Assembly (NCBI RefSeq): GCF_029023725.1
Contig: NZ_CP119075.1
Coordinates: 5,761,501-5,825,500, forward strand
Source of the DNA: Synoicihabitans lomoniglobus
Lineage (GTDB): Bacteria; Verrucomicrobiota; Verrucomicrobiia; Opitutales; Opitutaceae
DNA: 64,000 bases
Reading direction: 5' to 3'
Positions 1 to 64,000 of this stretch are shown piece by piece (within the stretch, counting starts at the first letter, position 1; each line of letters starts with the position of its first letter). The notes below the pieces were generated by a model. It did not search any database, had not been told where the DNA came from, and was given only the letters and a program-made list of their open reading frames with translations. The position numbers and the translations under genes are program-made.

Positions 1-54
1 GTGACAGTGCCGAAGCTGGAAGCATCGGCCACGGGGGGAATGCAGGGACGGTGG

Positions 55-73
55 CCGAGGCATCATGCCTCGG
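55..73. repeat. Perfect 9-bp inverted repeat
   Basis: The arms CCGAGGCAT and ATGCCTCGG are perfectly complementary around a single central C. It lies upstream of the TPR gene. With a one-base centre it is more like a protein-binding palindrome or a repeat-family relic than a folded hairpin. No T-run follows, so it is not an intrinsic terminator. Confidence 0.5.
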
Positions 74-138
74 GGCTGAATGACGGTTCGGTGGGTCGGG
101 GTTGCTCCAGTGGGTGGTGCGGTGTTCTCTGCGTGGCC

Positions 139-640
139 ATGATACCTACTCGTCGCCGTCTGGAATATACTTCCGGCTATCTTACCTTAGGATTGTCTCA
201 AGGAGGCGGCGGGGGAGTTGGCGTTGATCGAGGAGGCGGATGCTCGATCGGCCGATGTCATGCGGCTGCGGGTGGAGCTCTACCACCAATCCAAGCAATG
301 GAGGCGGCTCGCCATGGCGGGGGAGTCGTTGGCGGATTTGGCGCCCGAGGAGGAGCAGGGGTGGATTTCCTGGGCGTATGCGTTGCGGGAGTTGGAACGC
401 GTGGCGGATGCTCAGGATGTGCTGTGGCGGGCCGAGCCGGCTCACGGGAAAACGAGCGCCGTGCTGCATTACAATCTCGCGTGCTATGCTTGCCTGTTGG
501 GCGACCTGAAGGAGGCCAAACGGCGGCTGGCGATGGCGGTAAAAATGGATGACGAATTTGAATCCAGTGCGTGGGATGATCCCGATCTCGCGGCCTTGCG
601 CTCCGATGGCGAAGCGGGAAATGACGTAAAGGAGTCGTGA
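139..640 (+). pseudogene. Tetratricopeptide-repeat protein, interrupted by a +1 frameshift
   Basis: This is a TPR-type protein of about 165 residues, probably a cytoplasmic helper with no catalytic role; the family is common in Opitutaceae. The N-terminal part reads from ATG 139 (MIPTRRRLEYTSGYLTLGLSQ) and the rest reads in the next frame from about 203 (EAAGELALIEEAD...LHYNLACYACLLGDLKEAKRRL), ending at 640. At 199-206 the bases CAAGGAGGCG hold one G more than needed to join 'SQ' to 'EAAGEL'. Within the downstream frame the only early initiators are TTG at 218 and similar codons, preceded by an internal AGGAGG at 201-206. It is therefore a one-base insertion (pseudogene or base-calling error), a programmed shift, or a shortened protein started at TTG 218 (140 aa). 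The downstream frame alone carries the TPR helices. Confidence 0.6.
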
Positions 641-686
641 TCCGGGTTGGCATCCAACTCACATTGCCGAAGGTTAGATCGGTAGC

Positions 687-1703
687 ATGCATCACCGATT
701 CGCACCATTCTCGATCCGACGGTTGCGGGGTGGCGTGCTGCTGGCTTTGTCCCTGTCGATCGGAGTCGTCTTGCGAGCGCAGCAGCAGGCGGCGGTCGAG
801 GACGAGTGGGTCGTGGATACGGAGGGGTTGTTTGAGTTGGGGCGGGCGTTGTTTGAGGAACACGCGCCCGATGACATCAAGGCGCAGTTTCGCTTTCCGT
901 CGCGGGACGAGTTTGACGAATTTGCGGTGCGGTTGCAGCGGGCTTTGCAGGAGGGGTCGCTGGACGATCTCGCCGACTATCGGGCGGAGGCGCAGGCGGC
1001 GTTGATCGCGGTGCGGGCGTTTCCGGACTATGCGCCGTATGCGGATTGGTTGCAGGAGCGGTTGGACTACATCGACGCGGCGGGGTGGATTCGCGCGCAG
1101 CCGCCGCCGCGGCCGGTGGTGAAGCCCGTGCCGAACGAGCCGGTGCGGGCGGCGCCGTCGCGTCCGCGGGAGGTGGTGCCGCATTACGATTTGTGGGTTT
1201 CGCGCATGCAGGATCGTCCGAGGCCGGCGGTGGCGTCGCGGTTCGTGCCGGGTTTGCAGCCGATTTTTGCGCGGGTGGGCGTGCCGAAGGATTTGGTATG
1301 GTTGGCGGAAATCGAATCGTCGTTTAACCCGAATGCGCGCAGTCCGGTGGGGGCGCGGGGACTGTTTCAATTCATGCCCGGCACGGCGACGGACATGGGG
1401 TTGAGTTTGCGTCCGTTTGACGAGCGGGCCGATCCGCGGAAGTCGGCGCAGGCGGCCGCGAGTTATCTGAAACAATTGCACGGGAAGTTTGGTTCCTGGC
1501 CGTTGGCGTTGGCGGCCTACAATGCGGGGCCGGGCCGGGTTGACCGCACGCTGAAGGCGCATCGGGCGGCGACTTACGCGGACATCGCGGAGGCGTTGCC
1601 GGCGGAAACGCGTATGTATGTGCCGAAGGTATTGGCCACGGTGGCGGTGCGTGCGGGCGTCTCCCCGGCCGATCTGGCGCGGGCGATGACGGCGGTGAAG
1701 TGA
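687..1703 (+). CDS. Lytic murein transglycosylase (SLT domain)
   Basis: This enzyme cleaves peptidoglycan between MurNAc and GlcNAc in the periplasm with formation of 1,6-anhydroMurNAc. The 338-aa product has an N-terminal signal or anchor segment (about residues 13-30, rich in L/V/A after an RR pair). A poorly conserved helical region and a Pro-rich linker (about 135-160) come before the SLT domain (about 190-320). The catalytic Glu is E210 in the motif 'AEIESSFNPNA', followed by 'SPVGARGLFQFMPGTA' and 'LALAAYNAGPGRV', which are the classic family-1 lytic transglycosylase blocks. No LysM repeat is present. It stands 46 bp downstream of the TPR gene and 87 bp before the NYN gene, without an obvious operon. 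Confidence 0.93.
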   Translation: MHHRFAPFSIRRLRGGVLLALSLSIGVVLRAQQQAAVEDEWVVDTEGLFELGRALFEEHAPDDIKAQFRFPSRDEFDEFAVRLQRALQEGSLDDLADYRAEAQAALIAVRAFPDYAPYADWLQERLDYIDAAGWIRAQPPPRPVVKPVPNEPVRAAPSRPREVVPHYDLWVSRMQDRPRPAVASRFVPGLQPIFARVGVPKDLVWLAEIESSFNPNARSPVGARGLFQFMPGTATDMGLSLRPFDERADPRKSAQAAASYLKQLHGKFGSWPLALAAYNAGPGRVDRTLKAHRAATYADIAEALPAETRMYVPKVLATVAVRAGVSPADLARAMTAVK

Positions 1704-1790
1704 GCACGTCGCGCGGAAAGACCGGTCGCTATATTCTCCCAACTCTCTCTCGTATGGCCCGAGAAAGTGATTTACGGTTGGAATCACCTC

Positions 1791-2537
1791 ATGGAAACGA
1801 CCACCCCGACGGAGAGTATTGCGCTGTTGATCGACGCGGATAACGCACCGGCGGCGAAGATTGATTTTATCATCGCGGAGCTGGCGTCGTATGGCGTCGT
1901 CAACATTCGTAAGGCTTACGGTAATTGGAAGAAGTCAGAGCTCTCGGGCTGGGAAAAGGTGCTGCACGAATATGCTATCCAGCCGCGGCAGCACTTTGAC
2001 ATCGTGAAGGGGAAAAACGCGTCGGACATGGCGCTGCTGATCGACGCGATGGACATCCTCTACACCAAGAGCGTCGGGGTGTTTTGTCTGGTGTCGTCGG
2101 ATTGTGATTTTACGCCGCTCGTGCTGCGGCTGCGAGAGGAGGGCAAGCGGGTGATCGGTTTCGGCGGCAAGACCGCGCCGGAGCCGTTTGTGAACAGTTG
2201 CTCGCATTTTCTTTTTCTGGATGAAAAACCCGCCAAGGCGGACGCGACGGCGCGGCCGAAGGCCACCGGCAAGAGCCTCAAGGGAGACACGAAGCTCATG
2301 AACGTGCTGCGCAGCGCGGTGGAAGCCCAGGCGGATGACGACGGCTGGGCGCATCTGGGTCCCGTGGGGAATCACATTTCCAATCAGGGGTCATTTGTGA
2401 CGAGCAACTATGGTTATCGAAATCTCAGCGGCTTGTTTGGGGCCGTTGATGCGTTCGAGTTGAAGAAAACCAAAACCGCAACGGGCGGCACGCTCTACAC
2501 GGTGCGGTTGAAGCCGAAGATCGCGAAGAAGGACTGA
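1791..2537 (+). CDS. NYN-domain (LabA/DUF88-like) protein with C-terminal LOTUS/OST-HTH domain
   Basis: Predicted PIN-like RNA-processing nuclease. The N-terminal NYN domain begins with 'ALLIDADNAPA', the first acidic metal site. It continues with 'GKNASDMALLIDAMD' and 'VSSDCDFTPLVLRLRE', which supply the other conserved acidic residues of the PIN/NYN fold. The last about 75 residues ('LRSAVEAQADDDGWAHLGPVGNHI') match the OST-HTH/LOTUS pattern, a fold that binds RNA (G-quadruplex RNA in studied members). I chose ATG 1791 because the family starts directly with 'SIALLIDADN'; an in-frame GTG at 1767 would add eight unusual residues. About 248 aa, cytoplasmic. Function in this organism is not established. 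Confidence 0.85.
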   Translation: METTTPTESIALLIDADNAPAAKIDFIIAELASYGVVNIRKAYGNWKKSELSGWEKVLHEYAIQPRQHFDIVKGKNASDMALLIDAMDILYTKSVGVFCLVSSDCDFTPLVLRLREEGKRVIGFGGKTAPEPFVNSCSHFLFLDEKPAKADATARPKATGKSLKGDTKLMNVLRSAVEAQADDDGWAHLGPVGNHISNQGSFVTSNYGYRNLSGLFGAVDAFELKKTKTATGGTLYTVRLKPKIAKKD

Positions 2538-2644
2538 GCTCTCCCAGCTTGTAAAAACTTTGTGAGTTTCACGCCCGCTCTTTGCCGGGGACCGCTTTTG
2601 GGAAGACTTAGCGCTAAAGCGGCGTTTCACTTTGTCGATAACGG

Positions 2645-3292
2645 ATGAATACAACCGTGGTAACGACTGACATAAAACCCAAGCGGCATCGGGCCAAAAT
2701 AACGGAGTGGTTGGATAACCGAGGCTTCGGTTACGTGGGCATGGGCGAGGCGCGGGTGTTCGTGCACATCCGGGATTTTGTGGAGCGTATCAAGATGCCG
2801 GAGACGGGTGACGTGATCACTTATACGTTGGGACATGACAAACAGGGGCGCGTTTGTGCGACCTCGGTGATGCAGGTGGGTTATGGCGGCCAGGTGAGCT
2901 TGGGCGCGTGGATCGGTCTGGCGGTTTTGCTGGCGGCCCCCGTTTACGCGGTGGTGACGGAGTTGGACCGGGCGCGCTGGCCGGGAGTGGCGGGTGCCGT
3001 GGCGGTGGCGTCCTTGATCACGTTTGCCCTGTATGCTTTTGACAAGGGGCAGGCGAAGCGGGGGGCGTTTCGGATGCCGGAGGCGTGGTTGCACTTGGCC
3101 GAGTTGGCGGGTGGTTGGCCGGGGGCGTTTTTAGCGCAGCGGGCGTTGCGGCACAAATCGACCAAACCGACTTACCGTTTCACTTTCGGTGTGATTGTGC
3201 TGTTCCACCAGTTTGTCGCCGTCGACTTGATCTACGGTTGGGAAGTCAGTCGCCACTTACGTGAGCTGTGGAACTTCGTGGTCGGCTCGTGA
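2645..3292 (+). CDS. Cold-shock domain fused to DUF1294 membrane domain
   Basis: The 215-aa protein has an N-terminal cold-shock (S1-like OB fold) domain (about residues 15-75). RNP-like features are 'GFGYVGMGEARVFVHIRDF', here diverged from the usual KGFGFI/VFVH pattern. A DUF1294 module follows with hydrophobic segments at about residues 88-105, 115-133, 150-165 and 180-200 and the typical 'YAFDKGQAKRGAFRMPE' and 'LAELAGGWPGAFLAQ' blocks. The fusion is a known architecture. It probably places a nucleic-acid-binding domain at the inner face of the membrane; its role is unknown. It starts 107 bp after the NYN gene. Confidence 0.88.
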   Translation: MNTTVVTTDIKPKRHRAKITEWLDNRGFGYVGMGEARVFVHIRDFVERIKMPETGDVITYTLGHDKQGRVCATSVMQVGYGGQVSLGAWIGLAVLLAAPVYAVVTELDRARWPGVAGAVAVASLITFALYAFDKGQAKRGAFRMPEAWLHLAELAGGWPGAFLAQRALRHKSTKPTYRFTFGVIVLFHQFVAVDLIYGWEVSRHLRELWNFVVGS

Positions 3293-3299
3293 GCGGCAG

Positions 3300-3475
3300 C
3301 CGTTCACGCGGGGTTTTAACGCCCAGACGCGAAGACGGAGCGAGCGCGACGAAGACGCCGAGGACGGTCTGCCCCCCGGCGGCGGGATTCTCTGTCTCCA
3401 AAGAAAAATAGATCCGCCTCACCGCTTTGAGGTCTCCGCGCTCTTCGCGGCTTGGCGTTGAGACAAAAGCGTCCG
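3300..3475. repeat. Dispersed non-coding repeat-like sequence
   Basis: The segment between two convergent genes holds no credible gene. It contains 'CTCTTCGCGGCTTGGCG' (near 3441-3457), which resembles 'CTCTTCGCGGCCTTTGCG' near 16883-16900. I read these as members of one short dispersed repeat family; the assignment rests only on this visual similarity. Confidence 0.35.
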
Positions 3476-3495
3476 CCCGGCGAGGGTCTGCTTCG

Positions 3496-4338
3496 TTATT
3501 TGGCGCGATTCCAGGCTTTGTGAAGTTCGCGGCGCAGGACAGCGGCGGCGGGCCATGACGGGCAGATTCCCGTGATGTTGTAGCCGGCTCCGCCGGGCCA
3601 ATAGGGGCCGAGCTCGGGGCAGACGAACAGGGTTTTGTCCTGATTGCGGGGCGCGGCTTTCCAGAGCCGGAACAGGTCTTCGGTGAATTTCAGGTAGGAC
3701 TTTACCTCGGGCGTGAGACGGCCGTTGTGGGTCACTGAGATTTGGCAATGATGGCCGTTGAAGGGGCGGCAATGCGACTGCTCCGAGCGTTGCACCAGTT
3801 TAGGGTGGTCGAGCAAACGGGAACTGTAGTTGTCGGGACCGAGGTGCTTCACCACGGCGAAGTGGGAGAAGTCGAAATTGAGCACGATGCGCTCGCCGGT
3901 CGCCTTCTTGTAAAGCTTGGCGATCTCATAGGTTTTTTCCGGCGTCTCGGTGCAGGTGTCGCGGTGCACTTCGAGCGACATGACCAGGCCGCCGATCTTG
4001 TCGGCGATTTTGACCATCTTGATCCAATGCTTGGCGGCGACGGAGGGTTTGGTGAAATCGTCGTCGAGTTGGACGTTGATTTGCACGGCCCCGGCGTCCT
4101 TTTGCTTTTGGATGAGATCGGCGAAGTCGGCGGGTTTGCTGGTGGAGATGAAACCCAGGCGGTGAGGCAATTCATACTTGTCACACAGGGTCGCCATCTC
4201 GGGGGTGAGCGCGGTTGTGATACCGTCGAACCCGGCTTCGGCCACGGCGGCGATTTTCTTTTCCAAGGACCACTCGCGCCGGGGAGAGGGATGACCGACG
4301 AGGGACCAGAGATTGGCGATGTGGGCAATTTGAGGCAT
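3496..4338 (-). CDS. Sugar phosphate isomerase/epimerase (xylose isomerase-like TIM barrel)
   Basis: A 280-aa AP-endonuclease-2/TIM-barrel protein with no export signal. Family features are 'KIAAVAEAGFDGITTALTPEM' near the start, 'VQINVQLDDDFTKPS', 'SLEVHRDTCTETPEKTYEIAKLYKKA' and 'LNFDFSHFAVVKHL', which carry the Glu, His and Asp residues that bind the catalytic metal in this superfamily. The start MPQIAH at 4338 is preferred; 73 more codons are open upstream but are Arg/Ser-rich and overlap the promoter of the divergent SeqA-like gene. The substrate cannot be read from the sequence. Divergent from the next gene with 145 bp between them. Confidence 0.82.
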   Translation of the reverse strand: MPQIAHIANLWSLVGHPSPRREWSLEKKIAAVAEAGFDGITTALTPEMATLCDKYELPHRLGFISTSKPADFADLIQKQKDAGAVQINVQLDDDFTKPSVAAKHWIKMVKIADKIGGLVMSLEVHRDTCTETPEKTYEIAKLYKKATGERIVLNFDFSHFAVVKHLGPDNYSSRLLDHPKLVQRSEQSHCRPFNGHHCQISVTHNGRLTPEVKSYLKFTEDLFRLWKAAPRNQDKTLFVCPELGPYWPGGAGYNITGICPSWPAAAVLRRELHKAWNRAK

Positions 4339-4448
4339 GCGACATTTCAAGCATGACTCACGACCGCTTGGCGAAATGAAAGCCGCTGAAAATTCACCGG
4401 GCAGGCGGCGGTGGTCGCTGGGTTCTGGTCGCGGCGGACGGAGAAAAC

Positions 4449-4475
4449 TTGATATACCTGAATAACAGGTAATAT
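4449..4475 (+). promoter_or_regulatory. Promoter with embedded palindrome before the SeqA-like gene
   Basis: TTGATA (4449-4454) and TAATAT (4470-4475) are separated by 15 bp, slightly short for sigma-70. The spacer holds an inverted repeat, TACCTG-aataa-CAGGTA (4455-4471), placed where a repressor would block RNA polymerase. Transcription from this promoter would begin within a few bases of ATG 4484, and no ribosome binding site precedes the start, so the mRNA may be leaderless. Confidence 0.45.
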
Positions 4476-4483
4476 GTGTCGGC

Positions 4484-4957
4484 ATGGCCCCGAAAATTGA
4501 GCTTACCCCCGAATTGCTGGCGGAACTGGAACGGCGCCGGGACAGCGAACATCCCACGGTCGAAGCGGTGATCAGCAGTTTGCTGGCGACGTCCGGCGGT
4601 CGATTGATCGGCGATCCGTATTATTCCTTCACGTGTTCGGCGGCCTTTCGTTCGCTCACCAACGACTCGGATCGTTACCTTGCGCTGTTGGCCAAACTCC
4701 ACGCGATGCATCGGGGGGAGTTCGCGGAGTTCGTGCAGGGACAGAGTTTTAAACGGCGCTATTTCGGCCTCTCGGCCGCCGAGGTGTGCGAGGCTTCGCG
4801 GCACAATCAGGCACGACAGATTCCGGATTCCAAATACTGGGCGATCATGAACATCGATACCCCGACGAAGCGTCGTTTCCTCAAGCGACTGTTGATTTTC
4901 ATCGGCTATCCCGATGAAATGGTAACGCACGTGCGGGGTCTGATCGGCAACGGTTGA
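4484..4957 (+). CDS. SeqA-like replication-initiation regulator
   Basis: This 157-aa protein resembles SeqA, the protein that binds hemimethylated GATC and sequesters oriC in Dam-methylating gammaproteobacteria. The match runs through both domains. Residues 1-35 (KIELTPELLAELERR, TVEAVISSLL) fit the short ribbon-helix oligomerisation domain. Residues about 63-150 follow the DNA-binding domain: 'RYLALLAKLHAMHRGEFAEF', then 'FKRRYFG' where SeqA has 'RTRVYFA', then 'IPDSKYWAIMNIDTPTKR' where SeqA has 'VPGTPYWVITNTNTGRK', and 'IFIGYPDEMVTHV' where SeqA has 'QSMQFPAELIEKV'. Of the two SeqA asparagines that read hemimethylated GATC (N150, N152), the first is kept (N123) and the second is Asp (D125). 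Alignment is from memory of E. coli SeqA. No dam gene is in the window. It stands alone and is divergent from the isomerase. Confidence 0.75.
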   Translation: MAPKIELTPELLAELERRRDSEHPTVEAVISSLLATSGGRLIGDPYYSFTCSAAFRSLTNDSDRYLALLAKLHAMHRGEFAEFVQGQSFKRRYFGLSAAEVCEASRHNQARQIPDSKYWAIMNIDTPTKRRFLKRLLIFIGYPDEMVTHVRGLIGNG

Positions 4958-4965
4958 AGGGGGGA

Positions 4966-5001
4966 GGAGCCGTCATTCCGCTGCGGCTCCGGCGGGAACG
5001 A
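4966..5001. repeat. Nested inverted repeat after the SeqA-like gene
   Basis: GGAGCCG (4966-4972) pairs with CGGCTCC (4984-4990). It overlaps an imperfect outer repeat, GTCATTCC and GGGAACGAC. No T-run follows, so it resembles a short extragenic palindrome more than a terminator. Confidence 0.35.
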
Positions 5002-5169
5002 CAGGGCGGTGGTGGGATCATGAACTTCATCGGTCGTCCGTTGTCTGTGAGGACCGTTCGTTTTTTATCTTTAGTTGCCGGAGCGTTTGGCCGCTAACTG
5101 GCTGCAACCCCTCTCGTTGGCCGGTGGTGGGTCCATGTCCGATTCCGGCTGAACTGCTCCTCTTACATT

Positions 5170-7101
5170 GTGAAAACGTCCAGCATCTCTCTGCGCGTCG
5201 CTGATTTCCTTAAACAATATCCGCCGTTTGAATACATGGCGGAGGCGGAGTTGTTGGAATTGGCCCAAGGCGGGCGGGTGAAATTTCACGAAGACGGGGA
5301 GATCATTTTTTCCCCCGGCGAAGAGCGGGGGCGCTGGGTCTGGATGATCCAACGCGGCGCCATCAACCTCTATCGGCCGGGCGAACGAGGCGAGGAGCTG
5401 ATCGACGTGAGAGTGGAGGGGGATCTGCTCGGGGTGGATTGGGCCGATCCCACGGTGCCTTATCCGGCCACCGCGAGGGTTGCGGAGGAGAGCATCCTCT
5501 ATGCTCTGCCGTCGGATCGTTTCGTCGAAGTCTGCCGGGGCAACGCGAAGGCGGCCGCGTTTCTCCAATCCTATTTTGTGGTTAAAAAGGCGGGCGAACT
5601 GCCCGTCACCGAAACCGATGCGTTTTCGCTGGGCGAGCATTCGGCCGACTGGCTGCTCGATGTCGCGGAGCCCGATGGGCGCGCCACCAACCGCTTGCTG
5701 TTGGCCAATCCGGAGCAGCCAATCCGGGAGGTGGCGAAGATGATCGCGCCGGGTATGCAGGAGGCCGTGGTGGTCGTCGATGCCGAGCGTCGTCCCATCG
5801 GGGTGGTGACGGAGGCCAATTTTTCCGCGCAGGTGGCGACCGGGGATGTGTCGGTCGACACGCCGGTGCGTGATATCATGTCGCAGCCGGTGGTGACCAT
5901 CCCGCCTCGCACCCAGGTGGGGGATATCGTGATGACGATGATGCGGCGGCGGCGGCATCACCTCGTGGTGACCGAGACGGGTGGAACGGATGGTCGCGTG
6001 GTGGGGGTCGTGGGGGAAAAAACGATACAGGCGGTGCACGGCAACGTGCCGGTGTTTTTGTCGAAGGAGTTCACGCTCGCGCGCGATTTGCACGAGTTGC
6101 GTCGGTTGCGGGACCGGGCCGATGAGCTCTTGTTGCGATTTGTTGAAGGCGAGGCGCGGGTCGAATGGTTGACCAATTTCGTCGCGCAGGTGGATCGCAT
6201 GCTCACTGAGCAGACGATCGTCCTGGCCAAGGAAAAGTTGCTGCTGCTCGACCTGGTGGAACCCGACGTGGCCTGGTCGTGGGTCGCGTTTCACTCGGAA
6301 GGGCGCAAGGAGCGACTGCTCCGCTCGAGTCAGCGCACGGGCATCATCTACGCCGATCCCGCGCCGGGGGTGGATCGCGAACCCATGCTGCGATGGTTCA
6401 GCGCCTTGGCCAACGAACTGGGGGCGGTCTTTTCAGTGTGTCGGTTCCCGCTCGATCGCGGCGGGCGCATGGCGAGTAACTCCGAGTGGTGCATGTCGGT
6501 GTCCGAATGGCAGGCGCGGTTTCAGCAGTGGGTGCAGTATCCGATCGAGAATGAGATCATCACGCTCACGCCGTTTTTTGACCTGCGGGCGATCACGGGA
6601 GACCGGTCGTTGGTCCAGCAGGTGCGGTCCACCATTCGTGACAGCATCGTCGCCAATCCGGCGTTTGTGCCGCTGCTCGCCACCGACGCAATGGCGCACC
6701 TGCCGCCCGTGACGGTGTTTCGCGGTTCGGTCATCGATGCGGCGGGGGAGGTGTCGGACATGATCAACACCAAGTCCCACGCGCTCACGCCGTTGGTGGA
6801 TATCGCCCGCGTATTCGCGCTGGGCCTTGATTTGGGGGACGCCACGTTTACGCCCGACCGTCTGCGCAAGGCGGGCGAAAAACTGCCGAAACACGCGGCG
6901 TTGTTCGCGGAAGCGGCGGAAGCGTTTGACCACGCGCTCAAGCTGCAGACCCGCGTGGGGCTTAACCGCGGCGATGCGGCACGCTTTGTGCGTCCGGACG
7001 AGTTGACGCGGGTGGAGATTCAGCGGCTCAAGTCGATCTTCCGCACCGTCGCCCAACTCATGGATATCACGGTGAAACATTTTCATATCAATGCCGAGTA
7101 A
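5170..7101 (+). CDS. cNMP-binding / CBS-pair / DUF294 nucleotidyltransferase-like protein
   Basis: The 643-aa product reads, in order: a cyclic-nucleotide-binding-like domain (about residues 15-140), two CBS domains (about 175-300, including 'VGVVTEANFSAQVA' and 'VRDIMSQPVVTIPP'), a DUF294 putative nucleotidyltransferase domain (about 330-490) and DUF294_C (about 500-640). Such proteins are regarded as regulators of the GlnD type. The nucleotidyltransferase motif is degenerate: where the family has GR.E....TDQD, this one reads 'GRKERLLRSSQRTGIIY' (about 378-394), so both metal-binding Asp are missing. The start is GTG 5170. The exonuclease gene follows 6 bp later, an arrangement widely conserved for this family. 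Confidence 0.85.
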   Translation: MKTSSISLRVADFLKQYPPFEYMAEAELLELAQGGRVKFHEDGEIIFSPGEERGRWVWMIQRGAINLYRPGERGEELIDVRVEGDLLGVDWADPTVPYPATARVAEESILYALPSDRFVEVCRGNAKAAAFLQSYFVVKKAGELPVTETDAFSLGEHSADWLLDVAEPDGRATNRLLLANPEQPIREVAKMIAPGMQEAVVVVDAERRPIGVVTEANFSAQVATGDVSVDTPVRDIMSQPVVTIPPRTQVGDIVMTMMRRRRHHLVVTETGGTDGRVVGVVGEKTIQAVHGNVPVFLSKEFTLARDLHELRRLRDRADELLLRFVEGEARVEWLTNFVAQVDRMLTEQTIVLAKEKLLLLDLVEPDVAWSWVAFHSEGRKERLLRSSQRTGIIYADPAPGVDREPMLRWFSALANELGAVFSVCRFPLDRGGRMASNSEWCMSVSEWQARFQQWVQYPIENEIITLTPFFDLRAITGDRSLVQQVRSTIRDSIVANPAFVPLLATDAMAHLPPVTVFRGSVIDAAGEVSDMINTKSHALTPLVDIARVFALGLDLGDATFTPDRLRKAGEKLPKHAALFAEAAEAFDHALKLQTRVGLNRGDAARFVRPDELTRVEIQRLKSIFRTVAQLMDITVKHFHINAE

Positions 7102-7113
7102 GGCGCCGTGACT

Positions 7114-7845
7114 ATGACTGATTCCACGTCATTGCCGGTCGAGATTCAGCGTTATCTGGCCGCCACGGCGGACCCGCTTCCCGATGACACGCCGATCGAG
7201 CGGCTCCGTTTTGTCGCGCTGGATTGCGAAACCACCGGCACGGACGCGACCAAGGACGCGATCATTTCCATGGGCGCGATCGCGGTGATCGACGGTGAAA
7301 TCCGGTTGGAAGAGGAGTTCGAGGCGCTGTTGAAAATCCGGCACAACACGTCCTCAGTCGTCGTCCACGGCATCACCGCCGAAGAAGCGGCGCGGAAGGG
7401 GGTTTACGTGGAGGAGGCGCTGACGCGGTTCTTGGACTATCTGGGCAATGCCGTGATTGTGGGCCATCACATTGGGTTCGATGTGGAAGTGATCCAGCGC
7501 GCCTGCCTGCGGAATTTTGGCATCGAATTGAACAATCGTTGGATCGATACGATGGAGCTCACCCTGCACCTCGATGACGTGGGGGCGATTGAGGCCATGC
7601 GTCGATCGGTCGGCGGCACAGCGTCTCCATTCCAGGATTTTTCGTTGGATGGATTATGCCGACGCTTCCGGATCGCGCCGCACGATCGCCATACGGCGGC
7701 GGGGGATGCGTTCATCACCGCGCAGATTTTTCTCAAATTGTTGCGGCTCGCGCAGCGCCACGATCGCACGACCCTGGGCGCACTCGCGGAACGATGGGTC
7801 GACCCGCGGGATACGGAGGAGGCTGGGGGAGGCAGCCAGAAGTAG
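7114..7845 (+). CDS. DnaQ-like DEDDh 3'-5' exonuclease
   Basis: A stand-alone DEDDh exonuclease of about 243 aa, of the PolIII-epsilon type. Motif Exo I is 'FVALDCETTGTD', Exo II is 'IVGHHIGFDVEVIQ' and Exo III is 'DRHTAAGDAFITAQIF', which gives the Asp, Glu, Asp, His and Asp set needed for two-metal catalysis. It is cytoplasmic. It is co-directional with the DUF294 gene and nearly touches it (GTG at 7108 gives two extra residues; ATG at 7114 is preferred). This pair recurs in many bacteria, though the shared role is not known. It is not likely to be the replicative proofreading subunit, since no polymerase gene is nearby. Confidence 0.88.
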   Translation: MTDSTSLPVEIQRYLAATADPLPDDTPIERLRFVALDCETTGTDATKDAIISMGAIAVIDGEIRLEEEFEALLKIRHNTSSVVVHGITAEEAARKGVYVEEALTRFLDYLGNAVIVGHHIGFDVEVIQRACLRNFGIELNNRWIDTMELTLHLDDVGAIEAMRRSVGGTASPFQDFSLDGLCRRFRIAPHDRHTAAGDAFITAQIFLKLLRLAQRHDRTTLGALAERWVDPRDTEEAGGGSQK

Positions 7846-7924
7846 GAGGTAAGCTGTCGGGGTGGGGCATTCGGGCGATTTCACGCTTCCCACTTCATTT
7901 TCCCGCCTTCATTGCTGCTTGCTT

Positions 7925-8182
7925 ATGTCTACCGCACCGAATCATCGCACGATGGCTGAATTCTACATCAAGGGCCTCACCGGCGGCTTCATCGATCCCG
8001 ACGAGGTGATCAAGTGGGCCGACGATCTGCTCTGCAATGATCCGGACACGAAGGATTGGATGATCGATATCTCCACCGCCGGAGCCGATGACCGCATGGG
8101 CGTGGTGCACCACTTGCACGCGGTGAAAGGCGACGTCGACGAAGCCGCGTTGGCGGCGCTGTTGGCCGCTCGCGAAGGATAA
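7925..8182 (+). CDS. Small conserved-looking hypothetical protein
   Basis: An 85-aa acidic soluble protein ('EFYIKGLTGGFIDPDEVIKWADDLL', 'DWMIDISTAGADDRMGVVHHLHAVKGD'). I do not recognise a family. There is no signal peptide or membrane segment. ATG at 7952 (MAEFYIKG) is an alternative start; neither has a clear ribosome binding site. Codon use fits the neighbours, and the reading frame is bounded by short gaps on each side, which supports a real gene. Confidence 0.6.
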   Translation: MSTAPNHRTMAEFYIKGLTGGFIDPDEVIKWADDLLCNDPDTKDWMIDISTAGADDRMGVVHHLHAVKGDVDEAALAALLAAREG

Positions 8183-8241
8183 GGCAAACAAATGGCATAA
8201 ACGTTTTGACCGTTGAGAGGCAGGCGGTTAGATCACCTGTC

Positions 8242-8871
8242 ATGCCCCCATCCTTCCGCTCCCTTGTCGGCGCCCTGGTCTTGACCGGGGCGGCATCGCT
8301 TTCAGCTCAGTCCATCATCAGCGCCCATGCCGACTACGACGTGGCCGATGGTTTGATTGAGTGGTCGTTTGTGCTCGATGAAGACTTGAGCACGGCGACG
8401 GTGACGCATCTGGTGCTGGGATTTGATGACGGGTCGGGCGTGCCGGGGATCTTCTGGGATGACGTGGCCCATGTAACGGTGCACTCCTCCACGTTTCATG
8501 TGACCAAGGAAGACGTGTGGCCCGACAGCGGCGCGGGCATCAGTTACCTCGAACTGAACTTCAACAGCCCATTCACTCTGGGCGGTGCGTCGGCGACCCA
8601 CAGCTTCAATTACCAGACGAGCGGCACCAATGGTTTGGCCAACTCCGCGAATTTCTTCGTCTCATTGTATGCCGACGGACCAGCGACGCAGAACGTGTCG
8701 TTGGACGGAAGCTTGGTGGCGACGTTGTCGGGTTTCGGGACCACGGCGACGGATTTGAGCGCCGTGCCGGAATCCTCCGCGGCGGCGATCTGGGCGGGAT
8801 TGGCCGTCGTCGGTTTCGCGGGTGTGCGCCGACGCCGCGCTCCGCGTGGGGCGGCGGTTCCGCGCCGTTAA
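8242..8871 (+). CDS. PEP-CTERM sorting-domain protein
   Basis: A 209-aa exported protein. A signal peptide spans about residues 1-24, cut after 'AASLSAQ'. The body is beta-rich and Thr/Ser/Gly-rich with no recognisable enzyme fold. The last about 30 residues are a PEP-CTERM tail: 'VPES', a hydrophobic stretch 'AAIWAGLAVVGFAG' and an Arg cluster 'VRRRRAPR'. Such tails are processed by an exosortase in EPS-producing Gram-negative bacteria; no exosortase lies in this window. The start ATG 8242 gives the signal peptide; an in-frame upstream ATG is less likely. Confidence 0.8.
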   Translation: MPPSFRSLVGALVLTGAASLSAQSIISAHADYDVADGLIEWSFVLDEDLSTATVTHLVLGFDDGSGVPGIFWDDVAHVTVHSSTFHVTKEDVWPDSGAGISYLELNFNSPFTLGGASATHSFNYQTSGTNGLANSANFFVSLYADGPATQNVSLDGSLVATLSGFGTTATDLSAVPESSAAAIWAGLAVVGFAGVRRRRAPRGAAVPRR

Positions 8872-9040
8872 AGGATTGCCACGGAGCCGGGAGCTCGTCT
8901 TTGTCCGCCTTCCGCCTCCCGGGGTGGCTTAGTTACCCTTCCAGTTTTAATCCGCCGTCATCCACCTCGTGGATGGGGCCGTGATCAGTAGGCGTCGACC
9001 CCGCGTTGACGCCTTTTTTGTCTCCAGATTCCTCCGCATC

Positions 9041-10606
9041 ATGACCAATCCATTCATCAGAAAACAAGGCACGTTTAAGGACGATGCCCTTTCCGGGCTC
9101 ACCGTGGCGCTGGCGTTGGTGCCCGAGGCCATCGCGTTTGCGTTTGTCGCGGGCGTGCCGCCGTTGGTGGGGCTTTATGCCGCGTTCTTCATCGGTTTGA
9201 TCACGTCGATCTTTGGCGGTCGGCCGGGTATGATTTCCGGGGCGACCGGCGCACTCGCAGTGGTCATGGTGGCCCTCGTGCAAGAGGGTAATGCGCGGGG
9301 CGGCGAGGGGGCGGGACTGGAGTATCTTTTTGCGACGGTCGTGTTGATGGGCATCATCCAGATCACGGTGGGCGCGTTGCGGTTGGGTCGGTTGATTCGA
9401 CTCGTGCCGCACCCGGTCATGATGGGTTTTGTCAATGGCCTCGCGATCGTGATTTTCCTCGCCCAGCTCGACATGTTCAAGGAGCGCAGCGGAGCCGAGG
9501 TCGGCGGATGGCTGACCGGATCCGCGCTGTGGACCATGCTCGGCCTGACGGCGCTGACCATGGCGATCATCCATTTTCTGCCTAAGTTCACCAAGGCGAT
9601 CCCGTCCTCCCTGGCGGCGATTCTGGTGGTGGCGGGCATTGCGTTTCTCGGCGTGAACACGCAGGTCGTGGGCGACCTGGCTTCGGTGCAGGGCAGCCTC
9701 CCGCAGCTCCATCTCCCGAGCGTGCCGTTCAACATGGATACGCTCGCGTTCATTTTCCCCTATGCGGCCATTCTGGCGGCGGTGGGCTTGATCGAGTCGC
9801 TCATGACGCTCCAGTTGGTCGACGAGTTGACCGAGACGCGCGGGCAGGGCAACCGCGAGGCCGTGGCGCAGGGCGCGGCCAATATCGTGACGGGATTTTT
9901 CCAAGGCATGGGCGGTTGCGCGATGATCGGGCAGAGCTTGATCAACATCCGATCGGGTGGCCGCGGACGCACCTCCGGCATCGTGGCGGCGTTGGGTTTG
10001 TTGACCTTTATTCTGGTGGGCGCGCCGTTCATCGATCGCATCCCCATGGCGGCGCTCACGGGGGTGATGTTCATGGTCGTGATCGGGACGTTTGAATGGG
10101 CGACCTTTGAGACGTTTGGCAAGGTGCCCAAGAGTGACATCCTCGTGATCGCCATCGTCACGGGCGTGACGGTTTACGCGGATCTGGCGATCGCGGTCCT
10201 GGTGGGCGTGCTCGTGTCGGCGCTGGTTTTTGCGTGGAAAAGCGCGCAACACGTGCGTCTCGTCGTGTTGGAGGACACCCACGCCCAGCGCACCTATCTC
10301 ATGAGCGGACTGCTTTACTTTGGCTCCGTGCGCGAATTTGCGGATCAGTTCCGACCGGCGGAGGACCCGAATGATGTCGTGATCGATTGCCGTGACACCC
10401 GCGTTTGCGATCTCTCCGGGCTCGAGGCGATCAATGCGCTTGCCGAGCGTTATCGCAAGGCCGGCAAGACGCTGCACTTGCGCCACCTCTCGCCCGAGTG
10501 CCGTATCCTGCTGGAGAAAGCCGGGACGTTGATCGACGTGCAGGTCATGGCCGACGACCCACATTACTCGGTGGCGCGCATCAACGCCGACGGCAAATTT
10601 GAATAA
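9041..10606 (+). CDS. SulP-family anion transporter with STAS domain
   Basis: A 521-aa inner-membrane transporter of the SulP/SLC26 family (sulfate, bicarbonate or other anions). It opens with '[35 protein letters not shown]', the family's hallmark first helices, and continues with 10 or more hydrophobic segments to about residue 400. The cytoplasmic STAS domain occupies about 415-510 ('[22 protein letters not shown]'). The shape '[11 protein letters not shown]' is shared with the bicarbonate/sulfate branches, so substrate cannot be fixed. ATG 9041 is chosen because it starts just before the conserved N-terminus. A hybrid kinase gene follows on the same strand, 114 bp on. Confidence 0.9.
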
Positions 10607-10720
10607 CCGCGGCGCGCGCGTGGAATCCGATGAGCGGGGCCGACTCCAGCGCGGGGCCGGGTCGTCATCGGGGCCGGTGCGGTCAGGAAGTTTTTCACAA
10701 CATTGCGTTGGGGTGAGTGA

Positions 10721-13051
10721 TTGAATCAGGATCGCATCTTGTCTGTCCCCAGAAAAATTCGCCGTCTGCATGTGCTTTTCATCGCCGCGCTGGTGGTGAT
10801 TGCCGTGCTGGTGCTGGGGACCCAGTTGCTGAACTCGTGGATGACCTCCGAGCAGCGCAATGGCGGCGAATTGATCAACGTCGCCGGTCGCCAACGCATG
10901 CTGAGTCAGCGGGTGATCAAAACCGCGTTTTTCCTGAACGGCACCTCCGACCTCGCCTCGCGGGGCGTGCTCAATGGCCAGCTGCAAAAAGCGCTCGATG
11001 ACTTCGAACAGGGCTGGCGCTCCCTCACCGATGAAGCGGGGCGTTTTGCCGATTGGTCGAGAGATCCGTGGGTGGCGCCGCTGTTGGCGGAAGTTGCTCC
11101 TCACCATGCCGCGTTGCGGGCCGCCGGGCAACGCGTGGCCGATCACTTCGCCGAGCCGGGGGCTGTCTTGCTGCCGCCGGAGCATGCGGACCTCGTCCAA
11201 CTCCGCGGCAGCGACCAAGCGTTTCTGCTGCGCATGGACGACATCGTCTACACCTATCAGGCCATCTACGAAGCCCGGGTGAATCGGATCATTACCTTCG
11301 AGTGGATCCTCACCGGTCTCACCTTGTTGGCGCTCTTGTTGGAGGCGTTGTTCATCTTTCGCCCCATCAACGAGACCGTGCGCAACTTCCTGCAAGAGGT
11401 GACGACCAACCAACGCGAGTTGCAGTCGCAGAATATTCGACTCGGCAAGGCGCGCGAAGACGCCGAGTCCGCCCTCAAGGCGCGGTCCTCGTTTCTCGCC
11501 ACCATGAGTCATGAAATCCGCACGCCCATGAACGGCGTGATTGGCATGACGGGGTTGTTGCTCGATTCCACGGAGCTCAGCCGGGACCAGCGGGACTACG
11601 TCAAAACCATCCGCTCGTCCGGCGACACGCTGATGACGCTGATCAACGACATCCTGGATTTTTCCAAGATCGAGTCGGGCAAGATGGATCTGGAGCAGCA
11701 GCCGTTTGATCCGCGGCAGTGTGTGGAGGAAACGATCGAGTTGTTGTCGACCTCCTTGCGCGGCAAGTCCGTGCAACTTCTGGCCGCGATCGACGCCAAC
11801 GTGCCCGACGCCGTGGTGGGCGACGTGACCCGCATTCGTCAGGTGCTCGCCAACCTGGTCGGTAACGCGACCAAGTTTACCGCCCAGGGCGAAGTGGTGG
11901 TTTCACTCGCCGTCGAGCAAGTGGCCGAAACCGATTTTGTGCTGTTGCGCTTTACGGTGCGCGACACCGGCATCGGCATTCCGGCGGACAAGTTTGACCG
12001 CCTCTTCTCTTCCTTCGAGCAGGTGGACGCGACGACCACGCGACGCTTTGGCGGCACCGGGCTGGGGCTGGCGATCTCGCGCCGACTGGTCGAGCTCATG
12101 GGCGGCAAACTCACCGTCACCAGCACGCTGGACGTGGGCTCGACGTTCCAGTTCACCGTGCCCAGTCAAGTCGCGCCTTCGATCGGTGGGTCCACGCCCG
12201 ATGAACTGGTCGGTCTGTTGCAAGGCCGGGTATTGTGGATCGTCGACGACAACGCGGAAAGCCGTAGAATTTATCGTGCCATCGGCGAGCAGTGGGGCAT
12301 GCACGTGCAGACGTTTGACGATCCCGCCGATGTGCTCACCGCCTTCTCGGGGGACGATGAGGGACCGGCCGTGTTGGTCACCGACATGCAGATGCCCGGC
12401 ATGGATGGCTTGGAGTTGTGTTGCACCCTCCGCGACATCGAGGCCGAGCGAAAGTGCACCACCGCCGTTCCGATCGTGCTGCTTTCGTCGGGAGGCTTCG
12501 ATGCCGCCGATCCCCGTTGTGCGTCCGCGGCGTTTTTTGCGGTGTTTCTCAAGCCGGTGCGGCAATCCCAGTTTATCTCCACCCTTGCCCGAGCGCTTGC
12601 ACCCGCGCTCCCGCCCGAACCGACACCTGATTCGCGAGCCCCGTTTGGCGACCCGCTGGCCTCGTTTGCCGACCGTCATCCGTGGCGCATTTTGGTCGCG
12701 GACGACAACGGGGTTAACCAAAAAGTGGCCGAGCGCATCCTGAGCGTGCTTGGCTACCGGGTCGACCTGGTGGCCAATGGCGCCGAAGCTGTCGAGTCCT
12801 GCCTGCGCTTTCACTACGATGTCGTGTTCATGGACGTGCACATGCCGGTGATGGATGGCCTCGCAGCCACCGCCGCCCTGCATGAAAAGCTCGGGGAGCA
12901 GGTGCCGTGGATCGTGGCCATGACCGCCGCGGCGATGAGCGGCGACCGCGAGAAATGTCTCGCGGCCGGCATGCACGACTACGTCTCCAAACCGGTGAAG
13001 CGACCGGAGTTCGAGCGCGCCTTGGCCGAAGTCAAAGTGAAGCAAAGTTAG
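10721..13051 (+). CDS. Hybrid sensor histidine kinase with PilJ-type sensor and two receiver domains
   Basis: A 776-aa membrane sensor kinase. Order: TM1 (about residues 17-37), a periplasmic PilJ/NarX-like helical sensor starting '[19 protein letters not shown]', TM2 (about 190-210), a coiled-coil linker, HisKA with the phospho-acceptor H264 in '[15 protein letters not shown]', HATPase ('[10 protein letters not shown]', 'GTGLGLAIS'), then two receiver domains (about 502-630, with '[13 protein letters not shown]', and 665-776, with '[13 protein letters not shown]'). No Hpt domain is present, so a separate phosphotransfer protein is likely. The start is TTG 10721, with TTG 10739 as a second option; a GGTGAG-like site precedes it. 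The 3' end overlaps mtfA on the other strand by 4 bp. Confidence 0.9.
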
Positions 13052-13833
13052 CCCTGCGAAAACCAGGTCGCAGGATCGAGTTGGTAGAACGTTTCGAGCT
13101 CCGCATACAACGCGGGCTGTTTGCGTTTGAGCTGCCGCGGCTTTTCGAAAAACGCCTCCGTCGCGACCGCGAAAAATTCGGCCAGATTGGTCGCTCCGTA
13201 GACGTCGAGCACGTTGCGCTTGCCCGCGGCGGCCATGCGTTCGAGGCGGGCGTGTCCCGCCGTAATCACCTGCGTCCAACGCGCATAACGGTGCGCCGGT
13301 CCGAGCCGGGGGATGCCGTCGCCACCACCGTGCGCCTGATCGAGTTGGTGGGCGAATTCGTGGAACGTCACATTGTGCCCGTCGAAACAATTGCGCGCTC
13401 CCTGCTGCACGGCGTTCCACGCCAGCACCACCGTGCCGCTGGTCGACGATTGTCCGAGGCGCACCACCTCCCGCTGCATGACGATGCCCGCCGGTCCGTG
13501 CAGCGTCTCGGTTGCGCGATACGCCGCCGGATAAACCAACACCGTGCGCAGGTTGGGGAACGGGATGCCCGTTTCGCTCAGCACCAACATCCCCGCCTGA
13601 CCGGCAATGGTGAGCACCATTTCGTCGGTGAGTTCGAGCCCGCCGCAGGCTTCGAAATGAACCCGGTGCACCAGCCCGGTGATGCGTTCGTGCAACTGCT
13701 GCTGCAACGCGGCGGGCAGGCGGGCGTAGACCGGGATGTTGGCCTCCAACACGGCGATCCATGCCGGATCAAACGTCACCGGCTCCTGTTCCGGCGGATC
13801 AAACCACGTCGCCAGACGCGCCCAGAAGCTCAT
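13048..13833 (-). CDS. mtfA: MtfA-family zinc-dependent peptidase
   Basis: A 261-aa protein of the MtfA family, cytosolic metalloaminopeptidases related to the anthrax lethal factor fold. In E. coli MtfA titrates the repressor Mlc. Zinc and catalytic residues are H158, E159 and H162 in '[10 protein letters not shown]', with the downstream '[15 protein letters not shown]' supplying the third zinc ligand. Length matches the family. No Mlc homologue is in the window, so the E. coli role should not be assumed. It converges on the hybrid kinase. Confidence 0.9.
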
Positions 13834-13923
13834 GGGCGGGGGGCGAGGAGAGGAGAAGGCAACATGACGCCACCGTGAGCGACCCGCGGTCGCGAAGAAA
13901 GCCGAAAACCACTCGCCACCCGC

Positions 13924-16332
13924 TCAGTCCATGTGCAACGCCTGAATGGGGTTGAGGCGGGAGGCCCGCCACGCCGGTATCCAGGTAGCTAATACGGCCG
14001 CGGTGCCGACGGCCGCCGTCGACAAACTCAGCGGCAGCGCAGTGATGCCGTCCATGTCGTAGGCCACGCTCGTGAGCAGACTGCTCAGGGCGAACGTGCC
14101 CGCGATGCCGATCACAATGCCCATGCCCACCCAGCGCAGGCCCTGGCCGAACACCAGCCGCAGAATGTCCCCGCTCATGGCCCCGATCGCCATGCGCACC
14201 CCGATCTCCCGCGTGCGTTGCACGATGTGGTAGCTGAGCGTGCCGTAGAGCCCCACCGCCACGAGTCCGAGGGCGGCGACCATGAAGAAATTGACGAGAC
14301 CCGCCACCGCGCGCTCCCCGGCGGTGGCATCGTTCACCACCTGGTTGAGCGTGCGGACGTTTTCCAGGGCGAGTTCATGATCGAGCTCCGTGATCGCAGC
14401 GCGCAGCTGCGGCGCGAGAAACGAGGCCGGTTGGGTCGAACGCAGATTGATGTGCACGGTCTCCCCCCAATGACGCGGCGGCGTCGTATACATCTCGGGC
14501 TGCGGCTCGGCGGTGGCACTCCACTGTCGCACGTTTTCGACCACGCCGACCACCGTCGCCGTATACCACGGGTCCTCGGGCTGGTTGGCGCGGAAGATCT
14601 CGCCAATGGGGCTTTTATCCGGCCACGCCTTTTCGACGAAGGCGCGGTTGACCACGACCCCGAGATGGCCGTCTTCGGTCATGTCGTCCGTCGCCGTGAG
14701 ATTGCGTCCCTGCAGCAGGGTAATGCCCATGGTGGCAAAGTAATCCGTGGTGACCGAGGAACGCTCCACGCTCGTGCGCCGCTGGGTCGGGTCATACGTC
14801 TCGTCGTTGACGAGGGCGTTGGTATTGCTGCCGCCTTCGAGCGGTAATTTTGAGGTCAAGCCGACGCTGGTCACACCGGGAATGGCCTGCAGGTGCTCCG
14901 TGAGTTTAGACCAGAAACGCACCCGGTCCTCGTTGTCGTCGTAGGCGTCGCTGCGCAGGTTGAGTTTGGCCGATAGCACGAGGTCCGTGCTGAGCGATTG
15001 GTTCTGTTCGAGGATCTTGAAGTAGCTGGCCGAAAACAACGCCGCCCCGTTGGCCAATACGAAGGCGACCGCGATTTGCGCGATGATCAAGGCGCGCAGC
15101 ATGTGATGCCGCGCCCGCGAACCCACCGCGCCGCGCGCATCGCTGCGAATCACGCCGACGAGAGAAGTGCGTGCCGCCGCCAGCGCGGGCGGGATACCGG
15201 CCAGCAAGGTGGTCAGAACGGTGGCCCCCAACGCGAAGAGCAGGGCGGCGGCATCGAGAGCGATGGCGGCTTTGCGCGCTTCGCTGGTCGGAGCGATCAA
15301 CTTGAGCACCTCGATGCCCCCGTAGGAAAAGGCGAGGCCCACCGTGGCACCGAGCGCAGCCAGCACCAAACTCTCGGTCAAAGCCAACCGCACCAGACGG
15401 CTCCGCGTGGCCCCCAACGCGACGCGCACGCCGAACTCGCCCTGCCGCTGGGCGCTGCGGGCGAGCAACATCGAAGCCACGTTGGCGCAGGCCACCAGCA
15501 GCACCAACGCGACCGCGCCGAAGAGCAACCACACCTGTCCGCCCACATCGTTGGTCATCTCGTAGTGGAGCGAACGCACGAGGAATTCCTTGCGCGTGTT
15601 GCTGTCGGGGTAGAGCGCAGTGAGCTGCGTGCCGATCGACTTGATCTCGGCGTCGGCGGACCCGACCGTCGCGCCATTGTGCAACCGCGCGACTCCGCAC
15701 AGATAATGACTGTCGCGCTGCTCCCGCTCATCCTCCCCCCAGATGTAGGGCGTCCAAACCTGACAGTCCTGCGTGCGCATCCACGGCGCGGCAAATTCGA
15801 AGTCGGCCGGCATGATGCCGACCACGGTCACATTGCGACTGTTGAGCCGCACCGTTTGTCCGACGAGATCCGGCGTGCCGCCAAACGTCTGCTGCCACAG
15901 CCCATAGCTCACGATGGCCACCGGGGCTGCCCCCTCGACCTCATCGGCCGGTTCGAGGAACCTCCCGCGAAAAGGTTGCACGCCGAAAGCCCGCAACACC
16001 CCGGAGGTGGCGCGCACGCCCGCGACGGCCTGGGCTCGCTCCGTCCCCACATTGACCGACCCCGGTTGGTAGACGCCGAAATCCGTGAACGACGTGTTCT
16101 GCTCATGGAGATCGTGAAAGTCGGCCGGCGAAAGCGGCCACCCGTCGCCCGACCACACCTGCACGATTTTTTCGGACTCCGGGTAGTCGAACGGATGCAT
16201 CACCAATGCCCGCAATGTGCTGAACATCGCGGTCGAGGAGCCGATACCGATGGCCAGAGTGAAGGTGGCAATGAGAGCAAAGCCGCGGGCTTTGGCGAGG
16301 TGGCGCAGGGCAAGGCGAAGGTCGGTAAGCAT
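13924..16332 (-). CDS. MacB/FtsX-type ABC transporter permease (ADOP family)
   Basis: An 802-aa membrane protein with two periplasmic core domains and two FtsX blocks, the layout of the acidobacterial duplicated permease group. The N-terminus is 'MLTDLRLALRHLAKARGFALIATFTLAIGIGSSTAMFS'. Helices recur at about residues 270-300, 325-345, 370-400, and in the C-terminal set 'VGLYGTLSYHIVQRTREIGVRMAIGA'. The closing 'ASRLNPIQALHMD' is typical of FtsX permeases. The partner ATPase is not adjacent, as is usual for this group. Substrate unknown (export or envelope stress type). The start ATG 16332 is chosen because 'LTDLRLALR' is the usual beginning. Confidence 0.9.
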   Translation of the reverse strand: MLTDLRLALRHLAKARGFALIATFTLAIGIGSSTAMFSTLRALVMHPFDYPESEKIVQVWSGDGWPLSPADFHDLHEQNTSFTDFGVYQPGSVNVGTERAQAVAGVRATSGVLRAFGVQPFRGRFLEPADEVEGAAPVAIVSYGLWQQTFGGTPDLVGQTVRLNSRNVTVVGIMPADFEFAAPWMRTQDCQVWTPYIWGEDEREQRDSHYLCGVARLHNGATVGSADAEIKSIGTQLTALYPDSNTRKEFLVRSLHYEMTNDVGGQVWLLFGAVALVLLVACANVASMLLARSAQRQGEFGVRVALGATRSRLVRLALTESLVLAALGATVGLAFSYGGIEVLKLIAPTSEARKAAIALDAAALLFALGATVLTTLLAGIPPALAAARTSLVGVIRSDARGAVGSRARHHMLRALIIAQIAVAFVLANGAALFSASYFKILEQNQSLSTDLVLSAKLNLRSDAYDDNEDRVRFWSKLTEHLQAIPGVTSVGLTSKLPLEGGSNTNALVNDETYDPTQRRTSVERSSVTTDYFATMGITLLQGRNLTATDDMTEDGHLGVVVNRAFVEKAWPDKSPIGEIFRANQPEDPWYTATVVGVVENVRQWSATAEPQPEMYTTPPRHWGETVHINLRSTQPASFLAPQLRAAITELDHELALENVRTLNQVVNDATAGERAVAGLVNFFMVAALGLVAVGLYGTLSYHIVQRTREIGVRMAIGAMSGDILRLVFGQGLRWVGMGIVIGIAGTFALSSLLTSVAYDMDGITALPLSLSTAAVGTAAVLATWIPAWRASRLNPIQALHMD

Positions 16333-16937
16333 GGCGGAAAAAAGCTGAAACGCTGAAATGTGAACATACGGACCCGTGCGGAACGACACGCCGGGCACGT
16401 GCTACAGAACCCGCGGGAGGGCGCAGAGGTTACAGATTATTTTCCGGCGCGGAGCCGTCACCCTGCGACGACCTCCTGCATGTAGGGCGTTCGCTCGCGA
16501 ATGCCGCCGTCTACCGGACTCACTTGAGCCAACGGACGATCATCTTTCACACCAAGACCGCCAAGCGGTGCCGGGGTGAAGCTTCGCTCTCAACTTCGAA
16601 CCACTTCTAGTCCGCCTTGGAGGACGACGTCGTCCGACGTTGCCTCGCCAAGTCCATCAACCCCAACCCCCCTTTCCTCCCGTGATCAGCGGCCAGTTCA
16701 AAACAGACTATATGAGTTTAAACCTGACCCTTTTTGGCGTGCTCCGCTGTTAAACGACATGCGTCGGTGACTGTAAAGGCTTCCGCCTTCGCTCTGGCGA
16801 GCTTCGGCGCGACAAGTCCGCTGGTGTGACGGTGGCGCTTTGGCTTGGTGAGTCTGTCGGTGGGGGGGGGCCTGATTGCTGATCTCTTCGCGGCCTTTGC
16901 GACCTTCGTGGCAGCGGCAACTCAATCCCCGGCGCTT
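16333..16937. other. Non-coding region with degenerate repeats
   Basis: No credible gene is seen in about 600 bp. It holds the upstream end of the permease gene, a repeat (16605-16737) that recurs on the other side of rnhA, a stretch rich in short reading frames, a run of nine G at 16862-16870, and the short dispersed motif near 16883. Confidence 0.55.
16605..16737. repeat. Degenerate direct repeat, copy 1 (downstream of rnhA)
   Basis: It shares order and sequence with 17575-17714 on the other side of rnhA: a 'GGAGG.ACGAC' block, 'CGTTGCCTC', 'TCCATCAA', 'GATCAGC', then 'GAGTTTAAACC.GACCCTTTTT'. The copies have diverged clearly, so this is old. The tail 'AAAAAGGGTCAGGTTTAAACTC' read in reverse looks like the end of a dispersed element. 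Confidence 0.5.
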
Positions 16938-17465
16938 TCAGAGCAGGCTCAGGCCGTTGGTCACGGCGGCGTTGGCGGGGGCTTCGTAACCTTCGTCGCG
17001 GGGGAGGTTGGGTTGGGCGCGGGCGAGCACGGCGAGTTCGTCGCAGTTTTCGTTTTCCGGATGACCGGCGTGGCCCTTGATCCACTCGAAGGTCACGTCG
17101 TGGAGAGCCAGCAGTCGTCGCAGCTCAATCCATAGGTCGGCGTTGTCGCGCAGTCCTCCCGCTTTGCGAAATTGTTTGGCCGCCCATTTTTCCAGCCAGC
17201 GTTGCGTGACGGGTTCGGTGACATACTTGGAGTCGGACACGACCCGCACTTTGAGCCCGGGCCGTTGCAACGCCTTCAGTCCTTCGATGACGGCGGTCAA
17301 CTCCATGCGATTGTTGGTGGTTCGGGCGAAGCCGCCCGAGAGCATCTTTTCTCGTTTGTCCCACCGCAGCAGAGTCGCCCAGCCACCGCGTCCCGGATTG
17401 GATTCGCAGGCCCCATCGGTAAACATCTCGACGATTCGGGGGGAAGACTCAGGCGGTGGCGGCAT
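16938..17465 (-). CDS. rnhA: Ribonuclease HI
   Basis: A 175-aa RNase HI that cuts RNA in RNA-DNA hybrids (primer and R-loop removal). The catalytic set is present: D17 in 'FTDGACESNPGRGG', E55 in 'NNRMELTAV', D78 in 'VVSDSKYV', H132 in 'KGHAGHPENE' and D142 in 'NCDELAVLARAQ'. A short tail after the core ('NLPRDEGYEAPANAAVTN') is unusual and recurs as a remnant at 22100. The start ATG 17465 (MPPPPESSP) is preferred over an upstream in-frame start that adds 15 residues. Degenerate repeats lie on both sides of the gene. Confidence 0.95.
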   Translation of the reverse strand: MPPPPESSPRIVEMFTDGACESNPGRGGWATLLRWDKREKMLSGGFARTTNNRMELTAVIEGLKALQRPGLKVRVVSDSKYVTEPVTQRWLEKWAAKQFRKAGGLRDNADLWIELRRLLALHDVTFEWIKGHAGHPENENCDELAVLARAQPNLPRDEGYEAPANAAVTNGLSLL

Positions 17466-17574
17466 GGGCGGGTAAGTCCTCAACGATCCCGATGCCCACG
17501 CGCAAGGCAACCCCGCCCTGATCGGTATGCGGAAATGAGAAGTCCCACTCCTCCACGTCGCGCCCCCGAATCAC

Positions 17575-17714
17575 CTTGAATTCGCCTCGGAGGGACGACT
17601 TCGACGTCGTGGGCCGTTGCCTCTTGGGTTCCATCAAAACCAACCCGTTCCGGCCTCCGATCAGCCGTCTCGTTCGATCTGACTACAAGAGTTTAAACCA
17701 GACCCTTTTTTTGG
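17575..17714. repeat. Degenerate direct repeat, copy 2 (upstream of rnhA)
   Basis: The counterpart of 16605-16737, in the same orientation. It ends with 'GAGTTTAAACCAGACCCTTTTTTT' and runs straight into the IS481-type remnant. Confidence 0.5.
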
Positions 17715-17729
17715 GTCCGCGGTCGTTTG

Positions 17730-17990
17730 GTGCGAGCACCCTCGCGGGCGACGCGACAGGTTGCTCAATCCTTGGCCGCCTTCGGCAGCGTAGCGACTCA
17801 GCCACTTATGGCCGGTCTTGCGACTGATATTAAAGTCCTCGCATAGCTGCGTGACTGTGAAGCGGCCGGTGGCCGCCAGACTGACGAACTGCATCTTTTG
17901 ATCCATGGGTGACACTTTTTTCCAAGGCATACGCCCTTCTTAGTGTTACCCATGTCCCTAGACTATCTGTTACCTATGTCCCCGGTTCAT
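17730..17990 (-). mobile_element. IS481-family remnant (transposase N-terminus and element end)
   Basis: On the minus strand from 17930 the frame reads MPWKKVSPMDQKMQFV..., then 'FTVTQLCEDFNISRKTGHKW' and 'SRYAAEGGQGLSNLSRRPRG'. This is the N-terminal helix-turn-helix of IS481-type transposases. The frame then runs into the repeat at 17714, so about 65 residues remain and the DDE domain is gone. Outside the start lie two copies of TGTTACCYATGTCCC (17944-17958 and 17968-17982), the sort of sequence found at IS481 element ends. The element is dead and marks one edge of the AT-rich island. Confidence 0.8.
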
Positions 17991-18101
17991 ACCACGTAAT
18001 AAGCGCATCTACTTGATGAAAAAGGGGAGGCAATTGTTCTTGAAAGGACCGGTTTAAATGGTTTCCACTCTTATTCGAAGGAGCGTGCTGGCCCATGCTT
18101 T

Positions 18102-18117
18102 TACAAACAAGTTTGTA
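18102..18117. promoter_or_regulatory. Palindrome before the AT-rich operon
   Basis: TACAAAC-aa-GTTTGTA is a perfect 7-bp inverted repeat, ending 16 bp before ATG 18134. It is a possible operator. It also overlaps a tiny frame (ATG 18095, eight codons) behind a GGAG at 18079-18082, which could be a leader peptide; this is speculative. Confidence 0.35.
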
Positions 18118-18133
18118 TTAATCGCGGCCTATT

Positions 18134-18769
18134 ATGTTCACAATCTTTCGCCTTCATGCGAAGCCTCAGTGGCCCAACGCGCATATCCCTAAGCTTAGGG
18201 ATCACGTCGAATCGCTGTCGCTTGGCCCTCGCATACGGCAAGCGGTACGCCTACTTTTGATAGCAACGGTTTTCGGACATTTGAGCGCGTTAGCAGGCGG
18301 TTCCTCAGCCGCTCCGGCCTTGGAAGTTGAAAACGATCAAGGGGAGATCACTAATTTTTTAAGACTCTATAAAGAGAGTAACTATGTCGTAGTATATTTC
18401 TTCGCCACTGCGACATGTATCGATCTTTGTGTAAGACAGTCTTTTTCGTTTTCTGTTAATGAAGCAGCACTGAAGGAATACGGTGCGGTGATTGTAGGTG
18501 TTAGTGTTGATGCGGCTGATACGCAGCGAGAGTTTCGTAAAAGAAGCGATCTAAAATTCACGCTTATTCCCGATCTTAACCAAGACGTATGTAATGCTTT
18601 TGGGGTTCGTCGATCACCATTTTCAGGTAAGGCTTCTCGCCAGGCTTTCGTGATTCAGCAAGGCAAAATTGTCGCACATTTAGAGGGGATACCCGTTGAT
18701 AGCTATGGCGATGCTGTATTGCAGGAGATTCAAAAGTTGAGTACCGAGACCTTTAGCAAAAAGACTTAA
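18134..18769 (+). CDS. Membrane-anchored or exported peroxiredoxin-like protein
   Basis: A 211-aa thioredoxin-fold protein of the AhpC-TSA/PrxQ type. A hydrophobic segment (about residues 36-60) follows a basic N-terminus, so it is exported or anchored. The fold core is 'VVVYFFATATCIDLCVRQSF', then 'VIVGVSVDAADTQREFRKRSDLKFTLIPDLNQDVCNAFGV'. Candidate active cysteines are C95 and C99 (C-x3-C, like SCO proteins) and C153. The typical PrxQ 'PGCT' is absent, so it may be a thiol reductase rather than a peroxidase. First gene of a four-gene, AT-richer run; the next starts 4 bp after its stop. Confidence 0.7.
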   Translation: MFTIFRLHAKPQWPNAHIPKLRDHVESLSLGPRIRQAVRLLLIATVFGHLSALAGGSSAAPALEVENDQGEITNFLRLYKESNYVVVYFFATATCIDLCVRQSFSFSVNEAALKEYGAVIVGVSVDAADTQREFRKRSDLKFTLIPDLNQDVCNAFGVRRSPFSGKASRQAFVIQQGKIVAHLEGIPVDSYGDAVLQEIQKLSTETFSKKT

Positions 18770-18773
18770 AATT

Positions 18774-19343
18774 ATGAAAAGAATATCTAGAAATGTGCGC
18801 TTTATATTACTATTTTTTGTCACGGGTTATTATGCATACTCGAATCCTCTAGGAGTAGAAACGCATGGGGTAGTTGGTGGAGATGTTATCGAGCAGAATA
18901 TTATTGAACTGGACGGAGATGGTTATGCATTAGTTCCATCAGGGAAGCGTCAAATCGGTGAGGCGGAGGAGGGTTCAGTAACAATTTCTCCATACGTCGC
19001 CGAAGGTTGGGAACGTAGTACAATAGTGGTGGTTGGAGCGTTTGTTATTGGCTATGAAATGGTGGAGTCGATTGATGGTCAGAAGGCAGCGCAGTTGGTA
19101 TGGTTGCGGGGCTGGCCGGAAATCCAGGAAGTTAAACGCCTTGGTCTTTCAATCGAATTGGGGACTGGTTCGAATAGCACATGTGCGTTTCATTCTCTGA
19201 TAGTAACAGCCAACAAAAAGGAAAAGTGGTGGTCATTATCAACGAGTAATAGTGAGCTTATTCGGATCACGAAAAATCAAAAACCGTATCTTGGTGAAAA
19301 GATACAGGTTTTCCCATCGGGGAAAATAAGGATTAGAAAATAG
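18774..19343 (+). CDS. Exported hypothetical protein
   Basis: 189 aa with a signal peptide (residues about 1-23, 'FILLFFVTGYYAYS'). The mature part has short beta-type blocks ('GYALVPSGKRQIGEAEEGSVTISPYVAEGWERSTIVVVGAFVIGYEMV') and a basic C-terminus. I recognise no family. One Cys only, so it is not a thiol partner in an obvious way. It lies 4 bp from the peroxiredoxin-like gene and 30 bp from the next, consistent with one transcript. Base composition is clearly AT-richer than the chromosome around it. Confidence 0.6.
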   Translation: MKRISRNVRFILLFFVTGYYAYSNPLGVETHGVVGGDVIEQNIIELDGDGYALVPSGKRQIGEAEEGSVTISPYVAEGWERSTIVVVGAFVIGYEMVESIDGQKAAQLVWLRGWPEIQEVKRLGLSIELGTGSNSTCAFHSLIVTANKKEKWWSLSTSNSELIRITKNQKPYLGEKIQVFPSGKIRIRK

Positions 19344-19373
19344 AATAAAATCCTTGCATCAAAATCCATAAAA

Positions 19374-21086
19374 ATGAATACGTCGAAGAAAATCTTGAGC
19401 TTGTTTGTGTCTGTTGCCTTCAGTGTTGCTGGCTACTGTAGCGGCTATCTAGACGGAAATGGAGACGGGGTTGATGACTACTGGTGGACAGTAACCCCGG
19501 ACTATCATAATTCGACTAGTTATATTCCAGGCTGTGGATACGAATATGAGGGGGGGTATACATATACCGCAGCGACGGCGGGAAAGTATATGTTGCAGGG
19601 GAAGAAAACTGCCGGTTGGGTTTCGTTTTTCACGAGAACGCTTGCCCAAAATCAATCGCACGAGTGGATTTACTGTGATACCGCTTGCTCCCAGTATTAT
19701 CAATTTAGGATGGTTCGGGTGACGACGATTGACGATTTTGATGATATTGAACTATACGATGATCAAAATTCTTTGATTCAAACGGTTAATGACTCGGACA
19801 CGATTGATGTTGTTGTAGCCCCTGACTCCCAAACGCAGATGATTGTTTGCGATTCAAGTGGAAGCCAAATTAATGGCAGTCTACTGCGTTGGAAGGTTGT
19901 TACACCGAGTTCAAGTATTGCGTACTTCACCGGGTCGTACATAAATTATGCTTCGATAATTGCCCTCGGTGGACCGGGGCAGTATCTAATCTGTGTTGGA
20001 ATAGGCGACTCCTTTTCAATTTGCTTCACAGTAAATCTATTTAAAGTTGAGTTAGAAGAGGTGAGTTTCCTAGGAGGCAACTACCCGATTACGCGACAGT
20101 CAGATAGCACCGTAATGTCTAGTTCGCAGTGGCTCGATCTTAATCATGATGGCGATGTATTAGATTCGAGCGAGCATGGTTATCCGGTAGCTTACAAAAA
20201 AGGGGCGACTCCAACGCTTTCCGCAATAATTAAGGCAACCTCGTCTGTGGCGGGCAAGACTATTAAGGTTCGTGGCATTGGGATCGGTTTTGTGATTGAT
20301 GAGACGACTGCTAGCGTATCCGGATCGACAATCACCCTAAATCCAACTATGGCAAATGGCGCATTTGATTCATCTTCAGTCAGGAGTTATTCCAATGGAA
20401 GCTACATTATCACTTGGGGAGTAAAAATTGGGAGTAGTAGTTGGTATAATGTCGGAAAATCAAGAAATACTTTATATTTAACCTATGATACGCCGCCTAC
20501 AATTAAATTTGAAAATGCTTATGGCGGTGGGTTTACTGAGTTGTACGATACGGCTCTGGCCTACGCGTGTGGCTATGCTAATGGCCAGAGTTCGGCTTCG
20601 TCAGTTATTTCGAACGTGAACTCTGGGGTTGCCTCAGATGTAGGTTATAACGCATACGCATCTCCCTACCTTATTACAACCAACCCGATTGTTGCTTACG
20701 ATGATACTGACGGAATTGTCTGTTTAGATGGGGCCTTCTTGGTTAAAGGCCTTCTCGCGAGTGTCGGAATATCCTCAGAAGTAAAGTTTATATTTGGTGG
20801 AACAGGCACATCAAACCGTTCAATGTTCCAGTATAGTTCGTCTACTTCGAATTTGGCTACATTCTATGTAATTAAACCAGCTACAGATTCTACGCCGGCG
20901 AATCCACATTTTACTTATCATGCGGCTGTTCAGTATGGCTCGACTTTGTATGATCCGTCATATGGAACAAGTTATACTTCTTTGGGTCTCAGTGAAGTGG
21001 CAAACGGCGGGTGCTCCGAACAGCATTCTGGCAGTCTCCCATCGCCGAGTTGGAATAGCGTCGACAAATGTACGCATGCTCCTTGA
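19374..21086 (+). CDS. Secreted protein with transglutaminase-like C-terminal region
   Basis: 570 aa with a signal peptide (cut near residue 21). A 'DGNGDGVDDYW' calcium-binding-like loop follows directly, and a second, 'DLNHDGDVLDSSEHG', lies near residue 257. The middle is Ser/Thr/Gly-rich and beta-like. From about residue 380 it resembles the transglutaminase/cysteine-protease fold. C450 in 'GIVCLDGAFLVKGLLASVGI' sits like the nucleophile before its helix, H516 in 'FTYHAAVQYGSTLYD' like the catalytic His, and D527 in 'DPSYG' like the acid. The triad order and the local patterns fit; the assignment is an inference. Substrate unknown. It is in the same run as its neighbours. Confidence 0.55.
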   Translation: MNTSKKILSLFVSVAFSVAGYCSGYLDGNGDGVDDYWWTVTPDYHNSTSYIPGCGYEYEGGYTYTAATAGKYMLQGKKTAGWVSFFTRTLAQNQSHEWIYCDTACSQYYQFRMVRVTTIDDFDDIELYDDQNSLIQTVNDSDTIDVVVAPDSQTQMIVCDSSGSQINGSLLRWKVVTPSSSIAYFTGSYINYASIIALGGPGQYLICVGIGDSFSICFTVNLFKVELEEVSFLGGNYPITRQSDSTVMSSSQWLDLNHDGDVLDSSEHGYPVAYKKGATPTLSAIIKATSSVAGKTIKVRGIGIGFVIDETTASVSGSTITLNPTMANGAFDSSSVRSYSNGSYIITWGVKIGSSSWYNVGKSRNTLYLTYDTPPTIKFENAYGGGFTELYDTALAYACGYANGQSSASSVISNVNSGVASDVGYNAYASPYLITTNPIVAYDDTDGIVCLDGAFLVKGLLASVGISSEVKFIFGGTGTSNRSMFQYSSSTSNLATFYVIKPATDSTPANPHFTYHAAVQYGSTLYDPSYGTSYTSLGLSEVANGGCSEQHSGSLPSPSWNSVDKCTHAP

Positions 21087-21109
21087 GAGTTGAACAATCA
21101 GATTTTCAA

Positions 21110-21829
21110 GTGTCATCAAAAATAAACATTGCAAGGTCGGTATTACTTACGGTCGGGATGGGCATCTCGTTGCAGGCTGAGCCACAAGTTGCATGGGAGA
21201 GTGTTCGTGGCGCTCTAGAGTCGGGACTTGAGACGGAATTGCTTTTAGAGTTTAGTGGCCCGAATTTGGCTAGCTTTAGAAGTGAAGGTTTGGAGTATCT
21301 CGTCGGTATATACGTTTACGGGACGCATGATGAAGCAGTTTTGAAATTGCATAATATCCTGAATTTAGCTCCGGTACAACCTTCGCGTGTCGAAGAGCTA
21401 GGTAGCGAAGCGTTTGCGATTAATTATGGTAAAGATGAGCGTGGTAGTTTGAGTATGGTAAAGGATAACTACTTGATACAGGTTAGTCGCGGCTATTCGA
21501 TGGAAAAGGTTAAGAGTGCATTGGGATCTGTAGTTCCGTTACTAGTGAATTTGGAGTTTGTTCCGGATGGAGCTAGTAGTACTGGAGCGGTGGTTGAGCC
21601 GTTAGATTCGATTCAAGCTATTGAAGGTTCTGTTACGAATGGCGCCTCTCCAAATTCGATGGAGGTAGATTCGAACACGGAAACAGGACCGCTTAAGAAA
21701 AAGTCGGCAAATAATTATACGCAAGAAACTAGTTCAAGTGTGTTTGGGAAATTTGGAATAGTATACATGTGTTTGTTCGTGGTTGCCATTTTGGTATTGG
21801 TTTTACTGGGATTGCTAAAAAATAGATGA
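21110..21829 (+). CDS. Exported hypothetical protein with C-terminal membrane anchor
   Basis: About 239 aa from GTG 21110. This start gives a clean signal peptide (SSKINIARSVLLTVGMGISLQA-EPQ) and avoids overlap with the preceding stop at 21086; ATG 21068 is in frame and adds 14 residues. The mature domain ('EYLVGIYVYGTHDEAVLKLHNIL', 'YLIQVSRGYSMEKVKSALG') is followed by a Ser/Asn-rich stalk and a single membrane helix 'YMCLFVVAILVLVLLGLL' ending in Lys-Asn-Arg. The topology is a cell-surface or periplasmic domain on a stalk, anchored from its C-terminus. Family not recognised. Last gene of the AT-rich run. Confidence 0.6.
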   Translation: MSSKINIARSVLLTVGMGISLQAEPQVAWESVRGALESGLETELLLEFSGPNLASFRSEGLEYLVGIYVYGTHDEAVLKLHNILNLAPVQPSRVEELGSEAFAINYGKDERGSLSMVKDNYLIQVSRGYSMEKVKSALGSVVPLLVNLEFVPDGASSTGAVVEPLDSIQAIEGSVTNGASPNSMEVDSNTETGPLKKKSANNYTQETSSSVFGKFGIVYMCLFVVAILVLVLLGLLKNR

Positions 21830-21979
21830 ATGATAAGAATTTGGAGTATCGGTGGACTTATTTTTGGGGGCGAAAAAGGGGTCGGGCTCGAATGGCGCTT
21901 AGTTAGCGCGGAAGCGGAAAGATGGATGCATGTGGATTATTTCATAAATAGCTGATTATCAGCTTGATATGATTTAGTA

Positions 21980-22093
21980 GGGCGAAAAAGGGGTCGGGCT
22001 TTGGGGTTTGGGGTTGAGTCGGAACAACGGTGCGACGCGCGGTAGCCGAGCTGGAGCTCGGCGTTCCCAGGCCGGGGAAGCGGTTCGGCGGGG
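21980..22093. repeat. 114-bp perfect direct repeat, copy 1
   Basis: Identical by eye to 22963-23076 (offset 983). It begins GGGCGAAAAAGGGGTCGG and includes 'GTAGCCGAGCTGGAGCTCGGCG'. Both copies run into sequence related to the 3' end of rnhA. Confidence 0.85.
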
Positions 22094-22099
22094 GGGTGA

Positions 22100-22186
22100 T
22101 TACAGCTGGCTCAGGCTGTTGGTTACGGCGGCCTCGGCAGGGGCTTCGTAGCCTTCGTCGCGAGGGAGATTGAGGCGGGCGCGCAC
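22100..22186 (-). pseudogene. 3' fragment of a second rnhA-like gene
   Basis: On the minus strand it encodes about 28 residues, '...NLPRDEGYEAPAEAAVTNS' then LSQL and a stop. This matches the C-terminal tail of the intact rnhA ('NLPRDEGYEAPANAAVTNG', then LSLL). Many differences are synonymous, so it is a paralogue's end and not a fresh copy. The rest of the gene is gone. Confidence 0.75.
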
Positions 22187-22206
22187 GAACTCAATCGTCG
22201 TGGTTT

Positions 22207-22962
22207 TTAGGGGAGTTCGTAGATTTCGATGAGGGCTTCTCCCGTCCCGCCGTTGGTGCCAGCCACGTGGACCGTGTAGGCGCCGGCCGGTAGGGTGGCG
22301 ATGATGGCGGCGTCGTTGGAATCGGCATCGAGAGTGAAGGCTCCCGCCAACTGAGCCGCGTCGGTCACGCCGGGTTCGGTGCCCCAGTTGTCATTCGTGG
22401 CCACCACGGTATCCGTATCGTTGATGCGCGTGTGGACTTCGAGTTGTGGATCGGGCAGCACGCCAGTCAGGCCGAACTTGCTGGCCAGGGTGGGGCCGAC
22501 GCCGCGGATGAGCAGACGCTTGGGGGTGTTGCCATCGATGACGAAGCCGGCGACGAGGGTTTCCGCATCGGTGCCGGCGAAATTGCGCGCGGAGACGTTG
22601 ATCAACCGCGGGGTGTTCTCGTCGGTGGTATCGTAGGCTTCCACCAGCACGACGCCGCTTTGGTCGGGTTGGGTGCTGGTGATATGCACGGTCGCCAACC
22701 CGCCGATGGGCGCGAGCAGGGCGGCGTCGCGGCTGGTGGTGTCGGGCAGGGGGAACGCGCCGACTGCAGCGAAGAGCGCGGGGAGTTCGGCCGCCTGGCT
22801 GCCGGTGGACCAATTGTCGTTGGACGCGATAATCACGTCGGTTCCCTCAACCATGGCGTGCACGCCCAGGCGTGGATCAGGCATGGTGCCAGTGACCCCG
22901 TGAGCGCTGGCGAGGGTGGGGCCGATGGCGCGGATGAGCACATCTTTACTCCCCCCTTCCAG
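22207..22962 (-). pseudogene. Truncated C-terminal adhesin-like repeat module
   Basis: About 250 residues of two tandem modules of the type 'VLIRAIGPTLASAHGVTG...NDNW...TVHITSTQ...VLVEAYD' and 'LLIRGVGPTLASKFGLTG...NDNWG...YTVHVAGTNGGTGEALIEIYE'. The same module closes the exported protein at 52645-53973. On the minus strand the gene should begin further upstream (higher coordinates), but reading enters the second 114-bp repeat at 22963 with no signal peptide or start. The 5' part was lost at that junction. Confidence 0.75.
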
Positions 22963-23076
22963 GGGCGAAAAAGGGGTCGGGCTTTGGGGTTTGGGGTTGA
23001 GTCGGAACAACGGTGCGACGCGCGGTAGCCGAGCTGGAGCTCGGCGTTCCCAGGCCGGGGAAGCGGTTCGGCGGGG
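22963..23076. repeat. 114-bp perfect direct repeat, copy 2
   Basis: Second copy of the 114-bp repeat, in the same orientation as 21980-22093. Just after it 'TGATTAAAGCAGGCTCAGGC' (to about 23107) again resembles the last codons of rnhA, as copy 1 does. Confidence 0.85.
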
Positions 23077-23247
23077 TGGCTTGGTTCGTGATTAAAGCAG
23101 GCTCAGGCGCTTGTCCCTCGCGGCATGAGCCGCGGCCTTCATCGTGGAGGTCAAAAGGGTTTCCATTCGTCCCGAACGGCAACGCGAGCTCGGGTCCAAA
23201 TTGCGACTGAAAGCTGCTCTTTGACTACTGACACCGAGCCGCTTCGA

Positions 23248-25002
23248 TTACTCCAATCCGTAGGCGGCGACGCGTGCGAGGGTGGCGAGTTCGGCTTCCC
23301 GCAGGGGGACGCCGAAACCAGTTGGGCTGAACGATACCCAGCCCGAGGCGGGGCGCGGGTGGAACGATTTGAGGAAGGCGCTGACGCGGCCGTATTCGTC
23401 GAAGGCGAGCGGCGTGACGTCGTCGTAACTGCCGGGTTGCAGCGACGCGAAGGTGGTTTTCAACCACGCGGGCAGGCCCCAGTTGCGGCCGGTCTGCGTG
23501 GGCCGGGCGTAGTAGTTGCCGGAGTCCTCGAATCCCAAAAAGGAGACGTCGAGCAGTTCGCCGGCGGTCGTGGGATTGTAGGCGTCGAAGGCACCTTGTT
23601 CGTCGAAGGTGAATTTGTTGGCCATACCCCATGGCCACACCACTTTGCCGCCCGCCGCGAGGTAGGCGCGCAATGGGCCGGTGGCGGGGTCGGCGCCCAT
23701 GAGGTCGGTCGGGATCTGAGCGAACCCAAACACCACCACGCTGGGCGCGGTGTCTGCCGTGTGTGTGGCGATCCAGTCGGTGAGCGCGGCGGCGGAGTCG
23801 AGGCGGGTGTAACCGCGCGCGGTGAGGTAGGGCACGAGGGTGGGGTCGACGACGAAGCCTTTGATGGAGTCGGGGACAACGGCGGGCAGATAGACCGCTT
23901 TGCTGGTGTCAGGCCCGCGGGCCGTGATGGCGCGCAGTCTTCCGTCGTCGCCCCCGACAAAGAATCGATCGTGGGCGTAAACCGCCGACGCGTAGATATC
24001 CGCTCCGGTATCGTAGGACCATTCCAAGGTTCCTTCGGTGCGGTTGTAGCCGTAGAGTTTGCCATCGGCGCAGCCCCAGTAGATCTGGTCGTCCAGAATC
24101 ACGCCGGTCGTGTAGGTGTGGGCCGGGGCTTCGGCTTCCCATTTGAGTTTTCCGGTGGCGAGGTCGAGGGCGTTGACCTTGTTGTTGGTCGACCAGCCGA
24201 CATAGACGGTGGCGTCGGCGACCGTGGTCGACATGGCCCAAGTCGAGCCGTAGCTGAAGTCCCAGACCTTGGCGTGCGTGGCGATGTCGATCGCGTAGAC
24301 TTTGCCGTCACGGCAACCGACAATGAGCAGACCATCCTGCACGATCGGACGGGTGAAAATGTCGCTGCGGATGAAACCCTGGCTCAGGTCGAGGTCGACG
24401 CCCTCGGTGGCAAATTTCCATTGCAAGGTGCCGTCGGTGGCGGCCAGCGCATAGATGTGGTCGTCACCACTGGGCTGATACACCACGCCGTCGACGACGA
24501 GTGGGGTGGCGCGAAGGGAGTCGCCGGTTTTGAATTTCCACCGCAGTGCGCCGGTGGTGAGATCGAGGGCATAGAGATGTCCATCGCCCGACCCGACCAG
24601 CACTTGCTCGCCATCGATCACGGGAGTAGCGGTGAAGTAGTTCCAGCCCGTTGGCGTAGGCAAAGTGGGTTGCATGGTAAACGACCAGAGCGGGGTGCCG
24701 TCGTGGGCCTGGAGGGCGTGAACCGTTTCGCCGCGCCCCGCGACAACGACGGTGTTGCCCGCGACGGCTGGCGCGCCCGCGATCGGTCCGCCGGTTTCGA
24801 ATTTCCAGCGCAATTCGCCATTGGCCGGATCGGCGGCGTAGAGATTTCCATCGGCACTGCCAAAGTAGATGGAATCGCCCTCAATGACGGCGGAACCCCG
24901 AATGGGACCGAGCGTTTGCACGGACCATGTGGTGTGAGATGCCGCGGCAACCGTGCCGGTGCAGAGAAGCAGGAAGAGGAAGCAACGGGGGCGAGAAGAC
25001 AT
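23248..25002 (-). CDS. Exported PQQ-type beta-propeller protein
   Basis: 584 aa with a signal peptide ('RCFLFLLLCTGTVAAA'). Residues about 30-380 are repeated propeller blades of the pyrrolo-quinoline quinone type, e.g. 'DGNLYAADPANGELRWKFETGGP', 'DGHLYALDLTTGALRWKFKTGD' and 'DGKLYGYNRTEGTLEWSYDTG'. The last about 190 residues ('VVPDSIKGFVVDPTLVPYLTARGYT...VVVFGFAQIPTDLMG...YLAAGGKVVWPWGM') form a separate domain similar to a ThuA/glutamine-amidotransferase-like fold. The propeller probably serves as a binding or scaffold unit like BamB; no PQQ enzyme residues are evident. Start ATG 25002 chosen for the signal peptide; the longer frame upstream reads through the tRNA. Confidence 0.82.
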   Translation of the reverse strand: MSSRPRCFLFLLLCTGTVAAASHTTWSVQTLGPIRGSAVIEGDSIYFGSADGNLYAADPANGELRWKFETGGPIAGAPAVAGNTVVVAGRGETVHALQAHDGTPLWSFTMQPTLPTPTGWNYFTATPVIDGEQVLVGSGDGHLYALDLTTGALRWKFKTGDSLRATPLVVDGVVYQPSGDDHIYALAATDGTLQWKFATEGVDLDLSQGFIRSDIFTRPIVQDGLLIVGCRDGKVYAIDIATHAKVWDFSYGSTWAMSTTVADATVYVGWSTNNKVNALDLATGKLKWEAEAPAHTYTTGVILDDQIYWGCADGKLYGYNRTEGTLEWSYDTGADIYASAVYAHDRFFVGGDDGRLRAITARGPDTSKAVYLPAVVPDSIKGFVVDPTLVPYLTARGYTRLDSAAALTDWIATHTADTAPSVVVFGFAQIPTDLMGADPATGPLRAYLAAGGKVVWPWGMANKFTFDEQGAFDAYNPTTAGELLDVSFLGFEDSGNYYARPTQTGRNWGLPAWLKTTFASLQPGSYDDVTPLAFDEYGRVSAFLKSFHPRPASGWVSFSPTGFGVPLREAELATLARVAAYGLE

Positions 25003-25098
25003 GAAAAAAGGGGGGTAGGAGAAGGGGCCGGGGGCGTTCCTTCGATAACCCCGGTCGCAAACTGTCCCCGTTAACAATTTTGGCTTTGGAGGGTCCAA

Positions 25099-25264
25099 CT
25101 GGCTGGCCGAGCCGTAGTCCCGTTGGGACGGGACGCGTTGCCGAGGTCCGCCTACGCGCGTTGGGCTTCGTCGCGACAGCCTTCGTCTTTGAGGTGTCGC
25201 TAACGAATTGTCACTTGCTCGTCTGGCTGGCTTGCCGAGCCGTAGTCCCGTTTGGACGGGACGA
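25099..25264. repeat. Pair of short repeats, each with a hairpin
   Basis: 'GCCGAGCCGTAGTCCCGTTG' occurs in 25099-25135 and, with one inserted T, in 25227-25264, about 90 bp apart. Each holds GTCCC-gtt-GGGAC. The intervening DNA shows no gene. These lie just downstream of the tRNA gene on its strand. Confidence 0.6.
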
Positions 25265-25268
25265 AGGC

Positions 25269-25344
<76 letters not shown>

Positions 25345-25450
25345 AGCGCAGTCCGGGAAAATGGAGGGCTTTCGGGCATGGCGTCCAGTGCGTAAATCCG
25401 CCGGGGCCATGTCTCTTGCCTGGTCCCGCCGTAGCCTTGGCGAAGGTGGA

Positions 25451-25543
25451 TGCCGACATCGGATTTCGATGCCAAGGTGTCGTCGTCCGCGATCGCGGAT
25501 TCCTCGAAGCTAACCATTGAGCCAAAGGCCCAGCTCAGTCCGG
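25451..25543. repeat. 93-bp direct repeat A carrying a tRNA-Ile fragment
   Basis: 81 of 93 positions match repeat B (31403-31495) by direct comparison. The part 'CTAACCATTGAGCCAAAGG' is the 5' part (acceptor and D arm) of tRNA-Ile on the minus strand, and the repeat continues into its 5' leader. It bounds one edge of the OmpR/lipid A segment. A short 'GCCGTAGCCTTGGCGAAGG' motif precedes it. Confidence 0.75.
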
Positions 25544-25568
25544 CCGAGGCGGCATCGCGTTGATGCTT

Positions 25569-26294
25569 TCATATTTTGTCCGGACCGTCGGGCACAAACA
25601 CGTAGCCGAAGCCCCATACGGTTTGGATGTAGCGCGGCTTCGAGGAATCCTCCTCGACCAAACGGCGCACGCGCGAGATCTGCACGTCCATGCTGCGGTC
25701 GTAGGCGCCGTGCTCCTTGCCACGAGAGAGATCCATGAGCTGGTCGCGGGAAAGCGGCACATGGGGATTTCTCGCGAGTGCTTCGAGCACTGCGAATTCG
25801 CCGGTGGTCATGACGAGACGCTCATCGGCACGGGTGAACTCGCGAGTGCTGAGATTGAGCGAGCATCGACCGAATTGCACCACCTGCGGAATCACTGAGG
25901 GCGCGCCATGGACAGGGGTAGATCGTCCTCGCCGCAACACTGCATTAATGCGGGCCACCAATTCGCGAGGGCTGAAGGGTTTCGGAACATAGTCGTCGGC
26001 CCCAATTTCCAACCCAACCACCCGATCGATTTCGTCGCCTTTGGCCGTGAGGATGATGATTGGCACCATTTCTCCCTTTCCACGCAACCTCCGGCAGATG
26101 GAAATCCCATCCTCACCCGGCAGCATCAAGTCGAGTATCATCATCTTGATGGGTTGCGCGGCCAGGGTCTCGTCGAGGCGGCGTCCGTTCGGCAGTGATA
26201 CGACCGCAAATCCTTGTTCCTTCAGGTAGCGCTCCAGCAATGATCGTGTCCGATCGTCATCTTCGACTATAAGTATCTTCGGTGCTGACTCCAT
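25569..26294 (-). CDS. ompR: OmpR-type response regulator
   Basis: 241 aa. The receiver domain (residues 1-125) has acidic residues 'EDDD' at 11-14, phospho-acceptor D55 in 'MMILDLMLPGEDG' and 'ILTAKGDEIDRVVGLEIGADDYVPKPFSPRELVARI'. The winged-helix output domain follows ('TGEFAVLEALARNPHVPLSRDQLMDLSRG', 'DRSMDVQISRVRRLVEEDSS', 'PRYIQTVWGFGYVFVPDG'). It follows E. coli OmpR closely along its length, including D55 and the ending. The start ATG 26294 matches that family; an upstream frame adds 58 poor residues. It lies opposite the lipid A genes and about 3.8 kb away from the envZ gene that should partner it. Confidence 0.9.
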   Translation of the reverse strand: MESAPKILIVEDDDRTRSLLERYLKEQGFAVVSLPNGRRLDETLAAQPIKMMILDLMLPGEDGISICRRLRGKGEMVPIIILTAKGDEIDRVVGLEIGADDYVPKPFSPRELVARINAVLRRGRSTPVHGAPSVIPQVVQFGRCSLNLSTREFTRADERLVMTTGEFAVLEALARNPHVPLSRDQLMDLSRGKEHGAYDRSMDVQISRVRRLVEEDSSKPRYIQTVWGFGYVFVPDGPDKI

Positions 26295-26555
26295 GAGGGT
26301 TGAGCGCGTTTGTGACGCATAAGCATGCCGGAGTAGAGGCTCCAATGTGTAACAAATTGTTTCAGCGGCCGCCCTTGGAAACATTCTTTTACACTCCTGA
26401 ACGGGACATTGCGGGCGAGAGTCGGAACGAATGGAACGAGTGACTCGCTCGAATTGCCGCTCTCTCATCTATCGCCGGATTTCTCGCTCCGCAAATTTCC
26501 CTCCCTGCGGGGAAGGCGAGTCAACCCGGGGGCAACGGATTTCGCGAGGACGGAG

Positions 26556-28112
26556 ATGAACCCATCGTCCGTCGTTTCGATCCGAGGTGCGTTAGCGCCA
26601 GCCTTCGTGGCATTGGTCTTGTTTCGCCTGGTCTATGCCTGGTGGGGCCCCCTCGAACTGGTGGGGGACGAGGCCTACTACTGGGACTGGAGTCGCCGGC
26701 TTGCTTGGGGATACTACAGCAAACCGCCGATGGTGGCGTGGCTCATCGCGGGCGCGACGAGCCTGGGGGGAGACCACGTCGCAGTGATTCGCACGTTGGC
26801 GGTGTTGTTCACCTCCGGTTCGCTGGTTTTCGCCTACCTGCTCGCCACCGAACTCTTTGATGAGCGCGTCGCCCGGTGGTTTCTGACCACGCTGGCATTG
26901 GTCCCGGCAGCGCTGGCACAGAATCTGATTTTTACCATCGATGCGCCGCTCCTGTTTTTTTGGAGCGCGGCACTGTGGGGTTTCGCCCGCTGGCTTCGCG
27001 CGCGCAGCCGCCGGGGCCAGAACATCTGGGGACTCGCACTCGCCCTGTGCGTGGGGGCCGGATTGCTGACCAAGCAGATGATGGCGGTTTTCCCACTCCT
27101 TGCCTTGATCTATCTGGGGAGTAGCACCACGCATCGAAATCGTCTGCGGGAATGGAGGATCTGGGGCATTTTCGCGCTGGGATTCAGCGCCTGGATTCCG
27201 GTGGCGGTTTGGAATATTCGACACAGTTGGGTGTTGGTGAGCCATACCGCCCATCACTTTGAGTTCTATCCGTTTTCGGTGGTAGCCGCCGTTCGTCGGT
27301 TCACAGCGTTCGTCGGCGGAGAAGTCGCCCTCATGGGTTTTGTCGTCGGCCTGTTGGGCGTTGCAGCCTTGCTCACTGCGATTGCGCGATTTTGGCGGCG
27401 CGAGCTCAACGACGCGGAACGGCTGCTGTTTTGGTTCAGCGTGCCGGCTCTGCTCGTCATGGCTTTTCTGACGTTTCGCCAGCGCATCAACCTGAACTGG
27501 CCACTGGTCTATCTCCCGTCACTGCTCCTATTGACCGTGCACTGGTCTCTGCCCAACACGCAGGGCCAGCGCCGTTTGAAGATCGGTCGATGGCTGCGCC
27601 CGGGGCTCATTTTTTCCGCCGCACTCTCGGTGGTGGCGTATGCCTATCCGGCAATCGTGCGGGGGGTGGATCTGGGTGGTAGTCGCCTCGATCCCACCGC
27701 CCGGCTGCGGGGGTGGCAGGAACTTGCGACCGAGGTTGAGCCTTGGCGTGAGCGCATGCGTGACGAATTTGGCGAACCCGGTTTCGTGCTTACTTCCGGG
27801 CACCGCTACGTGACCAGCCAGATGGCGTTTTACCTGGCGGGCCAACCGCGGGTGTTGCGATGGCCGACGGTTCCCGGAGCGACCGAGTCACAGTATGAAG
27901 TTTGGGGCGGGCTCGATGACTATCAGGGCCAACCCGCCTTGATCATTCACCAGCTCGACAAACACGGTCCCGAACTCCCGGCCGCATTGCGTTCCGCCTT
28001 CGAGTCAATCGAGCCGCGGCACACCGTTGCCGTCTCCTTGGGCGGAGGGCACGTCAGGCGTTATCAGCTGTTCTTCGGCCACCACTTCCTCGGCGCTGCT
28101 CATGAAGGTTGA
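26556..28112 (+). CDS. GT39-type membrane glycosyltransferase (ArnT-like)
   Basis: 518 aa with about 10-12 membrane helices. The first loop holds 'LVGDEAYYWDWSRRLAWGYYSKPPMVAWLIA', the acidic D-E motif of the PMT/ArnT superfamily that takes lipid-phosphate-linked sugars. A soluble C-terminal part follows helix 12 (from about residue 370). The ATG 26556 has a good GAGGACGGAG before it. With the following genes this forms a typical set for adding a sugar to lipid A or other envelope lipid; the sugar is not shown by the sequence. It ends 10 bp inside the next gene. Confidence 0.87.
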   Translation: MNPSSVVSIRGALAPAFVALVLFRLVYAWWGPLELVGDEAYYWDWSRRLAWGYYSKPPMVAWLIAGATSLGGDHVAVIRTLAVLFTSGSLVFAYLLATELFDERVARWFLTTLALVPAALAQNLIFTIDAPLLFFWSAALWGFARWLRARSRRGQNIWGLALALCVGAGLLTKQMMAVFPLLALIYLGSSTTHRNRLREWRIWGIFALGFSAWIPVAVWNIRHSWVLVSHTAHHFEFYPFSVVAAVRRFTAFVGGEVALMGFVVGLLGVAALLTAIARFWRRELNDAERLLFWFSVPALLVMAFLTFRQRINLNWPLVYLPSLLLLTVHWSLPNTQGQRRLKIGRWLRPGLIFSAALSVVAYAYPAIVRGVDLGGSRLDPTARLRGWQELATEVEPWRERMRDEFGEPGFVLTSGHRYVTSQMAFYLAGQPRVLRWPTVPGATESQYEVWGGLDDYQGQPALIIHQLDKHGPELPAALRSAFESIEPRHTVAVSLGGGHVRRYQLFFGHHFLGAAHEG

Positions 28113-29604
28113 CGAGGTGAAAATCATCAACGTTGGGCTCGCTGGCGGTCTCGTCGCGCTCGTTTTCCTCCGAGTTTTTCCGGAATGGGAAATCGCGGTG
28201 TCCCGATGGTTCTTTGACCCCATCATCGGCTGGCCGCACGACGCGAAGTTTGTCGTTCAAGCGGTGTATCACTGGGCTACCTTGCCTGCCTTGATAATGG
28301 CGATAGGAGGCCTGGTGCTCGCCCTGCTTTCTCTACGGTGGCGTCGATTTGTGCGCTATCGATCAATCGGGATTTTTCTTTTCGCGGCCATGGCAATGGG
28401 ACCGGGCGTATTGGTGAACGCCGTCTTTAAGGAGCATTTCCATCGCCCGCGTCCGCGTGAAATTGTCGAGTTCAACGGAACCGCCGAATTCAAGCGCTTG
28501 GGGCAGGTCGGGAGCGGTGAACGAGGCGCGTCTTTCCCCTCCGGCCATGCGTCGATGGGTTTCTTTCTGACGCTACCTTATTTCTTTTTCCGGGTTCGCC
28601 GACGGGGGCTGGCCTGGGTATTTTTGATCTTCGGCACCCTGAGTGGGTTGGCGATCGGCATGGGGCGCGTCATGCAGGGAGGCCATTTTCTGGGAGATGT
28701 GATCGCATCCGGGCTGATTGTCTGGGTGACCGGCCGCGCCACTTGGACATGGGTCACCCGCCCGAAATCCCGTGCGGCCGTGCCAGCTCCGCTCGTCATG
28801 CCGGGCGGGTCGCGAGAGCGCAGCATTCCCGGCCGCATCGCGGTTGCGGATCGAGCCGCCTATCTCCGCGAACGAATCATCGCGGAAAGGCCACTGCTCT
28901 CGGTAATTGTTCCGTTCTACAACGAGCAGGACAACGTCAGTGACGTTCTGGCTGAGATTCGACGCCGTCAACCCGCCGCCGAGATCGTCGCGGTCGATGA
29001 CGGCAGCTCGGACGCGACGTGGGAGAAGATCAACGCTGCCCCCGATGTGATCGGTTTGCTCCACCCGCGCAACCGGGGACAGAGCGCGGCCATTCTCACG
29101 GGCCTTCACCACGCCTCGGGTGAGTTCTGCGTGCTGATGGATGGAGATGGGCAGAACGACCCCGCCGATATTGATTCGCTCATCGGTGCATGGCGCGACG
29201 GAACGGCGGACGTGATCTGTGGCTATCGGCTCAAGCGGCGCGACAAGTTGAGTCGCGTCGTGGCTTCACGTTTCGCCAACGCCGTTCGCCGGTTGTTTCT
29301 TCATGACGGGATCAGGGACACGGGGTGCTCGCTGAAATTGTTTCATCGCGATGTGGTGGTGCTCTTGCCGCGCTTCAACGGCGTCCATCGCTACCTGCCC
29401 GCTGTATTCAGTCGAGCAGGACTCAGGCTACAGGAGGTTCCCGTTAATCACCGCCCCCGGAGTGCGGGCATCTCGAAGTATACCAACTGGAAACGTGGAT
29501 TGGTCGGCCTCTATGATCTGGTGGGGGTGAACTGGCTGCTCCGTCGCCATGTGGTGGTCCCTGTCGCCGAAGTTTCCCATGCACGACGTGTTGTTCAGCT
29601 TTAA
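28102..29604 (+). CDS. PAP2 phosphatase fused to GT2 glycosyltransferase
   Basis: 500 aa. The N-terminal half (residues about 10-225) is a PAP2 membrane phosphatase with its three motifs: 'KEHFHRPRP', 'FPSGHASMG' and 'GRVMQGGHFLGDV'. The C-terminal half (about 260-500) is a GT2 transferase of the dolichyl-phosphate-mannose-synthase/ArnC kind: 'LLSVIVPFYNEQDNV', 'IVAVDDGSSDATW', 'VLMDGDGQNDP' and 'DTGCSLKLF'. The PAP2 half could remove a phosphate from lipid A (as LpxE does) or recycle the carrier lipid; the GT2 half would charge the carrier that the upstream GT39 uses. The fusion places both steps in one chain. Starts inside the upstream gene by 11 bp, which suggests coupling. Confidence 0.88.
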   Translation: MKVDEVKIINVGLAGGLVALVFLRVFPEWEIAVSRWFFDPIIGWPHDAKFVVQAVYHWATLPALIMAIGGLVLALLSLRWRRFVRYRSIGIFLFAAMAMGPGVLVNAVFKEHFHRPRPREIVEFNGTAEFKRLGQVGSGERGASFPSGHASMGFFLTLPYFFFRVRRRGLAWVFLIFGTLSGLAIGMGRVMQGGHFLGDVIASGLIVWVTGRATWTWVTRPKSRAAVPAPLVMPGGSRERSIPGRIAVADRAAYLRERIIAERPLLSVIVPFYNEQDNVSDVLAEIRRRQPAAEIVAVDDGSSDATWEKINAAPDVIGLLHPRNRGQSAAILTGLHHASGEFCVLMDGDGQNDPADIDSLIGAWRDGTADVICGYRLKRRDKLSRVVASRFANAVRRLFLHDGIRDTGCSLKLFHRDVVVLLPRFNGVHRYLPAVFSRAGLRLQEVPVNHRPRSAGISKYTNWKRGLVGLYDLVGVNWLLRRHVVVPVAEVSHARRVVQL

Positions 29605-29890
29605 CCAGTGGGCGGTCACTCCTTGGAAACTGATCGGCTACTGCGGCGTCCTGCTGTTCGGCGGACGCTGGATCGCTCAATTGGCCAGCTCCGCGATGGC
29701 GGGTAAGCCGACGTTTCCTCGTCTTTTCTGGTATTTGAGTTTGAGCGGCAGCGCCTGCTTGCTGGCCTATTTCATCTGGGGAAAAAACGATTCCGTCGGA
29801 ATTCTCTCCAATCTCATGCCGGCATTCATCGCCGCCTACAATTTGATGTTGGATATCAGACATCGCCGACGTGCGACCGGAGTTTCGTGA
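29579..29890 (+). CDS. Lipid A biosynthesis N-terminal domain protein (LAB_N)
   Basis: 103 aa with three hydrophobic segments. The motifs 'LIGYCGVLLFGGRWIAQLASS' and 'PTFPRLFWYLSLSGSACLLAYFIWGKNDSVGILSNLMPAFIAAYNLML' match the LAB_N domain that often sits beside GT2 and ArnT-like genes. ATG 29579 is favoured (MHDVLFSF) and overlaps the upstream gene by 26 bp. It completes the three-gene envelope-modification unit. Confidence 0.85.
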   Translation: MHDVLFSFNQWAVTPWKLIGYCGVLLFGGRWIAQLASSAMAGKPTFPRLFWYLSLSGSACLLAYFIWGKNDSVGILSNLMPAFIAAYNLMLDIRHRRRATGVS

Positions 29891-29901
29891 CGGGTGGCGG
29901 A

Positions 29902-30057
29902 TGCCACGCAGGACCTGGCTTCCACGATCGCAGTATCGACGTGCAAATCTCACGCGTATATCGCCTGATCGAAGAGGAGTTTAAGATACCGCGCCACCTC
30001 CAGAACCTGGGCGAGGTCTGCCAGGTGTCCGCCCCCGAACCAGCCGCAACATCATGA
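29902..30057 (+). pseudogene. 3' remnant of a second ompR gene
   Basis: From 29923 the frame reads HDRSIDVQISRVYRLIEEEF, then KIPRHLQNLGEV, and ends at TGA 30055. This matches the end of OmpR ('YDRSMDVQISRVRRLVEEDS...PRYIQTVWGFGYV') with degraded positions at the end. The stop overlaps the ATG of envZ (ATGA), as ompR-envZ operons do. Upstream sequence no longer encodes OmpR, so this is a broken gene whose 5' part was replaced by the lipid A genes. Confidence 0.8.
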
Positions 30058-31373
30058 CATTTTTCCCCAAAACGCTCCTGGTCCGCACAGCGCTCTACCT
30101 CGGAATGCTGCTCGCGATTGGTCAGATGTTTTGGACCGCGGCGGCGCGCTATCTCTTGGAGACTCAGGTAAAGCCGGCCTACGATCAACAAGTCGTCGAT
30201 ATGGTCGTCATGGCTCAAGCACTCATCGAGAGCCAGCCGCCCGCCGCCGATCCCGCATCCATCGAGACGCTGCACCTGCCTCAGTTGCGAGCCCTGAAGA
30301 TCGTCCCCGATTCCCAGCCTCGACCCGAACTTGTCCCCCACGCCCCCGATGATGTGCCCGGCAATCTGATCGAACTGATGCAGCAGCGCTTCGGCACCTC
30401 CGTGCTTTGCCTCCAGGAAAAGGAAGGGGAGGTCACGTGGCTGCGCTTCCCTGCGCGAGGTCAGTTTTTCTGGTTCAACTTCGTGGCGGAACCGGAGGAT
30501 GGCACCATCCTGACCTCCGAGTTTTTGCTGTTCTCGGTGCTATTCGTTTTAGCCGTCGGGGGATCCTATTTGATCGTGTTTCAGATCATCAGGAAGCTGC
30601 GCTACGTCACCGACGCAGCGAAAGCAATTGGTCGGGGCGAGCCACCGGGCACCCTGGCATTGAGCGGACCGGAGGAGATTCAGTCGCTCGCGGAGGGGTT
30701 CAACCAGATGTCGCGGGATTTGATCAAGCTCGAGGCCGAACGCCGACTCATGCTCGCAGGGATTTCACACGATCTTCGAACGCCGCTCACGCGCATGCGC
30801 ATCGCAGTGGAACTCGCCAAAAACGATTTAGATCCGGCCTTGGTTCACGATATCGAAGACATGGATGCGATTCTCAGTCAGTTTCTGGACTACGCCCGGG
30901 ACGGCAACGAAGAGCAACCCGCCGAGCACGATCTCAATGCTCTCATCGCAGAAACCATTCAACGCTACGCGGCTCGCGGCCACACGCTGGAAGCCAACCT
31001 CGGCCCGATCCCTCGGTTCGCTTTTCGCGGGAATTCGATCAGGCGAGTCTTGGAGAATCTGATCGATAACGCAGTGCGTTATGGCAAAACGAACATTCAG
31101 GTGACCACGACCTGCAGCGCTGACGTGGTGTCGATTACAGTTTCTGATTCCGGGCCCGGGATTCGCAGCGGGAGACCCGAAGATTATATTAAACCGTTCG
31201 CGCGGGAGGATGTATCACGTTCGGAACGGGGGGCCGGACTCGGCTTGACCATCGCAGATCGGGCGGCGCGCCTTCACGGTGGTCGTCTTCGCCTTAGAAA
31301 CGCAGATCAAGGCGGCGTGAGCGTCACGGTCGAACTTCCGCTGACACGTTCAAAGGGTGAGCATAAGACCTGA
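30054..31373 (+). CDS. envZ: EnvZ-type sensor histidine kinase
   Basis: 439 aa. Two membrane helices (about residues 12-30 and 157-178) enclose a periplasmic part of about 125 residues. HAMP follows (180-232, 'GPEEIQSLAEGFNQMSRDLI'), then the dimerisation domain with H239 in 'LAGISHDLRTPLTRMRIA', as in EnvZ, and an ATPase domain ('NLIDNAVRYG', 'SDSGPGI', 'GAGLGLTIA'). It starts on the stop of the ompR remnant and is separated from the intact ompR, which it probably still phosphorylates. The cluster suggests control of the lipid A genes, but no direct evidence of this is visible. Confidence 0.88.
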   Translation: MTFFPKTLLVRTALYLGMLLAIGQMFWTAAARYLLETQVKPAYDQQVVDMVVMAQALIESQPPAADPASIETLHLPQLRALKIVPDSQPRPELVPHAPDDVPGNLIELMQQRFGTSVLCLQEKEGEVTWLRFPARGQFFWFNFVAEPEDGTILTSEFLLFSVLFVLAVGGSYLIVFQIIRKLRYVTDAAKAIGRGEPPGTLALSGPEEIQSLAEGFNQMSRDLIKLEAERRLMLAGISHDLRTPLTRMRIAVELAKNDLDPALVHDIEDMDAILSQFLDYARDGNEEQPAEHDLNALIAETIQRYAARGHTLEANLGPIPRFAFRGNSIRRVLENLIDNAVRYGKTNIQVTTTCSADVVSITVSDSGPGIRSGRPEDYIKPFAREDVSRSERGAGLGLTIADRAARLHGGRLRLRNADQGGVSVTVELPLTRSKGEHKT

Positions 31374-31818
31374 ACACCCTCTGGTCACCTGACCTGACCC
31401 TGTGCCGACATCGGATTCCGATGTCGGAGTGTCGTCGTCCGCGGTCGCGGATTTCTCGAAACTAACCATTGAGCTAAAGGCCCAGCGCGGTTCGGGACAT
31501 CGAGGGCTTGGGCGGCGCTGGTTGGGCCGAAACGTCGATGGAGGCGAATCTCGGACGGGTATTGGCTGTGGGCTACTCTACAAGGCGAATGAACGAGAGC
31601 GCGCCGGGGCCGGGAGGTTCGCGGATGTTTCCCGCAGCTCCCCCGACTTCCCCTATGCGACTTACCCCGATCTGCACGGCGCTCCGCGTCGTGGGCCCGC
31701 CCGCGAACCCCGCGGTGACGTGCGTTTCCCCCTTTTGGTCCAGCTGCGTCCGTCACTGTTTTGGTGGCGGGCTTTGTTACCAAACACCCCTCATCCGACC
31801 GGTCGGTCCGGCGTATGA
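31374..31818. other. Non-coding region before the first TonB receptor, with repeat B
   Basis: About 445 bp without a credible gene. Repeat B occupies 31403-31495. The rest, up to the receptor start, probably carries the receptor promoter, but I see no clear -35/-10 pair or operator. Confidence 0.5.
31403..31495. repeat. 93-bp direct repeat B carrying a tRNA-Ile fragment
   Basis: Same orientation as repeat A (25451-25543). It contains 'CTAACCATTGAGCTAAAGG', identical to the intact tRNA-Ile part. It forms the other edge of the segment with ompR, the lipid A genes and envZ. Confidence 0.75.
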
Positions 31819-34800
31819 ATGACCTACACCAACACCATGCATACCATTAGAAATACATCCCTGCGTCGGTCGACGATCGGGGCGGTTTCGGCGCTTTTTG
31901 TCGCCGGTGCCGCATTCGCCCAGTCCACGGCCGACACGGAGATCGATGACGAAGACATCGTTGTGCTGTCTCCGTTTGAGGTCTCCGCCGAAGAAGAACA
32001 AGGCTACACCGCTGCCACCACCTTGGCCGGTAATCGTCTCAACACCGAACTCCGCGACATCGGCAATGCCGTGACCGTCGTGACCAAGCAGTTTCTCGAC
32101 GATATCGCGGCGACCGACAACGAGAGTCTGCTGCAATACACCACCGGCACCGAGGTCGGTAACATCGGCGGCAACTTCGCGGGGTTCGGTGACGGTTCGC
32201 GGCTCGATGAGTCGTCGCGCTTCGCCAACCCCAACCAAAACACCCGGGTGCGCGGTTTGGCCGCCGCCGACAATACGCGCGATTTCTTCGCCACCAGCAT
32301 CCCGTGGGATGGCTACTCGATCGACCGCGTCGATCTGCAACGGGGGCCCAACTCCATCTTGTTCGGCCAGGGTTCGCCTGCCGGCATCATCAACTCCGGT
32401 TCGAAACAGGCTTCGTTTAAAAACTCCCACGAGGTCGCTTTCCGCGTGGGCAGTTACGGAAGCGCCCGCGCCTCGGTCGATTTCAACCGCGTGCTCCTGG
32501 AGGACCAACTCGCGGTGCGCGTGGCCGCGCTCAAGGACGACACGCGTTATCAGCAGGATCCGGCCTTTCAGGACTCGGAACGTATCTTCGCGGCCGTGCG
32601 TTTCGAACCCGAGTTCTTGAAGCGGGGTTCGGCTCGCACGATCCTCAAGGCCAGCTTTGAGGACGGTGCCATCACCTCGAACCGGCCGCGCACGCTGCCT
32701 CCGCTCGATTATATCACGCCGTGGTTCTACACCGGCACTTACCAGGGCGTGCAAAACGGTCAGCCACGTTCCTTCAACAACCTCAACGGTGAGACGTTCA
32801 ACGCCTTCCAACTGCGCGACGACAACACCGGCCGACCGAACCATGGTCAGACCCGTCCCGCCATCAATGGGGGCCCCGACGCCGGCAGCCCGAACCCTTC
32901 CTTCAATCCGTGGGTGGGCGGTTTCGCGAACGCCTTTGAGAGCCCGTTTGTCTACTTCGATGGCAACGGCGGCGTGAGCCCCTCGCTCGGTCAGCAGAGT
33001 GAGATCCGTGACCAGTCGGGCGAGGGGGGACGGGCCGACGACGGCACGATCGACGACAATGTCTCGCTGGGTTTTCATCGCATGGGCGGCGTCAACAGTT
33101 ACTCCAACTACGCGGTGCGCGCCGAACTGCCCTATGCGCAGGTGGGCGTCTATAAGGACAACAGCCTCACCGACCCGAGTGTGTTCGACTTCTACAACAA
33201 CTTGATCGACGGCCCCAACAAAGGCGAGTGGCAGAACTTCGACTCGTTTAACATCTCGCTCGCGCAGACGTTCATGAACGACAAGTTCGGCGTCGAAATT
33301 GTCTTCAATCAGGAGTCCTACGACAACGGTCAGCTCTCGCTTCTCAGTGGGGCCAACCAGGGTCTGTTCATCGACTTCAACTCCGTCTACTCCGACGGCA
33401 CCGCCGAGGGCATCGCCGGCGCGGCCCCCGATGGTCGCAACGAACCTTTCGCCGACGGCACGCCCAACTCCAACGTCGGTCGCCCCTTCGTCGGGGGCAC
33501 CAGTGGGGGCGGCAACAACTCGTTCGTTTCGGAACGCGATGGCTTTCGCGCCACCGCATTCTTCACGCACGATTTTGCGCGCGAAGGTAACCCGAGCACG
33601 CTGAAGCGCTTGCTCGGCAAACACACCCTCACGGGGCTCGTGGCGTCGGAATCGCAGGACACCGACACCCGTCGCTGGATCCGCTACAACATCAACCGCG
33701 AATACATGGATTTCCTCGGGGGAGATTTGGCCAACAACAACTTCAACTCCAACTACCTCCAGCCGCACTCCGTGATTTATCTGGGGGATTCGCTCCTTAA
33801 CGCCTCCACGGCCGCCGGGGCCAATATTCCACGTGTTACCACGCGTTTTGACATGCCCCGCGACTACGCCATCCGCGTGTTCGACATGACGTGGAACGCC
33901 GGCCCCGACGTCGGTTTCGACGACGAGTGGCTCAATCCCTACTACCCGGACATCTCGCCGTTCAACGACTATGACGATCCGACCACGCCCGACACCGACG
34001 AGACCGGCTCCCGCATCGACACGCAGGCCAACAACATCGCCAACTACGTCGGCTGGCGCTACGAGCCGGTGACCATCACCGACTCCGAGGACAATAACGG
34101 CGCCAATCGCGATGCGCACACCACCTTCGCTCGGCTCACTCGCAACGAGGTAGACTCCGAAGCCTTCGTTTGGCAGGCCCACTTCTGGGACAACGCCGTC
34201 GTCGGCACCTACGGCTGGCGCAAAGACGTCGCGCGCGCTTGGAGCACTTCCGCCGATACCAACACCCAGGCGGATGGCAGTAGCGTCGGCCCCGCCGATC
34301 GGCTCAAGCTCACCGGCGATATCTACAAGATCGACCCCGACGGTTTCAACGAGATCGAGGTCGAGTCCAACAGCTTCTCCATCGTGGCCCATTTGGACCA
34401 GTTGCCGTTGATCAAAGACGCGACCGAACGCCTGCCGTTCCTCACGACCGTCTTCTACAACAAGTCCGAAAACTTCCAACCCGCCGCCGAGCGGGTGGAT
34501 GTCTACGGGGTGCCGTTGGATGCACCCGCCGGCACGACGACCGATGCGGGTTTCCTAATCGAATCCAAGAGCGGTCGCTTCTCCCTCAAAGTGAACAAGT
34601 ATGAAACCGAGGTCGTGCGAAGCTCCAGCTCCGCCCTCTCGGGTGTCGGCTTCATTGGCAACTCGCAGGCTTGGTCGGGCAACTGGGTCAACCGCTTCGA
34701 GTTCAACCTGCGCGGCAACACGATCGACACCCAGGGAGCCGACGACGACGACGATAACGGCCGTTACAACTTCGGCGCCGGTCAAAACGGCGAAGATGCC

Positions 34801-35640
34801 GCCGCCGCCGCCGTGCGTGAACAAAACGTGATCGCCGCCTGGCGTGCCTGGCAGGCCTCCGTTGATCCCCGCTTCTATGAAGCCTGGGGCATCGATCTGG
34901 TGGACTGGCAAAACGACGGCATCAGTGCCACACAGCCCGCCGGTTTCACTGTCACCGAGGATGCGATTTCCAAAGGCTATGAAATCGAGTTCAACGCCCA
35001 ACCGACTCGCAACTGGCGGCTCACGCTCAACGCGTCGAAAACCACCGCCGTGCGCAAGAACATCGGTGGCGAAAACCTCAACGCGTTCATCGACTCCTAT
35101 GAAGCCGCGCTCAATGAAGGCGCCGACGGCGGCGTCGGCGATCTCCGCATTTGGTGGGGCGGCGCGGGCAATGAACGCGCCCTGTTCCAATGGAACACCA
35201 ACGTCGGCGCCGAATACGCCGCGCGCAAACTGCAGGAAGGCACCAACGTGCCCGAGCTGCGCGAGTGGCGCTTGAATGCCATTTCCAACTACGACTTCGA
35301 TGAGGGCATCCTCAAAGGCGTCAACGTTGGCGGGGCCATTCGGTGGCAAGATGATGTGGTGGTGGGCTTCCCGCCGATTCCGCATCCGACCATCCCGACC
35401 AAGGCCAACTTCGATCTCACCAATCCGTATCGCGGACCAGCGGAGACGAACTTGGACCTCTGGGTGGGTTACAGTCGCCAGCTCAGTGAGAAGATCGATT
35501 GGCGCGTGCAACTCAATGTGCGCAACGTGGGGCAGGGTAACAACCTGATCCCCGTCACCGTGCAACCCGACGGCACGCCCGCCACCTATCGCATCGGCCC
35601 GCACCAGAGCTGGACGCTCACCAACACGTTCAAATTCTAA
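31819..35640 (+). CDS. TonB-dependent outer-membrane receptor 1
   Basis: 1273 aa (or 1267 from ATG 31837). Signal peptide cut near 'GAAFAQS', then the Opitutaceae-type leader 'DEDIVVLSPFEVSAEEEQGY'. The plug domain (about residues 65-230) contains 'IGNAVTVVTKQFLDDIAATDNESLLQYT' and 'VDLQRGPNSILFGQGSPAGIINSGSK'. The rest is the long beta-barrel, ending in 'WTLTNTFKF' with the terminal Phe typical of outer-membrane barrels. It takes up large substrates through TonB energy; the substrate is not visible. There is no SusD gene next to it. A LacI regulator follows on the same strand. A strong terminator ends the unit. Confidence 0.93.
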   Translation: MTYTNTMHTIRNTSLRRSTIGAVSALFVAGAAFAQSTADTEIDDEDIVVLSPFEVSAEEEQGYTAATTLAGNRLNTELRDIGNAVTVVTKQFLDDIAATDNESLLQYTTGTEVGNIGGNFAGFGDGSRLDESSRFANPNQNTRVRGLAAADNTRDFFATSIPWDGYSIDRVDLQRGPNSILFGQGSPAGIINSGSKQASFKNSHEVAFRVGSYGSARASVDFNRVLLEDQLAVRVAALKDDTRYQQDPAFQDSERIFAAVRFEPEFLKRGSARTILKASFEDGAITSNRPRTLPPLDYITPWFYTGTYQGVQNGQPRSFNNLNGETFNAFQLRDDNTGRPNHGQTRPAINGGPDAGSPNPSFNPWVGGFANAFESPFVYFDGNGGVSPSLGQQSEIRDQSGEGGRADDGTIDDNVSLGFHRMGGVNSYSNYAVRAELPYAQVGVYKDNSLTDPSVFDFYNNLIDGPNKGEWQNFDSFNISLAQTFMNDKFGVEIVFNQESYDNGQLSLLSGANQGLFIDFNSVYSDGTAEGIAGAAPDGRNEPFADGTPNSNVGRPFVGGTSGGGNNSFVSERDGFRATAFFTHDFAREGNPSTLKRLLGKHTLTGLVASESQDTDTRRWIRYNINREYMDFLGGDLANNNFNSNYLQPHSVIYLGDSLLNASTAAGANIPRVTTRFDMPRDYAIRVFDMTWNAGPDVGFDDEWLNPYYPDISPFNDYDDPTTPDTDETGSRIDTQANNIANYVGWRYEPVTITDSEDNNGANRDAHTTFARLTRNEVDSEAFVWQAHFWDNAVVGTYGWRKDVARAWSTSADTNTQADGSSVGPADRLKLTGDIYKIDPDGFNEIEVESNSFSIVAHLDQLPLIKDATERLPFLTTVFYNKSENFQPAAERVDVYGVPLDAPAGTTTDAGFLIESKSGRFSLKVNKYETEVVRSSSSALSGVGFIGNSQAWSGNWVNRFEFNLRGNTIDTQGADDDDDNGRYNFGAGQNGEDAAAAAVREQNVIAAWRAWQASVDPRFYEAWGIDLVDWQNDGISATQPAGFTVTEDAISKGYEIEFNAQPTRNWRLTLNASKTTAVRKNIGGENLNAFIDSYEAALNEGADGGVGDLRIWWGGAGNERALFQWNTNVGAEYAARKLQEGTNVPELREWRLNAISNYDFDEGILKGVNVGGAIRWQDDVVVGFPPIPHPTIPTKANFDLTNPYRGPAETNLDLWVGYSRQLSEKIDWRVQLNVRNVGQGNNLIPVTVQPDGTPATYRIGPHQSWTLTNTFKF

Positions 35641-35666
35641 GCGCTGCACGCATAGTTTGGATCTCC

Positions 35667-35698
35667 ACGCTCACCGGTTCGCCGGTGAGCGTTTTTTT
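35667..35698 (+). terminator. Intrinsic terminator after TonB receptor 1
   Basis: An 11-bp stem (ACGCTCACCGG / CCGGTGAGCGT) with a TTCG tetraloop and a run of seven T. The stem ends 52 bp after the receptor stop. Confidence 0.92.
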
Positions 35699-35897
35699 AT
35701 TTTATCTGAAACTCGGCGGAACAAAAACATCACCGGCGGAAGGCTCCGTGCGGGAGCGGATTAGAGAACATCTCCCTGATCTCAAAACCGGAATAACCCT
35801 GCTTAATAAAATGGCGGGCCGCGAGTGGTCGTCAGGGTTATACTCACCAGCCCGATGACACCTGCCCCTCCGATGATTCCTCGGTATGATTTTCATC

Positions 35898-35913
35898 GAG
35901 TATTAAAATACTC
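35898..35913. promoter_or_regulatory. Palindrome before the LacI regulator gene
   Basis: GAGTATTAAAATACTC is a perfect 16-bp palindrome 63 bp before ATG 35977, in an AT-rich patch of a GC-rich genome. A candidate operator, perhaps for the LacI protein itself, though it lacks the central CG usual for LacI operators. Confidence 0.45.
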
Positions 35914-35976
35914 AATACGAACGTCATCGCCCTTTCTCCCCGCTTGCGCCCGCCGTGGCTCCGACCCGACCGGACC

Positions 35977-37065
35977 ATGACCAAACGTATTACTATGGCG
36001 GATATCGCCCGCGAGGCCCGCGTCCACAAGACCACCGTCTCCCTCGCCCTGCGGGGACATCCCAGCATTCCGGAAGCGACGCGGCGGCGCCTGCGGGGCA
36101 TTGCCGACCGACTTGGTTATCGACCCGATCCCGCGCTGCGAGCGCTCGCCGATTACCGCAACGGCAAGGTTTCGAGTAGCCACCGCGCGTCTCTCGCCTA
36201 CCTGACCGATTGGGGGGATCGTTGGGGCTGGCGCGAAGATCCCACGCAAGCGGCGATCTTTGCCGGCGCGCAAGCTCGGGCCGAGGTGTTGGGCTATCGT
36301 CTCGAATGCTTCTGGCTGGGCGAACCGCACATGACGCACCGCCGGATGGGCGACATTCTCGAGTCGCGCAGTATCCATGGCGTGGTGCTTGGTGCGTTCG
36401 ACCCCCGACGCGATTGTGCGGTGGAGCTCAACTGGGAGCGGCTCTGCGGGATCAAAATTGGCAACCTGCCGACCTCGCCCCGGATGACGCGGGTGGCACC
36501 CGATACCCAACGCAGTGTGCACACCGCGATGAAACATCTCCGCACGCGCGGATACCGCCGGGTTGGCATGATCGTCCAGCGCGACAGCTTGAACGTCACG
36601 TCGTGTTGTTGGGCGGCGCAACTGCAAGGTCAGCTGCTCATGACCCGGGACGCGCCGCTCATTCCCGTGTTGAGTCCCACGCCCTCCGACGACTCGACCG
36701 CGGTCACGTCGCTCGCCGGTTCTCCCGCCCAACAGGTGCGCCGATGGCTCGACGCGCAAAAACCCGAGGTCGTGCTCGGGTGTGGTCGCGTCGTGTTGCC
36801 ATGGCTGCAAGCGGCCGGTGCGACAATCCCCGACGACGTGGCGTTTGTGGATTTGGACTTAAGCAGTTCCGCGGCCGATATCGCCGGTGTGCGGCCCAAC
36901 TACCCGGTGGTTGGCGAAACGGCGATCGAGATGCTCGCGATCCAGCTGGAGCAGCATCGGTTTGGCCTGCCGGCGCTCGGCACCACCACGCTCGTCGAAG
37001 GCACGTGGTGTGACGGCGCAAGCCTGCCGACGGCGCGTCCGTCGCTGAACCGCGCCGCGTCGTAG
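35977..37065 (+). CDS. LacI-family transcriptional regulator 1
   Basis: 362 aa. The N-terminal helix-turn-helix and hinge are 'ITMADIAREARVHKTTVSLALRGHPSIPEATRRRL', followed by a periplasmic-binding-protein-like sensor domain ('DILESRSIHGVVLGAFDP', 'HLRTRGYRRVGMIVQRD', 'VAFVDLDLSS'). Proteins of this type repress sugar or related uptake genes and respond to a small ligand. It lies between TonB receptor 1 and the divergently read dehydrogenase operon, so it may control either. An upstream in-frame start adds 11 residues; ATG 35977 is preferred as it opens directly on the DNA-binding domain. Confidence 0.88.
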   Translation: MTKRITMADIAREARVHKTTVSLALRGHPSIPEATRRRLRGIADRLGYRPDPALRALADYRNGKVSSSHRASLAYLTDWGDRWGWREDPTQAAIFAGAQARAEVLGYRLECFWLGEPHMTHRRMGDILESRSIHGVVLGAFDPRRDCAVELNWERLCGIKIGNLPTSPRMTRVAPDTQRSVHTAMKHLRTRGYRRVGMIVQRDSLNVTSCCWAAQLQGQLLMTRDAPLIPVLSPTPSDDSTAVTSLAGSPAQQVRRWLDAQKPEVVLGCGRVVLPWLQAAGATIPDDVAFVDLDLSSSAADIAGVRPNYPVVGETAIEMLAIQLEQHRFGLPALGTTTLVEGTWCDGASLPTARPSLNRAAS

Positions 37066-37291
37066 GGCGGTCGCGAGGGGCGAACCAGCGCCGGCTGACG
37101 ACCCGGCGGGAGGAGCCCACAGAAAAGGGAACGGTTCGTTCCCCAACGATCCGTTCCCTTCCCGGAGTTGGTCCGCAGACCAACCAATACCGTGAATCAC
37201 GATGCGTATCCGCGAAGCGGATGCAAAACTGGCGCTACTCTGCTTGTAGAGTGAATGGTCATCCGGGGGCCTCGTCTTTCCCAAACCGCCC

Positions 37292-39142
37292 CTAGTCTCC
37301 CAGTTGTGCTTTAACGTTGTCGGCGGCCCAGAAAGCGAGGGCCGCGATGGTGAGGGAAGGGTTGCCGGTCGCGATGGTGGGGAAAATCGTGCTGCCGGTG
37401 ATAAACAGGTTGGGGTGGTTCCAACTCTGTTGATGGCGATTGATGACCGAGTCTTCGGCGCAATCGCCCATGCGGCACGTGCCGACAATGTGGCCCGAGC
37501 CAAAGAACTCGAAATCGCTGGTCTTACCGGTCACCGGATCGGTGTAGGTGAAGTAGCCGGGATCGAGTTTAAGTTGGGCCAGCGGTTTGGTGAAGGGGGT
37601 GACACCGGCGGCTTGGAACACTTCGTCGGTCAACTGCTGCGCCGCGACGAAACCGCGCTTGGTGTAGTCGGAGAGGTTGTAGTTGATCTTGGGCCGGGGA
37701 ATGCCGAGCTCGTCCTTCAAATCGGAAAGCGTCACGGTGTTGGAATCCTCGGGGGACTGCTCGACGAGAAACCCGAACCTGAACTGACGCGTGAACAGGT
37801 CGTTGAGTTTGTCGATCAAGGCGGTGCCGAAGAGGCGTTTTTGGTCGGGATTGGTGCCGCTGTGGTTGGTCCCGTCGGTCCAGTCCAGGGTGGTGGTCTC
37901 CGGATCACCGGCGGTGAAGTTCCATCCCTCGTTGCCAAATTCGACTCGGAACGCGGCCCGTTCTTTGCGAAAGGCGCCGGTGCGCAAACTTTCGATGCCG
38001 GCGGTGGCGAGCGGACCGCGATAGGGAAACGTGGATTCCGGCGTGAGGCCCCAGCGCAGGAACAACGGGTGGTCCATCAGGTTGCAGCCAACCTGACCGC
38101 TGACGTTTGCGACGCCGGCAGGCAGTTGGTCGCGGGAGTTGAGCAACAGCTTGGGGGTCTCGATGGCGTGGGCGGCGAGCACGTAGGTTTTGCCAACGGC
38201 GACGCCTTCGCCGGAGGGCGACCGCACCGTCTCCTTGGTGTAAGTGATGTAGTGGATACCGACCACGTTTTGGTGGGCGTCATCGAGGAGGACCTTGTCG
38301 GCCACGGCCTGATAAATGACCGTCACGTTGCCGGTGTTGAGCGCCTTGTTGAGCGTGACCGTCGGATCGTATTTCGCCTGGATCGGGCAGATGGGAATGC
38401 AGTTGGTATTGCCCGCGCACACTCGCCGCCCCTCGTAGGGCCGGGAGTTGCGACCCGCCGGAGTCGGGTAGACCGTCACGGCCTCGCCCTCGAACGACAG
38501 TTTGCCGTTCACGGCGCTGAGAAAGTGCTCGTCGGTGAGGGTGAGCGGGATGCCGGGGTTGGGGTATTCGTAACCCGGGGTGAAGGTCACGCCGTGGTAG
38601 CCTTGGTCGGCGACGTTGGCGGAGACGCCGATTTCATGCTCGGCCATGTCGTAGTAGGCGGACGTGTTGCCGGGCAGTGGTTGACCGAGGTCATCGTAGT
38701 TGATGGGCCAGTCTTTCCCGTGGCCGTAGAGGGTCTCGAGTTTGAAGTCATCGGGCAGGAATCGGAAGCTGCTGCCCAACCAGTGCCAAAACGTGCCGCC
38801 GCCCCGCCGTTCGTAGGTGCTGCTGAAGGGCAGGGTGGAGCTGCTCTGGTCGAGGTAGGTTTTCGCGGGATCCTTCCACGCGCCGTCGGCCCCGAGTTGC
38901 AGCACGGTGGCGCGGGGAGCGTTGGGGTTGTCGGGGTAGGGTGATTCGGGGGTCTTGGCCAAGGCGGTGTAGAACCGTTCCATGTAGGCTTCGCGGCTGG
39001 TGGGCACCGCGACGCCGGAGTCGATCACGAGCACCTTTTTACCGGCGGAGCCCAGTTGATAGGCGATGATGGAGCCGGCGAGACCGGCCCCGACGATGAC
39101 GACATCGTAGTCGGGAGTGGGAGGAGGGGTGGACTCAGACAT
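37292..39142 (-). CDS. FAD-dependent GMC oxidoreductase with Fe-S cluster motif (dehydrogenase catalytic subunit)
   Basis: 616 aa. The FAD-binding motif 'VVIVGAGLAGSIIAYQLGS' is at about residues 14-32, and the C-terminal GMC domain reads 'FFGSGHIVGTCRMG...NLFITGSTIFPTIATGNPSLTIAALAFWAAD' with the active-site His. C242, C248 and C252 (CAGNTNCIPIC, spacing C-x5-C-x3-C) match the [3Fe-4S] cluster ligands of bacterial FAD-glucose dehydrogenase. Electrons would thus pass from FAD through Fe-S to a cytochrome c. No signal peptide is seen, which in this family is supplied by the small subunit. Substrate (sugar, polyol or alcohol) unknown. Overlaps the small-subunit gene by 8 bp. Confidence 0.87.
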   Translation of the reverse strand: MSESTPPPTPDYDVVIVGAGLAGSIIAYQLGSAGKKVLVIDSGVAVPTSREAYMERFYTALAKTPESPYPDNPNAPRATVLQLGADGAWKDPAKTYLDQSSSTLPFSSTYERRGGGTFWHWLGSSFRFLPDDFKLETLYGHGKDWPINYDDLGQPLPGNTSAYYDMAEHEIGVSANVADQGYHGVTFTPGYEYPNPGIPLTLTDEHFLSAVNGKLSFEGEAVTVYPTPAGRNSRPYEGRRVCAGNTNCIPICPIQAKYDPTVTLNKALNTGNVTVIYQAVADKVLLDDAHQNVVGIHYITYTKETVRSPSGEGVAVGKTYVLAAHAIETPKLLLNSRDQLPAGVANVSGQVGCNLMDHPLFLRWGLTPESTFPYRGPLATAGIESLRTGAFRKERAAFRVEFGNEGWNFTAGDPETTTLDWTDGTNHSGTNPDQKRLFGTALIDKLNDLFTRQFRFGFLVEQSPEDSNTVTLSDLKDELGIPRPKINYNLSDYTKRGFVAAQQLTDEVFQAAGVTPFTKPLAQLKLDPGYFTYTDPVTGKTSDFEFFGSGHIVGTCRMGDCAEDSVINRHQQSWNHPNLFITGSTIFPTIATGNPSLTIAALAFWAADNVKAQLGD

Positions 39143-39617
39143 GGGAAGCGCCTCCGGTGGTTGAGGGTTGGGCGAGGGTGATGAAGTCCGAGAATTTCGG
39201 CGGCTGATCGTTCCAGTAGCCGTAGGGGAACATGCTGTAGCCCATGGGGTGGGACTGCATGATGCGCCACACGTAGCCTTCCTTGTAGGCTTGAGCGGAG
39301 ACGACATTGACGGCGCGGTCGGGGGTGGCGGGATCATACCACGAGCCGAGCAACCAGAGCTTGATGATACTGCGGGCGAGATTGCCGAGGGTGGGATCCG
39401 CGAGGATCGCGGCGGCGGAATCCGTGGGGGCGTCCGCATCGAACGCGTCGTCGAGTTGGGCGAGGGTCGCGGCGTCGACGTTTTCGATGAGGGTGGCGAG
39501 GTATTGCTCGGCGATGCCGATGGGATCGATGGCGGGTTTAAGTTGCTCGGCGGCAATGCCGGTCAGCGCCGAGGACAGCGCGACGAAGGTATCAAGCGGG
39601 AGGGCGGTGGTGCTCAT
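39135..39617 (-). CDS. Small subunit of the FAD-dependent dehydrogenase
   Basis: 160 aa. It resembles the gamma-type subunits of gluconate, sorbitol and glucose dehydrogenases ('NLARSIIKLWLLGSWYDPATP...AYKEGYVWRIMQSHPMGYSMFPYGYWNDQPP'). Its job is to fold and carry the catalytic subunit. Family members often carry a Tat signal, but this one starts 'MSTTALPLDTFVALSSALTGI' with no twin arginine, so export of the pair is unexplained. It lies between cytochrome and GMC genes, overlapping the latter. Confidence 0.8.
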   Translation of the reverse strand: MSTTALPLDTFVALSSALTGIAAEQLKPAIDPIGIAEQYLATLIENVDAATLAQLDDAFDADAPTDSAAAILADPTLGNLARSIIKLWLLGSWYDPATPDRAVNVVSAQAYKEGYVWRIMQSHPMGYSMFPYGYWNDQPPKFSDFITLAQPSTTGGASHV

Positions 39618-39640
39618 GACGGAGGGGAGGTGCGCAGACG

Positions 39641-40984
39641 TTACTGCGCCCGTTCGAGAAGATAGGTGAAATCGGAGAAGGTGGCGTTGGTGGTCGTGGC
39701 GTTGAGGTGACACTCAATGCAGCTCGACGAGACGTTGGGCGTGCGGCCCTGGATGTAGGTTTCGAGGGTGGTGTTGGCCAAAAATTGCGGGGCGGGTGTG
39801 CCGCTCATGTTGGCGGGGGCGGACGTGGCGACATCACAATCCGTGGCGGGCGCGGTGGGCCACTGCGTGCTCACGAGCTCGTAGTATTGCCACACGGATT
39901 GCGGGTTTATGGCGCGCAGGGCCGTCTGATACGTGGCGTTGAGCGCGGCCGTCGGCGCGTCGATGGGTGCCTGGCGCACGACCTGCGGTCGACGCGACGG
40001 GGGTTCGGTGGCGTTGGGATCCCACGGGCGCGGCGGCGGCTCGTTGTGCGGCGACATGGTGTCGGCCGGGTTGAAAAAACTATAGGCGGCCTTGGCGTCG
40101 AGCTCGTCGACCGAAGGGCAGTTGTCGACGTGCTCAAACGTCGTCCAAACCCACTGCGGAGCCTCCTTGGTCTTGTGCACGATATGCAGACCAACGAGGC
40201 CGACGGTCTGAATCTCACATTTTTCGTCGATCTTGGGGTTGTCCATCGGCGCGGTGTAGATGAGGGCCTTGACCTTGTGGAAGCGGCCGCTGGTGATTTC
40301 GGTCTCGTTGAGGATTTTCCATGACGCCTTTACCATGATCGCGCCGACCTGCTGGGTGGTGGTATCGCCGCAGTCGAAGACCACGCTGTCGATGGAGGCT
40401 TGGGCGGCTTTGTTGTAGAGCTTTTGGTTTACGATGGTGTCGAACATCGACTCGTTGAGGAGGATTTCGAAACGCGCGTAGCGGCCGTTTTGATCAATGA
40501 GAGGACCGGTGTCGAAGGGCTGCACATTCTCGGTCAGCACGCCCGGTGTTTTGCCCACGCGGGTGAACACCCGCATGCCCGGTTCGAGCATGGCCTGACA
40601 GGCCTCGGGGATGGGCCCTTCGTCGGCGGTGCCCCACGGTTGGGGCTTCACCCCACCGGGCAAAAACACGGCGGCGGACTCCTTCCATGTTTCCCAGACC
40701 GTGGCGTTGTCACCGTTTTGGCCGATTTGTTGAGAGGTATCGGGTTGCCCGTTGGGCAGCACCGGCCAGTTCATGGCGGAGAAGGTTTCCCAGGACAGCA
40801 CATCGAAATCGTGTTGGAGGCTGTCGAGACTGACGGGGGGAACGACGGTGACGTCGAACGGAATGGCGGAAGGCAGCGTCGGCAGCGCGGCCGAACTTTG
40901 AGCACACAAGGTCAACGGCGAGGTCAGCAAGGCGGAGCAAGCGACCAATAGAGCCGGCCGAATAAGGGGGATCGGACCAATCAT
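39641..40984 (-). CDS. Exported monohaem cytochrome c-type protein (dehydrogenase electron acceptor)
   Basis: 447 aa with a signal peptide (about 28 residues, cut near 'PLTLCAQS'). Only one haem motif is found, CIECH at the C-terminus. A long non-haem part precedes it ('DVLSWETFSAMNWPVLPNGQPD', 'SFFNPADTMSPHNEPPPRPWDPN'). It heads the three-gene dehydrogenase operon, 23 bp from the small-subunit gene. In classic FAD-dehydrogenases the beta subunit has three haems; here one haem must be enough, or another cytochrome is used. Confidence 0.8.
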   Translation of the reverse strand: MIGPIPLIRPALLVACSALLTSPLTLCAQSSAALPTLPSAIPFDVTVVPPVSLDSLQHDFDVLSWETFSAMNWPVLPNGQPDTSQQIGQNGDNATVWETWKESAAVFLPGGVKPQPWGTADEGPIPEACQAMLEPGMRVFTRVGKTPGVLTENVQPFDTGPLIDQNGRYARFEILLNESMFDTIVNQKLYNKAAQASIDSVVFDCGDTTTQQVGAIMVKASWKILNETEITSGRFHKVKALIYTAPMDNPKIDEKCEIQTVGLVGLHIVHKTKEAPQWVWTTFEHVDNCPSVDELDAKAAYSFFNPADTMSPHNEPPPRPWDPNATEPPSRRPQVVRQAPIDAPTAALNATYQTALRAINPQSVWQYYELVSTQWPTAPATDCDVATSAPANMSGTPAPQFLANTTLETYIQGRTPNVSSSCIECHLNATTTNATFSDFTYLLERAQ

Positions 40985-41244
40985 GAGGGGTAGGGGACGA
41001 GGGTAGTAAGAGGGAGCCGCGAGGTGAGACCGGCCAAGGACCGAGTTTCACCTCACGACAACCAAACTAAAACACCCCTTTGAAACGCCACGTGGTGGCT
41101 GATTCTTTCAGCTTATTTTATTTTTCAGGCGGAACAAGTCGCGTGGGTTGGGGATCTCGATGAGAGTGGTTTACCACCGGTCAATGATGGTGGTTTTGCG
41201 CGCTCCGCGCCTTCGTTTGTTCTTTAATCCCCTACGGCCGTTCC

Positions 41245-42012
41245 TTGGGCCGACTCCTGCTTGTGAAACGCTGCTCCCTTCCCCTGCTCTTGTCGTTAGG
41301 ACTGTTGCTCTCGGCGACCGGGCTCACCGCTCAGATTCATTCTGCGCCGCCTCCCCTCCGGACCATTTCCGTCAGTGGCACGGCCGAGGTTAAGGTCACC
41401 CCGGACATCATCTTTTTACGGGTCGGGGTGGATACGCGCCATCCTGACCTAGCGAAAGCTCGAGATGAGAACGATAGCCGCGTGGGCCGAGTGCTGTCCT
41501 ACCTTCGGGCCCACGACGTGCCGGACAAAAACGTCAAAACCGACTTTGTGAGTGTCGAGCCTTACTACCATGACTCCGCCGTAATCGTGCCGCGTCACTA
41601 CATTGTGCGTAAGTCCATTGAGGTGAAACTCACCGACCTGGGACGCTTTGAAAGTTTGTCCGGGGGGCTGCTCTCGAATGGCGTCACCCACATTCACGGC
41701 ATTCAATACCATACGTCGGAATTTCGGAAACATCGTGATCAAGCGCGCGCATTGGCGGTCAAAGCGGCGAAGGAAAAAGCCGAAGCGCTGTGCGCGGAGT
41801 TGGGCGTCACTTGCGGCCCGGTGCAGACCGTATCGGCGTCGGATCAAATGGGATGGGGCGCGGGAGGTAGCTGGCACGTCGGAGGCCGCATGAATTTGGT
41901 CCAGAATACGTCCTTCGAACCCGGCGGCACACCGGACAATGGGGAGGGAACACTCTCCATCGGCCAACTCAGTGTGACCGCGAGTGTGAACGTGAGCTTT
42001 GTCATGCAATAA
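41245..42012 (+). CDS. SIMPL-domain (DUF541) periplasmic protein
   Basis: 255 aa from TTG 41245, or six residues fewer from GTG 41263. The signal peptide ends 'GLTAQ'. The DUF541 domain follows: 'RTISVSGTAEVKVTPDIIFLRVGV...DPDLAK.R..N' pattern and 'ARALAVKAAKEKAEALCAELG'. The family forms large periplasmic or membrane-associated assemblies; its role here is unknown. Stands alone between the divergent dehydrogenase operon and the UPF0158 gene. Confidence 0.85.
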   Translation: MGRLLLVKRCSLPLLLSLGLLLSATGLTAQIHSAPPPLRTISVSGTAEVKVTPDIIFLRVGVDTRHPDLAKARDENDSRVGRVLSYLRAHDVPDKNVKTDFVSVEPYYHDSAVIVPRHYIVRKSIEVKLTDLGRFESLSGGLLSNGVTHIHGIQYHTSEFRKHRDQARALAVKAAKEKAEALCAELGVTCGPVQTVSASDQMGWGAGGSWHVGGRMNLVQNTSFEPGGTPDNGEGTLSIGQLSVTASVNVSFVMQ

Positions 42013-42129
42013 CAAGCGTGGGCGTTTTTGCAGAGTAGCCCGTTATCGAGACCCGGCCGCCCGTGGCGTGATGGTGATGACCTCTCGTCTTGCCCAATCC
42101 CCCATGAATCGTTTTGGCTTTATCGCATC

Positions 42130-42651
42130 ATGACAGTCGCCGTGCGCATGTATGATCTCATGTCCGGATTTGAAATGCCGGAGGAATGGCACGCCTATGT
42201 TGATCGAGAGACAGGCAAAGTGCTTACGTTCGATGAGGAGGTGTTGCGCGAGGCGGATAACGCGGCAGAGGAGGACCTGGACGATGAATCCTGGGCCATG
42301 GGCAGTCCATGGGAGGACGATGTCATTGCGGCGGTGCGGGCGATTGTGGCGGATCCCGCCACGGCGCGTTACGTGGAACTGCCATCGAAGTTTGATTTTC
42401 ACGAATACCGTCGGATGGAGGAGTTCGTCGACGACATGCCGGGCGGAGAGGCGCAGCATCAATTATGGCGGGCGCTCAAAGGGAAGGGCGCGTTTCGCCG
42501 GTTCAAGGACACCGCTCATCGGCTCGAAGTGATCGATGCCTGGTATGCGTTTCGCGAAGCCGCGCGGGAGCGGTTGCTTCAGAGCTGGGCGCACGACCAT
42601 GACCTTGCCCTCGCGGCCGATGAGCCGCCTCCGCCGAACCCCGGCGCGTAG
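42130..42651 (+). CDS. UPF0158 family protein
   Basis: 173 aa, acidic, cytoplasmic. The motifs 'DRETGKVLTFDEEVL', 'YVELPSKFDFHEYRRMEEFV' and 'FRRFKDTAHRLEVIDAWYAFREAA' match the UPF0158 family, whose function is unknown. ATG 42130 is chosen because the family starts shortly before this region; an earlier start adds 34 poor residues. It ends 10 bp before the CE15-like gene on the opposite strand. Confidence 0.85.
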   Translation: MTVAVRMYDLMSGFEMPEEWHAYVDRETGKVLTFDEEVLREADNAAEEDLDDESWAMGSPWEDDVIAAVRAIVADPATARYVELPSKFDFHEYRRMEEFVDDMPGGEAQHQLWRALKGKGAFRRFKDTAHRLEVIDAWYAFREAARERLLQSWAHDHDLALAADEPPPPNPGA

Positions 42652-42661
42652 GCCGGTTCGT

Positions 42662-44071
42662 TTAGTCGAAATACTTTTTAGCGAACTGCACGAAAGCGGG
42701 CCAATCGGGCATGGGCGTGTGGCCGCCATCGTGCACGCGGAAGCCGATGTCGCCTGCGAGGTAGGCTTCGTCGACCACCGGACCATCGGCCGGAGCCACG
42801 AGTCCCTTGGCACCCAGTAATTCATACACCGGGCTGGCGGCGACGCCAGCGAGGAAGGTGCCGGGGGCGTCCGACCACGTGTCCTGGGTGCCGCCGTTGA
42901 GAAAGACGGGGCGGGGCGCGGCCAGCGCGATCATGCTGTGCGCATCGACGGTGAGGTTGGCGACTTTGCGCGGCAGGTATTGACCCGGGGTGACCTCACC
43001 CATGTAGCGGAAAGCGTTGCCGTTGACCCAGTGGTATTCGCGATCCCACGCGAGGTTTTCAAGATTCTGGCCCCAATGGCGGCGGATCATGCTCGGACCG
43101 ACGGCTCCGCCGCAGCTGGGGTAGGCGATCGCGAGACGAGGCTCGAGCGCCATCGCGACGGTCGTGGCCTTGCCCCAGCGGGAGTGGCCGGTGACGCCGA
43201 TTTTTTGCGGGTCGATGTTGGCGTTGGTTTCGAGATGGTCGATGAGGCGACCGATGCCCCACGCACCGGCGACGAGTTGCCCCGCGTCGGTGGGCTTGCG
43301 CCAGTTGCCACGGTTGACGAGACCAATGAGATAACTGGTCAGGTATTGGCCGTTGTCGGGCTGCACCGCATTGATGTCGAACGAGCACAGCGCCCAGCCC
43401 TCGGGGGCGATGAAATCGTCGTAGAGGTTCTCGAATCCGCGCGTGCCGACGAGAATGATGACCGGCACGGGACCTTCGGCGTAGGCCGGAAACCTTAAGC
43501 GGGCCTTGATCAACGGAGCGTCGCGAACTTCCGGATACGACGAAGTGTCGATGGTGCCGGTAATGGTTTGTTCAACGTAGGGAGCCTTGAGCGAGCCTCC
43601 GATCGTGGACGACACGGACCACGTGACGCCGGGCATTGCGGCGGCGGGCGGCAGGAAACCGTAGAGTTGATCCTGCACGTCGTGGAGCACCTCGGGACGG
43701 CGCTTGGTCCACCAGTCGTCGGCGGTGCGCACGGCGGTGCCGTCGTTCATCTTGAGCAGATCGATGGGAGCGTAGTCGTAGGCCTGCTCGTCATCGTAGG
43801 TCACCCAGAGGCCGAATCCGCCGCGCACGACGACGTTGCCGTTTTCGTCGGTCCAATTGCCGTCGGGATTGGCCGGGTCGCGAGGGCGGGCGTCGGCCGG
43901 GCGGTTGGGATCGGACAGGCGCGGAGGTTGATGGTCGGGAAACGAGACGCCCACCTGAGCCATCATTTGGTCGCGATCCATGACGGAGGTGACGTCGGCA
44001 GGCGGTCGGTCGGGGAACTCGGCGGCGGTCGCCCCGGCGGCCAAAAGAAGAAACGAGATCAAGCGTAGCAT
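42662..44071 (-). CDS. CE15-type glucuronoyl esterase (alpha/beta hydrolase)
   Basis: 469 aa with a signal peptide (cut after 'LLLAAGATAA'). Bacterial CE15 enzymes hydrolyse ester links between lignin alcohols and 4-O-methyl-glucuronic acid of xylan. The nucleophile elbow 'GVTGHSRWGKATTVAMA' gives S297, and 'YPSCGGAVGPSMIRRHWGQNLENL' is the conserved CE15 block with the positive pair RR. The C-terminal His is in 'HDGGHTPMPDW'. An acidic N-terminal region (to about residue 95) is longer than the catalytic core. The fit is good, but related acetyl-xylan esterase-like hydrolases are possible. A small NTF2-like protein gene lies 17 bp upstream. Confidence 0.82.
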   Translation of the reverse strand: MLRLISFLLLAAGATAAEFPDRPPADVTSVMDRDQMMAQVGVSFPDHQPPRLSDPNRPADARPRDPANPDGNWTDENGNVVVRGGFGLWVTYDDEQAYDYAPIDLLKMNDGTAVRTADDWWTKRRPEVLHDVQDQLYGFLPPAAAMPGVTWSVSSTIGGSLKAPYVEQTITGTIDTSSYPEVRDAPLIKARLRFPAYAEGPVPVIILVGTRGFENLYDDFIAPEGWALCSFDINAVQPDNGQYLTSYLIGLVNRGNWRKPTDAGQLVAGAWGIGRLIDHLETNANIDPQKIGVTGHSRWGKATTVAMALEPRLAIAYPSCGGAVGPSMIRRHWGQNLENLAWDREYHWVNGNAFRYMGEVTPGQYLPRKVANLTVDAHSMIALAAPRPVFLNGGTQDTWSDAPGTFLAGVAASPVYELLGAKGLVAPADGPVVDEAYLAGDIGFRVHDGGHTPMPDWPAFVQFAKKYFD

Positions 44072-44088
44072 GGGGAGGGTGGGGAAGA

Positions 44089-44532
44089 CTATTGGGGCAC
44101 GCGCGAAGAGTGGTGCATGACGATGAACCAATGGCCGTCGCGTTGGTGGTAGGTGAAACTGAAACGTGAGGCCAGGGACGACTTCATGCCGTTTTCGTCC
44201 GTATTGGAAAACGTGTAGAAGCCGGTGTTGGTGGCGATGTCGCCGAAAATTTGCACGCGATGGTCACCGATTTCGACGCGCGCCAGAGGCCGTTCGGGCA
44301 TACCCTTGAAATAGTCGCGGACCTCCTCCGGGGTATCGCGCAGCGTGGGGGAGACGGTGCCCCAAAACACCGCATCCGGGGCGTAAAGCCGCACCACGTT
44401 ATCTGGGTCGCGGGTATTGTAAGCGGCGGCCCAGGAAGCGGTCACGGCCTCGATATCAGCAACCGTAGTCTCAGCGCGGGCGAAGGGAGGGGTGAGCAGA
44501 ATAGCGATAAAAAATAGCGTTTTTCGTTTCAT
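44089..44532 (-). CDS. Exported NTF2-like (SnoaL/SgcJ type) protein
   Basis: 147 aa with a signal peptide ('TLFFIAILLTPPFARA'). The cone-shaped NTF2 fold is suggested by 'VADIEAVTASWAAAYNTRDPDNVVRLYAPDAVFWGTVSP', 'VEIGDHRVQIFGDIATNTGFYTFSN' and 'FSFTYHQRDGHWFIVMHHSS'. Members of this group include isomerases and binding proteins, and function cannot be read here. Same strand and 17 bp apart from the CE15-like gene, so probably co-transcribed. Confidence 0.75.
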   Translation of the reverse strand: MKRKTLFFIAILLTPPFARAETTVADIEAVTASWAAAYNTRDPDNVVRLYAPDAVFWGTVSPTLRDTPEEVRDYFKGMPERPLARVEIGDHRVQIFGDIATNTGFYTFSNTDENGMKSSLASRFSFTYHQRDGHWFIVMHHSSRVPQ

Positions 44533-44803
44533 GGGGCAGATGGCGTGTGGAGCCTGCGGCCGCGCCGGGGTTGGGCGACATACCTTAGGTTGAAACCAAA
44601 CGACTCTTTCGAACAGCTTGCCGCAAAGACCCGTTAAACGCGGCCAATATGAAATTCCTCGGCGGCATGGCTGGTAAAACTTATGGTAGCCGGAAATGGC
44701 CAGGACGCCGTTTTTCGACGATCGGTGCCATTGAAATTTTCAGTATCCCGGAACACACGGTTGGCGCTGGACATGGAGCAGAATCGGCTCTTCGGTGCCG
44801 GTG

Positions 44804-45847
44804 ATGGCTCGCGTGGCAACGATTCAGGATGTGGCGGACAAGGTGGGAATGAATCGGTCGACCGTGTCGCGGGCGCTGAAGGATCATCCCAGCATTCCTG
44901 AGGCGACGCGCAAGTTGATCAAGGAGGCGGCCCGGGAGCTCGACTACCGGGCGAATCCACTCGTGACCGCGCTGATGAAATCACGCCGCGGAGGGCGTAA
45001 GGAAAAGAACGTCGTCATCGCCTACGTCACCAACTACCCGACCCGTTACGGTTGGCGGCCGCCGGTGATGATGGGCCCCGATTACTATCCGGGAGCCGAT
45101 GCGTGCGCCCAGGAATTGGGTTACAAGTTGGAGCATTTCTGGATGGCCGAACCCGGCATGACACCCGCGCGATTTGGCGATATTTTGTGGTCGCGGGGCA
45201 TCACCGGAATCCTGATCGATCGGTTGCCGCTCGGCGTTCATCGTCTCGAGTTGGACTGGTCGCGCTTTTCGGTGGTGGCGCTGGGCATCACCCTGAGTTC
45301 TCCACGGGTGCACCACGTGGGGGAAAATCATTTCAGCACCGGCCTCTACTCCATGCAGAAGTGCCTGGATCGTGGATACAAACGAATCGGGTTGGTTTTT
45401 TCGACCCCCAACGACTACCCGCGGGTCGGTCACCGCTGGATCGGAGCCTATTTGTGCCAGCAACGCAGGCTGCGGCCGGAAGACCATCTGCCCATTTACG
45501 ACGAGGGACCCACGGACCGCGAACGGTTCCTGGCGTGGTATGAACAGTGGCGACCGGACTCGATTTTGGTGACTTGGGCAACGCCGGTGCTGGAGTGGTT
45601 GAAAACGGCCGGAATCCGGGTGCCGCAGGATGTGGGCGTCATTGAGCTGCGCAATGAACAGCCGGAACTCGACCATGCGGGGGTTTTCTATTCGGGCGCC
45701 CAGATCGGGGCCCAGGCCGTGAAGACGCTGACGGGTATGATGAATCGGTCGGAATTGGGGGTGCCGGAAGTCCCCAACGAAATTATGGTCCCAGGCAAGT
45801 GGCTTGAGGGGAAGACCTTGCTCAAGGAAGGTCCCGGCCGCGCCTAG
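44804..45847 (+). CDS. LacI-family transcriptional regulator 2
   Basis: 347 aa. The DNA-binding head is 'VATIQDVADKVGMNRSTVSRALKDHPSIPEATRKLI', followed by hinge and sensor domain ('DILWSRGITGILIDRLPLG', 'KCLDRGYKRIGLVFSTPNDYPRVGHRWIGAYL'). The alternative starts GTG 44795 and GTG 44801 add one to three residues; ATG 44804 is the best. It shares its head motif and overall shape with regulator 1 (35977). Ligand unknown. It is divergent from the CE15/NTF2-like pair and converges on the PVC haem protein. Confidence 0.9.
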   Translation: MARVATIQDVADKVGMNRSTVSRALKDHPSIPEATRKLIKEAARELDYRANPLVTALMKSRRGGRKEKNVVIAYVTNYPTRYGWRPPVMMGPDYYPGADACAQELGYKLEHFWMAEPGMTPARFGDILWSRGITGILIDRLPLGVHRLELDWSRFSVVALGITLSSPRVHHVGENHFSTGLYSMQKCLDRGYKRIGLVFSTPNDYPRVGHRWIGAYLCQQRRLRPEDHLPIYDEGPTDRERFLAWYEQWRPDSILVTWATPVLEWLKTAGIRVPQDVGVIELRNEQPELDHAGVFYSGAQIGAQAVKTLTGMMNRSELGVPEVPNEIMVPGKWLEGKTLLKEGPGRA

Positions 45848-45848
45848 A

Positions 45849-48662
45849 TTACTCGGGAGCGCTCGGAGTCAACGCGTGCGTGACCAGTGCGGCTTCGGCG
45901 GGGGGCGCGTTTGCCTGCAGTGAAGCGAGCCATGCCGTCACGTCGCGCCGTTGGCGGAGGGTGAGCTCGCTCGCCAGATTGGTTCCGCCGGGCAGCGGAT
46001 GATGAGGCAGGGCGGCGAGTCGTGCCGGACCGCCCACAGGGAAAAGGTTGGAGTCGGAGGTATCCGAGAGTTCATGACAGCTTGAACAGGCTGCGACGCT
46101 GTCTCCTTCCGCAATTGCTCGCCCCGCGGAGACCGAACCGCCGGGCAACGCGCGGGTCGCGAGCTCGGCTTCGAGAGCGGCTCCCAGCCGGAGCACCTCG
46201 GGGTCGGAGCGCATGGCGGCGGCCTCCAGGAGTTCGACCTGAGCGGCGGCGGGTTGGAGACCGTCGAGCATCTCCTGCAAGGCTTGGTGCAACAAGGTAT
46301 CCGCCCGTTCGTCGTCCATGGTGGCGAGGACGGCGAAGGCCTCCCGTCGTTCGCGGAGCGTGCCGTTAGCCACCAGAAATTCGATGGTGGGCAGCGATAC
46401 ACCGGGATGGCGGCGGGCGAGGATGGGGAGGGCGGCGAGTCGCAGGGCGGGGTGGTGGGACCGGCCGGCGGTCTGAGCCGCTACTTCGAGGCGGAGATCA
46501 TTGGTGGTTTCGAGCGCCTGGAGGGCGGCGATGCGGGTGCGAACCGGATGATCACTTTGGTAAACGACATCCCACAACGCATGGCCGGTGCCGCCGAGGT
46601 GTAGGGTCGCGACGGCATGGATGGAGGCGATTTGCACGAGTTCCGGCGCGTTGCCGCTGAGTTGATGGAGGAAGCCGGTAATGGCCTCCTTGGCAGGCGC
46701 CGGGTCGCGGGGGGCGAGGGTCCGGGGTTGTCCGGAAATACGATCGCGTTGTGGCGGTGTCGCCCAACGTCCGAGCTGCTCCAGGGCTTCGGCCCGCAGC
46801 CGGGCGGGCACATACGGCAAGCCGGCGAATTTGGCCAAGGCTGCGGCATTTTCGGGCGCGCCCAAAAGGAAGTGCGCGTTGATGGCGCGCACCACCAAAG
46901 CCTCGTCGTCGAGGGGCGCGGAGAACAAGGTGGCGGCGAGAGCGGGCAACGCTTCGTCGATCGCGGTGTCATTGATGGCGCTGGCGGCGGCGCGCACGAC
47001 GAGGGGGTCGAAGTCATCGAGCAGGTCCGCGAGCATGGGGTCGCGCAGCCGACGCAATACCAGCGCACCGCCGAGGCGCACGGCCCGAGACTGCGCTTCC
47101 ACCATCAGCTTGAGCGATTCCGGGTGGTTGAGGCGGGTGAGGGCCCCGACCGCCGCGTGACGTAGCCGGGAATCTTGGTTGTCGTTGCGGTGGAGAAGAT
47201 CGATCAGGGCGGAGGCGGCTTCGGGTCGCTTTAATTTGCCCAGACTTTGGGCGGCAAAAAACACCACGTCGGAGTCTTCGTCGCGCAACAGCGGGAGCAG
47301 GGCAGGGTAAGCCTCGATGCGGAACTGGTCGCCCACCAACCGTGCCGCCTGCGCGCGTATTTCCAGGTCTTGGTCCCGGAGTAATCGGGGCAGGTCATTG
47401 AGGGCTCCGGCAATCTCATCGGCGCACCCGGCCATGGCCCACAGGGCATGGAACCGAGGCGTTGCGGAGAGGGTGGAGTCCGTCGCGATGAGGCGCAGCG
47501 TGGGCAGGGCCGCGTGGCCTCGCCGACTCAGTTCATGCTGAGCGGCGCTGCGTTGACAAGGGTGGCGGTGGCGGAGCAGCCGGGCCAATTCGGACAATGG
47601 CGCCGAGGCGAGGGAAAGCGTTGGCTTCGTGGCGATGGCCGGTTCGGCGCTCGCAATCGAAATGCAGGAGTGAGGTGACGCACCGGCCACATGGAGCCGA
47701 CCATCGGGAGTGAACGTGAGGGCTCGGGGCATGACGCCGCGCAGGATCGGGGTGGGGCGACCGATCAAAATCGCGCCGTCACCATTTAGTTGATACGCAT
47801 CAATACCGCTGGCTCCCGGGAGGCGGTGCGTGAACGCGACGAACAACACCGGACCATCGGCGTTGGTTGGATTGCGGGTGAATCCACCGCCCGGTTGGAA
47901 CGTCATGCCGACGACGTGTCCGGAAAGAGAGCCGATAGCGGGCAGGTTGAATTCGGTGAGCGAGGTGCGCAGGGACTCGCTCAGGTCGCTCGGTTGGTCG
48001 GAGCGCCAGCCGTAGTCGGTGCCCTCCATGATTTCGACCAAGTGGGTGGTCGGTGCGGATGACGCCATTTGGTCGGCGACCCAAAGGCGGCCGAAGCCGT
48101 CGAAGGCGAGGGCGGTCGGAGCGCGCAGCCCCGTGGCCACGAGCTCGGGATTGCTGCCATCCGGGCGGACCCGGATCACGGTGCCGGCGGGAGGCAGTTC
48201 AAGCGCGAAACCGTCGGCGCGGGTGAGACGAACGGCCTGGGGTGGGGTGGCAAAGTAGAGGAGGCGGTCGGGGCCGAGCACGGGGCCGGTCAGGAGCGGA
48301 AACACGTCGGCGGGGGCGGAGCCGCTGATGCGCAATATTTCGGTGGGCTGATTTGCCTCCGCCGAGCGTTGCCACAAGCTTGCGTCGCGGCTGAACCAGA
48401 CCGATTGGGCGTCGCTGCAGGCATCGAATTCCGGTGCGGGCGAGTGAGGCTCGGAATGCACGGAGAGACCGGGCGCGAGCCGCACGGTGTGCCCGCGCGG
48501 TGCCTCGGGGTTGGCCGGGAGCATCGAGCTGGAAAAGCACGCGACGCCCAGGCTGAAAGTGAGCCATCTGAACCCGACTCGGGAAAAAATTACCGGAGGT
48601 GGTGGGGTCGGGATTGGTCGGACCAGGGATGCGGCAAAATTCGAGCGGAGTGGAAACATCAT
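45849..48662 (-). CDS. PVC-type haem-binding protein (propeller, HEAT repeats, CxxCH)
   Basis: 937 aa with an export signal ('GFRWLTFSLGVACFSSSM'). Residues about 110-345 are a glucose/sorbosone-dehydrogenase-like beta-propeller ('LRAPTALAFDGFGRLWVADQ', 'EIMEGTDYGWRSDQ'). The middle (about 380-830) is a HEAT-repeat solenoid ('QAARLVGDQFRIEAYPALLPLLRDEDSDVVFFAAQSLGKLKRPEA'). The C-terminus carries cytochrome c haem motif CSSCH (about 870). The family is characteristic of Planctomycetota and Verrucomicrobiota and is thought to be a periplasmic oxidoreductase linked to sugar breakdown. Start ATG 48662 (48659 is also possible). Divergent from TonB receptor 2. Confidence 0.9.
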   Translation of the reverse strand: MMFPLRSNFAASLVRPIPTPPPPVIFSRVGFRWLTFSLGVACFSSSMLPANPEAPRGHTVRLAPGLSVHSEPHSPAPEFDACSDAQSVWFSRDASLWQRSAEANQPTEILRISGSAPADVFPLLTGPVLGPDRLLYFATPPQAVRLTRADGFALELPPAGTVIRVRPDGSNPELVATGLRAPTALAFDGFGRLWVADQMASSAPTTHLVEIMEGTDYGWRSDQPSDLSESLRTSLTEFNLPAIGSLSGHVVGMTFQPGGGFTRNPTNADGPVLFVAFTHRLPGASGIDAYQLNGDGAILIGRPTPILRGVMPRALTFTPDGRLHVAGASPHSCISIASAEPAIATKPTLSLASAPLSELARLLRHRHPCQRSAAQHELSRRGHAALPTLRLIATDSTLSATPRFHALWAMAGCADEIAGALNDLPRLLRDQDLEIRAQAARLVGDQFRIEAYPALLPLLRDEDSDVVFFAAQSLGKLKRPEAASALIDLLHRNDNQDSRLRHAAVGALTRLNHPESLKLMVEAQSRAVRLGGALVLRRLRDPMLADLLDDFDPLVVRAAASAINDTAIDEALPALAATLFSAPLDDEALVVRAINAHFLLGAPENAAALAKFAGLPYVPARLRAEALEQLGRWATPPQRDRISGQPRTLAPRDPAPAKEAITGFLHQLSGNAPELVQIASIHAVATLHLGGTGHALWDVVYQSDHPVRTRIAALQALETTNDLRLEVAAQTAGRSHHPALRLAALPILARRHPGVSLPTIEFLVANGTLRERREAFAVLATMDDERADTLLHQALQEMLDGLQPAAAQVELLEAAAMRSDPEVLRLGAALEAELATRALPGGSVSAGRAIAEGDSVAACSSCHELSDTSDSNLFPVGGPARLAALPHHPLPGGTNLASELTLRQRRDVTAWLASLQANAPPAEAALVTHALTPSAPE

Positions 48663-48953
48663 CAATGCGCGACGGGACGGGGGGCGGGAAATGGTCGGGG
48701 CGGTGCACAGGGCGCATCGCGGGGCGGGGGGGATGAATCATGATGGCCCGAAATGGTGCCGGTTTCACAAGGGAAAATCTCACTTACGCAACGATGCGCA
48801 CAAAAGATGACATGAGCTCAAAGTCGGGTCGGAGTATCAGGTTTTTCGTCAGCGCATTTTCGAACGCGTTGTGTCTTTCACCCCAAACCCCGTCAGCCCC
48901 TTTTCCCCGACGTTTGCGTTTCTCGTTTCGGTCCGCCGACGTCCCCCGTTTCC
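48663..48953. other. Divergent intergenic region between PVC haem protein and TonB receptor 2
   Basis: 291 bp shared by two outward-reading genes. It must hold both promoters, but I see no convincing operator or -35/-10 pair. Confidence 0.5.
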
Positions 48954-51900
48954 ATGTGTTCCCCCGCATTTTACCCCCGACTCGCTGTTCAGACTCGTCT
49001 TGGGCACCGTGGCGTCGGCGCGACTTTGGTCATGGCATTCGCCTTGTTCGCCGGTGGATCCGGTTTGTTCGCCCAGTCGACGAATGAGACCGATTCGAGC
49101 TCATCCGCCGCGACCGATGATGACGTGATTTTTCTTTCACCGTTTGAAGTCACGGAAAGCGACGACGTCGGTTACCGTGCGTCCAATACCACCTCGGGCA
49201 CGAGTCTGAACACCGCGATCAAGGATCTGCCGATGACGATCCAAGTCGTGACGGAAGAGTTCATGAGCGACATCGGTGCCACCGACTTCGAGGAGGCCCT
49301 GGCCTATTCCTCCGGGGTTTTCACCGATTCGATGGAGGCACCCGGCGGAGGCAACTCGGCGAACGCCAATGCCGGCGGCGGTTCCAATGAAAAATCAGTG
49401 TCCGCCTCGGCCGGGGGCAGTCGTTTTGCCAATGTCGCGACCATCCGCGGATTTGATGTTCCGTTTCAAACCCGGTTCGGTTTTCGCGTCGGCGGCGTGG
49501 TGATCACGCCCACCACCAACATTGCACTGGGTGGTTTGCTCGACGCGGTGAACATCGATCGGTTGGAGGTGGTCAAGGGGCCCAACTCCCTGCTCTACGG
49601 CATCGGCGTGTTGTCGGGCATCGTGAACACCATGCCCAAGACGCCCACCTCGGAGCCGGGGCTGACCGTTTCGGCCTCGGTGGGAAATTATGGTTTTAAA
49701 CGCGGCACGTTGGAGGCGACGGGCCCGATTGTGCGCTCCAACGAGAACGGCCATTCGCTCAGCGCCCGGGTGGCGGGGGCGTGGGAAGAGCGGGACGACT
49801 ATACCGATTGGCGCACCAAGGAATTGGATTACGAGGTCGTGCAGCTCGAATACGGTTTCCGCGACAAAGCCAACGTGCTGCTGGAATACCAGCGCTCGCA
49901 CACGAAGTTCAACGGCACGGGTTCGGAGTGGATCTACGACACCGGCGGCAACGATCCCTTCTTTCGCAACGCGTGGGATGAGAACTACAACTTTGCCCGT
50001 CACGTCGGTCCGATCCAGACGCTGGGGCAGTTGAATCGCAGCATCGTCACGACCGATGCCAATGGCCGCCCTTTGCGCACCCCACGGGTGGAACTTACCT
50101 ACCAGGAGAGCGACCCGCGGAATCGCCAGCTCATGGGCGGCGGCCTGCCGGATACCTACCGTATCACCGGACCCGATACGTATGAGATGCGCGACGAGGA
50201 CAATTTCCTCCTCAATATCGATCTGACGCCGACGGAGAACCTGGCGTTTTCGGGCGGCGTGTATTACACCGCGCAGGAGACCGAGGAGATGGCGGTCAAC
50301 GTGCAAAACTTCACCAACGGCGGCGGTGGGGTCAGCCTGCGCAATACGCTCAGCGCAATCGGCGACACCGAGTATACGGTCGATGATGTGTGGGCCGCCG
50401 CGAACACGTTTTACATCGACCGCGACAATCTCAACCCGGCGAACCTCAACCTGCGCGACAATACCAAGATCACGCGCTACTGGTGGAGCAAGCGTCCCAA
50501 CTCCAGCGACTCGCTACAGTGGCGGTTGCGCGGCACCTACAGCTTCGAAACCGAGCTGCCGCTGCTGGGCGAGACCAAGCACACCCTGCTGGCGGGCAAT
50601 CACTTCATCAACGACCGCGTCAGTTTCCTGAACGGCGACGAGGACATTGTGCGGGCCTACGATCGGGATACCGCGGCCGACGACGCGCTGTATTTTCGAC
50701 CGATCGACGACTATTCCGTGATGCGCTATCAGGGGGAAAATCTGGCCATGCCCGGACTCCGGTTCTCCGAGCAGGAAATCTGGTTCAAGGGATTCTACGG
50801 GGTCTATCAAGGCAATTACCTGGGCGACCGGTTGGGATTTCTCGGAGGCGTGCGTTACGACGAATACAATGCGTCGACCCGGGACTTCATTCGCATCGAT
50901 CCGGCGGAGACGACGGGCATGTCGAAAGAACAGATCCAGTCACAGGAAGTCGGATACGTGAACAATCCCGACAACGTCACCTACGGGTCATTCGAGGCGC
51001 AGGACAACTTCCCCGCGCCGATCGAGAACTGGTCGAAGTCGCTCGCCCTCAATTTCAAGATCACCGACGCATTCACGTTCTACGGTCTCTACTCCGAGGG
51101 CATCGCGCCCAACACCGGACTGACCGATGGCAACAACGAGTTCATCGATGCGGAGGAAACGGTTTCCCGGGAGTTGGGCCTCAAGTTCAGTCTCATGGAC
51201 AACCGCCTCACCGGCAGTATCGCGGCCTACAGTATCAAACGGAAGAACGCGATCTGGGACTTCGACTTCGCCCCGGCACCGGCCAAATGGAACGATTCGA
51301 CCAACCCTCCCGTGGGCCTGTCGCTCAACGCCGCGCGTTTCGATCCGCATCCCGAGGTGGGCACGCAGACGCTTTCCTATGGAATCAACGTGCATGAGAC
51401 GCCGGAGTTTTTCCAAAACGCCTTTGTCGCCGGCAGTTCTTCGACCACCGATGCCGAATCACTGCACCAGACTTTCTACATCACCACCCGGGACGATGAC
51501 AACAACCCGGTGCGGCAGCAGATCCCCGGCTTGATCGCGTTCGCCAACTACGGGGGCACGGCGGACTCGCCGCAGGTTTTTTATGTCGAGCACAGTGAAA
51601 TGGATACGCCGTTTGATTTTTCGTATCGCAACAGCGACGGCAACTTCGTGACCGAAACCTACTCCTGGCGGCAATGGTTTGAGTCGGCCTTCTTCAACCA
51701 GTCCGTTTCGAGCGCCAGCATCGGCCAGCAGGATCCGCTGAGCTATCGCCGGGAGGAGTCTTTCTTCGGTGAATTCCATGGCGGCAACAATCCCAGTCTC
51801 GACACCTCTTCCGGCGCGAACGTGACGTTTGCCGATGAGTCCATCGGGGGCGATCTGGAGATTATTTTTCAACCCAGCCCCAGCCTGCAGTTTCTGTTCA

Positions 51901-52553
51901 ACTACTCCTACACCCAACGTGAGGCCAAGGGCGCCTTCAACATGGTGGACTACATTTCGCTGGCCACCGGCGAGGAGTTTGCCGGCACGGAATATTCCCG
52001 GATTGTGCAGGTCTTCGGGCGCGAGGCCTTTGGTATCCAATCACAAGATACCAACGGCGATGGCGTGGCCGATCTGTTCCTCGATCAACACGGGGAGCCG
52101 CTCAGCGCCAGCAACCCGCTGCGACCCAGTGAGGCGATTTCCGGCATCGACGGGGTCAGTCTCTTTTTCAACCCCGCGCACCAGGCGGCGATCTGGGGTC
52201 GCTACGAATTCGACGAAGGCGTGCTGAAGGACTTCGGTTTTGGATTGGGCGCCAAGTTCTCCAGTGCGGCGGCGACCTCGGTCACCATCGGTGGCGCTGA
52301 AATCGGCCAGAATCTCTTTCCCACGCCGGACACGGCGGCGCACCTGACTCTCAACGCCGGGCTCTATTACAAGTTCGAGCTCGGTCGCACCCGGTGGAGC
52401 CTGCGCCTGAACATCAACAACCTGCTGGACGAGCGTTATGACGTCACCACGGCCGCCTACTACGACGACTACAACGCCCGTCCCATCAACAAACGCAGCG
52501 AGGTCTTTTACGGCCCCCGCACCTTCCGCCTCACCACCACCGTGCAATTTTAA
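48954..52553 (+). CDS. TonB-dependent outer-membrane receptor 2
   Basis: 1199 aa. Signal peptide (cut near 'GLFAQS'), then 'DDDVIFLSPFEVTESDDVGY', the same leader type as receptor 1. The plug contains 'LPMTIQVVTEEFMSDIGATDFEEALAYSSG' and 'LEVVKGPNSLLYGIGVLSGIVNTMPK'. The barrel ends '...VFYGPRTFRLTTTVQF' with a terminal Phe. It reads away from the PVC haem gene and is followed by an exported protein and a Tat-exported epimerase. No SusD partner. A terminator follows directly. Confidence 0.93.
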   Translation: MCSPAFYPRLAVQTRLGHRGVGATLVMAFALFAGGSGLFAQSTNETDSSSSAATDDDVIFLSPFEVTESDDVGYRASNTTSGTSLNTAIKDLPMTIQVVTEEFMSDIGATDFEEALAYSSGVFTDSMEAPGGGNSANANAGGGSNEKSVSASAGGSRFANVATIRGFDVPFQTRFGFRVGGVVITPTTNIALGGLLDAVNIDRLEVVKGPNSLLYGIGVLSGIVNTMPKTPTSEPGLTVSASVGNYGFKRGTLEATGPIVRSNENGHSLSARVAGAWEERDDYTDWRTKELDYEVVQLEYGFRDKANVLLEYQRSHTKFNGTGSEWIYDTGGNDPFFRNAWDENYNFARHVGPIQTLGQLNRSIVTTDANGRPLRTPRVELTYQESDPRNRQLMGGGLPDTYRITGPDTYEMRDEDNFLLNIDLTPTENLAFSGGVYYTAQETEEMAVNVQNFTNGGGGVSLRNTLSAIGDTEYTVDDVWAAANTFYIDRDNLNPANLNLRDNTKITRYWWSKRPNSSDSLQWRLRGTYSFETELPLLGETKHTLLAGNHFINDRVSFLNGDEDIVRAYDRDTAADDALYFRPIDDYSVMRYQGENLAMPGLRFSEQEIWFKGFYGVYQGNYLGDRLGFLGGVRYDEYNASTRDFIRIDPAETTGMSKEQIQSQEVGYVNNPDNVTYGSFEAQDNFPAPIENWSKSLALNFKITDAFTFYGLYSEGIAPNTGLTDGNNEFIDAEETVSRELGLKFSLMDNRLTGSIAAYSIKRKNAIWDFDFAPAPAKWNDSTNPPVGLSLNAARFDPHPEVGTQTLSYGINVHETPEFFQNAFVAGSSSTTDAESLHQTFYITTRDDDNNPVRQQIPGLIAFANYGGTADSPQVFYVEHSEMDTPFDFSYRNSDGNFVTETYSWRQWFESAFFNQSVSSASIGQQDPLSYRREESFFGEFHGGNNPSLDTSSGANVTFADESIGGDLEIIFQPSPSLQFLFNYSYTQREAKGAFNMVDYISLATGEEFAGTEYSRIVQVFGREAFGIQSQDTNGDGVADLFLDQHGEPLSASNPLRPSEAISGIDGVSLFFNPAHQAAIWGRYEFDEGVLKDFGFGLGAKFSSAAATSVTIGGAEIGQNLFPTPDTAAHLTLNAGLYYKFELGRTRWSLRLNINNLLDERYDVTTAAYYDDYNARPINKRSEVFYGPRTFRLTTTVQF

Positions 52554-52596
52554 CCGGTCGGGCCATGGGATCAGCCCATGGTCCGGTTTGGTTTTT
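52552..52596 (+). terminator. Intrinsic terminator after TonB receptor 2
   Basis: Outer stem AACCGG/CCGGTT and inner stem CCATGGG/CCCATGG, with an uneven internal loop, followed by GGTTTTT. It begins in the receptor stop codon. Confidence 0.75.
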
Positions 52597-52644
52597 CGCT
52601 TCGGCGAATCCTTCACCCCATCGAACCCACCCCCAAAAAAAAGT

Positions 52645-53973
52645 ATGAAATCGCATAGACTGGCCCTAACCGCCCTCGCTCTTTCCTGCGTCGGCCTTGC
52701 TCACGCCCAATGGCAAAAATTCGAAGATTTCGAGGACGGCAACCTCGACAAATGGATCTTCACCCAAAGTGATGTCGGCACGGTCGCCGACTCCAGCGCC
52801 TCCATCGTGGTCGACCCGGACGCGGCGGGTGCCGCCGCCGGCAATCACGTCCTCGTGCTCGATCCGGGATCACCGTTCGCGATCGACCATCGCAGTCGCT
52901 TGATCGGCCGTCCGGCGGCCATCAATTACGGCACCACCGGCACGCTCTATTACCGTTGGTATACCAAAACCGTGACGATCAATGGCACGGAGTTTTCCCC
53001 CGCTTTGGACATGAATGTGGGCCTGTCGGCGGTGGATGTTCCCACCCAATACAATGAGTCGGGTCCGGTTACCGGTTACAAGCGCGAGGATGATCCGTTC
53101 CGCGCCTACAATGGTGATCCGAATCCGGACAATCCTTCGTCCGTGATCGGTTTCCAGAATCTGGTGACCACGCGTCCCGACAACATCTGGGTGTCCCAAT
53201 GGTATTACGTGCGCAACCTCAGCACCGCCGATCAATCGCAGGACTACCAAGTCTACTACCGTGTGGGTCGCAGCGGCACGCCCGTGTTGGCCTTCCCGCT
53301 CTCGGGCGATGCCAACGAATACGGCGGTTTCCGCGCCAAACCGGACGGCGACATCGATCCGGCCAGCGCCCATCTCGACGTGTTTTACTTCACCAACTCC
53401 GCCGGTCGCATCGATGAACCCCAGGCCCTCGACGCCAACTTCTTTGCCGACGACATCTACGTGAACCAAAATGGTCTCGATTTGACCGACCCGACCGCGC
53501 CAACCGATGGCGGGGATGGTGGCTTCGTGCAACTCGTGGCCAATGGCACCGGCGGCTCCGCTCCGGACGCGACCGCCATGTCCAACATCGCGGTGCGCGG
53601 CACGGTGAGCTCGGCGGCCGAGCCGCTGACCCCTGGTTTCGTCATCGTCGGTTCGGCGCGCCAGCAGGTGCTCATTCGCGCCGCTGGTCCCGCCCTCGGC
53701 GCCCTCGGCGTGTCCGGCACCATGGCGTCGCCGGTGTTGAAACTCTTCAAGGCCGACGGCACGCAAGTGGCCGAAAACACCGGTTGGGGCAACGCGGACA
53801 ACGCCTCGATCATCCGCAGCACCGCCGCGACGGTCGGCGCGTTCGCCTGGACCGATGGTTCCGCCGACTGCGCGCTGCTCGTTTCCCTGGAGCCCGGACT
53901 CTACACCGCCCAGGTCAGTGGTCTCGACGGTGGCACCGGTGTGGTGCTCGTCGAAGTCTACGGCGTGCAATAA
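52645..53973 (+). CDS. Exported carbohydrate-binding-like protein with C-terminal repeat module
   Basis: 442 aa. Signal peptide ('LALTALALSCVGLAHAQ'), then a beta-sandwich-like domain ('FEDFEDGNLDKWIFTQSDVGTVADSSA', 'TLYYRWYTKTVTING'). The last about 110 residues are the module 'VLIRAAGPALGALGVSGTM...NTGWGN...YTAQVSGLDGGTGVVLVEVYG', also present twice in the truncated gene at 22207. The first part resembles a carbohydrate-binding jelly roll, but no CBM family can be named. It is 18 bp upstream of the epimerase gene, so the two are probably co-transcribed. Start ATG 52645 chosen for the signal peptide. Confidence 0.78.
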   Translation: MKSHRLALTALALSCVGLAHAQWQKFEDFEDGNLDKWIFTQSDVGTVADSSASIVVDPDAAGAAAGNHVLVLDPGSPFAIDHRSRLIGRPAAINYGTTGTLYYRWYTKTVTINGTEFSPALDMNVGLSAVDVPTQYNESGPVTGYKREDDPFRAYNGDPNPDNPSSVIGFQNLVTTRPDNIWVSQWYYVRNLSTADQSQDYQVYYRVGRSGTPVLAFPLSGDANEYGGFRAKPDGDIDPASAHLDVFYFTNSAGRIDEPQALDANFFADDIYVNQNGLDLTDPTAPTDGGDGGFVQLVANGTGGSAPDATAMSNIAVRGTVSSAAEPLTPGFVIVGSARQQVLIRAAGPALGALGVSGTMASPVLKLFKADGTQVAENTGWGNADNASIIRSTAATVGAFAWTDGSADCALLVSLEPGLYTAQVSGLDGGTGVVLVEVYGVQ

Positions 53974-53991
53974 CCCTCCGCCTCCTGTCGT

Positions 53992-54945
53992 ATGACCACC
54001 CAACCCAGCAGAAGACGTTTCCTCACCCAATCAGCCGGGTTGGCCGTGCTCGCCGCGGCCGGAGTCACGCTTCCCGCGGGTGCCGCCCGAGCGGCACCCG
54101 CCTCCGCCGGGCGTCTGCCCGCCAAACTCAAAACCAGCCTCAATGCCTTTTCGTTCAACACCGCGATGACGCGGGGGCGCGACGGCAACGGGCCGGACAT
54201 GACCTTGATGGATGTGCTCGACTTTTGCGCGCAGCAGGACTTCGAGGCCATTGATCCCACCGGGTATTACTTTCCCGGATACCCCCACGTTCCCACCGAC
54301 GCCTACCTGGCGGATTTCAAGCGCAAGGCCTTTGACCTCGGGCTCGAAATCAGCGGCACGGGCATCCGCAACAACTTCGCCACGGCCGATGCCACCAAGC
54401 GCGCCGCCGATGTCGAGTTGGCCAAACGCTGGATTGAAGCCGCCGCCAAAATGGGCGCGCCGGTTATTCGCCTGTTTGCGGGGCAGCAGGAAGCCGGCGT
54501 CAACCGCGAGGATATCTACGGTTGGATGGCGGAGGATCTTCACACCTGCGCCGAGTTTGGCCAACAACACGGCGTGGTGGTGGGCGTTCAGAATCACAAC
54601 GACTTCGTCAAAAACGCCGCACAGACCATCAAGTTGGTCAAGCGCGTCGATCACGCGTGGCTCGGAGTCATTCTGGATACGGGAAACTTCCGCGACAATC
54701 CCTACCCGGACATCGCCGCAGTGCTGCCGTATACGGTGAATTTCCAGCTCAAGGAAAGTCCCTACGGCAAGGACAGCGACGTGCTCATCGACCTCGATCG
54801 CTTCGTCCAGATTCTCGTGGATGCGGGTTACCGCGGCTACGTGCCGATCGAAACCCTCACTCCCGAGGGCACCAACCCGGACATGCGCGTGGTCATACCT
54901 CGTTTCATGACCCGGGTTCGCCGGGCCTTTGCCCGGGTGGGGTGA
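53992..54945 (+). CDS. Tat-exported sugar phosphate isomerase/epimerase family protein
   Basis: 317 aa. The N-terminus 'RRRFLTQSAGLAVLAAAGV' is a Tat signal, cleaved near 'AARA'. The TIM-barrel follows: 'KTSLNAFSFNTAMTRG', 'FEAIDPTGYYFPGYPHVP', 'LEISGTGIRNNFATAD', 'VVGVQNHNDFVKNA', 'WLGVILDTGNFRDNPYPDI' and 'YVPIETLTPEG', which include the metal-binding Asn/His/Asp/Glu residues. Close paralogue of the cytoplasmic protein at 59970-60881. As an exported protein it probably does not act on phosphorylated sugars; periplasmic epimerase, isomerase or lyase roles are all open. Confidence 0.88.
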   Translation: MTTQPSRRRFLTQSAGLAVLAAAGVTLPAGAARAAPASAGRLPAKLKTSLNAFSFNTAMTRGRDGNGPDMTLMDVLDFCAQQDFEAIDPTGYYFPGYPHVPTDAYLADFKRKAFDLGLEISGTGIRNNFATADATKRAADVELAKRWIEAAAKMGAPVIRLFAGQQEAGVNREDIYGWMAEDLHTCAEFGQQHGVVVGVQNHNDFVKNAAQTIKLVKRVDHAWLGVILDTGNFRDNPYPDIAAVLPYTVNFQLKESPYGKDSDVLIDLDRFVQILVDAGYRGYVPIETLTPEGTNPDMRVVIPRFMTRVRRAFARVG

Positions 54946-55085
54946 TCCGCCCCGCCTGTTTATTGTCATAATTCTCCCCTCTGCCGCGGAGCCGCTCACC
55001 ACGGCTTCGCGGTGACGGTGCCACTTCAATGGTCGGTGGTCCCGCCGGGTTTCACCCGAGCGGGCCGGGCCGACGGATAATCTCC

Positions 55086-56441
55086 ATGTTACCCGATTTT
55101 CTTTCCCCATCCCGGCGCCACCCCCGGCCCGGAGCCGCCGCGCGTCGGCCGCGTTGTCTTTCGAATTGGCGCGCCGGGCGAGCCGTCCTCTGGTGCCTCG
55201 CCGCGCTTCTCCCTTTCATGAGCATTTCATCATTCGCCCAAGCCCAGGCCCTGCGAGGCTCGGGCCCCGAACTCGAACGCAATTTGCCCGACGGTTTTAA
55301 TCGACTCTCGCTCGGAGACGCCGCGCCGGACTTTGATCTCATCGGGGTCGACGACCGTCGCTACCGCCTCGACGACTTTGCGCAGCATCGCTTCCTGCTG
55401 GTCGTTTTTCTGTCGAACCACTGCCCGTATTCGCATGCGGCGGAATCGCGCATGATCCCATGGATCAATCGCATGAAAGCGGCCGGTCTCGGCGTGGTGG
55501 CGATTCAACCCAACAATCCGGACGCGATCACGGTCGACGAACTCGGTTACAGCAAATACAGCGACAGTTTCGAGGAGATGAAGCTCTACGCGGCGGAGAA
55601 TCACTTCACGTTTCCCTATCTCTACGACGGCGAGAAACAGGAGACCGCGAAGAGCTACGGCGCGTTGGCCACGCCGGACTTGTTCCTCTTCGATGCGGAT
55701 CGAAAGTTGCGCTACTCCGGTCGCTTCGACGATTCCCGCTTCGAGGATCCGGCCACCGTCACCAAGCACGACGCGGTCAACGCCCTTGCCGACATGATCG
55801 CCGGTGACGCGGTGACTGCGCCCTACGCCCGGCCGATGGGCTGCGCCATCAAATGGCTCACCAAGGTGAAACAAGTGACCAAGAAAAACGAGGCCGCGTG
55901 GTCGCACGAACCCATCACGCTCGCGCCGATCGACGCCGCCGGGGTGGCCGAACTCGCGGCCAACCGCACCAACAAGCTGCGGCTGGTCAATCTGTGGGCC
56001 ACGTGGTGCGGACCCTGCGTGGATGAGTTTCCCGAGCTCACCAAGTTTTCCCGTCGGCTCAAACGTCGCGACTTTGAGGTGATCACCATCAGCATGGACC
56101 ACCCCTCGGACCAGCCGAAGGCGTTGCGCTTTCTGCAGAACCATCACGCCGGCATGCCCGCCCGCATCGCGGACTCGCTGGCGATGGAGGGTCGCACCAC
56201 CAACAACTATATTTTCACGGACGCCAGCACCGATGCGCTCGCCGCCAACCTCGATCCGTCGTGGCCCGGACCGATCCCGCACACCGTGCTGATCGCGCCG
56301 GGAGGCGAAGTGCTTTGGACGCACAACGGGGTGTTCGATGAAGTCGCCCTCGGACGTCTGCTGCTGGACCAACTCGGGGGCTTTTACCCGGAAGGAGAGG
56401 GCGACCTCCCCGTCAAGCCGTGGAAGGATGCCGAGGAATGA
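55086..56441 (+). CDS. Exported protein with two thioredoxin-fold domains
   Basis: 451 aa with an N-terminal signal after an Arg-rich start ('WCLAALLPFMSISSFAQAQ'). Domain 1 (about residues 75-235) is an AhpC/TSA-like fold with 'FLSNHCPYSHAAESRMIPWINRM'. Domain 2 (about 280-440) is TlpA-like with the redox pair 'LWATWCGPCVDEFPELTKF'. The first domain lacks a CxxC and keeps one Cys in 'NHCPYSHA'. A disulfide-handling role in the periplasm is likely, and the DsbD-type protein follows on the same strand. Confidence 0.85.
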   Translation: MLPDFLSPSRRHPRPGAAARRPRCLSNWRAGRAVLWCLAALLPFMSISSFAQAQALRGSGPELERNLPDGFNRLSLGDAAPDFDLIGVDDRRYRLDDFAQHRFLLVVFLSNHCPYSHAAESRMIPWINRMKAAGLGVVAIQPNNPDAITVDELGYSKYSDSFEEMKLYAAENHFTFPYLYDGEKQETAKSYGALATPDLFLFDADRKLRYSGRFDDSRFEDPATVTKHDAVNALADMIAGDAVTAPYARPMGCAIKWLTKVKQVTKKNEAAWSHEPITLAPIDAAGVAELAANRTNKLRLVNLWATWCGPCVDEFPELTKFSRRLKRRDFEVITISMDHPSDQPKALRFLQNHHAGMPARIADSLAMEGRTTNNYIFTDASTDALAANLDPSWPGPIPHTVLIAPGGEVLWTHNGVFDEVALGRLLLDQLGGFYPEGEGDLPVKPWKDAEE

Positions 56442-56544
56442 CGTCCGAGTGGGGGCGGGCCCTCTTTACCGCATGGGAAGAGGGTCCCGTCCGACCCCCG
56501 CCGAACGAACTTCGCCCGGCTTCGGATAACCGGAGGATCGTGCG

Positions 56545-57333
56545 GTGACGGCGGCGGTTACGCCGACCCGGCCGCGTCCGCCCGTTGTTTCCGAACTGCT
56601 CAGTGACGTGGCGGCGGTTCAGCCCGGAGAGGGGTTTGCCGTCGCGGTGCGTTTGCGCATCCAGCCGGGCTGGCACGTCTACTGGCTCAACCCCGGGGAC
56701 AGCGGTCTCGCCCCGCGGCTAAGCTGGAAGTTATCGGCGGAAGTATCGGTGGGTCCGATACAGTGGCCCGTGCCACGTGGCCTGCCCTCCGCCGCCGCGA
56801 TGAGTTACGGTTATGAGGAGGAAGTCATGTTGTTGGCGATGATCGAGACCACGCGCATTCTGGCTTTCGGGGAGACGGTGGAAATCGGAGTCCGGGCGGA
56901 TTGGCTGGCCTGCGGCACCGGGTGCCTGCGAGGGGCGGCGGAGCATGCGCTCAGTTTGCCCATTGCGTCGGGCCCCGCCAAGGTGCCCTCGTCCCACGAA
57001 ACGGCGTTTGCGGGGGCCCGGCGGCAATTGCCGGTGGAGCGGCCTGATGGCATTTCGGCGGTGTATGTTCGCACCGGTGACGCCCTGATGGTGGTCTTCA
57101 ACTTGCCGGCCGGCATGGTGGTTGAGTCCCGCGACGTGTATTTTTTCCCGTGTGAGCAAGGGTTGTTCAAATCGCTCCCGACCCAACCCAAGACCGTTCT
57201 GGACCGACGAATTGAGTTGGGCCTGCAGTTGATCGGCCCGACCGTTGAAGTGCCGTCGCGCCTGCGCGGCGTGCTCGTGCTGGGGCCGGGTATCGGCGAT
57301 GGCTACGCGGTCGAAGCGACGCCGTGGCAGTGA
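56545..57333 (+). CDS. DsbD N-terminal-domain-like protein, without membrane domain
   Basis: 262 aa. It resembles the immunoglobulin-like alpha domain of DsbD proteins ('FAVAVRLRIQPGWHVYWLNPGDSGLAPRLSW', 'WLACGTGCLRGAAEHALSLPI'), where the Cys pair (C-x3-C) takes electrons from the membrane domain. Here neither a signal peptide nor the eight-helix beta domain nor the gamma thioredoxin domain is present. GTG 56545 has a good GGAGG 8 bp before it. Either export is lost or the true start lies elsewhere. It lies after the double-thioredoxin gene on the same strand. Confidence 0.7.
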   Translation: MTAAVTPTRPRPPVVSELLSDVAAVQPGEGFAVAVRLRIQPGWHVYWLNPGDSGLAPRLSWKLSAEVSVGPIQWPVPRGLPSAAAMSYGYEEEVMLLAMIETTRILAFGETVEIGVRADWLACGTGCLRGAAEHALSLPIASGPAKVPSSHETAFAGARRQLPVERPDGISAVYVRTGDALMVVFNLPAGMVVESRDVYFFPCEQGLFKSLPTQPKTVLDRRIELGLQLIGPTVEVPSRLRGVLVLGPGIGDGYAVEATPWQ

Positions 57334-57355
57334 GCGTGCGGTGCTGCGATCGGGA

Positions 57356-58132
57356 TCAGGCGCAGAAGTTGTCGCGCAAAAAGGCGAAACTCTTGCCGAC
57401 GGCATCGAACGGATCACGTTCGTAGGATTGATCTTGTTCGATAATATAGGAGCGGCAGCCGCCAACCTCGGCTGCCGCGAGGATGGGAGCAAAGTCCAGC
57501 GACCCGCTGCCCAGTTCCCCAAATCGGGTTTCTCCGGTGGACGTGATGCGCACGTCCTTGAGATGGAGGAGACTCAGGCGGCCGGCCTCGGCCCAGCGTC
57601 GAGTCCAGGCCAGCGGATCTCCGCCGCCCATCTGGATCCAGTAGGTGTCCGGTTCTCCGGCCAGGGAGGTTTCCTCAAAAATACGATCGTAGAGGAGTTT
57701 GCCGCGCACGCGGGTGAACTCCTGGTGGTGATTGTGATAGGCCAGCGTGATGCCGGCGGCGGCAAGTTGCGCGGCGGCTTCATCGAGAGCGCGGAGCCAG
57801 CGGTCCACCGCCGCGGGATCGCCAAAATCGATATCACGAGGAAACGGATACGCCGTGTCCGTGACACCGAGAGCCCGCAAGCGGTCGATCGACCATTGCG
57901 GTTCGGCCAGCAGGCGAACGGAAGGTTCGTGGGCCGATGTGATGGTGAGGCCGTGATCGGCGCAAATGCGCACGAATTCCGCCGCTGGCATGAGATCGAC
58001 ATCCACGCCGCTCAATTGCACGGATTGAAAACCGATGCCGGCGAGCCGCGCCATGGAGTGTTGGAACGCGTCGACGGTCAGCAGGTGCTCGCGGACGGAG
58101 TAGAGATTGACGGAGATTTGAGCGCGTTGCAT
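57356..58132 (-). CDS. Cytoplasmic sugar phosphate isomerase/epimerase
   Basis: 258 aa TIM-barrel ('QISVNLYSVREHLLTV', 'IGFQSVQLSGVDVDLM', 'LTITSAHEPSVRLL', 'GITLAYHNHHQEFTRV', 'TYWIQMGGGDPLAW', 'YIIEQDQS'). It belongs to a branch with 'YHNHH' and is distant from the two paralogues at 53992 and 59970. Its substrate is unknown; the branch includes inosose dehydratase-like and keto-sugar epimerases. ATG 58132 starts the family match. The symporter gene lies 40 bp upstream on the same strand. Confidence 0.85.
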   Translation of the reverse strand: MQRAQISVNLYSVREHLLTVDAFQHSMARLAGIGFQSVQLSGVDVDLMPAAEFVRICADHGLTITSAHEPSVRLLAEPQWSIDRLRALGVTDTAYPFPRDIDFGDPAAVDRWLRALDEAAAQLAAAGITLAYHNHHQEFTRVRGKLLYDRIFEETSLAGEPDTYWIQMGGGDPLAWTRRWAEAGRLSLLHLKDVRITSTGETRFGELGSGSLDFAPILAAAEVGGCRSYIIEQDQSYERDPFDAVGKSFAFLRDNFCA

Positions 58133-58172
58133 GGAGCCGGGGGTAGGTTCGCGTAAGGGGGAGGAAGCAGGT

Positions 58173-59909
58173 TCAGGAAGTGGGCGGCGGGGCCTTCTGG
58201 CGCAGCATCCACGCCACCGCCCAGAGCGTGGCGGACACAAAGAGCACGCACCCGCGGCCGAGCCAGTCGCTGGGGACCAGCATCAGCAGCAGGATGACAT
58301 GGCCGGCCCACATGACCGAGGAACCCAGAATCTTGCGTTGCAGCAGGCCGACCCGGGCCGACTCCGTTTCATGCGGGCCGCCCGTGGCGATCGGCGTGCG
58401 CGTCTTCAGGAAGAACGCGTCCACGCGTTGGCGAAAGGCCGCCGAACTGTGCCGGTAAAACGGGATGGTGCAAAGGATCGAGCCAATACCGGCCGCCAGC
58501 ACGCCGAAGGTTTTTTCCTGCAGGGACCAGGGGTTGCCCATGGTGCTGGCCACGACCGACCAGGCGGCTGGAATCACGGCGCAGGCGAAACTGAAAAAGT
58601 AGGCCCAGCGCGGCAGTTGTTTCACCCAGGTGCCGACGAGGATCGGGATCGCGAGTGGAAACACGATCAGCACGTTGCCGGTGTAGGCCAATTCGAGGAT
58701 GCCGATCGAACTGGCGTTGGCGTAGATTAGCGCGAGCGTGATCATCAGCCCGCCATTGATGCCCGTGACGACCTGGCCCATGCGCACTTCGGCGGCCGGA
58801 GTCATCGGATCATGACGGCCGAGTTTGCGCCGCAGGGGCTTGAGGATGTTGCGCACGAAGATGCCCGCCGTGTAGTTGAGACCCGTGTCCATGTTGCTCA
58901 TGGTCGCGGCGAACAGCACGATGATCATCAAGCCCATCAGGGACCCCGGCAGCACGTGGCTGGCCGTGATCGCGTAGGCGGTGTCGGCGGGGTTGGAAAC
59001 CTCGGTGTGGGCGAGCACCTCGGTGGCGTAGAGGAATCGAGCGACGACCGCCGGCACCATCCAGATCACCGCACCGATGATGACCGCGAAACCACCGAAC
59101 AGTGCCGCCTTGCGGGCGGCCGTGCCGTCCCGGGCGGAAAGGAATTTGTGGCTCGAGAAAAAGCTCAGGTGAAACACCAGGGTGTTGAGCACCAATGCCG
59201 CGATGTAAGCGGGGGTGTATTGCTGGGCTTCCCCCGCGGTGGCGGCGGGAAACATGAAAACGCTGCCCCGGTCCACCAGCGCGTGCCAGTAGTCGATGAA
59301 CCCATCCACGCCGCCGACCGCTCGTAACGAGAGGGTGAATACGATGAGTGACACCGGCAGAATGATCAGGCTTTGCAGAAAGTCGGTGCCCATCACTGCC
59401 CAGCGCCCCCCCATGGTCGAGTAGAGGGCCACGATGATGCCGAGCGCGACGATCATGGTGTTGGCCGGCAGGTCGAACATGGCCGAGCAGAAAATTGACA
59501 GCGCCCACAGCCACACGGCGCCGTTTTGAATGCCCCACAGAAATGAATAGTAGGAATTAAACTGCTCGACCTCGGGGCCGAACCGTTCCCGCAGGATGTC
59601 GGGCACGGTATAGGCCTCCGTCTGGCGGGCCCAGGCGGCGAGGCCGAAGAAACACACGAAGCTCGCAAAGGCGGTGGCGCCGTAGGCGATGAGCGGCACG
59701 GCCCCGGCCTGGAAGGCGATCGAGCCCATGCCAGTGAAGGTCATCGCACTGACATTGCTGATGACGAGACTGGCGCCGACGAGCCACCACGCCCCCAGAC
59801 CGCCGCCGCGCACGAAGTTGCCCAGATCCTTGTTCAGCGAGCGAAATCGCCATCCGGTGATCAGCAAAAACCCGAAATAGACGAGCACGCTGATGTAAAT
59901 CGAAGTCAT
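58173..59909 (-). CDS. Sodium:solute symporter (SSS family)
   Basis: 578 aa with about 13-14 membrane helices. Family markers are 'DLGNFVRGGGLGAWWLVGASLVISNVSAMTFTGMGS' near the start, 'STMGGRWAVMGTDFLQSLIIL', and 'FAATMSNMDTGLNYTAGIFVRNILKPL' in the middle. It brings in a sugar, polyol or organic acid with Na+. It sits between two epimerase genes on one strand and is likely co-transcribed with them, which suggests that its substrate is theirs. Confidence 0.92.
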   Translation of the reverse strand: MTSIYISVLVYFGFLLITGWRFRSLNKDLGNFVRGGGLGAWWLVGASLVISNVSAMTFTGMGSIAFQAGAVPLIAYGATAFASFVCFFGLAAWARQTEAYTVPDILRERFGPEVEQFNSYYSFLWGIQNGAVWLWALSIFCSAMFDLPANTMIVALGIIVALYSTMGGRWAVMGTDFLQSLIILPVSLIVFTLSLRAVGGVDGFIDYWHALVDRGSVFMFPAATAGEAQQYTPAYIAALVLNTLVFHLSFFSSHKFLSARDGTAARKAALFGGFAVIIGAVIWMVPAVVARFLYATEVLAHTEVSNPADTAYAITASHVLPGSLMGLMIIVLFAATMSNMDTGLNYTAGIFVRNILKPLRRKLGRHDPMTPAAEVRMGQVVTGINGGLMITLALIYANASSIGILELAYTGNVLIVFPLAIPILVGTWVKQLPRWAYFFSFACAVIPAAWSVVASTMGNPWSLQEKTFGVLAAGIGSILCTIPFYRHSSAAFRQRVDAFFLKTRTPIATGGPHETESARVGLLQRKILGSSVMWAGHVILLLMLVPSDWLGRGCVLFVSATLWAVAWMLRQKAPPPTS

Positions 59910-59969
59910 GAAGGGAGGCGGAAAAGCGGGGCGAAAGGACGGGGGTGGGGTGATGAAATTTCAGTCCGC

Positions 59970-60881
59970 TCAAGCAGCCGCAGACTGAACCCGGGCGAAC
60001 GCGGCCGTGACTTCGGCGTGGAAACGCGAGACGACCGCAACGGGATCATAAACTTCGCCGGCTTTGTCCAGTGTTTCGATCGGAAGATATCCGCGATAAC
60101 CGGACTCGCAGACGATTTTCACGAAGCGATCCAGGTCCAACGGCACGGAACTGTCCTTGCCGAAGGGGCTTTCCTTGATCTGAAAATTCACGGTGTAGGG
60201 CATCACCTTGGCGATGTCGGTGTAGGGATCGGCCGGGAAGTTGCCGGTGTCGAGAATCACCCCGAGCCACGCGTGATCCACGCGTTCGACCATGTCGATG
60301 ATATCGTCACCGGTGCGCAAAAAGTCGCCGTGGTTTTGCAGGCCGACCATGACACCGTATTGGGCGCCGAACTCGGCGCAGGTGCGCAGGTCCTCGGCCA
60401 TCCACTTGGCCACTTCTTCGCGATCGGCCCCTGGTTCCTCGTGGCCGGCAAACACGCGCATCACGCTCGATCCCAGTTTGGACGAGGCGATGATCCAGGC
60501 TTTGGCGCGTTCGATGTCGGCGGCCCGTGCCTCCCGGTCGGGTGAGGCAAAGTTGTTGCGGATGCCCGTGCCGCTGATGCCCAGTCCGAGCTCGAACGCG
60601 CGTTGTTTGAGCGCGTGAATATATTCGTCGCTGGGCGCCACCGGGTAGCTGGGGAAATAGTAGCCGGTGGGGTCGATGGCATCGAAGCCGGACCGCGCCG
60701 TGAACTCGAGCAAGTCAAACAGCGTCATCTCCGGATCACTCCCATCGGCCCCGCGCATCAAACGCGGGTGAAATGAATACGCATTCAGGCTGGTCTTCAG
60801 TTTGAAGCCGGCAATGGGCTTGCGGATGAACCGCTCGGAATGGGCCCCGTGGGAAGGGGGAATGCTATCTCGGGATGACAT
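59970..60881 (-). CDS. Sugar phosphate isomerase/epimerase, cytoplasmic paralogue
   Basis: 303 aa. It matches the protein at 53992 through most of its length: 'KLKTSLNAYSF', 'AIDPTGYYFPSYP', 'LGISGTGIRNNFASPD', 'WLGVILDTGNFPADPYTDI' and 'VNFQIKESPFGKDSS'. It lacks the Tat signal ('MSSRDSIPPSHGAHSERFIRKP' instead), so the pair acts on both sides of the membrane. It reads towards the symporter gene. A run of ten G (C on the sense strand) lies about 75 bp upstream of the start. Confidence 0.88.
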   Translation of the reverse strand: MSSRDSIPPSHGAHSERFIRKPIAGFKLKTSLNAYSFHPRLMRGADGSDPEMTLFDLLEFTARSGFDAIDPTGYYFPSYPVAPSDEYIHALKQRAFELGLGISGTGIRNNFASPDREARAADIERAKAWIIASSKLGSSVMRVFAGHEEPGADREEVAKWMAEDLRTCAEFGAQYGVMVGLQNHGDFLRTGDDIIDMVERVDHAWLGVILDTGNFPADPYTDIAKVMPYTVNFQIKESPFGKDSSVPLDLDRFVKIVCESGYRGYLPIETLDKAGEVYDPVAVVSRFHAEVTAAFARVQSAAA

Positions 60882-61257
60882 GGCTTTTGGCGTGGGGGTT
60901 GTGGCGGCAGGACACCGATTTTGATGCCCTCGGAGCGTCCGGGAAATCGTGGGGTGGGGGGGGGGTGGGGAGGAATTTTCCCTGCGGTCGGTATCTGCGC
61001 TACAACTGCCGAGTGATCATCGTTGCGTAGCGTGTATTGCCCTCGCGTCGACCAACGCCTGAGTGCTCTTCGTCGATTGGGGTGATCGCGTGAGGGAGCC
61101 TTGATGAATCCCCCCATGGAATGCGGCGATTGCGTGGCGGCGCGGTAACGATTGCACGCCGCAACGGAGTGCGGTCCCTGCCGTCTGGCGTGATCGGGAG
61201 CGAAGCGACGAAGTGCGACGGTTCATCGATTCTTAATGGACCCGACTCACTCTGACC
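60882..61257. other. Divergent intergenic region with a G-rich tract
   Basis: 376 bp between the paralogue gene and TonB receptor 3. It contains a G-rich tract at 60951-60972, with a run of ten G at 60956-60965 and four or more G-runs (a possible quadruplex). Otherwise nothing recognisable is visible. Confidence 0.55.
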
Positions 61258-64000
61258 ATGACACCTAGGACTCACTGCCAACGCCGTTCCCGTTTCTGCG
61301 CTGTTGCCCTCGCAACGTTGCTGACGGTCGCCTCCGCGCCCGCCGCCACCATTGGAGGCTACGTCTCCGATCTTGATTTCAACCTGCAACTCGAAGGTGC
61401 GCAGGTTTCGCTCGAACCGGGCGGCCGCGCCGCCTTCACCCGCCGCGGCGGTTTTTATACTTTTGCCGATATCGCTCCCGGCGAATACCGCCTGACCGTG
61501 CGCGCTCAGGGCTACCCGGCGCTCACCGAATCCATTACGATCGCCTCCGCGGCCGATGAGCGCTCGCTCGATTTTCGCTACTCCAGCGCGGAAGTCGTCG
61601 AACTCGAGGCCATGTCGGTCACCGGCACCGTGATCGGGCAGGCCAAGGCGCAAAACATCCAGCGCGCCGCCGCCAACCTCACCAACGCGATTTCGTCCGA
61701 CGCCATCGGTCAATTTGTCGACCGCAACGCCGCCGAAGCCCTGCAACGTCTGCCCGGTGTGGCCGTGCAGGACAGCCAGGGTGAAGGCCAATTTGTCATC
61801 ATCCGCGGCGCCGACCCGCAACTCAGCAACATCACGCTCGACGGTGTGGAAGTCGCCACGCCCGAGGAGGACGGCCGCCGCACCGGTCTCAACATCGTGA
61901 CCGTCGATCAACTCGAGCGTATTGAAGTTTCCAAGACGTGGCTGCCCAACCAAAAAGGCGGCACGATCGGCGGCACGGTGAATCTCATCACCCGCAGCGC
62001 GCTCGATCGGGGGGAACGCTACGGCTCGCTCGAGGCCGCCTACACCCAGCACGACATCGCCGACGACGCGAGTTACCGCTTCAATGCCACCTACGGCGAC
62101 GTGCTGCGCGAAAACGATCTCTCCTGGTTGGGCGAAAAGGAGATCGGCTTTCAGGTCTCGGTGAATCTCTCCGAGGACAACCGCGGCTCCGAAACGCTCA
62201 CCGCCGCATGGGACCCCTCTCCCGCGCCGCTCCTGCAGGGCGACCCGGTGCTCGGCTTCGTGTTGCAACAAACCGACCTGCGCGACTTCCGCATCAAGCG
62301 CGAACGCACCGGACTCAGCGGTCGCTTAGAGTTCAAGCTCAACGACTTTCACCAGTTCTACGTTGCCGCTTCGCTCAACCAGTTCGACGACGACGAGACG
62401 GAGCAGGAATTCGGGCGCGCCGCCCGCACCAACGACTCCAACACCTACTCCGGCGCCCGTCGCCTCACCCCGGCCATCGTGGCCCAGCTCGGCCTCGATC
62501 CGAACGATCCTTTCAATGTCGACCGCATCAACACCATCGATCCCACCCAGGGCTCGCTGACCTACGCGGAAGCCATCGCGCTCGGCGACGTGGTCTACGA
62601 CCCGGCGCTCAACCAGTGGACCTATTCCAAATGGGGCGCGACGGTGAATCGCAGTTTCCGCAACACGATCACCAGCGACGAGATTCTCACCTCCCAGGTC
62701 GGGGGCGAGCACCTCTTCTTCGACGCCCTCGCCGTCGATTGGAAATACTACGTCTCCGACGCCCAACAGGAGCGGGAGTCGCGCGGCATCAACCTCTCCG
62801 GTGCCGGCATCCTCATGACCCCGACCTCCGGCGGCGATCCCGAGCGTCCGCTCATCGCCTCGGCCGATCCCGCCGCGCCGCTGGATCCCAACCTGTATTC
62901 GATTTCCGAAGACAGCGCCTCCGGTCCCTACTACAATACCTCGCGCAGTAACGACGAGCGCAACGGCTTCGAGCTCGATGCCAAATACGACTTCGAGCTC
63001 TTCGGCCTCACCATGGTGACGGAATTCGGCACCGCCATGGACTTCCGCGACAAGGATTTTGCGGTGAACAACAACGACTACAGCAGCCCCCTCAACGCCT
63101 ACGACGACGCGCTGTATCCCGACAATCGTCTGCGGCTTTCCGATCCCATTTTCTTCGGCGACGCCCTCGACGGATTCACCGCCAACTTCGGCGATGACTA
63201 CGCCTACGGTCCCCAGTTTGACGAAGCCGCTACCCTGGCGTTCCTGCGCGATCCGGCTTCGGGTGGAGTTAACTTCGCCCAACTACCCAGTGAGTTGAAT
63301 GGCAACTTCACCGACTCGGTCACGACCGACTACGCCGCGACCGAGGACGTGCTCGCCGCCTATTTCATGCAGCACTTCGAGCTCGGTCGCTGGCAATTCA
63401 TCGCCGGCGTGCGGTGGGAGCACACTGAGAACGACTTCACCAATCTGCGTCTCGTGACGCGCACCGACGACGGTCAGTTCATCTCTCCCGCTTACTGGCG
63501 TTTCCTCGACGAGGACTTCTTCTCCGACCTCGTCACCACCTCCCGTGAATACGATCATTATCTGCCCGCGTTTCACGTGCGGCGCAACATCGGTGAGAGC
63601 CTCGTCCTGCGCGCCTCCTACACCAGCACGATTTCCCGGCCCACGTTTACCGATCTCGTGCCGCGCGAGGTTCCCGGCATCAGCGGTCCGCTCTACGGCA
63701 CCAATCTCTCGCTGCCCAACTTCGATCTGGAACCGTGGGAGTCGGATAACTTCGACGTCTCGCTCGAATACTATTTCCAACCGTTGGGCGTGTTCTCCGT
63801 CGCCGCGTTCCTCAAGGAACTCGACGGTCCGATTTACACGGAAGTGCGCCGCGAAGTCGGTCCCAACGACGAGACCCAAATCTATGCCGAGCGCTACCGC
63901 AGTGACGGCCGCAACGTCTCGCCGTTTTCCTTCACCCGCCAAGTCAATGGCGGTCAGGGCGAACTGAGTGGCTATGAAGCCTCCTTCGCTCGTCGTCTCG
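61258..64000 (+). CDS. TonB-dependent receptor 3 with carboxypeptidase-like N-domain (partial)
   Basis: The gene starts at ATG 61258 and runs off the window without a stop (914 codons seen). The signal peptide ends near 'TVASAPAA'. A carboxypeptidase-regulatory-like domain follows ('TIGGYVSDLDFNLQLEGAQVSLE...GFYTFADIAPGEYRLTVRAQGY'). The plug has 'NAAEALQRLPGVAVQDSQGEGQFVIIRG' and 'DGVEVATPEEDGRRTGLNIVTVDQLERIEVSKTWLP', then the barrel. It lacks the 'LSPFEV' leader of the other two receptors, so it belongs to a different receptor branch. Divergent from the symporter/epimerase genes. Confidence 0.9.
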   Translation, partial: MTPRTHCQRRSRFCAVALATLLTVASAPAATIGGYVSDLDFNLQLEGAQVSLEPGGRAAFTRRGGFYTFADIAPGEYRLTVRAQGYPALTESITIASAADERSLDFRYSSAEVVELEAMSVTGTVIGQAKAQNIQRAAANLTNAISSDAIGQFVDRNAAEALQRLPGVAVQDSQGEGQFVIIRGADPQLSNITLDGVEVATPEEDGRRTGLNIVTVDQLERIEVSKTWLPNQKGGTIGGTVNLITRSALDRGERYGSLEAAYTQHDIADDASYRFNATYGDVLRENDLSWLGEKEIGFQVSVNLSEDNRGSETLTAAWDPSPAPLLQGDPVLGFVLQQTDLRDFRIKRERTGLSGRLEFKLNDFHQFYVAASLNQFDDDETEQEFGRAARTNDSNTYSGARRLTPAIVAQLGLDPNDPFNVDRINTIDPTQGSLTYAEAIALGDVVYDPALNQWTYSKWGATVNRSFRNTITSDEILTSQVGGEHLFFDALAVDWKYYVSDAQQERESRGINLSGAGILMTPTSGGDPERPLIASADPAAPLDPNLYSISEDSASGPYYNTSRSNDERNGFELDAKYDFELFGLTMVTEFGTAMDFRDKDFAVNNNDYSSPLNAYDDALYPDNRLRLSDPIFFGDALDGFTANFGDDYAYGPQFDEAATLAFLRDPASGGVNFAQLPSELNGNFTDSVTTDYAATEDVLAAYFMQHFELGRWQFIAGVRWEHTENDFTNLRLVTRTDDGQFISPAYWRFLDEDFFSDLVTTSREYDHYLPAFHVRRNIGESLVLRASYTSTISRPTFTDLVPREVPGISGPLYGTNLSLPNFDLEPWESDNFDVSLEYYFQPLGVFSVAAFLKELDGPIYTEVRREVGPNDETQIYAERYRSDGRNVSPFSFTRQVNGGQGELSGYEASFARRL

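What the first reader, a model, noticed from the sequence alone, without database searches (positions are those of the whole stretch)
18134..21829. AT-rich four-gene island of exported proteins of unknown function
Four co-directional genes encode a membrane peroxiredoxin-like protein, a small exported protein, a large secreted protein with a transglutaminase-like end, and a stalked C-terminally anchored protein. Composition is visibly AT-richer than the GC-rich surroundings. One side is an IS481 remnant and the other a repeat with an rnhA fragment. All four have export signals, so they may form one envelope or surface assembly (thiol handling, a protein cross-linking or cleaving enzyme, and an anchored partner). 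This is my main candidate for an undescribed system.
Basis: partly seen in the sequence, partly recalled or inferred. Interest (0 to 1): 0.65.

Follow-up and report, generated by a model that had tools for sequence, protein, structure and literature searches.

The report
Transglutaminase-like toxin with exported immunity partner
A foreign-looking four-gene island in a Verrucomicrobia chromosome carries a secreted protein with an enzyme end of a kind that relatives swap, followed at once by an exported partner: the layout of a bacterial weapon and its antidote, not yet tested at the bench.

Summary
In detail: four co-directional, export-signalled genes at 18134-21829 lie in a sharply AT-rich block (GC 0.44 against about 0.62), absent at the same site in a same-genus genome. 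The interpretation needs revising. Only ORF3-ORF4 form a recurring arrangement. The C-terminal 350 residues of ORF3 are a beta-sandwich plus a transglutaminase-like core (C450, H516, D527); the best fold matches are animal transglutaminases. In 24 loci (Verrucomicrobiota, Planctomycetota, Saprospiraceae) this tip ends an exported-type protein. The next gene encodes an exported protein in 22 of 23 testable cases (23 of 23 if one longer overlap is allowed), against 24 of 163 other gene pairs. The partners are mostly unrelated to each other, and the recognisable partner families follow the tip tree. Most telling, one relative's trunk (48-64% identical, over 66-336 residues) carries nine other tips in seven unrelated groups within its family, 9 of 9 followed by an exported partner, some in tandem. 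This is the signature of a polymorphic toxin-immunity system whose tips and antidotes meet outside the cytoplasm. I file ORF3-ORF4 as a new variant of that known kind. Toxicity and neutralisation are untested, and ORF1 and ORF2 remain unexplained passengers.

The parts
18134..18769 (+). ORF1: exported or N-terminally anchored peroxiredoxin of the PrxQ/BCP kind with an altered active-site motif (TATCIDLCVRQ where readable relatives have TPGCTKQAC-like)
   Evidence: PF00578 E 1.7e-19; alignment with 7 in-frame relatives
18774..19343 (+). ORF2: small protein with an N-terminal hydrophobic stretch, unknown family
   Evidence: no Pfam or NCBIfam match above cut-off; one non-own match at E 0.006 in 387 phylum genomes
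19374..20030 (+). ORF3 N-terminal part (aa 1-219): signal peptide and a short Cys-containing trunk ending in ICFTVNLFKVE, which resembles the swap junction of relatives
20031..20483 (+). ORF3 beta-sandwich domain (about aa 220-370), present in front of the core in most relatives (absent from the short cassettes L041b and L041c)
   Evidence: alignments A1, A4 and AF2 model
20484..21083 (+). ORF3 transglutaminase-like core; catalytic C450 (20721), H516 (20919), D527 (20952)
   Evidence: Cys in 25 of 25, His in 22 of 25, Asp in 21 of 25 aligned tips; fold matches to TG2, TG3 and factor XIII; residues read
21068..21829 (+). ORF4: exported, C-terminally membrane-anchored protein; proposed immunity protein of ORF3 (possible start GTG 21110)
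   Evidence: position -19 bp behind ORF3, hydrophobic N and C ends; partners in the same position in relatives
17661..17930 (-). IS481-type transposase remnant on the left edge
   Evidence: PF13011, PF13518
16938..17510 (-). apparently complete rnhA on the left of the island
   Evidence: PF00075 E 1.6e-36 over model positions 4-138 of 141
22104..22188 (-). 84% copy of the rnhA 3' end on the right of the island
   Evidence: repeat D2
21980..22096 (+). 117-bp repeat, second copy at 22963-23079 (99%)
   Evidence: repeat D1; two further partial copies in the genome at 91% and 76%

Best explanation
ORF3-ORF4 is a toxin-immunity pair of a polymorphic toxin class. ORF3 is exported by Sec. Its C-terminal tip, a beta-sandwich plus transglutaminase-like cysteine enzyme, is the toxic part and acts outside the cytoplasm (periplasm or cell surface) of a competing cell by cross-linking, deamidating or cleaving an envelope protein. 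ORF4 is exported and tethered by its C-terminal helix, so that it can bind and block the incoming or self-made tip in the same compartment. Shown here: anatomy, composition, the conserved Cys-His-Asp, the fold class, the regular downstream exported partner, and exchange of tip and partner on a constant trunk in relatives. Inferred: that the tip is toxic, that ORF4 neutralises it, the chemistry, the target and the delivery route.
For: (1) The tip is found in 26 gene calls at 24 loci (window plus 23) from Verrucomicrobiota, Planctomycetota and Saprospiraceae (L068 was missed by my own profile run and added). (2) 22 of 23 testable tip genes have a co-directional partner at -56 to +35 bp with a hydrophobic N-terminal stretch; the 23rd (L042) has one that overlaps by 92 bp; three more are cut by contig ends. 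Baseline with the looser gap limit: 24 of 163. (3) The 22 partners are mostly unrelated: 6 of 231 pairs exceed Z 5. The five partner families found by phmmer (11 rows) each sit on one side of a branch of the tip tree, 0 of 200 shuffles as clustered (the 14 rows in no family are not counted). (4) Trunk and tip part company: L029/L064 fall from 44-81% to 18-39%; L065/L066 from mostly 66-84% (one window 35%) to 35-43%, then 18%; the partners of both pairs show no similarity. (5) The L029 trunk was found in 5 of 17 genomes of its family, its own included. Apart from L029 and L064 it occurs in nine usable proteins without the transglutaminase profile. With the junction cut off, their tips form seven groups with no similarity between groups at E 0.01, and 9 of 9 have an exported partner at -10 to +23 bp. 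Like tips bring like partners: L100/L105b tips 82%, partners 58%; L102/L105a tips 67%, partners 60%. (6) Tandem units: three tip cassettes in L041, the last cut by the contig end; two tips each in L103 and L105; paralogous partners, three in L031 (39-49%), two in L028 (70%), two in L071 (39%). (7) The island has foreign composition and is absent at the same site in a congener.
Against: No toxicity or neutralisation data. ORF4 has no convincing homologue and is not similar to the partners of the two nearest tips (Z 0.1-1.3), although I first thought so by eye. The ORF4 model failed (mean pLDDT 38.6). ORF3's own trunk is short and is not the trunk shown to swap tips; the link is the tip (28% identical to L029 over 329 residues) and a junction-like motif. 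Holding the L065 and L066 tips together is not rejected (p-AU 0.06). One of the five partner families has weak support (82/37). Three of 25 tips lack the His and four the Asp. Only one of the five partner pairs in the shared-trunk set repeats a tip in another genome family sample, so co-variation rests on few independent cases. No promoter above chance; co-transcription is untested.
Confidence: 0.7

Rival explanations
1. ORF3 is an ordinary secreted cysteine protease or transglutaminase and ORF4 its dedicated inhibitor or chaperone, protecting the producer's own envelope during export, with no role in antagonism (in the manner of streptopain-Spi or staphopain-staphostatin; recalled examples).
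For: A tip with Cys-His-Asp and an exported partner next to it would look the same at a single locus.
Against: Does not predict one trunk carrying unrelated tips, each with its own partner, nor tandem tip-partner arrays.
Confidence: 0.15
2. One reading: a cross-linking surface assembly in which ORF1 handles thiols, ORF3 cross-links proteins and ORF4 is the anchored substrate or scaffold.
For: All four genes carry export-like N-termini, are tightly spaced and share the composition; ORF3 contains many Cys.
Against: No ORF1- or ORF2-like gene found near the other tips, within the limits of short contigs; partners too diverse for a conserved scaffold; ORF1 has relatives in 69 of 132 genomes of the order, most of which lack the tip family.
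Confidence: 0.08
3. The island is an inert, decaying acquisition: the genes are open but no longer expressed or functional.
For: Edges hold an IS481 remnant, repeats and an rnhA fragment; absent in the congener; no promoter above chance.
Against: Four intact reading frames and a complete catalytic triad in ORF3.
Confidence: 0.07

Closest known systems
Polymorphic toxin systems (Zhang et al. 2012, PMC3482391; section 16 read, other passages seen)
   Same: Constant trunk with a swappable C-terminal enzyme tip; an immunity gene directly downstream; standalone cassettes and tandem immunity genes; papain-like and transglutaminase tips (Tox-TGase, Tox-PL) are among the listed toxins.
   Different: All partners seen here look exported, while the passages I saw in that paper name secreted or membrane-bound immunity proteins for a minority only (for example a subset paired with an L,D-peptidase, and Imm65 as a lipoprotein with Tox-JAB-1). 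The trunk of some relatives has TSP3 repeats. No Pfam Tox or Imm family was matched.
TANFOR-domain polymorphic toxins of Bacteroidetes (PMC7073777; passages seen)
   Same: Large exported proteins with polymorphic C-terminal toxins and downstream immunity genes; the immunity proteins of its BaCT toxins were too diverse for one alignment.
   Different: No TANFOR match in ORF3 (if the library still holds that model); that class is almost wholly of Bacteroidetes, this one was found mainly in Verrucomicrobiota.
Animal transglutaminases (TG2, TG3, factor XIII)
   Same: Beta-sandwich followed by a transglutaminase core; best fold matches of the ORF3 model over both domains.
   Different: About 8-13% identity in the aligned rows; bacterial, exported, at the end of a surface-type protein; no calcium use or cross-linking shown.
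PrxQ/BCP peroxiredoxins (for ORF1)
   Same: AhpC/TSA profile; nearest NCBIfam models are BCP/PrxQ, below their cut-offs.
   Different: Lacks the TPGCT-type motif and the second Cys of the readable relatives; has CX3C instead.

Membership tests
Polymorphic toxin system | Constant trunk joined to different C-terminal tips | tested here: met
   Met for the trunk of the relative L029 (nine non-transglutaminase tips in seven groups); not shown for ORF3's own short trunk
Polymorphic toxin system | Immunity-like gene directly downstream | tested here: met
   22 of 23 transglutaminase-tip genes (23 of 23 with L042) and 9 of 9 other tips
Polymorphic toxin system | Tip and immunity gene co-vary | tested here: met
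   Five partner families each on one side of a tip-tree branch, 0 of 200 shuffles as clustered; L100/L105b and L102/L105a; ORF4 itself belongs to no family, so the test does not reach it
Polymorphic toxin system | Tandem or orphan cassettes | tested here: met
   L041, L103, L105; paralogous partners in L031, L028, L071; none in the window (ORF3 single copy)
Polymorphic toxin system | Tip toxic and neutralised by the partner | not testable with these tools
   needs expression
Transglutaminase-like superfamily | Cys-His-Asp triad in the core | tested here: met
   C450, H516, D527 in ORF3
Transglutaminase-like superfamily | Core fold and profile match | tested here: met
   VIA Z 9.6 to TG2 (234 residues, rmsd 5.6); the first 15 rows are transglutaminases or factor XIII, the next RhoGDI at 7.7; Foldseek 6e-06 to TG3; Transglut_core in 8 of 25 tips, best E 0.0024, not in ORF3. 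Parts of the core have low model confidence
Transglutaminase-like superfamily | Enzymatic activity | not testable with these tools
   sequence only
TANFOR toxins | N-terminal TANFOR domain | tested here: inconclusive
   no NCBIfam match to ORF3 at E up to 1; that the library holds the TANFOR model is recalled, not checked
Streptopain-Spi type protease-inhibitor pair | C10-type protease and an inhibitor resembling its propeptide | tested here: inconclusive
   no C10 match for ORF3 or the tips at the thresholds used; propeptide likeness not tested
AhpC/TSA peroxiredoxin (ORF1) | Family profile and peroxidatic motif | tested here: inconclusive
   PF00578 above cut-off, but the TPGCT-type motif is replaced

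The most novel reading that the evidence does not exclude
An undescribed class of polymorphic toxins of Verrucomicrobiota and allied phyla that fights entirely in the cell envelope: every tip (transglutaminase-like, and by motif possibly metallopeptidase, JAB-like and lipase-like) and every antidote is exported. In it, a bacterial two-domain enzyme built like animal tissue transglutaminase serves as a weapon that cross-links a rival's envelope proteins.
Probability: 0.3. Interest if true: 0.8.

Novelty: new variant of a known kind. Interest (0 to 1): 0.64.

Why it matters
My searches of an open-access library listed no paper on weapons of this kind in Verrucomicrobiota, a phylum that is widespread in soil, water and guts (recalled). 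If right, the class offers a set of matched envelope-acting enzymes and antidotes, several without a Pfam family, and a way to ask how a toxin can work and be neutralised without entering the cytoplasm. It also places a transglutaminase with an animal-like domain order in bacterial conflict, which makes a conflict origin of that architecture testable.

Tried and rejected
Four-gene conservation: rejected within what could be seen. No relatives of ORF1, ORF2 or ORF4 (E up to 0.5) lie among the ORFs of the 23 relative loci, some of which are short. ORF4 as a relative of the partners of L029 and L035: first believed by eye and entered in my notes, then rejected by alignment scores (Z 0.1-1.3). The tree used that grouping; the count was repeated without it. 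STEVOR matches of ORF4 (E 0.025; E 1.3e-05, far below its score cut-off) are set aside as composition. ORF4 structure: single-sequence model useless apart from the C-terminal helix. Phage or plasmid carriage: no relatives of ORF3 in viral contigs by pattern scan or in plasmids. PADLOC: nothing. Solved structures by sequence: none for ORF3 alone; for the tip profile, weak peptide N-glycanase matches (E 0.017-0.086) and weaker unrelated rows.

Enzyme guesses for the non-transglutaminase tips (THENKH in L099, GWFHTHT in L100, YSHGGG in L104) are motif resemblances from memory. Pfam gave nothing above cut-off; Lipase_3 for L104 had E 0.2. PDB sequence searches gave one row at E 0.92 for the L100 tip and none for L104.

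Rows dropped or handled by hand: L040, L041c and L043 left out of the partner count (contig ends before any partner). L041c also left out of the tip alignment and tree (truncated). L068 was not found by my profile run and was added by hand. L065's partner is cut at 108 aa; it was kept in the pair scores but left out of the Pfam scan of partners (21 of 22). In one search only 7 of 19 relatives came out in the right frame of my script. In one search two ORFs with trunk matches were left out: L103 9261-10454 (the upstream trunk of L103a in another frame, so that gene or its assembly holds a frameshift) and an 88-aa trunk fragment, L064 2719-2985. Several loci come from one genome (L029, L062, L063), so rows are not all independent. 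The hydrophobicity and gap limits were set after seeing the data; the baseline used the same hydrophobicity limit with a wider gap, on mechanical ORF calls (50 of 163 co-directional and close, 24 of these hydrophobic). The genome-contig scan rests on one short peptide pattern and will miss relatives.
Full report
The observation. The window lies in a single-contig 5.93-Mb genome (C1:5761501-5825500). That genome shares a family code (f1) with G430, whose contig has the same length, 173195 bp, as a record titled Opitutaceae bacterium. ORFs 18134-18769, 18774-19343, 19374-21086 and 21068-21829 run on the plus strand with gaps of 4, 30 and -19 bp. Their block has GC 0.435-0.445, against 0.576-0.677 elsewhere in the window. 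GC3 is 0.38-0.42, against a mean of 0.73 for 35 other mechanical ORF calls. On the left lie an apparently complete rnhA and an IS481 remnant. On the right lie a 117-bp repeat (second copy at 22963) and an 84% copy of the rnhA 3' end. In the same-genus genome G126 the DNA matching the left permease gene and the right PQQ-like gene is 278 bp apart, so about 7 kb is extra here. Which state is ancestral is inferred from composition only.

The ORF3 tip. ORF3 alone matches no Pfam or NCBIfam family and no sequence in the PDB. It is single-copy in its genome. In a sample of 177 genomes of its order nothing else matched but a chance-level piece. Five other genomes of 387 in the phylum sample match by BLAST, and 13 others of 387 with a profile of six tips; 0 others of 61 in the family sample. 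A pattern scan of one genome each for 84,980 species gave 12 loci from Verrucomicrobiota, Planctomycetota, Saprospiraceae and one unnamed bacterium, four of them the same contigs as loci already fetched. Together with the window this makes 24 loci and 26 gene calls. Among 25 aligned tips the Cys is kept in 25, the His in 22 (Glu in L068, L069 and L070) and the Asp in 21. In ORF3 these are C450, H516 and D527. A model of aa 220-570 (14 sequences; mean pLDDT 67.2, pTM 0.69) shows a confident beta-sandwich and a partly confident core. Foldseek's first rows are transglutaminase 3 (E 6e-06), with factor XIII and, for the sandwich alone, RhoGDI further down. VIA gives TG2 Z 9.6, 234 residues, rmsd 5.6, over both domains, and RhoGDI at 7.7 after 15 transglutaminase rows. 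A best Z of 7-8 is common for models without a clear match, so the fold call rests on the agreement of fold, triad and the weak Transglut_core hits (8 of 25 tips, best E 0.0024).

The partner rule. 22 of 23 tip genes with readable downstream sequence are followed at -56 to +35 bp by a co-directional protein of at least 90 aa with a hydrophobic N-terminal stretch. The remaining one, L042, has an overlapping 463-aa ORF (-92 bp) that also has such a stretch. Among 163 other gene pairs in the same 24 sequences, 24 pass the looser form of this test. Except within five small families the partners do not resemble each other (Z over 5 in 6 of 231 pairs). Of 21 partners scanned, one has a clear Pfam match (a Sel1 repeat). 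Each of the five partner families sits on one side of a branch of the tip tree (four with starred support, one 82/37); 0 of 200 shuffles cluster as well. The families hold 11 rows; the other 14 are not counted, and one of them (L040, partner unseen) falls among the L038/L041b tips.

Swapping. L029 and L064 share trunk windows at 44-81% and tips at 18-39%. L065 and L066 share mostly 66-84% (one window 35%) up to the tip, then 35-43% and 18%. The partners of both pairs show no similarity; L065's is truncated. A tree holding the L065 and L066 tips together is 21 log units worse but not rejected (p-AU 0.06). The strongest result starts: the L029 trunk, searched in 17 genomes of its family, was found in 5, its own included. 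Apart from L029 and L064, nine usable proteins carry it at 48-64% identity over 66-334 residues, without any match to the transglutaminase profile. Before each tip stands a junction such as SAQTNCTDxIQVSVIKV. With the first 28 residues cut off, only L100 with L105b and L102 with L105a still match each other at E 0.01, so the nine tips make seven groups. All nine are followed at -10 to +23 bp by a protein with a hydrophobic N-terminal stretch. Like tips bring like partners: L100 and L105b (82% and 58%), L102 and L105a (67% and 60%). L103 and L105 hold two such cassettes each, and L041 three, the last cut by the contig end. L031 has three paralogous partners, L028 and L071 two each. The full-length trunks L099 and L100 have TSP3 repeats and a below-cut-off lamin-tail match; L032 and L063 have TSP3 repeats too.

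What it most likely is. A constant exported trunk, exchangeable enzyme tips, a tip-specific downstream partner and cassette arrays are the marks of polymorphic toxin systems as set out by Zhang et al. 2012 (PMC3482391; section 16 read, passages). That paper lists transglutaminase and papain-like toxin domains. In the passages seen it mentions secreted or membrane immunity proteins with a cell-surface L,D-peptidase, and a lipoprotein immunity protein with Tox-JAB-1. In the present class the partners look exported in every case that could be read, so tips and partners should meet outside the cytoplasm. ORF3 with ORF4 fits this layout: signal peptide, short trunk, junction-like ICFTVNLFKVE, sandwich and core, then an exported, C-terminally anchored partner. 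The step from layout to toxin and antidote is inference. ORF3's own trunk has not been seen with other tips, and ORF4 has no convincing homologue.

What remains open. ORF1 is a PrxQ-type protein whose TPGCT-type site has become TATCIDLC. It could help fold or protect the Cys-containing ORF3, or be cargo. ORF2 could be a leftover immunity gene; nothing tests that. Delivery, target and chemistry are unknown. The TANFOR toxins of Bacteroidetes (PMC7073777, passages) share the logic but not, as far as tested, the trunk. Passages of PMC10318531 note that a Bacillus transglutaminase uses Glu in place of His, so the Glu-bearing tips L068-L070 need not be dead. Searches for earlier reports (listings only beyond the papers named) showed none on this class; the library is open-access only.

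Verdict. Observation confirmed; interpretation partly supported and redirected.

Noticed in passing
window, about 16340 to 23250-23390: About 7 kb between the permease gene and the PQQ-like gene is absent in a same-genus genome (matching DNA 278 bp apart there); it includes rnhA, the IS481 remnant, the island and a 267-aa ORF.
   Followed up: partly
window 16942-17026 and 22104-22188: The rnhA 3' end is present twice (84% identical) on both sides of the island, as if the segment came with, or recombined at, an rnhA allele.
   Followed up: no
window 16625-16735 and 17602-17710; 21867-21888, 21979-22000, 22962-22983: Repeated motifs such as ...CCTGACCCTTTTT (or a variant) and GCGAAAAAGGGGTCGGGCT, possibly ends of a small mobile element.
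   Followed up: no
window 18134-18769: PrxQ-like protein with a CX3C site (CIDLC) in place of TPGCT; possibly no longer a classical peroxidase.
   Followed up: partly
L068, L069, L070: A subgroup of tips keeps the Cys but has Glu in place of the His and no Asp; L067 lacks the Asp.
   Followed up: partly
L037:4172-5509: An ORF that looks like an RHS core follows the tip-partner pair in a Verrucomicrobiales contig (by eye).
   Followed up: no
L104:274-1308, L099:1354-2205, L100:5434-6282: Undescribed tips with lipase-like (YSHGGG), HExxH-like (HENKH) and JAB-like (HTHT) motifs, no Pfam match above cut-off.
   Followed up: partly
L103:8284-10454: The trunk of one cassette is split over two frames, a frameshift in the gene or the assembly.
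   Followed up: no
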